Virus record (IMG/VR): IMGVR_UViG_3300036770_004468
Coordinates: 1 to 38,996 of that record
Length of the DNA: 38,996 nucleotides
DNA from: a virus
Reading direction: 5' to 3' (one strand)
Position 1 is the first letter of the stretch, and every line of letters starts with the position of its first letter. Shown here piece by piece: positions 1-38,996 of this stretch. Below the pieces are notes generated by a model. That model saw only the letters and a program-made list of their open reading frames with translations. It did not search any database and was not told the DNA's origin. The translations under genes and the position numbers were made by a program.

Positions 1-127
1 CATGAGCCTCGACCGGGATCCGCGCGCCAGGCGCAAAGCGATGCCCCTCACTCTCGAACCACCGCCGCACGGTTTCCCAATCGGCGCGGACCTGTTCAGG
101 AGCATCGGCGGCGAGCGCGTCGGCCCG
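1..127. repeat. Terminal direct repeat, left copy
   Basis: These 127 bases are identical to 38870-38996. The same reading frame of the giant minus-strand gene runs through both copies, so the ends join into a circle without loss of frame. A length of exactly 127 is a common maximum k-mer size for short-read assemblers, so this is best read as assembly overlap of a circular or circularly permuted molecule rather than a biological terminal repeat. Confidence 0.95.
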
Positions 128-3100
128 CAATTCTTCCAGCCAGAGGTGGCCGGATTCATGCAGAAGCGACGAAAGGTCATGCCCCTCGAACAGGCGGATC
201 ACCGCCCGGCCATCGCGCTGAAAATCGATCCGGGCGCGCGGTTTCGACTCCCCGCCCTGGAACAGGGAGAAGCCAGCCTTTGCCGCTTCCGCCATTTTCG
301 GGGTGACATCGAAGCCCCACTGTTCGGTGGTTGCCGCTTCGCGCATCGCAGCCGCGCCCCGTTCGGCACTGTTCGCGTCACCATAGAGCCGCTCGGCCCG
401 GCGATCATCGACCCCCGCCAGCGCGTCCGCATCACGGCGAGCGACCTCGGCATCGGCCAGCATCTGATCCGCACGGGGAGTCGGATCAACGACCGACACC
501 CGCGACACTTTAGCTCCATATTTCTTGATTAGGTTGTTTGCGATGTTGACGAGGTTACGGTCGTAGAACGCCCGCATGCCTTCACCGCCGACGCGCAGGT
601 CCTCCTCGCCTTCGATGGAGAAGAACTGCCCCCCAGCGCCCTCCGCTCCCTCCGCCAGTTTCGCGCCGATCTCCCGACCGAACGCGACATCAAGCTGCTC
701 GCGGGTCATGTGCATGTCGCCGCGCGAACCGCGCGTCGCCATGCCATTGTCGAGGATCGAACGGGCGGCGGCGGTCTTTTCGACGATCAGGTCGAAGCCC
801 CCATCGGGCGCGACGGCGGCGCGAACAAACCCCACCGCCTCGGAGAGCGAATAGCGTTCAGCCTGTTGATCGCCGGTCGTCCAGGCGACCGACGCGTAGC
901 CATTGTCAGCCGCCCAGCGAATTACGCGCTTCATGACGAGCGCGGGCCAGGTGGTCTTAAACGGAGCGTCGGGGATGCCGCCGCCTTCCAGCGCGTTGCG
1001 GTAAGCAACCTCCGCCTCGGTGACACGCAGGTTTGCCGTGCGCAGATCGGCCACCACCTTATCCGCCTCGGCGCGGATATCGTTCGAGAATCCTTCACCG
1101 TCCATGTCCCGCACGACGCGCAGCCGCAGCGCGACCTCGGCATAGGACGCCCGTTCATCCAGCGGCTGGTCCTTGAGGACAAACCCATCGAAGCCGCGCT
1201 CAGGCGCGGGAGGCTCATCAGCCGGCAGCAGGTCCAGCCGCGCGCCGAGAGCGATAGCTCGCTCCTGCGCCGCGCGCTGGTTCGCGACAGCTTGCTCCAC
1301 AGCCTCGCTTGCGCGGGCCAGCTCTTCCGGGCGCGGAATGGCGTAGCCTTGATCGCGCCCCTTTTGATGCCAGTCGGACTGCACCTCCTCAACGAACAGG
1401 ACCGGGCGACCTTCCGCATCCCGCTTCCCTTGGAAGCGGACATGCGCGACGACGCCGGGCTGATCCCAATGGGTGTCCGGGGCTTTCTTCGGATTGCGGC
1501 CCTGCCCGAGCGGCAGGGTGATCAGCAACTCGCGGTAGGTTTCCGTCGCCTCCCCGGTCGAGGTGTATTCAGCGAACTGCGTTACCGCACCGACATTGAG
1601 CTTTGCCTCCGCTTCGAAGTCCTCGACATCCCGCATATCGCGGACATCGCTCTCGATCCGCCGCCGCTGGTCGCGTTCCCATTCCCGCTCGGCATCCGCT
1701 TCCGCGTCCGCGCGCGCCTCCTCGGCTTCCGCAAGGGTTTCATAGGTCCAGCCGTCGAAAACGAAGCCGTCCTCGGTTTCTTCGACCGTTTCCCAGAGGC
1801 CAGGAAACATATCATCGGCGTCGCTGAGGATCTGCAGCGTGTGCCGTTCGACCCAAGCATCATACAGCCGCTCCGCTTCCCGCTCGACCGCGCGAGCATC
1901 ATAGCTGCCCAGGACGATCTCGCTGACACGGATCCCGCCAGAGCGGACGAACTGCTCGATGTCGGTTCGCGACACCGCGCCCGGCTGTTCATCGAGCCAC
2001 TCGATCAGGCCGGACCATTCGACCTCTTCCGCCTTCACCCCCGGCGCATTCAGGATGGTGGCTTTCCATTGCTCCGCCGACGCCTTGGCGGTCTTGGACG
2101 TTGCGACCGTCTGGAGCAGCGCCGAGTAGAAAGGGGGATGTTCCGGCTGCGATTGATAGAAGGAGACGGTCCCATCGTCCGGCCCCATGCGACGGTCGAC
2201 CAGGTCGGCAATCGCCTCCGGCAGCAGGAGATACTCCTCATCGAACCGCGCCCCCTGATAGCCCATATCAGCCAGCACAGGGGCAACGAACGACGAGTCG
2301 GCCCACAGCTCATAGAAGTCCGAAAAGGCGTCCGCGTCCCCGCGTTCAAGCGCCTCGGCAAATTCGACATCTTCGGGATAGGTGCGCCGGGCCACCGCCG
2401 CCGCGAACGCTCGCCCAGCTGCCCCGCCCTCGCCGCCGCGCCCAGCGCCGATATCGACGATCAGGTCCGCCGTTTCCTGCGGGACCCAGAACGTGTAGCG
2501 CCATGGCCCGAAGTCGGATCCCATTGCATCGGAAAACTCAGCGGTCCCGAAATAGTTTGCCATCATGCCCTGAGGCCGGCCACGCGGCAGACCTTGCGGC
2601 CCGTTGTGGTGCAGGACGATATCCGACATGCCGGGGGGAGGCTCATCCCATGCGCGCATCTGTTCGAAGGTTCGCGACACCGGCCCGCCGCGCACCTCAT
2701 TCACCGCCGCGCGGATCGCTTCCAGCGGAGCCTCGTCAGGGTCGATGCCCCGCAATTCGAGATAGGAGCGAAGCTCGGCGGCATCGCCGCGCAGCTTCGC
2801 GTCTGTGGCGATCCCGCCATCCCGCATCATCTCGGCGGCATAGACAGGATCCCCGCGCAACTCGCGATCAATCGCGTCGAGCAGAACGTCCACCCCAGCC
2901 AGCTGGTCATAGCCGCCCGAGCGGTCGAGCAACTCGGGGAAGTAGCCCGCGTCGATTGCGTCTTGCAGCAGAATGTCGGGCGAATTGGCGGACGACCCGC
3001 GCGAGCCGAGCATATCGCCCTGCTCGGTCGACGTCTCCTTGATCAGCTTACGCCGGAACGGCGCACCCAGATGCCAGCGCGCGCCGCCCATGCTGGCGAT

Positions 3101-5161
3101 ATCGCCGCCGCGATCTTCGATCCCGCCGCGCAGCGATATCCACTCCAGCAGCGAAGGCCCGCGCAACGTCGCCTCAGACGCCGCTGCCTTTTCCCGGCGC
3201 ATGACGTTCACCAGGCGGTCCAATTCATCCGCCTGCTCATACGGGCGGAGCGCTTCCGGAAGATCGGTCACGATCCCCGCAACAGAGTCGTTGAACAGGG
3301 TCCACGCATCAGTGCCGCGCTGCGCGGCCCGAGCGGCGTAGCGCGCCGCATACAGGTCGGCATAGGCCCGAGCAGCGTTTAGCGACTTCCCCGACTGCCG
3401 GGCTTGCGACAGGACCTCATCATAGACCCGCTGGGCCGGGGCTTGCTGTTCGCGCAGGGCGCGGTCGAAGTCCGCAGCCTCCTGCCCGCGTTGCTCCATG
3501 ATGGCCGCGTAGGACTGCTCAATCGAGCGCGCCTCGGCCAGCGACATGCCGCCAGGCGAAAGCCGCACCGAATCGCGCCACGTTTCCCACCGATTGCCCT
3601 GCGAGAAATGCGATACCGCCTGCCCGATTGGCACGACGACATCGCCCCCGATTGCCGAGGCTTGGTCGATTTGTTCGGCAAACTGGCTCCAGAACGGATC
3701 GGCTCGATAATCGCGCCCCTCCCCCTGAAAGAAGGACTGCACCGCATCGGCAGGAACAAAGACGTTCTCGACCGGGGTGCCTTCCGCCTGCGCCTGCACG
3801 AACTGCGCGAACCCTTCCGGATCCCGCTTTGCCAGCTTCGACTCCATCCCCAGACCAACAGCCTGATCGATGAACTTTGCGCCGGCCAGCGCTTCCAGTC
3901 GCTCGGAAACCTCCTTGCGGTCGCGGCGAAACGCCCGCGCCACGCCGGACGCGCCAGTGATCGCGCCGCCAGCGATGACCGTTGCGACAGCAGTGTCGAA
4001 CGCGGCGCGCGGGCGTTCAGCCCAATAGTCCGCCCAGGTCTTGTTAGGATTTGCGATGGCAGTGTCGACCGCATCCTGCCCGAGCGTTGCCAGCTGCTCG
4101 GTCCCCATCTCGCGAACGAGATAGCCGCCCAGAAACGCGCCGATTCCCTCCTTGCCAAAGCGGCTGGTCAGGAAGCCGAGCGGGAGCGCCTCGGTGACGC
4201 CTTCGATTGCGCCCTCGGCCACGCCGCCGACCAGCGCCTCGTTGCGCGTTGCGCCGCGCGTGCGATACTTGCCGTAGGCGCTCGAACCGGTCTGCGCGGC
4301 GATCAGGGTGAGCAGGCTCACGCCATCGGTGAACGGAGCAGCCAGCAGCGCTGGAGCCATCTGGGCCAGCGAGGACAACCCCCCATAAACCGCCTGCCCG
4401 GTGGGAGACGCGATGACCGGACGGTTTGCCAAGGCGCGCTCCCGTCCGCGCTCCGCCGCATCCTGATAATACCGGAACACCCCGTCGCTGCCCTTTGCGT
4501 TCGGGTCGATGATGTTCGGATTGTCAGGCGACCCCGCGCCCATGGCATCCAGCAGATAGAGCGCGGTGCCATAATAGGACTGCTTGAAGCCTTCGACCGT
4601 ATCCGTGGCCAGCCCCGACCACCAGCTGCCAAACGACGAGCCGGGGCGGCGGCGGTCGATGTCCGCCAGGCGCATAGCCTCCCGCGATGCCGTCCCGCGC
4701 AGATCTTCAATCAGCTGCTGGCCCGAGCGCGGGCGGAACGCTTGCTCCCGCAATTCACGAACGAACGCCGGCCGCGTCGCGCCGGGCAGCGAGTCGGACG
4801 CCGCAGGACCGAACCACATCGAGAACGCGCCGAGCGGCTCGATGTCATCGACCGCCGCCGCCGCGTTACGCGGCTGGGCGAGCCACGGCTGCAGCTTCGG
4901 GGCAGCGCCGATGATCTGGCCGGCACGACGCGCGCGCTGCTCCGCTTCGAAGCGCGGCAGGTTGCGCTGCACAGTCTCGGGCGGCACCGACATGCCCCCC
5001 ATCGCCCCGGTCGCGCGCGCGATCTCGTTTGCCCGCGCAGCCTCCTCCGCCCGCCGACGCTGGGAGTCGAACACGCGATAGGCGATCCGCGCCTCCTCCT
5101 CCGCGCGCGAGGTTTGAGTACCGACCTGCTCGATGGCATCAGACAGCCAGTCCTGTTTCAC
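1..5161 (-). CDS. Giant polyvalent internal virion protein, N-terminal part (residues 1-1720; continues across contig end)
   Basis: An open frame starts at GTG 5161, overlapping the preceding gene's stop (GTGA), and runs off the left edge. On the circle it continues in frame to a stop at 35301, giving about 2,909 residues. Visible parts: Arg/Glu-rich N-terminus; hydrophobic Gly/Ala-rich stretches around 245-450; a segment from M845 (MSDIVLHHNG) loosely like an ADP-ribosyltransferase fold; EVQSDWHQ at 1259-1266; WTTGDQQAERY from W1427, which I recall as recurring in large phage polyvalent proteins; and HESGH at 1668-1672, a HExxH zinc-metallopeptidase motif, with E1721 and E1728 as possible third ligands. 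It follows the gp14-like and transglycosylase genes, the place of T7 gp16, so it is probably packaged and ejected with DNA. Role as ejection or polyvalent protein is inference; the long frame and motifs are seen directly. Confidence 0.9.
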   Translation of the reverse strand, partial: MKQDWLSDAIEQVGTQTSRAEEEARIAYRVFDSQRRRAEEAARANEIARATGAMGGMSVPPETVQRNLPRFEAEQRARRAGQIIGAAPKLQPWLAQPRNAAAAVDDIEPLGAFSMWFGPAASDSLPGATRPAFVRELREQAFRPRSGQQLIEDLRGTASREAMRLADIDRRRPGSSFGSWWSGLATDTVEGFKQSYYGTALYLLDAMGAGSPDNPNIIDPNAKGSDGVFRYYQDAAERGRERALANRPVIASPTGQAVYGGLSSLAQMAPALLAAPFTDGVSLLTLIAAQTGSSAYGKYRTRGATRNEALVGGVAEGAIEGVTEALPLGFLTSRFGKEGIGAFLGGYLVREMGTEQLATLGQDAVDTAIANPNKTWADYWAERPRAAFDTAVATVIAGGAITGASGVARAFRRDRKEVSERLEALAGAKFIDQAVGLGMESKLAKRDPEGFAQFVQAQAEGTPVENVFVPADAVQSFFQGEGRDYRADPFWSQFAEQIDQASAIGGDVVVPIGQAVSHFSQGNRWETWRDSVRLSPGGMSLAEARSIEQSYAAIMEQRGQEAADFDRALREQQAPAQRVYDEVLSQARQSGKSLNAARAYADLYAARYAARAAQRGTDAWTLFNDSVAGIVTDLPEALRPYEQADELDRLVNVMRREKAAASEATLRGPSLLEWISLRGGIEDRGGDIASMGGARWHLGAPFRRKLIKETSTEQGDMLGSRGSSANSPDILLQDAIDAGYFPELLDRSGGYDQLAGVDVLLDAIDRELRGDPVYAAEMMRDGGIATDAKLRGDAAELRSYLELRGIDPDEAPLEAIRAAVNEVRGGPVSRTFEQMRAWDEPPPGMSDIVLHHNGPQGLPRGRPQGMMANYFGTAEFSDAMGSDFGPWRYTFWVPQETADLIVDIGAGRGGEGGAAGRAFAAAVARRTYPEDVEFAEALERGDADAFSDFYELWADSSFVAPVLADMGYQGARFDEEYLLLPEAIADLVDRRMGPDDGTVSFYQSQPEHPPFYSALLQTVATSKTAKASAEQWKATILNAPGVKAEEVEWSGLIEWLDEQPGAVSRTDIEQFVRSGGIRVSEIVLGSYDARAVEREAERLYDAWVERHTLQILSDADDMFPGLWETVEETEDGFVFDGWTYETLAEAEEARADAEADAEREWERDQRRRIESDVRDMRDVEDFEAEAKLNVGAVTQFAEYTSTGEATETYRELLITLPLGQGRNPKKAPDTHWDQPGVVAHVRFQGKRDAEGRPVLFVEEVQSDWHQKGRDQGYAIPRPEELARASEAVEQAVANQRAAQERAIALGARLDLLPADEPPAPERGFDGFVLKDQPLDERASYAEVALRLRVVRDMDGEGFSNDIRAEADKVVADLRTANLRVTEAEVAYRNALEGGGIPDAPFKTTWPALVMKRVIRWAADNGYASVAWTTGDQQAERYSLSEAVGFVRAAVAPDGGFDLIVEKTAAARSILDNGMATRGSRGDMHMTREQLDVAFGREIGAKLAEGAEGAGGQFFSIEGEEDLRVGGEGMRAFYDRNLVNIANNLIKKYGAKVSRVSVVDPTPRADQMLADAEVARRDADALAGVDDRRAERLYGDANSAERGAAAMREAATTEQWGFDVTPKMAEAAKAGFSLFQGGESKPRARIDFQRDGRAVIRLFEGHDLSSLLHESGHLWLEELRADALAADAPEQVRADWETVRRWFESEGHRFAPGARIPVEAH

Positions 5162-7329
5162 CGGCCACCTCGCGGGCCGAGCAGGTAGATGCGGTTAATT
5201 TCAGCGTTGCTCGGCTCCCGCCCGAACCGCGCCCGGTATTGCGAGATGATCGCGCTGCGCGCCGCATTCGGAATGTTATAGCTTCGACCGACCACAGCCG
5301 CCCCTCCCTCGACTTCGAATGCATACCCGAGCTCGCGCCGTTCACGCCCCTGCTCATAGACCTTGAGCAGCTGCCGGTCGGCGATGGCCGCGATGGTATC
5401 ATCATCCGGCAGCTTGCCGGGGTTCGCCTTTTGCCAGATTGCAATGTCCGCCGCGACCGCAGACCGGAACTTACCGACGCGCTGGGCATATGCCTGCGCG
5501 GCTTCCGGCGACACGCGAGTGCCGGCAGGCTTCGCGATCCCCGCCGCCAGTAGCAGCGGATTGGTCACCGAGCGGATCCGCTCATGCGTTACCTGCTTGT
5601 CATCGCCACCGGACCTGCCCCCAGCCTGCAGCGCAGACCGCCGCCAGCCCATGACCTCCTCGAACTCCGAATCGCTCAACTTCCCCCGCAATTCAGCAGG
5701 CGAGCGGCGAAGGAATTGCGCCGGATTGGACGCATACTCATCCGAGTAGGTGCTATACGCAGACCAGTCGGTCCCGCGATCAGCGTTCAGATTGCGCTCC
5801 GCCATGTTGCGGAAGAACTCGCGCTGGCGCGGATCGAGCTGCCGAACAACCGAAGGCGGGAGTTGGTCGATGCTGGTGAACCCCTTCCCCAAGCCTTGCG
5901 CCACTTCGAACGCCTGATCTTCCGCCGCCTTGCGCTGGCGCTCAAGCAGCGACTCATCGAGCGCGACGCGCCGCGCCAATTCGGCGCGGACGGCTTGCTC
6001 CTCGTCAAAGGGCAAGTTGAGCTGATCGACGCGCGCCAGCAGCTTTGCCATATCATGCTCGCGGGGCTGCTGCTGAACGCCGCCGCTCCCGCCGAGCGCG
6101 GCCAGGTTCCCCCGGACATAGGCTTGCGTTTCCTGCGGCAGCTTGTCGACGACCAGCCGCCCACCGTTCGCCTTGAGGTGGTTGTCGAGGTTCCCCGGCC
6201 CCCAATTATACGCCGCCCACGCCTTCGCGGGATCGTTGCCGTATTTGTTCATGAGCGCGGCCAGATAGTCCCGGCCCACGCGCGCGTCATCTTCCGGCGT
6301 CCCGTTCGAAGGCCGCACCCCGAAACCCGGATCGCGCTGGGTGCCGGGCATCACTTGCATGATGCCCTGCGCCCCCTTCGGACTGGTTATCCGTCGACCG
6401 CGCGAATCCGTTTCGCGATTGCCGCTTTCCGCCATCGCGGTGATTTGCACCATGCGCGGAAGGACCTCACCAGCCGCTACAGCGCGGCCAGACGAGACAT
6501 CGACATCATCGACGGTGCCGAGCAGCATATCGACCACGCCCGACGCCTTGCGCGCCAGCAGCGGGCGATACAGCGCGCCCGCCATATCGTTTGCCGCATC
6601 GACATCCATCTCATCGCGGTGCCGCGCAAGGAACGCCGACGCCTTTTCGACCTCCCCTTGATCGATCAGCCCCGAGATGGTTCGCCGATAAACGTTGGTC
6701 ACGGACTCCTTTTCAGCCCGAGCCAGCACATCATCCGACCAGCCGCCTTTAACCGCCTGGTCGCGCAGCTCGGAGCGGATCCCTGCAAGCGCCTTTTCCC
6801 GCCGGGTGTCATCGTTCCAGTAGGTTACGGCATCATTGCCATGCTCGGTCAGGAGCGCCAGGCTTTGCCGCTTTTCCTCCGCCAGCAATTCACGCTGGGC
6901 ATGGCGCGCGACCCCTTCCAATTCAGGGCCGAACCGCGACTCCGCCGCCATGTCATAGATACGGCGCTGCCGCTCGGTGGTCAGCGCCGCGCGCGCCGCG
7001 TCGCGCCGAGCCTTGACCTCTTCCTCCAGCGGCTTGCGACCGTTCGCGGCATTGAAGCCCTGCGATTTGAAATAGGCATTCTCACCGGTGTGCAGCCGCT
7101 CACGGATCCACTTGGCATCTTCTGCGTCCGCCCGCTTGACCGCCGCCATGTCGAGAGCGTTATCGATTCGCTGCTGTTCATCGGCATAGGTCTGAACGAA
7201 CGCGCCCGTCTTTTGCAGCGCCTCGCCGATTTGCGCCGCGCCTTCATAGATGCCAGCCGGACGGAGCGATTGCGACGGCAGGCCCTGCAGCGCAGGACCC
7301 GACCCCGAGACAACAGGAACCCGCGCCAT
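5158..7329 (-). CDS. Virion-associated lytic transglycosylase (internal/ejection protein)
   Basis: This 723-residue protein starts at ATG 7329, coupled to the upstream stop as TAATG. The middle carries a soluble lytic transglycosylase domain: MAESGN supplies the likely catalytic Glu, followed by SPKGAQGIMQVMPGT and then AAYNWGPG, the order typical of SLT/lysozyme-like folds. The flanks are helical and Arg/Glu/Ala-rich, as in podovirus inner-core proteins. It sits between the gp14-like gene and the giant protein, the position of T7 gp15, though in T7 the transglycosylase is in gp16. Likely role: opening peptidoglycan locally during DNA entry. It is distinct from the lysis-module endolysin at 31041-31664. 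The domain call is firm; packaging in the virion is inferred from gene order. Confidence 0.88.
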   Translation of the reverse strand: MARVPVVSGSGPALQGLPSQSLRPAGIYEGAAQIGEALQKTGAFVQTYADEQQRIDNALDMAAVKRADAEDAKWIRERLHTGENAYFKSQGFNAANGRKPLEEEVKARRDAARAALTTERQRRIYDMAAESRFGPELEGVARHAQRELLAEEKRQSLALLTEHGNDAVTYWNDDTRREKALAGIRSELRDQAVKGGWSDDVLARAEKESVTNVYRRTISGLIDQGEVEKASAFLARHRDEMDVDAANDMAGALYRPLLARKASGVVDMLLGTVDDVDVSSGRAVAAGEVLPRMVQITAMAESGNRETDSRGRRITSPKGAQGIMQVMPGTQRDPGFGVRPSNGTPEDDARVGRDYLAALMNKYGNDPAKAWAAYNWGPGNLDNHLKANGGRLVVDKLPQETQAYVRGNLAALGGSGGVQQQPREHDMAKLLARVDQLNLPFDEEQAVRAELARRVALDESLLERQRKAAEDQAFEVAQGLGKGFTSIDQLPPSVVRQLDPRQREFFRNMAERNLNADRGTDWSAYSTYSDEYASNPAQFLRRSPAELRGKLSDSEFEEVMGWRRSALQAGGRSGGDDKQVTHERIRSVTNPLLLAAGIAKPAGTRVSPEAAQAYAQRVGKFRSAVAADIAIWQKANPGKLPDDDTIAAIADRQLLKVYEQGRERRELGYAFEVEGGAAVVGRSYNIPNAARSAIISQYRARFGREPSNAEINRIYLLGPRGGR

Positions 7330-7859
7330 TACATACCACCCCAGCCGGTGCCGGTGCCGAATTTCTTGTCATATTGGACCTTGCCATAGCGCTGCGCGCC
7401 GCCGGCAATCGTTGATCCCAGCTGCAACGCCCCGCTCACCAGCGCCGCGCTACCGCGATTGCGCGCCGCGATAGCCTGCGACCCGAAATTGGCAGCGTTG
7501 ATGTCGAAGCCCATCATCTCGCGCCGCGTATTCTCGCGCAGCGTCAGCCGTTCCTCCTGCGCAGCGACGGCAGTGTCCGCCAGCAGGTCGGACGCCGTGC
7601 CGAACGAGACGTCAATACCGTTCGCCGCCATCGCCGCGCGTTGCGCGCCGATGATCTGCGACTGCCGCCGCGCAGCATTGCGAACCTCGATGTTCCCACG
7701 TTCGAGCGCGTCCGCCGCCTTCCGGCTTTCAAGCTCGCGATTATAGTCGGCGACGCGCGCCTCATACCGCGCCTGCGCGTTCGCCGCCAAAGACGATTGC
7801 ACAGTCCCCGCCGCAGCGAGAGCGGTGGCCGCGATGGTCAGAGTGCCAGGGTCACACAT
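7329..7859 (-). CDS. Internal virion protein, T7 gp14-like
   Basis: A 176-residue protein beginning MCDPGT, with a hydrophobic Ala-rich N-terminal segment (about 8-30), a long Glu/Arg/Ala-rich helical middle containing AMAANGIDVSFGT, and a Gly-rich end (GTGTGWGGM). This pattern matches the gp14/internal virion protein B type of podovirus ejection proteins, which insert in the outer membrane during DNA delivery. The start ATG 7859 overlaps the upstream gene by eight bases; the stop TAA shares a base with the next ATG. Assignment rests on N-terminal pattern, size and position, not on a catalytic motif. Confidence 0.7.
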   Translation of the reverse strand: MCDPGTLTIAATALAAAGTVQSSLAANAQARYEARVADYNRELESRKAADALERGNIEVRNAARRQSQIIGAQRAAMAANGIDVSFGTASDLLADTAVAAQEERLTLRENTRREMMGFDINAANFGSQAIAARNRGSAALVSGALQLGSTIAGGAQRYGKVQYDKKFGTGTGWGGM

Positions 7860-8310
7860 TCACACCCCTCCAGAAAGGAACGAACCGGACGCCGCCGATC
7901 AGCACGGCATCATCCCCCACTTCAAAACCCAGCCGCTCGAGTAACAGGATGGCCCGAGCGTTATCCGCAGATACTACATTCTCAAGCCGCCGAAAGCTAC
8001 CGTGCATCGCCGCAACGACGCGCGGGCCATATTCGAGCAGCGCGCGCGATTGCCGCATCACCTCATCGGTCCCGAGGAACCACGGACACCCAAGGCTCGA
8101 CGCCAGCGACACTGGCGACACACCCATCATCGCATGCGGGGAGCCGTCGACCATCGCAGTCAGCGCCATCGATGAAGCGGCCAAGCTGAAGCGCAGCGCG
8201 GCATGGGGCGAGCGCCCCTTAGCCGCGCACTCGACCCGATCCGCCTCGCGCATCCGGGTTGCGATCCGCCCGACATGCGCCCGCGTCGCCGGGACCAGAC
8301 GAACACTCAC
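7852..8310 (-). CDS. GNAT-like protein, T7 gp13/internal protein A type
   Basis: This 152-residue protein begins at GTG 8310 in a GTGA overlap with the nozzle gene. VRLVPATRAHV at the N-terminus and NARAILLLERLGFEVGD near the C-terminus are typical of the beta-1 strand and final helix-strand of GNAT acetyltransferases; ALTAMVDGSPHAMMGVSP fits the central strands. Podoviruses commonly have such a protein just after the nozzle gene, counterpart of T7 gp13, with a role in virion assembly rather than proven acetylation. The canonical acetyl-CoA loop (Q/RxxGxG/A) is not evident, so it may be catalytically inactive. Confidence 0.65.
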   Translation of the reverse strand: MSVRLVPATRAHVGRIATRMREADRVECAAKGRSPHAALRFSLAASSMALTAMVDGSPHAMMGVSPVSLASSLGCPWFLGTDEVMRQSRALLEYGPRVVAAMHGSFRRLENVVSADNARAILLLERLGFEVGDDAVLIGGVRFVPFWRGVNV

Positions 8311-10145
8311 CCGCCGACCAGCGGGTCGAGGTAGACCCCGGTGACCGTGAGAGGCGCGATCCGATGCCGGATAGCCACCGACGCCTGACCGGAGACAATC
8401 GGGTCGGTGGTAACCTGATACACGCCCGACAGGAGGGATGCGTCTTCGGATTGCGGAGTAGCCAATCGCGCCTTGAGCGGCCGCAGACGGTTTGCAGGGA
8501 CCGTGACCTCACCCTCCCGCAGGACGCCGATCAGCGGAGGCCGCGACCTTTCGAGCGCGAGATGAACCTCACTCACCGATTGCGGACGCCCCTTGTTCGA
8601 GCCGCCAGCATCGAAGATCAGTGGGAGCGTATGCACCTCGGCATCATAGGGAAGCCCGATTGAGATGACCGAACCCTCATAGCCTTCCGGCAGGGTGATA
8701 GCCCCATCCTCGACCAGCAGGTCCTCGACAGGAACCCCGTCGACGAACGCGGCGACCGTTTCGCCTTCCAGATACTCAAGCCCGGTGACAACCGAGACGG
8801 GCTCGTCGAAAACGCGCGTCACCGAGCAATCGAGGTGGCAGGCATAGGACACGCCGGCCCACCGCGCCGACGCCATGCGGCAGCGGACCAGCCGCTGCTC
8901 GCCGGCAATCGTGAACTCGATGATCCCATAGACCCGGCTTTCAGGCATGCCACCCGCGCCAATCTCAGGGATCGAGCACACGGACTTGACCTTGCCGCCA
9001 TTGGGCAGCGGGCATGGCGTCCAGCCCCAGACCTGCTGCTCCTTTTCCCAAGTGAAGGCGAGCAGCATGCCATCCGACCGCGCGGCCCAGATCACCGACA
9101 GCGGCTCCTCGGCATAGCACCAGGAGACGATGTCGAAGCCTTCGAACAGATCGGGCGAGAAGATGCAGACATTGTCCGACTTCACGCCGTCCACTTCAAA
9201 ATTATACCCAGCCGCCCGGACCTCGGGCGAGTTGACGGTCTTATAAAACGCGACATTATCGACGACGATGGGCGGGAGCCGCGAGGATCCGCGCCCCGAC
9301 TGCCGCCGCTGGCGCGGCGGCGGCGAGGCCGACAGATAGTCCTCGTTTGAGCCTTCGATCTTGAAGATGCCATCGGACGAAAACGCCATGAGGCCATTCA
9401 TCGGCACGAGCTGGTTAATCTCGTTGACGCCTTGAGCGACCAGCCGAATCGAGATTGCATCATCCGGGCGCAACGGTTCGGACGCGTCCAGATTTTCGAA
9501 GTCCTGCGAGCGCGACCCATACATGGCATTCGGATTGTTAGAGGTTCGCCCCCACCACAGCCGCCCCTCGAAGAACGTCACGGTCGAGGGATAGTCGCCG
9601 GCAGAGGCAAGGGGATTGGCCCCCTTAGGCGGCGCGACCGTCAAATCCGCGTCGATGAAATCATCGCGAAAGGATAGCTCCTCGGTCGCCCCGATGAAAC
9701 CGAACTCCCCGGTGTTGTTCGCCTTGTACACGCGATACCGGGCGGCATCCGTCACAGCCGACCAGGTCACGGTGTTATAGTTTCGCTTGAGCGATAGGTC
9801 GTTGTTTGCGGTGGCGGAATCCGACGCGCGACTCTCTTGCCCCGTTACCGCCGAGACGGCAGTCACCACATAGGAGGCGTCCTGCGGGAAGTAGGCGTTT
9901 CCGGAATTATCCGCGTCGGTGTTCGGGCTGGTCGCCGTCGCACTTACGCCCGATGGCGGTTCGATCAGCGGGCCGAACGAAACATCCGAGAACAGCCACG
10001 ACGCATGATCCTGCCGAGTCAGCTTCGACGGGGCGTGATTGAGATGCGCGAGGTACATCGTATCGAACGATTGCACATGATCGACCTCGGGAAGCTCCAC
10101 CGCGTTGAACGGCGAGCCGACCTTATAGATGCGCGCGATGCCCAT
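8307..10145 (-). CDS. Tail nozzle protein (T7 gp12-like), C-terminal portion of a split gene
   Basis: The 612-residue product starts MGIARIYKVGSPFNAVEL and continues QSFDTMYLAHLNHAPSKLTR, normally an internal stretch of gp12-type nozzle proteins. Then comes a fibronectin-III-like region (about 60-150, including YRVYKA) and a long beta-rich body with FFEGRLWWGRTSNNPNAMYGS, typical of this family. Together with the upstream 216-residue ORF the sum is about 828 residues, near the usual size of a single nozzle subunit. The start codon overlaps the upstream stop as TAATG, in another frame. It may be a genuine two-gene nozzle, a frameshifting product, or the result of a sequence error in the repeat just upstream. 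Confidence 0.85.
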   Translation of the reverse strand: MGIARIYKVGSPFNAVELPEVDHVQSFDTMYLAHLNHAPSKLTRQDHASWLFSDVSFGPLIEPPSGVSATATSPNTDADNSGNAYFPQDASYVVTAVSAVTGQESRASDSATANNDLSLKRNYNTVTWSAVTDAARYRVYKANNTGEFGFIGATEELSFRDDFIDADLTVAPPKGANPLASAGDYPSTVTFFEGRLWWGRTSNNPNAMYGSRSQDFENLDASEPLRPDDAISIRLVAQGVNEINQLVPMNGLMAFSSDGIFKIEGSNEDYLSASPPPRQRRQSGRGSSRLPPIVVDNVAFYKTVNSPEVRAAGYNFEVDGVKSDNVCIFSPDLFEGFDIVSWCYAEEPLSVIWAARSDGMLLAFTWEKEQQVWGWTPCPLPNGGKVKSVCSIPEIGAGGMPESRVYGIIEFTIAGEQRLVRCRMASARWAGVSYACHLDCSVTRVFDEPVSVVTGLEYLEGETVAAFVDGVPVEDLLVEDGAITLPEGYEGSVISIGLPYDAEVHTLPLIFDAGGSNKGRPQSVSEVHLALERSRPPLIGVLREGEVTVPANRLRPLKARLATPQSEDASLLSGVYQVTTDPIVSGQASVAIRHRIAPLTVTGVYLDPLVGG

Positions 10146-10795
10146 TAGGGGATGAACTCATTCTCGCGCCAGCCACCGCCACCACCACCGCCGCCGCCGG
10201 TATTCGGCGGAGGCGGTGGCGGAGGGGCAGGAGGCACAGGGGGAGGGGGAGGGGGAGGGGGAGGCGGGGCGCTGTTCGTTACGCCACCAGTCGAGCCGGT
10301 GAACACGCCCCAGCCGGTGCCATCGGCGTCGATCTCGATATGATCATCATCCGGCACACCGGTGACCTCCCATACCTTGCCGTTGAGCTCGGTCATTCCG
10401 GCCACGCTGCCAGCCGGGACGAACAGGCGGTCGCCCACTTCATAGCCATGATACGCGACCTCAAGAACGACCGGGTCCGCGTTGGTTGCGCCAGCGATCG
10501 CCAGCTCATCCTCAAGCACAAAGCCGCCGAGCGCCAGCGGCTGCATATAGCCCTGCCCCATGGCGAGCGCATAGGTCTGCTCGAAGGAGAACGAGAACGG
10601 GAACAGGACCTCGCCCTCGCCTTGGCAGTCATCGATATACCGCCAGCCGGGACGAATGCTGAACCCGCCATATTTCAGGACGACGACATTATCGCCGCGC
10701 AGCATGCCAGCGCGATAGGCATCGACGTCGCCGCGCTGGAGCAGGCGACGGGAAAGAACGCCCTTCGAGAAATTGACCAGCGGAACGCGCATCAC
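10145..10795 (-). CDS. Tail nozzle protein (T7 gp12-like), N-terminal portion of a split gene
   Basis: A 216-residue product starting at GTG 10795 (or ATG 10792; both overlap the adaptor stop). VNFSKGVLSRRLLQRGDVDAY and GGFSIRPGWRYI form the conserved opening of gp12-type nozzle proteins, followed by a region with HGYEVGDRLFVP and LNGKVWEVTGV. The C-terminus departs from the family: a long proline run, a short NT turn, a glycine run, then WRENEFIP and stop. The rest of the nozzle lies in the next ORF. The Pro/Gly linker is encoded by complementary repeats that form a strong hairpin in the mRNA. Confidence 0.82.
   Translation of the reverse strand: MMRVPLVNFSKGVLSRRLLQRGDVDAYRAGMLRGDNVVVLKYGGFSIRPGWRYIDDCQGEGEVLFPFSFSFEQTYALAMGQGYMQPLALGGFVLEDELAIAGATNADPVVLEVAYHGYEVGDRLFVPAGSVAGMTELNGKVWEVTGVPDDDHIEIDADGTGWGVFTGSTGGVTNSAPPPPPPPPPPVPPAPPPPPPPNTGGGGGGGGGWRENEFIP
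10173..10269. repeat. Low-complexity CCN/GGN tract with hairpin at the nozzle gene break
   Basis: On the + strand, CCA/CCG triplets (10173-10199) face GGC/GGA triplets (10205-10222) and then GGGGGA repeats up to 10269. Arms 10182-10199 and 10205-10222 pair at 16 of 18 positions around a 5-base loop (gtatt). On the coding strand these encode the proline and glycine runs at the end of the N-terminal nozzle ORF. Such tracts are prone to slippage, both biological and in sequencing. Confidence 0.9.
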
Positions 10796-11493
10796 GGCCA
10801 GACCCTTGCGAACGGGCTGGACCAGGCGAGCGGGCTTGCACCGCCGCGCGCCAGCTCGGTCTCGTTGGTGAACACCCCATAGGTCGAGGCGGACTCATCG
10901 CGGTTGATATCATCCGCGATGGCGCGGTCGAGCGACACCTCCGCCATCTTGATCAAATCGCCCTGCCGCTGCCGATCCTGCTTGACCGGCATGACGAGGC
11001 GCGAGGCCAGCTCATCCACCAGCGCCCGAATGAACATGGGGCGGAACGCTTGCTCCCCAACCGAGTCGGCGATGTATTCCAGCACCGCCGCCTCAAGATT
11101 GGCATACAGGGTCGTCCCCGAGATCAGGAACCGCCAGATCGGCGGAACAGACAGGCTGGTCACCAGCCAGGGCGCGAGCGCCTGCCCGACCAGCAGCGGA
11201 GCCTCATAGACCGATGGGTCGAGCGTTGCGATCAGCCGCAACTCTTGGACGCAATCGCTCGGGAGCGCATAGGCATGGGTCCACTCGCCGGGCCGGTCGT
11301 TCTCCACGGCGGCGAGCGCCGCGCGCTTTCGGGGATGCTTCCACTCATGCCGGTCCAGAATATAGGCGAGCGTCACCGGATAGAGCCGGGCGCACCATTC
11401 CGCCTGAGTGCTTTGCTCTTCGAAATCGGCGATGACATCGGCAGGCAGCTGCCCCAGCGCCAAGTTGCAGATTGAGATCTTGTCCAGCGCCAC
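10792..11493 (-). CDS. Head-to-tail adaptor (T7 gp11/tail tubular protein A-like)
   Basis: This 233-residue protein starts at GTG 11493 with a good ribosome site (GGGAGG five bases ahead). ISICNLALGQLPADVIADFEE opens the protein as in gp11-type adaptors, and HEWKHPRKRAAL plus HAYALPSDC match the usual conserved middle. It forms the ring between portal and nozzle in related phages. It is coupled directly to the nozzle gene and separated from the capsid genes by a 131-bp gap holding a hairpin. Family assignment is from pattern and gene order. Confidence 0.85.
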   Translation of the reverse strand: MALDKISICNLALGQLPADVIADFEEQSTQAEWCARLYPVTLAYILDRHEWKHPRKRAALAAVENDRPGEWTHAYALPSDCVQELRLIATLDPSVYEAPLLVGQALAPWLVTSLSVPPIWRFLISGTTLYANLEAAVLEYIADSVGEQAFRPMFIRALVDELASRLVMPVKQDRQRQGDLIKMAEVSLDRAIADDINRDESASTYGVFTNETELARGGASPLAWSSPFARVWP

Positions 11494-11553
11494 AGCGGCC
11501 TCCCTGCTTGGCAGGCTTATGCCACAAGCAGCATCGGCCCGCTAGATACGAGA

Positions 11554-11583
11554 GAGGGGGCGACCCTTTCGAGCCGCCCCCTC
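11554..11583 (-). terminator. Hairpin, possible terminator or attenuator between capsid and tail genes
   Basis: A perfect 9-bp stem (11554-11562 with 11575-11583) closes a 12-base loop in the 131-bp gap after the 183-residue gene. On the minus strand it is followed by TCTCTCG, not a full U-run, so it may attenuate rather than stop transcription. A second small palindrome (ggccgcaagcggcc, 11594-11607) lies just upstream in the transcript. Confidence 0.5.
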
Positions 11584-11624
11584 CATGACCCTAGGCCGCA
11601 AGCGGCCCCGAGCGATGCGCCACC

Positions 11625-12176
11625 CTAGCGGGCGGCAACGATCTTGGCGGCAATCTCCGCCTTGTTGTTGTCGGCGGAGACGCCGGCAACGCCGGCATTG
11701 CGCGCCATCGCCAGAAGCTCGTCCTTCGAATTTTCGCGGACGAGACGATCCGCCTCGGATGCCTCTTCACCATTGCCACCCCCATGGCCGACCGGATCGA
11801 TATCGGAATCGCGGCGGATCGGTGCCTCCGGTTCCAATTCCGAAACGAGCGTGTCGGGAAGCAGCGAGATTGCCTCCGCATTGTCGCCCGGACCAGCCGG
11901 CATGACGAAGGTGTTTGCCCCCGTCTGACGAGCACCGGACGGCAGACCCTGCGGCATGGTTGCGCCGGGCGCGCGCGGCGCGACCGACGAAACCCGCGCC
12001 TCGGCGATGGCATCACCGGAAGCGGGAGCCGCTTCCAGAACCTGCGACTTCGACAGGTCCTTGATGCCGAGGGCGTCCAGGTCGACATAGACCATCGACC
12101 CCGCCGGGTGCAGCGCACCGATGGAATCGAAGAAGCCGCCCTTTGCCTTCACGCGCGCAAGAACGATATTCGACAT
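11625..12176 (-). CDS. Capsid-operon protein with HeH/SAP-like C-terminus
   Basis: A 183-residue protein with a strong ribosome site (AAGGAGG) before ATG 12176. The N-terminus (MSNIVLARVKAKGGFFDS) reads as a compact beta domain; the middle is Pro/Ala/Gly-rich and probably disordered; the C-terminal 35 residues (KDELLAMARNAGVAGVSADN, then KAEIAAKIVAA) resemble the HeH/LEM/SAP-like helix-extended-helix found at the ends of phage capsid-associated proteins and Rho. Placed between the cement protein and the adaptor. A minor head protein or nucleic-acid-binding linker is plausible; the exact role is unknown. Confidence 0.75.
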   Translation of the reverse strand: MSNIVLARVKAKGGFFDSIGALHPAGSMVYVDLDALGIKDLSKSQVLEAAPASGDAIAEARVSSVAPRAPGATMPQGLPSGARQTGANTFVMPAGPGDNAEAISLLPDTLVSELEPEAPIRRDSDIDPVGHGGGNGEEASEADRLVRENSKDELLAMARNAGVAGVSADNNKAEIAAKIVAAR

Positions 12177-12188
12177 GACCCTACCTCC

Positions 12189-12605
12189 TTACAAGCCGTT
12201 CTCGACCGGGAACGCGTCACCGGACGCGGTGTCGAGGACCAGGAGCGCGTTGACCTTGCCGGCGGTGTGGGTGCCGGACGCGACGTACTGGAAGCCCACA
12301 TAGCGCTTGGACGTCTTCGGAATGACGACATCCATCACGCTCGCGCCGGCAGTCAGCGCCGCCTCAAGAATCGCGCCGCTCGACACCAGCACGGTGGGCG
12401 AGGAAAGATCGGCGTTCGCGCTCTCCACGAGGTTGAACGTCTCGTTGGTTCCGCCGGTGAAGGTGGTATCCACCAGCACCTTTGCGCGGATCGAGTGGCC
12501 GATCCCGATATCGCGGGCGAGGCCCGCGTCATAGGAATCCGAATAGGCGGTGCCGCTGGTCAGCGCCTGCGCCTTCGAAAGCCAAGTCTGTGCGTCGGTA
12601 ATCAT
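12189..12605 (-). CDS. Capsid cement protein, Bbp16-like
   Basis: The 138-residue protein opens with MITDAQTWLSKAQALTSG and DSYDAG, followed by IGIGHSIRAKVLVDTTF, a pattern typical of the Bbp16 family of small beta-rich proteins encoded directly after the BPP-1-type major capsid gene. In BPP-1 the homologue is a jelly-roll dimer that glues capsomers. Position next to the major capsid gene supports this. No signal peptide or catalytic motif is visible, as expected for a decoration protein. Confidence 0.85.
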   Translation of the reverse strand: MITDAQTWLSKAQALTSGTAYSDSYDAGLARDIGIGHSIRAKVLVDTTFTGGTNETFNLVESANADLSSPTVLVSSGAILEAALTAGASVMDVVIPKTSKRYVGFQYVASGTHTAGKVNALLVLDTASGDAFPVENGL

Positions 12606-12631
12606 TGAAGGGCACTCCCTTTAATTGAGCG

Positions 12632-13636
12632 TCAGACGACGCGGGCCTCGAAGGTGTTCAGGGCATCGGTACGGCGAACCGGGATGCCATCGAACGTGGT
12701 GACCATCCGCCCGCCGATTTCATCCAGCGAAAGGAAGCCGTTCTTTGCCTTGAGCAGCTGACGCCGCAGCATGGCGCGGATCTTGCGCGGGACGTAGAAC
12801 GCGGCGCGCGTTCCCGGCATCGTTGCGGAATGCACGGTTTCGGTCATCTGCGCCATGATGTCCTGGATATCCGCGCCGGTCGAAACATCGTTGATCAGGA
12901 GCGACGCGTCGATGTTCGCGGCGCGGACGATGTAGCGCGGATCCTTGACCGAAAGCCCGCAATTCCACTGGAACCAGTCCTCATAGGCCGGGTAGCGGTT
13001 GCCGTTGGCATCCGACACCATGTGGCCCTCGGGGCCGGACATATCGCGATGCTGCAGACCGCCCTCGGACCCCTTCGGATAGATGCCGCGCACGGTCTGC
13101 TCGCCCCAGACGATCAGCCAGATCGAATGGTTATCGACGCCGGTGCCGCCCGCGTCGATGACCTGCTCGCCATACGGGCCGGTCAGCGAGTTGAAGCGCG
13201 GGGCCAGGCCGTTGAACGCCTTCGGGTTGGTCGCCTCGTTCCCATAGAACAGATACGACGCCATGGTCTGGTTCATCGATTCATAGAACGCGGTCGCCTC
13301 ATCAAGGCGATACTTGTTCACATCGCCCGACAGCTTGGCTTCCGAGACGTCGATCTGATGCGAACCCGCCAGCTCCGCCGCCGAGTCGGTGATCTGGCCG
13401 ACCTGCGACTTAGAGCGCGGGACACCCTCGTTGAACGAGCGGAACGCGACAGCCGGCAGACCAGCGCGCACGGTGGTCTGTTCGCCGGTCGGGAGGTTGC
13501 CCTCCTTCCAGATCATGTCGTCCAGAATTTCATTGGACTGAGTCAGCCGCTCCGCGATGCGGGCGGGCTTGCCATCCGGGTCGAGACGCTTTGCAACGTC
13601 AACGAGCGTCGGAAGGGCGGTACCGAGAACTGCCAT
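12632..13636 (-). CDS. Major capsid protein, BPP-1 Bbp17-like (HK97 fold)
   Basis: A 334-residue protein from ATG 13636, chosen over GTG 13639 because GGGAG sits seven bases ahead of the ATG. Conserved-looking stretches include TQSNEILDDMIWKEGN, RAGLPAVAFRSFNEGVPRSK, YLFYGNEATNPKAFNGLAPR, NHSIWLIVWGEQTV and GIYPKGSEGGLQHRDMSG, which together match the podoviral capsid family of BPP-1. It probably folds as HK97 and forms the icosahedral shell. The scaffold gene lies immediately upstream and the cement gene immediately downstream, the usual order. Confidence 0.92.
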   Translation of the reverse strand: MAVLGTALPTLVDVAKRLDPDGKPARIAERLTQSNEILDDMIWKEGNLPTGEQTTVRAGLPAVAFRSFNEGVPRSKSQVGQITDSAAELAGSHQIDVSEAKLSGDVNKYRLDEATAFYESMNQTMASYLFYGNEATNPKAFNGLAPRFNSLTGPYGEQVIDAGGTGVDNHSIWLIVWGEQTVRGIYPKGSEGGLQHRDMSGPEGHMVSDANGNRYPAYEDWFQWNCGLSVKDPRYIVRAANIDASLLINDVSTGADIQDIMAQMTETVHSATMPGTRAAFYVPRKIRAMLRRQLLKAKNGFLSLDEIGGRMVTTFDGIPVRRTDALNTFEARVV

Positions 13637-13648
13637 CACCTTACTCCC

Positions 13649-14416
13649 TTACTTTTCGCCGCCATAAAACACGTCGGCATCGGACTTGCGTCCCCCTTGG
13701 CCCGCCCCATCGCTGGGAACGAAACCACCCTCACCCATCGCCTTGCCGGCGCGGGACAAAGCACGGAGCAGCTCAACATGGTTGCCGATGCCGCTGTCAT
13801 CGAGCAGCTGCCGGAACCCGGTGCCGGGCTTGATGCCCATGGCGTTCCAGAACTGCGCGACCAAATCCACGGTGCGCTCGAAATTGGCCCCGCCGATCTC
13901 CGGATCGGCGCGGGCCTCGTCCGCCAGTTGCTTGCGAAAGGCGACGTTCGCCTCTTGCTGCCGAGCCGCGCTGCGCTGTTCGAGCAACGGGAGGACTTTC
14001 TCCGCATAGGCGTTGACGATGGTTTGCGCCGCAGGACCCGACAGGTCCAATTCGCGCAGGACCGGCTCGACCGCTTCGAACGCTTCCGCGTCGAAGGTCA
14101 TGCCCTCGGGAGCCGCGATCTCATATTTTTCGGGAGCGCCCAGCGTTGCGGGCTTTTGTTCGCCCTCCTCGCCATCCTTGGCGGCGTCGGCTTCCGCGCC
14201 TTCCGGCGCAGCCTCGCCATCGGTCGGCGCGTCGGCTTCCGCGCCAGCGCTTCCAGCGATGCTGGTAACCTGTTCACCGCCGGCGACATCGGCCGCAGAG
14301 TTGCCGCCGTCCGCCGTCTGTTCGGCACCAACGGGCGCGTCAGCGGGCGCGGCGACATTGGCAGCGGGCGGGGTTTCAGGCGTCGAGGTCGAGGTCGGGG
14401 TCGTTTCGGTGGTCAT
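13649..14416 (-). CDS. Capsid scaffolding protein
   Basis: 255 residues from ATG 14416, preceded by AGGAG at eight bases; an upstream in-frame start would add about 30 residues of unrelated character and is rejected. The N-terminal 95 residues are Thr/Pro/Ala/Glu-rich and disordered; the C-terminal half is helical and charged (for example LPLLEQRSAARQQEANVAFR), ending with a basic tail. An acidic helical protein between portal and major capsid genes is the classic scaffold arrangement. No protease motif is seen. It overlaps the end of the Bbp19-like gene by 41 bases. Confidence 0.82.
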   Translation of the reverse strand: MTTETTPTSTSTPETPPAANVAAPADAPVGAEQTADGGNSAADVAGGEQVTSIAGSAGAEADAPTDGEAAPEGAEADAAKDGEEGEQKPATLGAPEKYEIAAPEGMTFDAEAFEAVEPVLRELDLSGPAAQTIVNAYAEKVLPLLEQRSAARQQEANVAFRKQLADEARADPEIGGANFERTVDLVAQFWNAMGIKPGTGFRQLLDDSGIGNHVELLRALSRAGKAMGEGGFVPSDGAGQGGRKSDADVFYGGEK

Positions 14417-14702
14417 CGCTTGCTCCTGGTGGTTGCAAATCTTCAGCAAGGGCGAGGCGGAGCGCGTTGCGCTCGGGCTGCGAAGCATCGGCATCGCACC
14501 AGCCAAAGATATCGAACCCCAGGCTCCTGCGTCCCTCCAGCATTAGGAGGCGGCGATCTTCGGACCCGTAGGCGGAATGGCTCATACCGCTTTCGAGAAA
14601 GACGCGCAATAGGAAGCGCCGGAATTGAGGCCGGGCCAGCAGGTCGGTCATATCCGCCTCGCGCTGGCGCTCCTCGAAGGTCCGCTTTGACTTGGACGCC
14701 AT
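14376..14702 (-). CDS. Bbp19-like small head protein
   Basis: A 108-residue protein coupled to the portal stop (TGATG). The core RPQFRRFLLRVFLESGMSHS followed by LEGRRSLGFDIFGW is the hallmark of the Bbp19 family found between portal and scaffold genes in BPP-1-like podoviruses. Function in the family is unknown; a small assembly factor is likely. Its last 41 bases overlap the scaffold gene in another frame. Confidence 0.8.
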   Translation of the reverse strand: MASKSKRTFEERQREADMTDLLARPQFRRFLLRVFLESGMSHSAYGSEDRRLLMLEGRRSLGFDIFGWCDADASQPERNALRLALAEDLQPPGASDDHRNDPDLDLDA

Positions 14703-16465
14703 CAGCCGCCCAGCATTTGATCAAGCATCGGCTCACCGCGCAGGTCGGTCTCGGCGAGCAGCCGTGCAGCTTCCGCGCCCGACTGCATGGCGGGCATCGA
14801 TTCCCGCGCCTGCTGGGCCGCGATCTGTTGAGCACGTTGCGCGCGCACCGCCGCCACCTGCTCGGGGTCGCGAAGCCCAGACACCGGAGCGCCCGAGCGC
14901 TCCCAATATTCCCGAGCGATGGCATCGGAATCGACGTTGTCGGTGATGTCTTCGAACACCCCGCGCAGGTTGCCGAGGAAGCCGAGCGACCGCTCCAGGG
15001 TGCCAAGGCCGGCAGCGCGCTGGGCTTGCGCAAGGATCGACACATAGTCGACCTGCAGCTCCAGACCTTGCAGCTCTTCCGGAGGATCCGGAAACAGACC
15101 CATCCGCGAGCAGATGCCGAACGCGCGATCAATCGCGACGCCCAGCTTTTCGACATTCACGCGCTCGATCACCGGCCCGAGCTGGGTCAGTTTCTCCTCG
15201 TTGCGCGAGAATATTTCCTGATTGTTCCGGGGCTGGATGCCATCCATTTCCGAGATCGCCATGAACAGGTCGACCGCGAACGCCTCGTCGATCTTCCGGT
15301 AATAGCGCGGCATCGAGCGATCCAGCATGTCGAGCGCCTGATACGGCACCTCGTACAGCGGAAACACCTGCGACTTATCGACATCCGACGCGGCGGTGTA
15401 GGACCCGGCGCTGAGCCGCGCACGGATCCGCCCCGGCCCGACAAGCGGCGGACGCAAGGCGAGGTCGGTACCATCGCCCAAGCGCTTTGCATTCAGCTGC
15501 AGGGCGCGCAGATCGGCGAGGGCATCCCAGCCCGGCCCCATCCCCCAAGGATCGCCACCGCCGACCGTTTCCCAGCGCGCGGCATAGAAGGGCTGCTCGA
15601 CTTCCCCCTGAACGGACAGCATCCGGGTCAGATGATCCGACATCGGGTCCCAATACATGCACCGCCAGGGCTTGCCCGCGACATCGAGGCGAGCCGGGTC
15701 CCACGCGGGGTTAGGCTCGCACAGGTGCATGATATCGAACACGGTCTCATAGTTGCCAGCATCCCACGCCGACTGCATTTGCGGCGAGACGCGATCCCAA
15801 TGGAGGACGCGCTTATCGAACGCGTCCGCCACGAATTTCTCGACGATCTGCCGGCAGGTCATCGGAGCATAGCGGAGCAGCGAATCGGGATGCCGATCCG
15901 CGCCCTCGGCGATCCAGTACTCGCCGAACGTCATCGGATGCGACACCATCCCGCGACGCCAATCCGACTCCATGAAACAAGCCTCGGTGCCGAACAGGCC
16001 CAGCTCGCCGTAACCGACCTTTGCCGCCTCGTAGAAGTTGGTCCCTTGCAGGAAACCCTGCATGATCGTCTCGACCTCGCCCAGCCAATGCTTGACGGCG
16101 AACACATCCATCAAGTCGGAGTCAGCGATCTTGAGGCGGAACCAGGGGCGCGACGGCGACGAAAGCCCGCTGTTCATCCCGTTTGTCAGGATCCGCGAGG
16201 CGCGGGTCCCATGCCCGTCCAGAAGCCGAGGCGAGGTAACGCGCCGCCCCCGGCGATTGCCAGCGCCTCGCCCGGTGCTTGGCATGAAGCGCGTCCGGGT
16301 CGGCTGAGTCAGCTGCGAAATTTCTTCGACCACCGGGTCGATGTCCGCGCGTTTCGCGCGCATCGCCTTGTCCCGATTATCGGCATGGGTCCGCAACCGC
16401 TCATTGAAGATGCCCGGCCCCTCCTTGGCGTAGCCAACGCGAGACAGGGTGGGCCGCGACACCAT
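14702..16465 (-). CDS. Portal (head-to-tail connector) protein
   Basis: The 587-residue protein starts at ATG 16465 overlapping the preceding stop (TGATG). The sequence ILTNGMNSGLSSPSRPWFRL, FGTEACFMESD, the VEQPFYAARWE segment and WGMGPGWDALADLRALQ are typical of podoviral portals. The C-terminal third is helical with a Gln/Ala-rich barrel-like tail (RAQRAQQIAAQQARES). Twelve copies would form the DNA channel and terminase docking site. Position between terminase and capsid genes is canonical. Confidence 0.92.
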   Translation of the reverse strand: MVSRPTLSRVGYAKEGPGIFNERLRTHADNRDKAMRAKRADIDPVVEEISQLTQPTRTRFMPSTGRGAGNRRGRRVTSPRLLDGHGTRASRILTNGMNSGLSSPSRPWFRLKIADSDLMDVFAVKHWLGEVETIMQGFLQGTNFYEAAKVGYGELGLFGTEACFMESDWRRGMVSHPMTFGEYWIAEGADRHPDSLLRYAPMTCRQIVEKFVADAFDKRVLHWDRVSPQMQSAWDAGNYETVFDIMHLCEPNPAWDPARLDVAGKPWRCMYWDPMSDHLTRMLSVQGEVEQPFYAARWETVGGGDPWGMGPGWDALADLRALQLNAKRLGDGTDLALRPPLVGPGRIRARLSAGSYTAASDVDKSQVFPLYEVPYQALDMLDRSMPRYYRKIDEAFAVDLFMAISEMDGIQPRNNQEIFSRNEEKLTQLGPVIERVNVEKLGVAIDRAFGICSRMGLFPDPPEELQGLELQVDYVSILAQAQRAAGLGTLERSLGFLGNLRGVFEDITDNVDSDAIAREYWERSGAPVSGLRDPEQVAAVRAQRAQQIAAQQARESMPAMQSGAEAARLLAETDLRGEPMLDQMLGG

Positions 16466-16683
16466 CAGCCGAGGTAGGGCTTGCCGCCGCTGGCCCCGCC
16501 AGCGGCTGCGCCCATGCCAAGCGGCGAGGCCGAGCCGGACGCCGAGGTGAGGATCGTTGCCAGCATCCCGCGACGGCGAGCCTCGTCATCCTTCGACCGA
16601 CCGCGCGCGGGATCGCTTGGAGCCTTTGCCATCTGCCGCTCAGGAACGCGCGGGATATCGCCGCCACCACCGCCCATGCACAT
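16465..16683 (-). CDS. Small Gly-rich head/tail-completion protein of unknown role
   Basis: 72 residues from ATG 16683, in a TGATG overlap with the large terminase stop and preceded by GGAGGA; a longer in-frame reading upstream lacks such support. It begins MCMGGGGGDIP, contains a basic stretch (ARGRSKDDEARRR) then MLATILTSASG, and ends GGKPYLG. Short proteins of this shape with an ATILT-like core and a terminal LG are familiar in podovirus structural operons, without a firm function. Confidence 0.8.
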   Translation of the reverse strand: MCMGGGGGDIPRVPERQMAKAPSDPARGRSKDDEARRRGMLATILTSASGSASPLGMGAAAGGASGGKPYLG

Positions 16684-18335
16684 CAATAGTCCTCCCACAC
16701 AGACCAGGGATCGCTCGAACGCCGGGACTCGTTCACTTGCTGCAATTCTTGAAGCAACGTGGCCTCCCGCACCGTATCGATCAGGCAGAGGCATACAGCA
16801 TCGCCATCGTCAGGGCTACGCCCGATTTTCTTTTGCATATCGGCTTTAGGCGCGATCTGAATTTTGCCGCCGACAGGGAACCAGCGATAGGACGCCAAGT
16901 CCTGCTCAAGCTGCGGATCATCCGGCAGCATCAGCGCGTCATCGCCCAGCTCTGGGTCGAGCGCCTCAGCGAGCCGCCAGACGAGCTCGGCCCGCTTGTT
17001 CGCGAAACCCATCCCGGACTTGAGCGCGCGGCCAGTTGCCCCGGTGGCCACGTTCACCGCCACGGACTGGACGCCTTGCTCGACGAGCGCGTCATGGGTT
17101 GAAGCACCGTAGCCGATGACATCGACATGAACCGGCGCGCTGTTGCGCCGCCACCGGATGACTTCACCGGCACCCTGATTGCCGGTCTTCACCTTGGCAC
17201 CCGGATACCGGATTAGCTCATCAACGAACCGCCCATGCCGCCGAGCGATGACGAATTTATCCCGCCCGCCGCGCGCCACATCGACGCCCAGGCTGTCCAT
17301 CGGCCCGACCTTGAACGCAGGGCCGAGCGCCCTTGCAGCTTTCCACCGAGCCATCGACGCCCGGATGTGGGCGGTCGGGATCACTTGCCATTCATCGTCC
17401 TGCATACCAGCCTCGAAGTCGCCGTAGAGCATTTGCGAGCGCAGCGGTTCAGGCAGCGCCTGAAGCTTTGCCAGATAATCCGACGCCATATAAAACGGGT
17501 TGTCCGTTACGCGCGCCGGGATGAAGGTTCGGGACATGGGCCGAATGACCAGGACACCGCGCGCCCCGCGATATTCAGCCGGGTCGAAGTCATATACGCG
17601 CTCCCCATTCCCGCTCGGGTTGGAGATCGACGAATCCCGATAGACGAAGGGCCGGCCATCGGGGAGCCAGATATCCTCGCCGCCAACGGTAGTCACCCAG
17701 CGCAGGACGCCGGGAGGGGTCGGATACATGGGGTGGCGCTTATCCAGCCAAGGGCCGAAATACGACACCACCCAACGCCCCTCGGGCCGCGTCGGCGGGT
17801 TGAACGTCATCAGGATGCGCTGGCGCACTTTCTTCGAGGACCGCAGCCAACCGCACAGGTAGCGAACCTGCGCCTCCAGCATCTCGGTCACCTCGTCGAA
17901 CACCTTCAAGTCATGCGGGCGACCTTGGAAGCGTTTCTCATCGCCGGGATTGGGGAAGCCGCCGAACTCGATCTGCCGCCCGCCGGGCAGCTTCCAGATG
18001 GCATTAGAGCCATTATAGCCGCCGCGCGATTTGAGCAGCTCCTCCAACCGATCCACAATCGCAGTCAGCTGGGCAGCTTCCCGGCGATAGATGATCGACC
18101 GTTGATGATCGACGAGCGCGAGGCCGCAGGCGAGGTCGGTCTTGCCGCCGCCCGCCGCACCGCCATAGCCAGTGACATCCGCCTCGGAGTAATAGGCTTC
18201 CGTTTGCGCGCCAGGGAGCGGGACCCAGCTCTTGCCCTTTGCAAGCAGCGCCTGAAGCTCGACGCGCTCATCAGGCGACAGGTTGGACAGCGCCACCCTC
18301 ACCTCATCGACCGAGAAGGACCGCAGCGCGGTCAC
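16683..18335 (-). CDS. terL: Terminase large subunit
   Basis: 550 residues from GTG 18335, which overlaps the small-terminase stop (GTGA); the open frame extends further upstream but only across the small-subunit gene. The ATPase domain has Walker A GGAAGGGKTDLA, Walker B with catalytic Glu in LKVFDEVTEM, and motif III-like ILMTFNPP. The C-terminal nuclease domain carries LGVDVARGGRDK (first acidic residue) and, further on, SPDDGDAVCLCL with the last acidic residues. It powers DNA packaging into the prohead and cuts the DNA. No intein or frameshift is seen. The sequence alone does not settle cos or headful packaging. Confidence 0.95.
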   Translation of the reverse strand: MTALRSFSVDEVRVALSNLSPDERVELQALLAKGKSWVPLPGAQTEAYYSEADVTGYGGAAGGGKTDLACGLALVDHQRSIIYRREAAQLTAIVDRLEELLKSRGGYNGSNAIWKLPGGRQIEFGGFPNPGDEKRFQGRPHDLKVFDEVTEMLEAQVRYLCGWLRSSKKVRQRILMTFNPPTRPEGRWVVSYFGPWLDKRHPMYPTPPGVLRWVTTVGGEDIWLPDGRPFVYRDSSISNPSGNGERVYDFDPAEYRGARGVLVIRPMSRTFIPARVTDNPFYMASDYLAKLQALPEPLRSQMLYGDFEAGMQDDEWQVIPTAHIRASMARWKAARALGPAFKVGPMDSLGVDVARGGRDKFVIARRHGRFVDELIRYPGAKVKTGNQGAGEVIRWRRNSAPVHVDVIGYGASTHDALVEQGVQSVAVNVATGATGRALKSGMGFANKRAELVWRLAEALDPELGDDALMLPDDPQLEQDLASYRWFPVGGKIQIAPKADMQKKIGRSPDDGDAVCLCLIDTVREATLLQELQQVNESRRSSDPWSVWEDY

Positions 18336-18778
18336 TGAACAGTCGGGGTCTTTCCCTTCCCCGCCCGCAACCCTTTCTCGATCAGCGCGGAGACGCGAGC
18401 GGCAACAGCCACCTCGTCCAATTCTTCCGGCTCGGCAGCATCGTGCTCGACCTTGGCGGTCGTTGCCCACCCCCCGCGCGTATTCAGGAAGAACATGATC
18501 GCGCGCAGCTCGTCCGCCCCGTTCGCCTTGGGGTTCGTTCCATTGATGAAGCGCATCAGCTTACCCACGACCATGGTCTTTGCCTCTTCAAGCCCATGCT
18601 CCAATTCGGACGCAAAATGCTTGACCAGGGTGTCGACCGAGATCGAAGGCCCGCCCTCGCCATTCTTGATCAGCTTCGCGATCAATTCATGCGGGGTCCC
18701 GATTGCCGCCATCATCTTGACCTGTTCCCGCTGGGTGTCGGTCGGCTTGAAATTCGGGATGCCGGGAGCGCGGGCCAT
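18332..18778 (-). CDS. terS: Terminase small subunit (putative)
   Basis: 148 residues from ATG 18778. The N-terminal region (QREQVKMMAAIGTPHELIAK and VDTLVKHFASELEHG) reads as a helix-turn-helix of the type used by small terminases to bind the packaging site, followed by an oligomerisation helix and an acidic/basic tail. It directly precedes and overlaps the large subunit gene by four bases. The start was chosen at M10 of the longest frame because the first nine codons overlap the previous gene. Confidence 0.8.
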   Translation of the reverse strand: MARAPGIPNFKPTDTQREQVKMMAAIGTPHELIAKLIKNGEGGPSISVDTLVKHFASELEHGLEEAKTMVVGKLMRFINGTNPKANGADELRAIMFFLNTRGGWATTAKVEHDAAEPEELDEVAVAARVSALIEKGLRAGKGKTPTVQ

Positions 18779-18782
18779 TGGC

Positions 18783-18965
18783 TTACGCCTTCCCCGAGGG
18801 CGCATAGCCCACAGCCTTGCGCGGCGCTTGCCGTTCAGCGGGAGCCGCAGGCCCCCGCTGCCCGACGATCACCTCAAGCTCATCGCCTTCCGCCAGCGCA
18901 GCCATCGCCCCCTCGCGAGCGGCGGCGACCTCCCCCAGCGTTGCCACATGAACGGTAACCTTCAC
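18783..18965 (-). CDS. Small hypothetical protein (60 aa)
   Basis: GTG start at 18965 with GAGGGG eight bases ahead, in a GTGA overlap with the previous gene. The product begins VKVTVHVATLGEVAAAREG, mixed beta and alpha, with a Pro/Ala/Arg-rich tail. Not recognised. Supported by its ribosome site, coupling and lack of any other gene here. It lies just upstream of the small terminase. Confidence 0.6.
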   Translation of the reverse strand: MKVTVHVATLGEVAAAREGAMAALAEGDELEVIVGQRGPAAPAERQAPRKAVGYAPSGKA

Positions 18966-19189
18966 TTTGAAAGCCCCTCGCTTTCGACCCGGCGAGCGCG
19001 GACGCGGGCGACCTCAGCCCCAGCCCCGAACGCCGACAGGGTTGAAAGAGCGGAGAGCCTGGCCTTGCGGATCGCCTGCTGCCGCTTCGACGCAGGACGA
19101 CCGCACACCGTCCCCGCCGCAAGGTTCCCGGCGAGGACTTCCCGCTCGACCTCCAGCGCCGCCAGTTGCGATGAGAGCGGCGCGGTCAT
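18962..19189 (-). CDS. Small hypothetical protein (75 aa)
   Basis: ATG at 19189 overlaps the previous stop (ATGA). The product is basic and Ala/Arg-rich with a probable helical N-terminus (SQLAALEVEREVLAGNLAAG) and a basic middle (RPASKRQQAIRKAR). Not recognised; nucleic-acid binding is possible from charge alone, but there is no motif. Confidence 0.55.
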   Translation of the reverse strand: MTAPLSSQLAALEVEREVLAGNLAAGTVCGRPASKRQQAIRKARLSALSTLSAFGAGAEVARVRARRVESEGLSK

Positions 19190-19878
19190 CGCGCGGCCTC
19201 GCCGTTCCCCGGCGCTGCGCCCTTGACGATGAACGCCTCGGCTTCACCCGCCATGCGCAGAATATTCGGCAAGGTGTCGCCGCGCGCCTTGAGCAAAGCG
19301 ATGACCAACCGCTCGCGCAGCTGCGAACCGAGGACAGACTGCCCCCGATAGGAGCACCCGACAGGGTCGCCCTTTTCCGGCTCGCCTTCAGCCGCCCAGA
19401 GACGCCACATGGGCTTGACGTGCGCCGCAGAGCCGGCAGGATCAGCGACTGTCAGCAATTCGATTGCCCCCCGCGTCCATGCGAGCAGCGCCCCAACCTG
19501 GAACCCAGCCTCGGCAAGCCGAGCATTGAACGTATCCTCGGGCAGGGCGGGAACCATCCCCGCAAATTCTCGAATTTCCGGGCTTGCCCGAACTTCACCA
19601 GGGATGGGATCTCGGAAGCAGGGATAGCACACCCAGAAATCATCGGGGTTGAGGAGCCGAGCATCCAGCAGATCGCTTCGCAGCGGGGGACAGTCGCCGC
19701 GAACCGCGATGACCCCTTTCTTGATCGAGGCCCACACGATAGCGCGGTGCATGTTTTCCGCTTCCGACGCGAGGGCGGTGGTCTCGCCCTTGAACGCCCC
19801 AGCCTCGAATCGCAGGTGCACCGACTTACCCGACTCGCTAGGAGTGGCGACGACCGTCACATCAACCTTGTTTTGCAT
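19186..19878 (-). CDS. Hypothetical protein (230 aa) downstream of the methyltransferase
   Basis: The start at ATG 19878 is preferred (AAGGAA ahead; the frame overlaps the methyltransferase end by 17 bases). Mixed alpha/beta protein starting MQNKVDVTVVATPSESGKSV, with a pair of cysteines in WVCYPCF (a possible metal or redox site) and a C-terminal helical region. The GESGKS-like ESGKS is not followed by a P-loop fold pattern and is probably chance. Coupling to the methyltransferase and to the pre-terminase genes suggests mid-to-late expression. Function unknown. Confidence 0.7.
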   Translation of the reverse strand: MQNKVDVTVVATPSESGKSVHLRFEAGAFKGETTALASEAENMHRAIVWASIKKGVIAVRGDCPPLRSDLLDARLLNPDDFWVCYPCFRDPIPGEVRASPEIREFAGMVPALPEDTFNARLAEAGFQVGALLAWTRGAIELLTVADPAGSAAHVKPMWRLWAAEGEPEKGDPVGCSYRGQSVLGSQLRERLVIALLKARGDTLPNILRMAGEAEAFIVKGAAPGNGEAAR

Positions 19879-21289
19879 TACCCGTTCCTTTGCGTTCAGC
19901 CTTGATAGCGTCGAAGGTCCGGCCATCCCCCTCCAACGTTGCCGCCTTCCCCGTGAAGGCTTGCCAGCGTTCGACCGCGACATCGACGTAGCGCGGATCC
20001 AGCTCCACAGCCAAGACCGAGCGCGCAGTCATCTCGCCCGCGATGATCGTTGTTCCCGAGCCGGAAAACGGCTCATAGACGAACTCGCCCGGCGCGGTGT
20101 TGTTCTCGATTGGACGCCGCATCGCTTCGACCGGCTTTTGCGTCCCATGCCCAGTGTCGTTCTTGAGATGCTCGATGAACCACACGGTGGTCTGCTTGCG
20201 GCCACCGCGCCAGCGCGCGGTCGCCCCTTTCTTCACGGCATAGATCGCGGTCGAATGCTCCTCGGCGAACCGACCATCGGGATCGTTCGATTGCCAGCCA
20301 TCATCCTCGCCGTCGCGCACGGCATACAGCGCAGGCTCATGCTGCCAATGGAAATTGCCGCGCCCGATTGCCATCCGGGTCTTGACCCAGATGATCTGCG
20401 CGCGAGGGACGAGGCGGACAGCTTCCAGCGACTTAGCGACCGCGACCGAGTGCAGACCGCCATGCCAGACATAAGCGACATTGCCGGGGAACAGCGCCCA
20501 GGCTTCCGTCCAGTCCGCCTTATCATCGTTCTGCACCTTGCCGACCGCGCGCGTTGCCGAGCCGGCAACGACCTTGCCCGACGACTTGTGCCGCGTGACA
20601 CCCGCCGCATCCTTCCCGGTTTCGTTCCGCCACGCCGGATCATAGTTGACCCCATAAGGCGGGTCCGTTGCCATCAGGTTAGGCCGATGGCCGTTCAGGA
20701 CGCGCTCAACATCGGTCGCGACCGTTGACGAACCGCACAGCAGGCGATGCGAGCCGAGCAGCCACAGGTCACCTGCTACCGAGACAGCGTCATCAGGGAG
20801 GGGAGGGGCGGCATCGGGGTCGGTCAGCCCCTCTGTGGGGCTTGCAAGCAGGTCCGCAAGCGAATCGGGATCGAACCCCAGAACGCCCAGGTCGAAGTCA
20901 GCCGCCGCGAGCGCGGCGACTTCCTGACCCAGCAGGGACAGGTCCCACCCGGCATTTAGCGCGAGCTGGTTATCGGCGATGATGTAGGCGCGACGTTCAT
21001 CGGGGGACAGGCCGGACAGGTCGATGGTCGGCAGCTTGCCACGCGGCAGCGGTTCCCGCTTCCCCGGACCAGGCACATCCTCGCCCGCAGCCCACATCTC
21101 CATTGCTGCTTGGCGACGACCATGCCCGAAGATCAGGCCATCAGCATCCACGCCAAGCGGAGTGTTGAACCCGAACTGACGAAAGGACGCCTTGAGTTGT
21201 TCGATCTGTTCTTTCGAATGGGTGCGAGCGTTCGCGGCATATGGGACGAGGTCCGACGCCTCCCGCATTTCGATTGCCAAGCCGCTCAA
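19862..21289 (-). CDS. ParB-like nuclease-fold / DNA amino-methyltransferase fusion
   Basis: 475 residues with a TTG start at 21289 (ATG 21268 is an alternative). Residues 1-115 form a ParB/sulfiredoxin-like domain (VPYAANARTHSKEQIEQLKA, then FGHGRRQAAMEMW). The rest is a DNA methyltransferase with catalytic motif ATDPPYGVNY early and the S-adenosylmethionine motif EPFSGSGTTI late, so the order is the beta class, which acts on adenine N6 or cytosine N4. Such fusions are widespread in phages and may protect DNA from restriction or mark it for packaging. No partner endonuclease is present. It is the first gene after the promoter-bearing gap at 21290-21606. Confidence 0.92.
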   Translation of the reverse strand: MSGLAIEMREASDLVPYAANARTHSKEQIEQLKASFRQFGFNTPLGVDADGLIFGHGRRQAAMEMWAAGEDVPGPGKREPLPRGKLPTIDLSGLSPDERRAYIIADNQLALNAGWDLSLLGQEVAALAAADFDLGVLGFDPDSLADLLASPTEGLTDPDAAPPLPDDAVSVAGDLWLLGSHRLLCGSSTVATDVERVLNGHRPNLMATDPPYGVNYDPAWRNETGKDAAGVTRHKSSGKVVAGSATRAVGKVQNDDKADWTEAWALFPGNVAYVWHGGLHSVAVAKSLEAVRLVPRAQIIWVKTRMAIGRGNFHWQHEPALYAVRDGEDDGWQSNDPDGRFAEEHSTAIYAVKKGATARWRGGRKQTTVWFIEHLKNDTGHGTQKPVEAMRRPIENNTAPGEFVYEPFSGSGTTIIAGEMTARSVLAVELDPRYVDVAVERWQAFTGKAATLEGDGRTFDAIKAERKGTGNAKQG

Positions 21290-21501
21290 GATTGCCCCGC
21301 AGATTTTATAGGTCCGATACTCGGCAGGGAGCCTACACCAGTTGCAGGCGAGGCGCTAGGGGGGCGGCGACCACCACAGACGCCACCCCCGGCACGAACG
21401 CGGACGCTCCCAACGGGGAAGGAAACGACCGGCACCGTCGATAGCAGCGCAGGTATCGCGAGGCTAGAGCAAAAGCACCGCCCGACTTTCTCGCGCGCGC
21501 G

Positions 21502-21530
21502 GTTATAGTATTCCCCCCTCTATGGGTCAC
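21502..21530 (-). promoter_or_regulatory. Sigma70-type promoter candidate (leftward)
   Basis: Reading the minus strand: -35 GTGACC (21530-21525), 17-base spacer, -10 TATAAC (21507-21502). This matches the consensus at 4/6 and 5/6 with ideal spacing. It would start transcription near 21495, about 200 bases ahead of the methyltransferase. The -35 lies in the left arm of the dyad at 21524-21558. Confidence 0.6.
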
Positions 21531-21558
21531 CGGCCCGCGCCAGCGGGACCGGCGACCC
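21524..21558. promoter_or_regulatory. Dyad overlapping a promoter -35 (operator or terminator-like)
   Basis: Arms 21524-21538 and 21543-21558 pair at 14 positions with one mismatch and one bulge around a gcca loop. No T-run follows in either direction, so a classic terminator is unlikely; an operator or RNA hairpin between two tandem promoters fits better. Confidence 0.55.
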
Positions 21559-21562
21559 CGGT

Positions 21563-21590
21563 AGGGTATGGGGAAACGCGAAACCGTCAA
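21563..21590 (-). promoter_or_regulatory. Sigma70-type promoter candidate (leftward, upstream)
   Basis: Minus strand: -35 TTGACG (21590-21585), 16-base spacer, -10 TACCCT (21568-21563). The -35 is near consensus, the -10 is 3/6. It lies 17 bases beyond the stop of the preceding gene, so the late transcript could start afresh here. Confidence 0.45.
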
Positions 21591-21606
21591 CCCCTTTTAA
21601 CAGGCA

Positions 21607-21960
21607 TCAGGATACCCGCCCAACCGGCGAGGACTCGGCGCTTAACGCGCCGGCCCCCGCCTTGGTCTGGCCCAGCACCACCGACACCGAAGGGCGAGTG
21701 CGACGACGACCGCCGGGGCGCGAGCCGGGACGCTTGTGCCTTTCACAGCGCCGGTTGAGCGAGTGCATCGACAGCGAGGTTCGCACGACGACCGGAGCCT
21801 CGCAGCGCGGGCAGAATGTCACCCAGACCAGCAGCGACGTCCAAGACCCGTCTTGCCGTTGATGCGGCTCGATTGCCGACAGCCGGTATTTCTGACCGTC
21901 ATAGGTCAGCACCGTTTCGAGCGGCGGGACCGTGTCGAACACATGAACCGGCTCGCTCAC
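21607..21960 (-). CDS. Small zinc-finger-like protein
   Basis: 117 residues from GTG 21960 (GTGA overlap with the previous stop). The N-terminal half is beta-rich (TVLTYDGQKYRLSAIEPHQ); then CPRCEAP and a later CERHKRPG give a likely CxxC...CxxH metal site. The C-terminus is Arg/Ser/Gly-rich. Last gene before the control region. A DNA- or RNA-binding role is possible but unproven. Confidence 0.65.
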   Translation of the reverse strand: MSEPVHVFDTVPPLETVLTYDGQKYRLSAIEPHQRQDGSWTSLLVWVTFCPRCEAPVVVRTSLSMHSLNRRCERHKRPGSRPGGRRRTRPSVSVVLGQTKAGAGALSAESSPVGRVS

Positions 21961-22283
21961 TTCGACACCCGCTCGGCCAGCAGACGGCGACGATCCGGCG
22001 AGGTGACTTGCACCCCGTTGAACCGGCGAGCGGCGCGATACGACCGCCCCTCCCATTGGAACAGCGCCACACGGCGCGAGGGCATGGCAGCGAGGGCCGC
22101 GTCGGCAGCGGCGAGCAGGGCATCGGACATTGCGGGAAGCTCCTTGAAATGTGCAGGGAGAGGATGACGCCGGGCCAGATCGGGCGCAGCATCGTGGAAG
22201 TCGCGGTCAACCCGCGTCCCATCTTCGAGGACGCGCGCCAGGAACGGCAGGCCCGCGTCGCCTTCGACAATAACGTCGCGCAT
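21957..22283 (-). CDS. Hypothetical protein (108 aa)
   Basis: ATG 22283 is coupled to the preceding stop as TGATG. The product begins MRDVIVEGDAGLPFLARVLE, includes RDFHDAAPDLARRHPLP, and ends with a basic stretch with FQWEGRSYRAARRFNG. Not recognised. No signal peptide or membrane segment. Confidence 0.65.
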   Translation of the reverse strand: MRDVIVEGDAGLPFLARVLEDGTRVDRDFHDAAPDLARRHPLPAHFKELPAMSDALLAAADAALAAMPSRRVALFQWEGRSYRAARRFNGVQVTSPDRRRLLAERVSK

Positions 22284-22561
22284 CACCACCACCCCGCCCG
22301 CTCACCGACCGCGCCCAGCACCGTGATGCAACCGATCAGCAACAGACAGCCGCCCATGCACCACGCCCCGACGAGCTCGAACTTGCGGCCCTCCTGCTGC
22401 ACGACGATCCACCGAGCGCGCGCCGCATCAGCGTCGACGCGCAGACGCTCCCCAACCCGACCGAGGCGCTCGACCTCGGCCAGCGAGGGCGACAGCGGCA
22501 AAGGCGCGGACTCGCTGAGCCATTGCGCTCCGGGATCGCCTCCCACTTCATTGACGTCCAT
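22283..22561 (-). CDS. Single-span membrane protein (92 aa), C-terminal anchor
   Basis: Starts at ATG 22561 with a G-rich upstream stretch. An acidic helical N-terminal two thirds precedes one hydrophobic span (AWCMGGCLLLIGCITVLGAV, about residues 66-85). This looks like a tail-anchored protein with the soluble domain probably in the cytoplasm. It lies among replication-operon small genes, so a membrane-targeted host-interaction role is possible; no function is recognised. Confidence 0.6.
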   Translation of the reverse strand: MDVNEVGGDPGAQWLSESAPLPLSPSLAEVERLGRVGERLRVDADAARARWIVVQQEGRKFELVGAWCMGGCLLLIGCITVLGAVGERAGWW

Positions 22562-22573
22562 TTTCCCGCCCCT

Positions 22574-22816
22574 TCAATGAACAGCGTGACGGCTGGCGGA
22601 CGCGGCGGGATAGCCCGGCACAACCGCGTCGAGCGGTCGCACCCGGAGCCACGCCGCCTCGGCATCGGCCAAGGCTTCGAGCGCCGCGACAGGATCATCG
22701 GCCCCCGGCAATTCGCGCAACAGCCGATCCCGCGTCGCCAGCGTGAGCGCGCACCGGAACAAGCAGGACGAACAGCCGGCACCGCAGCCCGGCACGGCAC
22801 GGACAAGCCCGGTCAT
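22574..22816 (-). CDS. Small Cys-cluster protein (80 aa)
   Basis: ATG 22816 overlaps the stop of the 36-residue membrane gene (ATGA). Near the N-terminus four cysteines lie at 11, 15, 18 and 22 (CGAGCSSCLFRC), spacing CX3CX2CX3C, able to bind zinc or an iron-sulphur cluster. The rest is helical (LLRELPGADDPVAALEALAD). A longer in-frame reading upstream is rejected because it would overlap the well-supported small membrane gene. Function unknown. Confidence 0.6.
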   Translation of the reverse strand: MTGLVRAVPGCGAGCSSCLFRCALTLATRDRLLRELPGADDPVAALEALADAEAAWLRVRPLDAVVPGYPAASASRHAVH

Positions 22817-22923
22817 GGCAGCACCCCCAGCACCTGGAACACAGCCAGCGACGCAACGCCGACGAGAGCCGACGCCATGCCCAGCACGGCGCTGAGCGCA
22901 AACGAAATAATCAACCTCTTCAC
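22813..22923 (-). CDS. Very small membrane protein (36 aa)
   Basis: GTG 22923 is preceded by AAGGAG at seven bases, one of the better ribosome sites in the window. The product begins VKRLIISFALSAVLGMASAL and stays hydrophobic to the end, a single membrane span with a positively charged N-terminus. It overlaps the next start by four bases (ATGA). The strong ribosome site and coupling argue it is a true gene. Function unknown. Confidence 0.65.
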   Translation of the reverse strand: MKRLIISFALSAVLGMASALVGVASLAVFQVLGVLP

Positions 22924-22941
22924 CCCGTCTCTCCTTACCTT

Positions 22942-22977
22942 CCGCACCTTTCCGCACTTGCGGTGCGGAAAGTGCGG
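22942..22977. repeat. Nested dyad with repeated tccgcac units
   Basis: Arms 22942-22957 and 22963-22977 pair over 15 positions with one bulged base around ttgcg. Each arm itself contains the unit ccgcac twice, so the block has direct and inverted copies of a 6-9 base unit. It lies just after the helicase stop (22997) and before the small membrane gene. No T-run follows. It could be an RNA processing hairpin, protein-binding site or part of an origin. Confidence 0.6.
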
Positions 22978-22996
22978 ACCCGTTGAAAACGCTCGC

Positions 22997-24304
22997 TTAT
23001 TCTTCCGCCGGATCGATGAACCGCCCACGCACGACGCACGGCTTGACCTCCGACTTGCCGACCATCCGATCCTCGATCCGAATGATGTCGTTCTCAAGCC
23101 AGGCAGCGAGCATGGTGACGAGCTTGACCTTGCCTTCACACTTCGCAACGGCGCGATTGGGTCCGCGCTCGAGCGGAATGTCGAGCAGATCGGCGACCAC
23201 AAACCCGACCCATTTAGGCGACGCCGAATGCGCCCGGCACTCTTCCGGCCCCGCCGCTTCGATCTGTTCCTGCACCCAGCGCAGCTGCTTGGCTGAGAAC
23301 CCGCCCCACACGCTGGGCGGCACGAACCGGGTCAGGGTCGCGACCTGATCCTCGGGACCGGGACAGCCGATGTCGGCATTACCAAGCCCGACTCCGACCA
23401 GCTTGAACCAGTCCAGCTGGCCGGCAGGCGGAGCGCGGTTATTCTTGCCATCCGCCATCGAGATGTAGGAGCGGCGCTCGCGGCGCGGGACGCCACAGGC
23501 GTCCGCTTGCTCGCCGTCCATCTTGTTGATCACCAAGGCCGAGCGACATGCGTTGATCAGCGACGACGCGCCGCGCGCATCCAGCACAGTCGCCTCGCGG
23601 CCCTCAATTTTCTTGATGTGGTGGGCGAGGCTAATCGAGCAATTCGCTTCCGCAGCGATCTCCGCCCATTTCTTCGCGACCTCGTCGATCATCCCGTTAT
23701 CGTTCTCGGGGACGCCATGACTTGAGACGAAGGGATCGATGTCGAGGTGATCGATCTGCCGCGCCTTCAATTCGGCGATCAGCGCTTTCACATTCGGGGT
23801 GTAGATCGCGAACCCACCCTCCTCGGTGCGACCAGCGAGCCGCAGGATCTGCGGGGAATAGTCGCCCTCGCCCGGCGCATTGCGGACAGCGGAATCGAGG
23901 AACAGCCGCTCGCCCAGATCTTGAGGCTGGACACCGTAGTGGAGCGCGAACGCCGAATACATCCGCTCCAGATGCAGGCGCTTGTCCTCCAGGTTCCAGA
24001 GCCACACCCGATGCGGGCCATTCCACACCCGCTGCCGGAAGCGTTCGACCCCGGTGACCATGCAGAGCGCGCGCGCCATGAGGTAGGTCGACTTACCCGC
24101 CGCGCCCGGCGCGATCAGCGCCGACAGGTGGCCGCGCTGCAATTCATAGCCGTAGAGGAATTGCTGCCGGGGCAGCGTTTCGGGAGGGCGAGGGACAAAG
24201 GGCGTCGCCCGGATCTTGACCGCCTCCTCTTGCCCCGGAAAGGGGACCAACACCGCGCCGCCTTCGATTGCCGAGCGCCCGTCGCCATTGAACTCGCCTG
24301 CCAT
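22997..24304 (-). CDS. RepA-like hexameric replicative helicase (AAA/RecA-fold ATPase)
   Basis: 435 residues from ATG 24304, overlapping the primase stop (TGATG). Walker A is IAPGAAGKSTYLMA, a WLWNLED element follows, Walker B is HLDIDPFVSSHG, and SLAHHIKKIEGREA provides the sensor histidines of RepA/RSF1010-type helicases. A C-terminal winged-helix-like domain is plausible (WVGFVVADLLDIPLE). It would unwind DNA at the fork and pair with the adjacent primase. No phage DNA polymerase is found, so it likely recruits host polymerase. Confidence 0.85.
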   Translation of the reverse strand: MAGEFNGDGRSAIEGGAVLVPFPGQEEAVKIRATPFVPRPPETLPRQQFLYGYELQRGHLSALIAPGAAGKSTYLMARALCMVTGVERFRQRVWNGPHRVWLWNLEDKRLHLERMYSAFALHYGVQPQDLGERLFLDSAVRNAPGEGDYSPQILRLAGRTEEGGFAIYTPNVKALIAELKARQIDHLDIDPFVSSHGVPENDNGMIDEVAKKWAEIAAEANCSISLAHHIKKIEGREATVLDARGASSLINACRSALVINKMDGEQADACGVPRRERRSYISMADGKNNRAPPAGQLDWFKLVGVGLGNADIGCPGPEDQVATLTRFVPPSVWGGFSAKQLRWVQEQIEAAGPEECRAHSASPKWVGFVVADLLDIPLERGPNRAVAKCEGKVKLVTMLAAWLENDIIRIEDRMVGKSEVKPCVVRGRFIDPAEE

Positions 24305-25281
24305 CACTTAGTCAGTCCCCGTTGAAGATCGTTCCAGTCATCGAACTGCGGCGGCGGAAACGTTTCCCGAACCGCCAGACCGCGCAGCAGAAGAGCCTCG
24401 CCAGCTTTCCGCACCGCGACCTTGCCCGCCTCGTTGTTCTGCCCGAGCAGCGTGACCTCCGACACGCAGTCAGGCAGACCGATGAATGGCATGTTTCCGG
24501 TCCCGAACGCGACCCAGCAAGGCCGCTCGGGCATCATCTCCCGCGCCGACAGTCCATCCTCCGGACCTTCCGCCAGATTGATGTGCGCAGCCGCAGGGCC
24601 AAGGCGCAGCGGCGAACCGCGCACATTCCCCCATGACCGTTTAGGCTTGTCGGCCTTGCCGAGCGCCGGATCGTTCCGCGCGAAGAACACCCGCTGCACC
24701 CCAGTCACCGCCCCGATTCGATCTTGCGCCACGCAGAGCATCGCCTCGAAAGACGGCCCCCATTCCCCGGTCTCAGGGTCCCGCCACTTCGGAACGACCG
24801 CGAGGCGCACCGTATCGGGCGGCAGCAGCATGATGCCGCGCGCGCGCAGGTATGTCGAAACCGGGTCACCTGCTTGAACGAGGCGGGACTCAGCGACCCA
24901 GCGGCGCGCGTCTTCGACTTGCGCCAGCTTGGCGACGCGCGTCGCCAACTCTTGCTCCTGGCGCACGACCGGATCGACCGGAGGCAGCTCAGACGAATCG
25001 AGCCAGCGCAACGCCTCGACGAACGGCAGGTTGCAGGCAGACATGACCAAGGCGATGGTGTCATGGTTAGCCCCGCAGCCGAAGCAATGCGCGAACCCCT
25101 TCGCGTCGTTCAGCTTCCAGCTTGGCGTCCGCTCCTTGTGGAACGGGCAAAGCCCGACATACTCATGCCCGACGCGGCGCGTCGCGAAGCCCAAGCGATC
25201 CGCCACCGCCGAAATGTCATAGCGAGCGCGAATGCGGTCGATGACCGCCGGGCTGATACGCGGCCTATCGGCCAGCATCAT
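24304..25281 (-). CDS. DNA primase (CHC2 zinc finger plus Toprim)
   Basis: 325 residues; ATG 25281 and 25278 are both possible. N-terminal zinc finger CPFHKERTPSWKL...HCFGCGA is the CHC2 type of DnaG primases. A Toprim domain lies in the C-terminal half with LAEGPEDGLSA supplying the acidic residue and, further on, TLLGQNNEAGK in place of the usual DxD. The length equals DnaG without its helicase-interaction domain. It is transcribed before and coupled to the helicase gene. Confidence 0.9.
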   Translation of the reverse strand: MMLADRPRISPAVIDRIRARYDISAVADRLGFATRRVGHEYVGLCPFHKERTPSWKLNDAKGFAHCFGCGANHDTIALVMSACNLPFVEALRWLDSSELPPVDPVVRQEQELATRVAKLAQVEDARRWVAESRLVQAGDPVSTYLRARGIMLLPPDTVRLAVVPKWRDPETGEWGPSFEAMLCVAQDRIGAVTGVQRVFFARNDPALGKADKPKRSWGNVRGSPLRLGPAAAHINLAEGPEDGLSAREMMPERPCWVAFGTGNMPFIGLPDCVSEVTLLGQNNEAGKVAVRKAGEALLLRGLAVRETFPPPQFDDWNDLQRGLTK

Positions 25282-25556
25282 GCGGCAGCTGCCTGACGGA
25301 CGGGCCGGGAGAACCCGAGCGCCTCCAGCGCCGCCGCGCCCTCGCGCGGGATGACACCCGCCGGCCAGTTGACCGGGTCAGCCAGCCAGAGCGACACCGC
25401 TTCGAACGTCGCGACCGACATGCCGGGCCGCTCGAACAGTTTTGAATTTGCCACCGCGCGAACGCCCAGCGTCTTGAGCGACACCGCCTCATCGGTGCGC
25501 CGCCCGACCGCAACCCAGACATCCGCGACCGCGCGCAACTTCGGAAGCAAGTCCAT
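25278..25556 (-). CDS. Small possibly regulatory protein, first gene of leftward operon
   Basis: 92 residues from ATG 25556, chosen because GAAAGG lies about eight bases ahead; upstream GTG 25565 and ATG 25562 have no such site. MDLLPKLRAVADVWVAVGRR and WLADPVNWPAGVIP resemble small proteins of alphaproteobacterial phages that I recall beside control regions; function there is not settled. It is the first gene leftward from the divergent region and overlaps the primase start. A DNA-binding role is only inferred. Confidence 0.6.
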   Translation of the reverse strand: MDLLPKLRAVADVWVAVGRRTDEAVSLKTLGVRAVANSKLFERPGMSVATFEAVSLWLADPVNWPAGVIPREGAAALEALGFSRPVRQAAAA

Positions 25557-25697
25557 CCACATCACCTTTCAATGGTTGATGCCCAGACTTACGCCAGAAC
25601 GAAACAACGGACAAGTGCCCGTTGACGCGGGCAATTGTTCGCGGCATGTAGCCGATGCCCTTACAGCAGCGTCACCGGGCAGGCGCGGAGAAACACG
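25557..25697. promoter_or_regulatory. Divergent control region between the two gene sets
   Basis: 141 bases between the leftward operon (start 25556) and the rightward cassette (start 25698). It contains the inverted repeat at 25611-25638 and one copy of the 19-bp element shared with 29052-29070. No strong sigma70 -10 is visible on either strand, so promoters may use the repeated TTGAC element with an unusual -10. Confidence 0.7.
25608..25626 (+). promoter_or_regulatory. Shared 19-bp early element, copy 1, within an inverted repeat
   Basis: The sequence cggacaagtgcccgttgac matches 29052-29070 at 18 of 19 bases. It ends in TTGAC, a -35-like hexamer (25622-25627), and in both copies GGCA follows at the same distance (21 bases from the TTGAC start). 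In this copy the arm acaagtgcccg (25611-25621) also has an inverted partner cgggcaattgt (25628-25638), giving an 11-bp arm palindrome around a 6-base spacer. It fits an operator or phage-specific promoter. Confidence 0.65.
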
Positions 25698-25940
25698 ATG
25701 ACCACCACCACCCACGCAATTGCGATCCTTTCCGCCGCGCTTGGCGTCGGACTTACCATCGACGGCGAGCGCGAATGGCGAACCGCGACGTTCAGCGGGA
25801 CCGCGCTGCAGCTGCGCGCAGACGCGCAGCTGCCCGCCATCGGCGATGACTTCGAGGTTTCGATCCCCGGCTATTTGCTGGCGGACATCCAGGCCGAGGG
25901 CCGCACGATGCGCGCCCTGCTGCTGGAGGATGCGGCATGA
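25698..25940 (+). CDS. Early small protein 1 (80 aa), beta-rich
   Basis: ATG 25698 follows GGAG by eight bases; an earlier in-frame ATG at 25635 lies in the control region and is rejected. The product is acidic and mixed alpha/beta (EREWRTATFSGTALQLR, then DDFEVSIPGYLLADIQAEG). It is first in the rightward cassette and overlaps the next start by four bases. Not recognised. Confidence 0.65.
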   Translation: MTTTTHAIAILSAALGVGLTIDGEREWRTATFSGTALQLRADAQLPAIGDDFEVSIPGYLLADIQAEGRTMRALLLEDAA

Positions 25941-26179
25941 GCCACTCGGTCACCTTCACCATCACCAGCGCAAGCCGAGCAATCGAGGACGCGCGCGGGT
26001 CGATCAAACTGGCGCACGGTCTGCTGGCCGAGGTTTCCGAGCAGATCTACAGCCTGGCCACGCCCGGCACTGCAACCACCTCCGCCCATCTGTTCGCGCT
26101 TGCGGGCAAGGTTGACCTGATCGAGCAGGTAATCACCCACAACATCGCGCTGATCGACGCGGCGCTCGCCGCCGAATAA
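25937..26179 (+). CDS. Early small protein 2 (80 aa), helical
   Basis: ATG 25937 overlaps the previous stop (ATGA). After a short beta strand (MSHSVTFTITSASRAI) it is almost wholly helical and neutral to acidic (LAHGLLAEVSEQIYSLA; GKVDLIEQVITHNIALID). Not recognised; a small oligomeric binding protein is possible. Confidence 0.65.
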   Translation: MSHSVTFTITSASRAIEDARGSIKLAHGLLAEVSEQIYSLATPGTATTSAHLFALAGKVDLIEQVITHNIALIDAALAAE

Positions 26180-26205
26180 CCACCACACGAAACGGGAGAC
26201 GAACA

Positions 26206-27120
26206 ATGCAGATCACCACCACCATGCTGCACCGCATCGCGCACGACGAATACAATCGTGCCAACGCCGCGCCCGGCGCGTTCGGCACCGCCGCCCAGCT
26301 GCTCAGCGGCTTGTCGGTGCTTCCCAGCGTCACCCCCACCGAGCTGCGCGAGAAACTCGCGACGCTTCGCGCGCGCGGCTGCATCACCGCGACCAACATT
26401 CACAACGGCCCGGTCCCCGCGATCTTGGACCGGATCGACGCCGACCTCGCCAGCATGGCCCGACCGAATCCGGCCCCCGCGATGGTTGAGCTGTTCGAGA
26501 AATGGAAGCGCAGCTGGCTGGCCTTTCATCACGCTGCCCCGATGGGCGACCGCGAGGCAGACGCGGCCAGCGACGCCGAGATGACCGAATGGCAGGCGCT
26601 GATGATGGCCCCATGCACCACGCCCGGCGACTTCATTCTCAAGCGCTTTGTCGACCTCGCATCTGACGACAGCACCTACCGCAACGCCAGCCCGACCCTG
26701 CTCAACCCGAGCGCCCCGCACAATGGCGGGACCAAGGACGCGATTGCGCTGGCTTCCGCGATTGCCGACCTCGACGGCTGCGACCTTGGTCGGTGCCTAC
26801 AGGCGCTGGGCCGCGCAGACTTCGACGCGATGGCATGGCTGGAGAACGCCCGCGCCATCGGGGCGACCGTTACCGTTATGATCGAGGCGGACGGCAAGCG
26901 CGCGCTCTGGCAGCGAGTGGATCTTGAGGACGGCGCGACCGAGGCGCAGCGCCGCCACCACAAGCTGCTCACGGCATTGCTCGGCGGGGACACTTGGCAG
27001 GAGCGCACCAGCGCAGTCATCGAGGCCATCGTCGAACACTTCCCCGAACAGGTTGCGGATCTGCGCGAGATGCTGCCCGACATCGCCGACGCGCTCGGCG
27101 CGACCATCACGGCGGAATGA
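26206..27120 (+). CDS. Early protein 3 (304 aa), unknown
   Basis: The largest gene of the rightward cassette, with GGGAG ahead of ATG 26206. It is helical and acidic, with several tryptophans in the middle (KWKRSWLAFHHAAP, EWQALMMAP) and a final region rich in Glu/Asp (IVEHFPEQVADLREMLPD). No catalytic motif, signal peptide or membrane span is seen. Its upstream leader resembles those of 29125 and 29545. An acidic early phage protein could be a host-function inhibitor or DNA mimic, but nothing proves that. Confidence 0.7.
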   Translation: MQITTTMLHRIAHDEYNRANAAPGAFGTAAQLLSGLSVLPSVTPTELREKLATLRARGCITATNIHNGPVPAILDRIDADLASMARPNPAPAMVELFEKWKRSWLAFHHAAPMGDREADAASDAEMTEWQALMMAPCTTPGDFILKRFVDLASDDSTYRNASPTLLNPSAPHNGGTKDAIALASAIADLDGCDLGRCLQALGRADFDAMAWLENARAIGATVTVMIEADGKRALWQRVDLEDGATEAQRRHHKLLTALLGGDTWQERTSAVIEAIVEHFPEQVADLREMLPDIADALGATITAE

Positions 27121-27130
27121 GGACCAAGCG

Positions 27131-27457
27131 ATGAACGAGAACCCCAGAATCGCACAGGCAGAGACTTGGCTGGCCGAGTGGCGCGACATCGGCGGCGGCA
27201 TCACCATCACGAAGGAAGGCAACCTCGACACATGGCGCTGGGTCCGCACCGAGGACCAGCGCGACATCGGCAGGCGCGCGGCGCTTGCCGAAATCGCCGA
27301 GCGCTTGCTCACCGCATTGATCAAGGAGCCTGACCTGATCGGAACCATCCGCGTCATCGTTTCAACCCGCGCCGGCCAGATGGCCGGGCATGGTTTGCGC
27401 GGCATGGGGTACACTCAGGACCAGCACGGCAAATGGCACAAGGGGAACAAGGCATGA
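27131..27457 (+). CDS. Early protein 4 (108 aa)
   Basis: Starts at ATG 27131 after ggaccaagcg. The product begins MNENPRIAQAETWLAEWRDI, has GGGITITKEGNLDTWRW as a beta hairpin, then a helical stretch and a Gly/Lys/His-rich end (GMGYTQDQHGKWHKGNKA). Not recognised. Overlaps the next gene by four bases. Confidence 0.65.
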   Translation: MNENPRIAQAETWLAEWRDIGGGITITKEGNLDTWRWVRTEDQRDIGRRAALAEIAERLLTALIKEPDLIGTIRVIVSTRAGQMAGHGLRGMGYTQDQHGKWHKGNKA

Positions 27458-27714
27458 CCCGGCGAAGCGTTACCAACCCGATGCGCACCTGCGCAGATTG
27501 CGACTTTTGGGTGCAGCACAGCAAGAGCGATGCGACCGGCGACTGCAGGGAAAGCCCGCCTCGGATTATCGACGCCATCGTCGACCACGAACTGCAGGAC
27601 GACCCGACGCGCGTGATCAGCGACGCGATCATGGAGGCGACCCGCTGGCCGACCACGGTCGAGCATTACAGCTGCGCGAAGTGGGCGCGGATCGGCGGGG
27701 ACTTACCGCTGTGA
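27454..27714 (+). CDS. Early protein 5 (86 aa), Cys-containing
   Basis: ATG 27454 overlaps the previous stop (ATGA), with AAGGGG upstream. CADCDFWVQH, DCRESPPR and YSCAKW give four cysteines arranged like a small zinc-binding fold (CxxC, C, C) common in short phage and prophage proteins. Function unknown. Confidence 0.68.
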   Translation: MTRRSVTNPMRTCADCDFWVQHSKSDATGDCRESPPRIIDAIVDHELQDDPTRVISDAIMEATRWPTTVEHYSCAKWARIGGDLPL

Positions 27715-27863
27715 AGCGCGCAGCCAAGCCCGACACGGTCGCCCGGCTCGCCTACGTCAAGAGCCTGATCGCCCAGATGCGCGGAGCCATGCCGACCCAT
27801 GCCGCCGAGTTGCGCCGCGAGGCGACCGAAGAACTCGACGAGCTCATGAAGGCGCTCGCATGA
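27711..27863 (+). CDS. Early protein 6 (50 aa), helical
   Basis: GTG 27711 overlaps the previous stop (GTGA). The product VKRAAKPDTVARLAYVKSLI continues as one basic-to-acidic helix ending EELDELMKALA. It overlaps the next ATG by four bases. The frame is open further upstream but only as a shadow of neighbouring genes. Supported by coupling on both sides. Confidence 0.6.
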   Translation: MKRAAKPDTVARLAYVKSLIAQMRGAMPTHAAELRREATEELDELMKALA

Positions 27864-28396
27864 CGTTCGCGCGAGGCGCAGACCCGAAGCGCCGCGTCAT
27901 CGGCTACCAGCCATTGACCGGCGCACCGAAGGGGGAGGACGGCAGCGTCCTCCTCCGTTACACCTACGAGGACGAATGGCCCGGCACCCGACAGGCAAAT
28001 GGATCGCGCACAACGGAGGTCGACGGCCCGACACACAGGGCCGGAAAATCCTTGCCCGCATCCGATGCCAGGACAGGGGCGACGCGCTCCGGCGCGAGCC
28101 GCAGGAGCCGAGCTGGTGGCGACGATGGAGCCATGACGGCGGAGCCGGGGACATTGTGGAGTATTGGATCACATGACGAGCAGCGATCACCGGGAAGGCG
28201 TCCGCGAAGGACTGCGGCTGGCGCTGGCGACCTTGGCGAGCGAGGAAGCAAAACTCGAACGCCGGCTCGACACCGGAGCGAGCAGCCAGACCCGCCGCGA
28301 TCAGCGTGTGCGGCACAAAGCGATCCAGACTGCGCAGACCCGCATCCGCACCGCACTCAACGCCCAGCTACGCGCCAGCGCAAAGCGCGGCGATAG
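27860..28396 (+). CDS. Early ORF 7, only its beginning looks protein-like
   Basis: ATG 27860 overlaps the previous stop (ATGA). The first ~40 residues look real (MTFARGADPKRRVIGYQPLT, then SVLLRYTYEDEWPG), but the remaining ~140 are Arg/Pro/Ser/Thr-rich in the manner of an out-of-frame shadow of the two better genes that overlap it (27976-28176 and 28173-28442). Either a short protein followed by long overlap, or a single gene interrupted by a frameshift near 27970. Read the end coordinate with caution. Confidence 0.4.
   Translation: MTFARGADPKRRVIGYQPLTGAPKGEDGSVLLRYTYEDEWPGTRQANGSRTTEVDGPTHRAGKSLPASDARTGATRSGASRRSRAGGDDGAMTAEPGTLWSIGSHDEQRSPGRRPRRTAAGAGDLGERGSKTRTPARHRSEQPDPPRSACAAQSDPDCADPHPHRTQRPATRQRKARR
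27976..28176 (+). CDS. Early protein 8 (66 aa), Trp-rich
   Basis: ATG 27976 preceded by GAGG. MARHPTGKWIAHNGGRRPDT and the C-terminal SWWRRWSHDGGAGDIVEYWI resemble short phage proteins in which a WIPW...P-V...RDG...W.H...DI pattern recurs; function unknown in that family. Overlaps the next ATG by four bases. It may be the continuation of ORF 27860 after a frameshift. Confidence 0.6.
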   Translation: MARHPTGKWIAHNGGRRPDTQGRKILARIRCQDRGDALRREPQEPSWWRRWSHDGGAGDIVEYWIT

Positions 28397-28442
28397 CGCC
28401 ATCCCGGAGATATGGGCCGGGATCGCCCGGCTTGGCCTTTGA
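28173..28442 (+). CDS. Early protein 9 (89 aa), basic helical
   Basis: ATG 28173 overlaps the previous stop (ATGA). A long charged helix (REGVREGLRLALATLASEEA; KLERRLDTGASSQTRRDQ) followed by a basic helix (RHKAIQTAQTRIRTALNAQ). A nucleic-acid or coiled-coil binding protein is possible from composition; not recognised. Confidence 0.65.
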   Translation: MTSSDHREGVREGLRLALATLASEEAKLERRLDTGASSQTRRDQRVRHKAIQTAQTRIRTALNAQLRASAKRGDSAIPEIWAGIARLGL

Positions 28443-28455
28443 CGAAGGAACGCAC

Positions 28456-28761
28456 ATGCCAGTGGAACTGATTGAAGGATGGCCGGACCCGCGCCCGATG
28501 CGCGACGCGCCGCACAATGGAACGCGGCTGCTGGTCGCGTTCAGCCCGCCCAGACGAGGCTACGCCCCATGGACCGCTGTCGCGCGATGGGTGATCCCCG
28601 CCGAGCGACCTGGGAAACCGCTCACCAAGCTGCAGCGCCAGATGTTCGACCGTTACGGCGGATATTGGGCCTCGGGCTGGCGCGCAGAGCGGATCATCAG
28701 ATGCCGCGCGCTTGGCTGGTGGGAACTCCCCACCCTCGATAACGACATGCCGGTGGAGTGA
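28456..28761 (+). CDS. Early protein 10 (101 aa), DUF551-like pattern
   Basis: ATG 28456 with AAGGA ahead. PMRDAPHNGTRLLVAFSPPR and WTAVARWVIPAERP followed by GYWASGWRAERI and GWWELP recall the small phage/prophage proteins with a 'W..aP.dGt.vll...' core. Function unknown. Trp-rich, no membrane span. Confidence 0.65.
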   Translation: MPVELIEGWPDPRPMRDAPHNGTRLLVAFSPPRRGYAPWTAVARWVIPAERPGKPLTKLQRQMFDRYGGYWASGWRAERIIRCRALGWWELPTLDNDMPVE

Positions 28762-28766
28762 AGGAC

Positions 28767-29045
28767 ATGCAGCTGACAGAAGGCGAGATCGCGCGCGCGA
28801 CATTCTGGGTGCGGCGATGGAAGATGGTCGGCGGAATTTTCGTGGTCACCGACGATGGCGTAGCAGCCGAGCGCCAGGAGCATGCCGACCCGGCGGTCGA
28901 GCAAGCGCAGGCCCGCGCCGCGCAAGCGCTGCTTGAGGAACTCGGCAAGGACCATAAGAAGCGCGCGCACGTGATCTCCTTGATCACACACGCGCTCGAC
29001 CAGCGGGAAGCCCGGCAGGACAACGACCCACCCGAGGCCGCATAA
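28767..29045 (+). CDS. Early protein 11 (92 aa)
   Basis: ATG 28767 is chosen because GGAG lies eight bases ahead; GTG 28758, overlapping the previous stop, would add three residues. MQLTEGEIARATFWVRRWKM, a short beta hairpin (GGIFVVTDDG), then an Ala/Glu/Gln helix and a basic stretch (KDHKKRAHVISLITHALD). Not recognised. Last gene before the second copy of the 19-bp element. Confidence 0.65.
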   Translation: MQLTEGEIARATFWVRRWKMVGGIFVVTDDGVAAERQEHADPAVEQAQARAAQALLEELGKDHKKRAHVISLITHALDQREARQDNDPPEAA

Positions 29046-29051
29046 ACCCAG

Positions 29052-29070
29052 CGGACAATTGCCCGTTGAC
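29052..29070 (+). promoter_or_regulatory. Shared 19-bp early element, copy 2
   Basis: cggacaattgcccgttgac, differing by one base from 25608-25626. It lies in the 79-bp gap before the 29125 gene, seven bases after the preceding stop codon region, and reads in the same direction relative to the downstream gene as copy 1. It keeps the TTGAC and the GGCA at the same spacing but lacks the inverted second arm. Confidence 0.65.
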
Positions 29071-29103
29071 TAGCAGGTTACCTGATGGCAATGGTGGCGG
29101 CAC

Positions 29104-29116
29104 ACCACGAACGGGA
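29104..29116 (+). repeat. Repeated 5' leader motif, copy A
   Basis: accacgaacggga just ahead of the 29125 gene is identical to 29523-29535 ahead of the 29545 gene; a related form (caccacacgaaacggga, 26181-26197) precedes the 26206 gene. The GGGA part probably acts in ribosome binding; the conserved remainder may be a shared leader. Confidence 0.55.
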
Positions 29117-29124
29117 CCGCCACC

Positions 29125-29520
29125 ATGACCACCACGACGACCAGCGAAGCGCATGCCAAGATTTGCCCGGAGTGCGGGCGCACCTTCCACACGAACCGCC
29201 CGGCCAAGGTCTTTTGCGACGAAACCTGCCGCGTCGCATACGCGAACCTCAGCCTTTCGCGCGGCAAGCCGGTCACCCCCCTGCTGGTGACTTGGCGGCG
29301 GCATCGCAACAGCGAGATCGGCAAAGCCGCGCTTCGCGAACTTTGCCGGATCGCGAGCATGTACATCGAGGAAGATCGCAAGGACGGTCGCGAATGCGCC
29401 CTGCAGGTCGAGGCGCTGCTGACCGGCTTTCACGTTAAGAAATTCGACCGCCCGGCCCGCGCCCGCAAGATGAGCAAGGCAACGGCAGCGGCCCGCCCAG
29501 AGAATCGCGCAACCGCTTAA
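29125..29520 (+). CDS. Early zinc-finger protein (131 aa)
   Basis: CPECGRTFHTNRPAKVFCDE, then CRVAY, gives a CxxC...CxxxC zinc finger near the N-terminus, as in several phage and plasmid proteins. The rest is basic and helical with GKPVTPLLVTWRRHR and an Ala/Arg-rich tail. It lies after the second shared element, perhaps in its own transcription unit. DNA or RNA binding is likely by the zinc finger; specific role unknown. Confidence 0.75.
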   Translation: MTTTTTSEAHAKICPECGRTFHTNRPAKVFCDETCRVAYANLSLSRGKPVTPLLVTWRRHRNSEIGKAALRELCRIASMYIEEDRKDGRECALQVEALLTGFHVKKFDRPARARKMSKATAAARPENRATA

Positions 29521-29522
29521 CC

Positions 29523-29535
29523 ACCACGAACGGGA
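29523..29535 (+). repeat. Repeated 5' leader motif, copy B
   Basis: Exact 13-base match to 29104-29116, immediately upstream of the 29545 gene and overlapping its ribosome-binding site. Confidence 0.55.
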
Positions 29536-29544
29536 GAACAGACC

Positions 29545-30039
29545 ATGACGAACGCCCTCGCCCCCAGCTTCCCGCCCCTGCGCCCGAAGCAGCAGCCCCG
29601 CGTCATATCGATCGCGACCAGCAAGGCTGCGCCCCTCAAGATTTTCAGCACCGTCCCCCCGCGCTTCGGGGTCTTCCCCGTCGAATACGACTGCCCGATG
29701 TTCCGGGCAGGCGAGGTCGCGGTCTACGACGAGATGTGGGACCACCACCCGCTTGAGGACGGCGGGATCTACATCATCGAATACCAGCGCCCGGCAGCGG
29801 GGATGAGCTGGGAGGCTTGGGGATCGTTCGAGACGCGCAGCCGCCTCGACATCCGCCGCAGCATGATCACAGCCCGCCGCAGCGCGCGCGATCCGCAGCA
29901 CTGGAACGCCAGCCCCATGGCCGCGACGAACGGACGCGGAATGATCATCGGGACGGATGGACCCTATCAGGATTGGCAGCTGGCCGGCCAGATCATCGGC
30001 AAGGTGGTCGGGATCTACAACCCAGCCGCCATCGGTTGA
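29545..30039 (+). CDS. Early protein 12 (164 aa), beta-rich
   Basis: ATG 29545 follows CGGGAGA. The core (MFRAGEVAVYDEMWDHHPLE, then GGIYIIEYQRP and ending AGQIIGKVVGIYNP) resembles the beta fold of LexA/S24-type domains, but no catalytic Ser-Lys pair is apparent, so peptidase activity is doubtful. Last gene of the rightward cassette, ending 22 bases before the terminator hairpin. Confidence 0.65.
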   Translation: MTNALAPSFPPLRPKQQPRVISIATSKAAPLKIFSTVPPRFGVFPVEYDCPMFRAGEVAVYDEMWDHHPLEDGGIYIIEYQRPAAGMSWEAWGSFETRSRLDIRRSMITARRSARDPQHWNASPMAATNGRGMIIGTDGPYQDWQLAGQIIGKVVGIYNPAAIG

Positions 30040-30061
30040 GGATCGCCGCCAGAACGGAGAA

Positions 30062-30088
30062 GGGCCGGGGCTTTCCCCGGCCCTTTCT
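30062..30088. terminator. Strong hairpin terminator between convergent gene sets
   Basis: A perfect 9-bp GC stem (30062-30070 with 30075-30083), loop cttt, followed on the + strand by TTTCT; the minus direction has TTCTCC after the stem. It lies in the 48-bp gap between the + cassette (end 30039) and the leftward lysis genes (end 30088) and could stop both transcripts. Confidence 0.88.
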
Positions 30089-30444
30089 CATTGCCCAGCG
30101 TAGAAGTCTCGAAGCCAAGCCGCGTTGGACGAGCAGGCGAACAGCAGCCCCTCGATACGAACGACATAGCCAGCAACCACGCCCTCGCGCGACCGGATCG
30201 AGGCGACCAGCTTGACCACCTCGCCGCGCGCCTTGTCGAGCGTCGCCCGGCTGTCGCCCGGCACTTCGACCTGCGACCAGTCGATCACATGCTCGGCAGG
30301 CACCGCAGGGCGCTCGCCAGCCGCCAGACATTCCAGCCGCTCGGGCGGAGGCTTGATCGGGACAGCGACCCGCTCGGTGTCACATGCCGTTAGCGGCAGG
30401 GAACAGAGCATCGATAGGGCTAGAGCCATTCGCAATCGCGGCAT
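30088..30444 (-). CDS. Outer-membrane spanin lipoprotein (Rz1-like, o-spanin)
   Basis: 118 residues from ATG 30444 with AAGGAGG six bases ahead. MPRLRMALALSMLCSLPLTAC is a lipoprotein signal ending in the lipobox LTAC, so Cys 21 is the likely lipidation site. The mature part has a Pro-rich stretch (VAVPIKPPPERLEC) as in Rz1 proteins, followed by a longer helical domain than usual. The gene starts inside the i-spanin frame (65-bp overlap), the common Rz/Rz1 arrangement. Confidence 0.8.
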   Translation of the reverse strand: MPRLRMALALSMLCSLPLTACDTERVAVPIKPPPERLECLAAGERPAVPAEHVIDWSQVEVPGDSRATLDKARGEVVKLVASIRSREGVVAGYVVRIEGLLFACSSNAAWLRDFYAGQ

Positions 30445-30727
30445 CAATCGCCTCCTTTTCCTCTTCGACTCTTGCCTGGTGTTCGAGCAGCCGGGCGACC
30501 TCGTTGCGCGTCGCGCCCTCGCTTGCGACCGACGCTTGCTGCAGAGCCTTGTCGCTCGCCGCCTTCCACGCCGCGTCGGTATCCGCAACGCCGGCATCAT
30601 AGCGGGAGTCCCCCCAGGCATCGAGCGCCCAGACGATGCCGCCCAGCAGCAGCAAAGGAAGCACCACATAGGCGATGACCTGGGCGACGCCACGGCCCAC
30701 GCCCAGCCCCACAAGGAGATTGATCAC
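30380..30727 (-). CDS. Inner-membrane spanin (Rz-like, i-spanin)
   Basis: 115 residues from GTG 30727 (GTGA overlap with the holin candidate). An N-terminal membrane span (AYVVLPLLLLGGIVWALDAW, about 19-38) precedes a periplasmic helical coiled coil (EGATRNEVARLLEHQARVEE, EKEAIDAAI). With the overlapping lipoprotein it would bridge and fuse inner and outer membranes at lysis. Confidence 0.78.
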   Translation of the reverse strand: MINLLVGLGVGRGVAQVIAYVVLPLLLLGGIVWALDAWGDSRYDAGVADTDAAWKAASDKALQQASVASEGATRNEVARLLEHQARVEEEKEAIDAAIANGSSPIDALFPAANGM

Positions 30728-31044
30728 TTGCCCTCATCCTTTCGATTCAAGGTAACCTGATCGCCGTCCTCGATTGCGCCGGGAGCATCGCCGCCTCGGC
30801 CATGCCGTGCGACTTCCTTGAGCGCGTCAAAGGCCCGCCCGGTGTTCTCCGTGGCCGACTGGTTCTGCTGGTTCGCCGCGAAGTGGAACGCCCCCGCCAT
30901 GTTGAGCAGCCCGGTGATCACCAGCGCCTGCAGGATGACCTCAAACAGCTTCACCTCCCAGAGCGACTGCTGGAAGTAGGCCATGACGATCAGCAGGAGC
31001 GACAGGGCAAACAGCCCGACCGTGAAGTATTGCCGCTCGTTCAC
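30724..31044 (-). CDS. Holin candidate (two membrane spans)
   Basis: 106 residues from GTG 31044, overlapping the endolysin stop (GTGA). Two hydrophobic spans (TVGLFALSLLLIVMAYFQQ and ILQALVITGLLNMAGAFHF, about 8-26 and 37-56) and a charged C-terminal tail (RHGRGGDAPGAIEDGDQV). Placement between endolysin and spanins points to holin function, although no family signature was recognised. Confidence 0.65.
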   Translation of the reverse strand: MNERQYFTVGLFALSLLLIVMAYFQQSLWEVKLFEVILQALVITGLLNMAGAFHFAANQQNQSATENTGRAFDALKEVARHGRGGDAPGAIEDGDQVTLNRKDEGK

Positions 31045-31664
31045 CGCGCCCACTCCCCGGTCTTGCCATGCAGCCAAGTCAGGAACTCGCCCACGGTTGC
31101 GCCCCGGCGCTTGCCGTCATCGACGCGGGTCAGGATTGAGGGGTTAGCCTTGGTCGCCCCCGGCCCAGCGATGGCAGACGCATCGGCCTTCACATCCGCC
31201 CCGATCACCGCCGCAGCGGTGACCGGCCCGAAGAAATGCGCAGCATAGAGCGACGCCCGGTTAATCGGGATGCCATGCTTTGCGAGATACGCCGCGTTCT
31301 TGGCGGTGAAGGTCTTTGCCCGCGCCAGCTGCTCCTCCGGGGACGGCTTGAGGCCACCGAACGCGGGACGCAAGGTCGGGCCCCACTTCCCGCCCTCCCC
31401 TTCCCAGGTTGACCGGATGAACTGGTAGAGGCCCGAGGCGCTCGACGACGCCGCCTGAATATACGGGCGGTCGCCGCTTTCGATCTTCGACAGCATCGGC
31501 CAGTAGGAATCCGGGATCTGCGTCGACACACTTGCGGGTGCGCGAGCGGGCGGCAGCACCTTATCGAGCGCGGCGAGCGTTGCCTTGCCAGCCCAGCCGT
31601 CAGGTTCAAGCCCGGCGCGTTCCTGAAAGAGCCGCAGGAAGGCATCATCGTTGATCACGGTCAT
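31041..31664 (-). CDS. Endolysin with peptidoglycan-binding-like N-terminus and lysozyme-like domain
   Basis: 207 residues from ATG 31664. Residues 7-38 (FLRLFQERAGLEPDGWAGKA) resemble a peptidoglycan-binding repeat. A lysozyme/SLT-like catalytic part follows, with Glu in LSKIESGDRP and SSSASGLYQFIRSTW. There is no secretion signal, so export would depend on the holin next door. It overlaps both neighbouring genes by four bases. Cleavage of glycan strands in peptidoglycan is the likely reaction. Confidence 0.82.
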   Translation of the reverse strand: MTVINDDAFLRLFQERAGLEPDGWAGKATLAALDKVLPPARAPASVSTQIPDSYWPMLSKIESGDRPYIQAASSSASGLYQFIRSTWEGEGGKWGPTLRPAFGGLKPSPEEQLARAKTFTAKNAAYLAKHGIPINRASLYAAHFFGPVTAAAVIGADVKADASAIAGPGATKANPSILTRVDDGKRRGATVGEFLTWLHGKTGEWAR

Positions 31665-32101
31665 TGATCGTTCCCCTTTAGCGTTTCGTTCCGCTCGAGC
31701 GAGACGAGCAGCGCGGCGAACTCAGGCGGTAACCCCGGCAACGCCTGCCCGGCATCCAGGGCCGAAAACTGCATTTGGCGAACCTGCGCCATCAGCCCGC
31801 TGATCAGGTTCTGCAGACGCAGGACCTCCTCCCCATGCCGCCGCGACATTTCGGACATCTCATCGCGCAGCTTGCGCTGGCCCTCCATGCATTCCGAATG
31901 CCGATCATCCGCCGCCTTGATCTGCCCCTCAAGCCGCTCGATCTCGCGCGTCCGGTCGGCGCGTTCACGCGCGACCGAATTTGACCACGCCTCAAGAACG
32001 GGCGGGAGGCCCTTCCACCAAGCGATCAGCGTGATCGCGACCAGGACCCAGACACCCACGCCGCCCGGCGTCCAGTTATGAAGGAGCAGTTTCTCAATCA
32101 T
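31661..32101 (-). CDS. Single-span membrane protein with coiled coil
   Basis: 146 residues from ATG 32101 (TGATG overlap); ATG 32122 is an alternative. One N-terminal span (GVGVWVLVAITLIAWW), then a long charged coiled coil (RADRTREIERLEGQIKAADD; RHGEEVLRLQNLISGL). It resembles an i-spanin in outline but a separate spanin pair is present downstream, so another membrane or lysis-timing role is possible. Confidence 0.65.
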   Translation of the reverse strand: MIEKLLLHNWTPGGVGVWVLVAITLIAWWKGLPPVLEAWSNSVARERADRTREIERLEGQIKAADDRHSECMEGQRKLRDEMSEMSRRHGEEVLRLQNLISGLMAQVRQMQFSALDAGQALPGLPPEFAALLVSLERNETLKGNDQ

Positions 32102-32559
32102 CACGGTTTCGCTTCGAAGCATGCTGTCCGAGACGGACGAAAAAGATGGCGATCAAGGAAAAGACAAAGAACACCACGACACTCATTTGCACCCCCCGAG
32201 AAAGACACAACTACCAGCTGAAGCGCATAGAGCGCGTTCAGCGCATGGATGTAACCAACCAGGAAGGTGCCGCCTGACACCTCATTCCCCGCATGCAGCG
32301 CGAGCCGGAAGTAGGCGAGGGCCAATACCAGCGCCGCCCAAGGCTTCGGATTTTCGGTCCAGATCAGCAGCGCGAGAAGCGCAACGGCGAAGTCCGCCAG
32401 AGGTAGCAGGTGCAGAGCATCCCACTGCCACAGCAGATTGGCGCATCCCCATAGCGCGAGCAGGGCGCATGACACCAGCCGCCGCGCGCGGTCGGCGCGG
32501 CACCGCCACGCCGCACCGCAAGCACCCAGCCCGAGCGCCATGGGGACGATCCAGATCAC
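32101..32559 (-). CDS. Multi-span membrane protein (152 aa)
   Basis: GTG 32559 overlaps the stop of the Pro-rich small gene (GTGA). About four hydrophobic spans (IVPMALGLGACGAAW; LVSCALLALWGCANLLW; DFAVALLALLIW; ALVLALAYFRLAL, and a fifth possible at YALQLVVVSFS). Not recognised. Sits at the entry of the lysis region; an auxiliary holin or superinfection factor is possible. Confidence 0.65.
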   Translation of the reverse strand: MIWIVPMALGLGACGAAWRCRADRARRLVSCALLALWGCANLLWQWDALHLLPLADFAVALLALLIWTENPKPWAALVLALAYFRLALHAGNEVSGGTFLVGYIHALNALYALQLVVVSFSGGANECRGVLCLFLDRHLFRPSRTACFEAKP

Positions 32560-32654
32560 TCGCCGGGTTTCTTCGGGCGAGTGGGCGGGGAAGGGCTCGG
32601 CGTCGGCGTCGGCGTCGGCGGAGGCGCGGGCGGGATTTGATAATCACTCGGCAT
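32556..32654 (-). CDS. Tiny proline-rich protein (32 aa)
   Basis: ATG 32654 is preceded by GGAGG at eight bases. The product begins MPSDYQIPPAPPPTPTPTP and ends RPKKPGE, a Pro/Thr/Ser repeat with basic end, likely unfolded. It starts inside the end of the upstream coiled-coil gene and overlaps the next start (GTGA). Good ribosome site and coupling argue for translation; function unknown. Confidence 0.55.
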   Translation of the reverse strand: MPSDYQIPPAPPPTPTPTPSPSPPTRPKKPGE

Positions 32655-33084
32655 CGACGACCTCCCCCACTTCACCGGCCAGCGCCGCATCCTCGCGCGC
32701 GGCGCGGCGAGCGGCGCGCTGCGCCTCCTCCGCCAGCTTGGTCGCGCGCTCCGCCTCGCCCTCGGCCTCGCGCAACCTTTCAGCCTGTGCCGCCATCGCT
32801 TCCCGCAATTCAGCCACCTGCCCCCGCAGGCCGAACGCTTCCGCGTCCAGCGACGAATTGATCGCCGCCGCCGCCTGCAGCTGCGCGACCTTGGTCGCCA
32901 GCGCGGCAGCGAGATCGGCATCCTCGCCGGTCAGGATCGCCAGGAACTCATCCCGCGTCGCCGGCTCCGCATCCAGAACCCGCCGCGAGCCGTCATCGTA
33001 GACCGCCTCGCGGCGCGCTTCGACGCCGGCAATCTCGCCGTCATCATTCAGGCAAACCGCAATCTGCCGCGTCTTGATCTCCAT
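32644..33084 (-). CDS. Coiled-coil protein downstream of the tail fibre (146 aa)
   Basis: ATG 33084 with GGAGG eight bases ahead; the longer frame starts inside the fibre gene and is rejected. The N-terminal 45 residues form a beta unit (MEIKTRQIAVCLNDDGEIAG), followed by a long Ala/Glu/Arg coiled coil (ELREAMAAQAERLREAEGEA). A fibre-associated or chaperone-like role is suggested by position only. Confidence 0.7.
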   Translation of the reverse strand: MEIKTRQIAVCLNDDGEIAGVEARREAVYDDGSRRVLDAEPATRDEFLAILTGEDADLAAALATKVAQLQAAAAINSSLDAEAFGLRGQVAELREAMAAQAERLREAEGEAERATKLAEEAQRAARRAAREDAALAGEVGEVVDAE

Positions 33085-33098
33085 GCTCAAATCCTCCG

Positions 33099-35249
33099 TT
33101 ATGCCCAAGCGGCGACAATGCGCCAGTTGGTGCCGTCGCAAATGACCTCGCCCTTGTTGGAACCGCCGCCCGCCGCGACGCTCGCCGCCGTGGTCGCGTT
33201 CAGATCGGTGACATACGCCTTTGCCCCCGCGCCGACCGTTGCGGCCGCAGGAAGGCCAGCCACGGTATAGCTGGGCAGCTTGGGTGGCTTGGCAAAGCGA
33301 GTTGCACCGATGCCGGCGTCAAGCTCGAAATAGACGTTGCTCCCGCCGACCGATTGGTAGTTGCTTTCGAATTTCAGCTTGTCGCCATCGCTATTATCAT
33401 AGCCGATGACCCAGCTCGTTCCGCCGCCCTGGTTGGTGAAGAACACCCCCGCGTCGTTGGTCGAGCCGGTGCCAACCTGCAGATTGAGCGCGGGGATCCC
33501 GGTGGTCGAGAGCATGTGAAAAAACACCTTGCCCGAGACGCCGGTCGCATTGAAGAACGCCGCATAGGCGTCCCCGGTCACGGAAGGAAGCTGGGCGTTA
33601 ATCGCGCGCATGTTCGCGACGCCGCCCCCGGTGATGTTCAGATCGATGCCGACATTGCCAGAGCCGCTCGGCGTCGCCGCCGCCGAGCCGTTGATGTAGA
33701 GGCCCGACGCCGGGATTTGCACATTGTTCTGGGCGTTGATGTACGGCAGCGGGAGCAGCGCGTCCGCTGCCGCGTTCCGCTGCACAGCAACCGCGCGATT
33801 ATTCGTGCCGAAGATCAACTGCGGGTGCGGCTTGCCCGCGCCGTTGTCCTTGAACTCCATCGAATTGCCAAGCGCGCCGAAAAAGATCGCGATCCGGTCA
33901 TCGCCGACACCGGACATGAAGCGGTACAGGTTCGCGCGCATCGAATAGTCCGCGCCCGCGCCGTTCCAGTTGCTGATCAGGTGCGGGATCGTTCCCGAGA
34001 ACAGGCGGTACTCTTGCGTCGGATCGCTCGCCGGGAACATGGAGCTATGAAATTCGACCATGAACGGATCGGACGGCCCGCCCTGCGCGAACTTGCTCTC
34101 GATCCGATAGGACGCCGACGGCATGTCGGTATTGAGCGGGGTGAACGCGCCGGTCTGGTTCAGACCGAAATTCATCACCGTGTCCCAATAATTCGGATGT
34201 CCGGTCGGCCCGTTGGTCACGCGACCCGACGCAATGGCCAGACTGACGCTGACCGCATCATTGCCCCCCGCGCTGTTGGTCTGGGTCCCGAGCGCGGGCG
34301 CAGGCTGAATGAACATGATCCGCGACCAGTTGCCGGTGCCATCGACGGACGGAATGTCGAAGATACCGCCAGAACCGAAATTGACCTCGCCACCGACATA
34401 CGACACGACCAGGACCCAATTGAGCGCGGTCGTTCCGAGCGTCACCGGAGCAGGGGTGGTCAGCACATAGCCACCGCGATTCGTTCCGCCGGTGACCAGG
34501 ACGAACGCGCCCTGCCGCGCCTCAGCGTCCGAATCGAAATCGGCTGGCCGGACCCAGCTGCCCGACTTCATGACCCACGGCCCATTTTGCGCGGGAGCCG
34601 TCTGCGCGGTCAGCAGCACCCGCATGTCCGCCGCGCCGGCCACGCCGCCGATGGTCTGGATGCCGGAAAGCGAGACGTTCGAAGTCGCGGCGGTAGCGCA
34701 CGGCCCGCCCGCGAGCGCGCCCGAAGTGAGCAGCGCCTCGGCGAACGCCGCCTCGAACTCTTGCAGCGTCGTGATGGGAACGGGGACCAGGACCCCATCC
34801 TCATCGAAACCGAGCGCGTCGCCAGCCGACGCACCCGACAGGTCGCCGATCAGCAGCGGATCGCTGCCCGCCGGAAATTTGACCGAGCGCCGGGTCAATT
34901 CGCGAAGGGCGAGCAGCCCGATGGCGATGCGATCAAGCACCGGATTGAGCGTCGACGGGAGAAAGCCGCTGTTTGAAAAGGTGGCGTTCTGCTCGAAGGA
35001 CGGAGCCGGCTCGATGAAGATCGAGCCGGACCCCGTTGCAGGCGCGGTGGAGAACACGACCGCGCCGCCCTCCCCGTCTTCCGCCAGGGTCACGGTGAAC
35101 CCCGACACGATGTCGGTCTCGACCCCGCCGACCAGCCGATAGACACGGACCTCGCTCGCGCTGGGGACCTTGAAGTCGAACGGGAAAGAAACCGTCGCCC
35201 CGTTCGGGGTGAACGGCCCAGCGAGAACATCGGTCACCGTCACAGTCAT
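33099..35249 (-). CDS. Tail fibre / receptor-binding protein (T7 gp17-like N-terminus)
   Basis: 716 residues from ATG 35249 with AAGGG ahead. The first ~120 residues (VLAGPFTPNGATVSFPFDFK; VVFSTAPATGSGSIFIEP) match the N-terminal anchoring domain of T7-like fibres. The long Gly/Asn/Thr-rich body is beta-structural, with a region from about 180-290 (VLLTAQTAPAQNGPWVMKSG) often seen in phage fibres. The C-terminal stretch is probably the receptor-binding tip. No intramolecular chaperone or enzyme motif is recognised. Confidence 0.88.
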   Translation of the reverse strand: MTVTVTDVLAGPFTPNGATVSFPFDFKVPSASEVRVYRLVGGVETDIVSGFTVTLAEDGEGGAVVFSTAPATGSGSIFIEPAPSFEQNATFSNSGFLPSTLNPVLDRIAIGLLALRELTRRSVKFPAGSDPLLIGDLSGASAGDALGFDEDGVLVPVPITTLQEFEAAFAEALLTSGALAGGPCATAATSNVSLSGIQTIGGVAGAADMRVLLTAQTAPAQNGPWVMKSGSWVRPADFDSDAEARQGAFVLVTGGTNRGGYVLTTPAPVTLGTTALNWVLVVSYVGGEVNFGSGGIFDIPSVDGTGNWSRIMFIQPAPALGTQTNSAGGNDAVSVSLAIASGRVTNGPTGHPNYWDTVMNFGLNQTGAFTPLNTDMPSASYRIESKFAQGGPSDPFMVEFHSSMFPASDPTQEYRLFSGTIPHLISNWNGAGADYSMRANLYRFMSGVGDDRIAIFFGALGNSMEFKDNGAGKPHPQLIFGTNNRAVAVQRNAAADALLPLPYINAQNNVQIPASGLYINGSAAATPSGSGNVGIDLNITGGGVANMRAINAQLPSVTGDAYAAFFNATGVSGKVFFHMLSTTGIPALNLQVGTGSTNDAGVFFTNQGGGTSWVIGYDNSDGDKLKFESNYQSVGGSNVYFELDAGIGATRFAKPPKLPSYTVAGLPAAATVGAGAKAYVTDLNATTAASVAAGGGSNKGEVICDGTNWRIVAAWA

Positions 35250-35300
35250 GCGCTTACCCTTTCGAACCCCGCGCCTTCTATCACCGAAGGACGCGCGGCG

Positions 35301-38300
35301 CTATTGTTCCTGATCCTTTTGCGGCCCCTTGATGACACCTTTGGCAACATCGCCGGCATCTTCCGGCTGTTGCTCGCCGATTGCCCAATCGTAGAGATAT
35401 TGCGCTGTCGCGCCGACCTGCCCGGTGGGAAGCCCAACGAAATAGCCGGGCGCGGTGATTGCGTTCTGCAGCCAGCGGTCGGACGGTTCATCCCCCTGCG
35501 CGACCTTGAGCAAATCCGAACCGGGGCGCATCAATTCATCGAAGGCCCGAACGATGGGGGTGGTTGCGCTGAAGGACGGCTTACCCATCACCTTGCGCTC
35601 GACAGTCCCCATGACGTCGCGGATCACCGGCACACCCATCCAGAGGCCAAAGAACATCTTCCGCATGGCCCAGAGGAACCACGACTCCTCGGATTCCTCA
35701 TCCGGCCAATCCCCGGTCAGGAACGCGCCGACGACCGGGGCGACCATCAGCACCCAGAAGGTAGTGCTTGCCGCCTTGCGCCAATCGCCCGCGCGCGCCG
35801 CATGGATGGCCTCGCGCTGCTGGTTATATTGGACGTTCCAGTAGGAGTAGAACAGCGTCATCACGCGCCACGCTTCCGACCCGCCCTGCAGCGCGGAAAG
35901 GTCCGCCGCGCGGCCAGACGACTGCGAACGCCGCACCGCCTTATCCGCAAAGGCGATGGCTTCCGGTTCCGACATTCCCTCATCGAGCGCGCGGCGATAC
36001 CCGCCGAACCAAGTGGGCATGTCGACGACGAACAGCTGGATGTTACCGATCCCCCAGAACGCGGCGGCGCGCGCCTTGTCGAGCGCCCCGCTGCCTTCCG
36101 ACAGGTTCTGGAAGAATTGCCGGACATCGCGGTCGAAGTCGGTCGCGCGCTCCGCCATCATTGGCGAGCGCGTGAACACAAAGTCGCGCAGCTGCCCAAA
36201 ATTTCGGGCCATGTCGGCAGCGCCGAGCGCAAGGTATTTCGGGCCAACCTCGCGCGCCGAGACAGCCAAACCGCCTACCTGAGCCAGCATGGTGGTGAAG
36301 CGGAACCCCAGCCCGACCAGGGTAGCGTTGACGCGAAACTTGCGCATCAGGCGGTCGATAGCCGCCAGCTGCATGGTATCCATTGCGGCATCGTTCACCT
36401 GCCGGTGAAGCCAGGGCTTGATCTGCTGGCGATATTCACGGCCCAGCTTCCGGTCGATCAGATCCCGGATCTTGGCATGCCCGACAAACTTGAGCGTGTC
36501 TCGGACCCAGCGACCATAGGCGATGCGCGTCGCAACCCGGTTCACATGGTTGAACAGAACCCCCTCAAGCGAGAGCATCAGCGGAGCCGCCGCCTCGGTG
36601 CGAGTGATGGTGTGGCCCTTTGGCGTCGAAACGACGCGGCCCATCTGCCCCATCATCTTGACCGCATCGTCTTCATAATTGGCCTCAGCCATCGCCGACC
36701 GGGTCGGGTCATAGACCACCGGGAAATAGCCCCCGTTGATCGCGCCGAACTTGGTCTGCACGATCCGCGGCTCAACCTTTTCCGGCTTGATACCGGTGAT
36801 CTCCCGCTCGGCCCGAACCACATGCGGCCAGAGCGAATCGATCTCGCGCCACACCGCCTGCACGAACTGCCAGTCCGCCTCGTTCATCTCGCGGTCGAGG
36901 ACCGCCATGACTTTCTCAGCGGTCCAGGCGTTCGCATCCGAAAGCCCCCGGCTTTCGCCACGGACCAGCTTGGAGAAATTCGACTCGTTGCCGACATTCA
37001 GCGCAATGGTCAGGATCTCCGAACGCTCGAACACGGTCGGGGTCTCTTCCAGCGTTTCCGGGTTGCGGTTCATCAATTCCGGAACCACGACACGCTCGCG
37101 CATGCGGCGCTGCTGCGCCTTCGACATGCCGGTGTAAAGCGACGCCAACGGCTTGAGCACAGTGTCCAAAAGCCGCTGCTTTTCGTTCGCCGCCTCCTGC
37201 GAGCCTTGCACCAGCAGGCGGTTGAACACGCCGTTGACGTTGCCGTTATCGAGGTGATCGGCGAGGAACTCCATCTTGACCAGCGCCGCGTCGATGCCGC
37301 GCGCCCGGCTGCGCAAATCAGGGCGCTGGTTGCGATCCGCAGTGAACTGGCGGGCCGGCAGGCTTTCAGCCTGCGCGACCGCCTCGGCGACCACATCCTC
37401 AAGCTCGGCCTCCTCCTTTGCCAGAAGGAGTTTCTTTTTCCGCCGCCCGAGGTGTGCAATCGACTGCACGGCATCATCGAGGCCGACCAGGTCGTCGACC
37501 GTCACATCCTTGAAATTGGTCCGCTGGAAATCGGCCAGGCGAGGCGGGATAAAGACCTCCTCGCCCTCGGCCTCGCGCGCCGCCACCCAGGCACCGAACG
37601 ACACCCGCTCCGCGCGGTCGCGCCGGGATCGCGGCTTGAAGTCGAAGGCTTCGAGCAGATCATGGATGCGATCCAGATAGTCCGGATCCATGGACGGCAG
37701 GGAGCGAGCCTTGGCATACTTCCCCATCCGCCGGACGATGACGTCCACCTGATCTTTCGCCGCCTTGGCAGCGCGCCACAATTCGCGATGGTGCAGCTGG
37801 CGTTGCTTCGCCACCAGCGCCGCCGCCTCATCCCCGCGCCGCAGTGCGTCCTCCGCTTCGCGCGCCGCCTTGGCCTCATTGCGTTGATGGCGAGCAAGCG
37901 CCGCCGCCGTTGCCTGCTCGCCCACCTTCCCCTCGCGAACGGTTCGCTGCGCCCATTGGCGCACGACATTTACCGGAGAAGGAACCTGGTCACCTAGTCC
38001 GCGCCGAATGCTATCGCGGCGGGTTAGGAGCCTGATCTCGGTGGCGATGCGTTCTGACGCCTTGTCGGAGTTGATCGCGGCCAGCGCCTCCTCTTCGATT
38101 GATCCATCGTTGAGCAGGTCGCCATACCGCTCCAGCATCGAGGCGTCGGTGCCGATGTCGATTGTTTCCTGAAGGACCGACCGGCGATCTTGCTCCACCC
38201 GCAGCTCGCGCTGCCGGCGCTCGATGCCCATGAGCATGTCGACCATCTCGCCGCCAGTGCGGAAGCCCGACATCTCCGCCAGCACATCGGGATGAACACC

Positions 38301-38996
38301 CCCGCTTTCGACGATGGTCGGCGGGATGCCGCGCGGCATCAGGACCACCGCGTCGCTTCCGTACTCGTTGACGAACGCCTCGCGGTTCAGCTGCACCCGC
38401 TGCCCGCCGCGCCCGCGCAACAGCGCGAGCGCGCGGAACTCGGGACGATTGCGGACCTGCTCCTCGACCTCGCGCCGCACCGCTTCCCGGTTACGCTTCC
38501 ATTCCGCAGTCCGCTCGCGGCGGATCGCTTCCATCGTCTTGAACAGCAGCGCGTCGAACGCTTCCGTTCGAACAGTCCGCATCGAGTCCTCATAGGCCGC
38601 GAACTCGGCATCGGTCATGCCCGCCTCGGCGGCAGACTTGAACAGCAGCTGCGCGCCGGGCTCGGCTTCCGCCTGCGCCAATTCGGTCTCCGTCGCGAGC
38701 ATGCGGTCCATGACGCGACGGACATCATCGGTCAGCGGCGCATTGAGATTGACGACCAGCTTATAGATGCGGAGCAGCCAAGCCCGGAACGAGGCGAACG
38801 CCGACTGGAGCGCCGGCGTCGGTGCCTTGCCCTCCATGAAGTAGCGCTCCATGCCGCGCGCCCACATTTCATGAGCCTCGACCGGGATCCGCGCGCCAGG
38901 CGCAAAGCGATGCCCCTCACTCTCGAACCACCGCCGCACGGTTTCCCAATCGGCGCGGACCTGTTCAGGAGCATCGGCGGCGAGCGCGTCGGCCCG
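35301..38996 (-). CDS. Giant polyvalent internal virion protein, C-terminal part (residues about 1679-2909)
   Basis: Continuation of the gene that starts at 5161; the 127-bp end repeat keeps it in the same frame. After the HExxH region come PLTDDVRRVMDRMLATETE (typical of large phage polyvalent proteins), long Arg/Glu-rich helices with many coiled coils, then NHVNRVATRIAYGRWVRDTL and a hydrophobic C-terminal segment (TFWVLMVAPVVGAFLTGDWP; RKMFFGLWMGVPVIRDVM), which recalls the C-terminal LPD38-type region of such proteins. Stop TAG at 35301, 51 bp before the fibre gene. A start assigned at 38939 would be an artefact of the contig cut. Confidence 0.9.
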   Translation of the reverse strand, partial: RADALAADAPEQVRADWETVRRWFESEGHRFAPGARIPVEAHEMWARGMERYFMEGKAPTPALQSAFASFRAWLLRIYKLVVNLNAPLTDDVRRVMDRMLATETELAQAEAEPGAQLLFKSAAEAGMTDAEFAAYEDSMRTVRTEAFDALLFKTMEAIRRERTAEWKRNREAVRREVEEQVRNRPEFRALALLRGRGGQRVQLNREAFVNEYGSDAVVLMPRGIPPTIVESGGVHPDVLAEMSGFRTGGEMVDMLMGIERRQRELRVEQDRRSVLQETIDIGTDASMLERYGDLLNDGSIEEEALAAINSDKASERIATEIRLLTRRDSIRRGLGDQVPSPVNVVRQWAQRTVREGKVGEQATAAALARHQRNEAKAAREAEDALRRGDEAAALVAKQRQLHHRELWRAAKAAKDQVDVIVRRMGKYAKARSLPSMDPDYLDRIHDLLEAFDFKPRSRRDRAERVSFGAWVAAREAEGEEVFIPPRLADFQRTNFKDVTVDDLVGLDDAVQSIAHLGRRKKKLLLAKEEAELEDVVAEAVAQAESLPARQFTADRNQRPDLRSRARGIDAALVKMEFLADHLDNGNVNGVFNRLLVQGSQEAANEKQRLLDTVLKPLASLYTGMSKAQQRRMRERVVVPELMNRNPETLEETPTVFERSEILTIALNVGNESNFSKLVRGESRGLSDANAWTAEKVMAVLDREMNEADWQFVQAVWREIDSLWPHVVRAEREITGIKPEKVEPRIVQTKFGAINGGYFPVVYDPTRSAMAEANYEDDAVKMMGQMGRVVSTPKGHTITRTEAAAPLMLSLEGVLFNHVNRVATRIAYGRWVRDTLKFVGHAKIRDLIDRKLGREYRQQIKPWLHRQVNDAAMDTMQLAAIDRLMRKFRVNATLVGLGFRFTTMLAQVGGLAVSAREVGPKYLALGAADMARNFGQLRDFVFTRSPMMAERATDFDRDVRQFFQNLSEGSGALDKARAAAFWGIGNIQLFVVDMPTWFGGYRRALDEGMSEPEAIAFADKAVRRSQSSGRAADLSALQGGSEAWRVMTLFYSYWNVQYNQQREAIHAARAGDWRKAASTTFWVLMVAPVVGAFLTGDWPDEESEESWFLWAMRKMFFGLWMGVPVIRDVMGTVERKVMGKPSFSATTPIVRAFDELMRPGSDLLKVAQGDEPSDRWLQNAITAPGYFVGLPTGQVGATAQYLYDWAIGEQQPEDAGDVAKGVIKGPQKDQEQ
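38870..38996. repeat. Terminal direct repeat, right copy
   Basis: Identical to 1-127; see the left copy. The gene reading through it continues in frame at position 128 of the window. Confidence 0.95.

Follow-up and report, generated by a model that had tools for sequence, protein, structure and literature searches.

Results

A giant gene joins the two contig ends

The window analysed here is a viral stretch of 38,996 nucleotides (positions 1 to 38,996 of IMG/VR virus record IMGVR_UViG_3300036770_004468). Its first 127 bp are repeated exactly at its end (1-127 = 38870-38996), so we treat it as a 38,869-bp circle; the length of the repeat looks like an assembler k-mer overlap. On this circle, one minus-strand gene runs from 5161 to 1 and then from 38869 to 35301 (8,730 nt, 2,909 aa, 321.6 kDa; Table 1). 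The original prediction, made from the sequence before this analysis, had proposed such a gene of about 2,909 residues, leading leftward from 5161 across the contig ends to 35301 and filling about a fifth of the genome. Both points held: the joined frame has no internal stop across 2,909 codons, compared with a longest stop-free run of 449 codons in 30 shuffles, and the gene takes 22.5% of the circle. The interval 1-5161 given for it was correct but covers only the first 59% of the gene. Translation starts at a GTG at 5161, which overlaps the transglycosylase gene by 4 bp and has a ribosome site, GAGGTGG, just upstream at 5165-5171.

The danger recognized at the outset, a stop or frameshift in the joined frame, did not materialize. 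Besides being stop-free, the frame is colinear with that of a homologue on a separate contig, L013, where an intact 2,935-aa open reading frame is 61% identical to window residues 1-2908 and aligns without interruption through the window's contig junction (aa ~1720). Because this homologue is uninterrupted across the junction, the join is not an artefact. The sequence motifs noted originally are present where they had been placed (HESGH at 1668-1672, EVQSDWHQ at 1259-1266 and WTTGDQQAERY at 1427-1437), and the hydrophobic C-terminal region could be located to a segment at aa 2753-2771; two weaker segments lie at 271-289 and 390-408.

Table 1 Features of the giant gene and its upstream neighbours, in window coordinates
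Feature	Position	Strand	Evidence
Giant gene, first part (aa 1-1720)	1..5161	-	open frame, GTG start
Giant gene, second part (aa 1721-2909)	35301..38869	-	open frame, L013 alignment
LPD22 domain (aa 29-111), N-terminal chassis	4829..5077	-	domain profile; in 53/58 homologues
Conserved N-terminal core (aa 260-623), with the two weak hydrophobic segments	3293..4384	-	profile mapping
aa 634-824, partly conserved, precedes cargo insertion point	2690..3262	-	homologue comparison
Cargo slot (aa 825-1641)	239..2689	-	size and content differ among homologues
aa 840-1000 of cargo	2162..2644	-	only L013 has a close homologue
EVQSDW/WTTGxQQ module (aa 1005-1635), predicted GNAT-like fold with coiled-coil insert	257..2149	-	pattern scan, alignment, model
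EVQSDWHQ, predicted beta-4 end and next loop	1364..1387	-	motif, model
WTTGDQQAERY, predicted beta-5/alpha-4, motif-B-like	851..883	-	motif, model
Zincin, first part (aa 1642-1720), HESGH at 146-160	1..238	-	motif, alignment
Zincin, second part (to aa 1786), conserved AHExWARGxExY region	38673..38869	-	alignment
C-terminal chassis region (~aa 2250-2627), L013 model resembles T7/PhiM1 internal core proteins	36150..37283	-	model comparison
Hydrophobic segment aa 2753-2771	35718..35774	-	hydrophobicity
723-aa protein with SLT transglycosylase domain, immediately upstream of giant gene	5158..7329	-	domain profiles
T7 gp14-like internal virion protein	7329..7859	-	PF24072, phrog_418
Small internal virion protein	7852..8310	-	phrog_308

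The giant protein is of the Bbp10 type

The gene directly follows those for the gp14-like and transglycosylase proteins, as had been claimed. Both ends of its product match phrog_9880 (E 5.8e-79 and 4.3e-303), a family whose annotated function is unknown. With the giant protein as query, tblastn matched 42 phage records, 37 of them with at least 80% coverage. Among the homologues are BPP-1 Bbp10, AF gp16, Carin1 gp32, CP2 ORF24, the 'lysis protein' of JessA and a protein of HU1, and in all six phages a structural lysozyme or transglycosylase gene and internal virion genes immediately precede the homologue. The records annotate these proteins as hypothetical, 'lysis protein', 'lysin' or 'beta/gamma crystallin'. 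Given homology along the N-terminal core and the C-terminal ~1,250 aa, together with the shared gene position, we class the product of the giant gene as a polyvalent ejection protein of the Bbp10 type, which is already a known kind. Bbp10 itself differs in having a variable region of only ~190 aa, compared with 1,018 in the window, and in lacking the EVQSDW/WTTG module described below. The papers searched contained no report of the giant protein or of Bbp10-type proteins in virions, and no virion proteomics for this phage or for such proteins.

Genome relatives of the window are mostly from Sphingomonadales, which suggests a host in this order. Scanning IMG/VR for exact peptides from the protein's C-terminal part gave no match, although an alignment query did find relatives; sequence searches of the PDB with the window protein returned nothing useful. 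Separately, Limnohabitans phage DC33 (PQ492659.1) is recorded as Inoviridae, yet it carries a 3,125-aa homologue and a podovirus-type gene order. Elsewhere in the window, the frame at 19862-21289 matches profiles of both ParB-like nuclease and DNA methyltransferase and is probably a fusion of the two, and 14167-14245 holds a 34-bp direct repeat, imperfect, with its copies 45 bp apart.

Constant ends flank one variable slot

To describe variation in the family, 84 non-identical full-length homologues were mapped with profiles of window segments. The stretch that begins at the N-terminus and closes with the N-terminal core was nearly fixed in length (median 624 aa, SD 37), as was that from the zincin-type metallopeptidase to the C-terminal end (median 1,257 aa, SD 30). 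The slot between these flanks, just before the zincin, ranged from 29 to 2,394 aa (SD 536). We quote the standard deviations because the proportion of length explained by the slot (r2 0.99) is partly true by construction. The same pattern was seen when prophages were included (101 members). Constant ends around one middle slot are how members of this family vary, which is a new finding. The size of the protein, at about twice T7 gp16, had been taken as unusual; it is ordinary for the family, whose members span 1.8-4.3 thousand aa (1,839-4,254), and we rejected size as a sign of novelty.

Slot and flanks also differ in content. Scanning 58 slots identified 20 Pfam families, many of them effectors, including ART-PolyVal (16), the RNase family PBECR5 (9), LPD3 (6), GNAT (4), RadC (2) and zeta toxin (1), as well as GGDEF and SAM lyase; many slots had no named domain. 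The N flanks of the same 58 proteins contained LPD22 in 53 cases plus two single weak matches, and no Pfam family matched the 39 C flanks scanned. Every ART match in the homologue records falls inside the giant frame. The original suggestion of several host-directed domains is supported at the level of the family, in whose slots ART, RNase, GNAT and zeta-toxin domains are found. In the window, the cargo comprises ~817 aa, mostly a predicted GNAT-acyltransferase-like module, and ends ~6 aa before the zincin.

All 39 aligned members share the zincin's HExxH motif and, downstream of it, two invariant glutamates; in the full set, about 98 of 101 members retain HExxH. The metallopeptidase sits in the near-constant part of the protein and is not a lineage-specific effector. 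In three members (L103:7565-14068, L156:4937-13498 and L176:4291-12633), the HExxH half has been replaced by cargo while the following conserved part is kept; since at least 3 of 101 members are without this half, any self-cutting by the zincin cannot be universal. L104/L181 also looks aberrant.

Cargo is exchanged between near-identical phages

Phages with near-identical giant proteins (flanks mostly 93-99% identical) carried different cargo or clean insertions. L113, L114 and L115 share C flanks at 97-99% and N flanks at 85-93% identity, yet their slots hold, respectively, PBECR5, no named domain, and RadC plus DUF7178 plus the EVQSDW/WTTG module. Only the first ~190 residues and the last dozen or so of these slots are common to all three; besides these shared ends, L114 and L115 have one distant 27% match. 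L140 differs from L137 by an insertion of ~206 aa with LPD3, directly before the zincin and between flanks that are 95-97% identical, and both states were each seen in more than one contig. The same kind of LPD3 insertion distinguishes L121 from L120. Across an approximate tree of the C-terminal chassis (FastTree, 98 members), the EVQSDW/WTTG module is present in 19 members and requires at least 14 presence changes. Cargo is exchanged, not merely diverged.

The RadC domains in the L115 and L161 slots are in phage proteins; a survey of polyvalent proteins lists RadC solely in those of conjugative elements (PMC5512222).

The window cargo contains a predicted GNAT-like module

EVQSDWHQ and WTTGDQQAERY do not mark separate domains but proved to be two motifs of one mobile module of ~630 aa. 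A pattern scan of IMG/VR found module relatives encoded in 380 viral stretches. They occur in slot-bearing homologues, in proteins of 700-800 aa and in giants of 4,500 aa, and a jumbo-phage protein contains two; no module turned up in plasmids. Two loci, L046:6983-18205 and L011 6193-13356, encode it twice in one protein. The shorter proteins (L031, L033, L061, L090 and similar) end in the module, with ~200 aa of uncharacterised sequence before it and no recognised zincin.

No named Pfam or NCBIfam family covers the module. An alignment of 45 sequences has 24 invariant residues, among them E1259, D1263, R1412 and Y1533, and an AlphaFold2 model of aa 860-1640 (mean pLDDT 85) resembles known acyltransferases: GNATs dominate its best structural matches (SpNatD, Z 10.1; KacT, 9.5; AtaT, 9.4; human GCN5, 9.2), and many GNATs score Z ~8-10, in alignments that cover model residues ~218-770 and the entire GNAT domain. 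The model follows the GNAT order of strands and helices (b1-a1-a2-b2-b3-b4-a3-b5-a4-b6-b7), with long insertions, one of them a predicted coiled-coil hairpin between the strand that ends in EVQ and the next core helix. By this comparison, we infer that WTTGDQQAERY may lie at the place of GNAT motif B and GRDQGYA, after predicted beta-4, at that of the acetyl-CoA loop. Of the R/Q-x-x-G-x-G/A motif expected there, the window has R-x-x-G, and the final G/A is not conserved in the family. Foldseek gave no significant match for the model in the PDB and 26 in viral predicted structures, none of them named as GNAT. By sequence, the window protein has no Pfam GNAT match, and the module profile finds no PDB sequence. 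We describe the module as a predicted GNAT-acyltransferase-like fold, for which acyl transfer may be the activity.

Adjoining the module, aa 840-1000 are unassigned cargo for which L013 alone gave a close homologue. An ART domain had been suggested here by eye from HHNG, NYFG and GYQGARFDEEYLLLPEAI, and was rejected: PF18760 (ART-PolyVal) did not match at E 10, and a profile of the region compared with the ART domains of homologous slots gave a probability of 0.2%; nor did additional homologues lend it support. The AlphaFold2 model begins at aa 860, inside this region, and is no fair fold test of ART there.

A possible resemblance of the C-terminal chassis to T7-type core proteins

A model of the C-terminal chassis built from L013 (pLDDT 82) matched the PhiM1 ejectosome (Z 6.8), T7 core proteins (Z 6.4 and 5.2) and E1004 (Z 5.6). 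These matches extend over ~190-225 residues, with Z below the tool's safe level for helical proteins, and Foldseek found no significant match in the PDB. Matches to MFS transporters were taken as chance helical bundles. The scores are modest, but the repeated appearance of ejection and core proteins agrees with the gene order and suggests a possible resemblance to this class. With T7 gp16 and the PhiM1 tetrameric ejection protein, the giant protein has its gene order in common and, judging by a modest match of the C-terminal model, possibly a fold. It is, however, more than twice as long as T7 gp16, contains a zincin and a cargo slot, and has its transglycosylase in a separate gene (the SLT domain of the upstream 723-aa protein). 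Because a T7 gp16-type transglycosylase domain is absent from the polypeptide, we do not file it as a gp16 member.

Discussion

We think it probable that the product of the giant gene is the large ejection (internal core) protein of a podovirus resembling BPP-1, built as a fixed chassis with a single slot for effector exchange. About 624 aa at the N-terminus and ~1,260 aa at the C-terminus make up the chassis, and effector domains would be exchanged in the slot that they enclose. Inside the head, the protein would be packaged alongside the transglycosylase, gp14-like and small internal proteins, to thread out with the DNA, its gp16-like C-terminal part helping to form a channel at the inner membrane. 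Cargo would then be presented inside the cell, perhaps freed through cutting by the zincin, and would modify host molecules early in infection. The broader proposal, of a large family of podovirus ejection proteins with one exchangeable early-effector slot, swapped between near-identical phages and with an unrecognised GNAT-like acyltransferase family, present in many phages, as one common cargo, seems to us evenly poised.

Parts of this arrangement have precedents. Iyer et al. 2017 described polyvalent proteins together with the zincins that they carry and the injection proposed for them (PMC5512222), and the giant protein shares with these its disparate domains, zincin-like metallopeptidase, LPD domain and late virion neighbourhood. 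The label 'polyvalent' used from the start is apt, with LPD22, the zincin (HExxH and the conserved E motif) and the predicted GNAT-like module together in one chain. The architectures in the sections of PMC5512222 consulted are, however, variable, and these sections describe neither a single slot in a constant ejection protein nor the GNAT-like module. N4 virion RNA polymerase is likewise a giant protein that is ejected, in which an enzyme sits between other regions and a zincin-like domain is present (PMC5512222), but its cargo is one conserved polymerase; the likeness drawn here is one of architecture. Jamet et al. described virion-borne polymorphic MuF toxins of temperate phages, which also join a virion-associated constant part to exchangeable toxin domains (PMC5576092). 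In MuF toxins the cargo is C-terminal on a MuF head protein, whereas the giant protein carries it internally, on an unrelated chassis; the window protein has no MuF domain match. The consulted sections of both papers (PMC5512222 and PMC5576092) do not describe ejection proteins of podoviruses with one internal slot.

Other readings of the slot and its cargo have to be weighed. The slot could be a tolerant structural site. What it takes up would then be elements that serve packing, spacing or the organisation of DNA, or neutral passengers, and would have no target in the host. Natural slots of only 29-44 aa indicate that a working chassis can dispense with cargo, and the many slots without named domains fit as well; but the contents that can be named are mostly conflict enzymes (ART, RNase, GNAT, zeta toxin, SAM lyase), of which the flanks carry none, and the module retains invariant active-site-like residues. 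We consider a purely structural slot unlikely. Somewhat more doubtful still is that cargo acts, MuF-like, in or from the producing cell or lysogen, in competition or superinfection exclusion and not in early take-over. Related loci do occur in Sphingobium, Novosphingobium and Sphingomonas genomes, and MuF toxins set the precedent of virion-borne toxins in temperate phages (PMC5576092), but both the location of the gene, among those for internal virion proteins, and the gp16-like model of the C-terminal part favour delivery coupled to DNA.

The near-constancy of HExxH raises a further reading, to which we give equally little credence: that the zincin does the work, as a protease directed at the host or at its own chain, with the module as only its regulator or prodomain. 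The module does usually end a few residues from the zincin (at most 26 aa in 13 of 19 module-bearing members). Against this, many proteins of 700-800 aa have the module but no recognised zincin, most zincin-bearing members have no module, and some members lack HExxH.

If an exchangeable effector slot is the correct reading, the slot would amount to a catalogue of effectors that podoviruses send into cells before phage gene expression, and reading what lies between the fixed flanks would uncover effectors, unnamed ones included. Near-identical pairs that differ in cargo alone are natural isogenic sets for cargo function, and the GNAT-like module would give a phage domain that is widespread but unnamed its first function open to testing.
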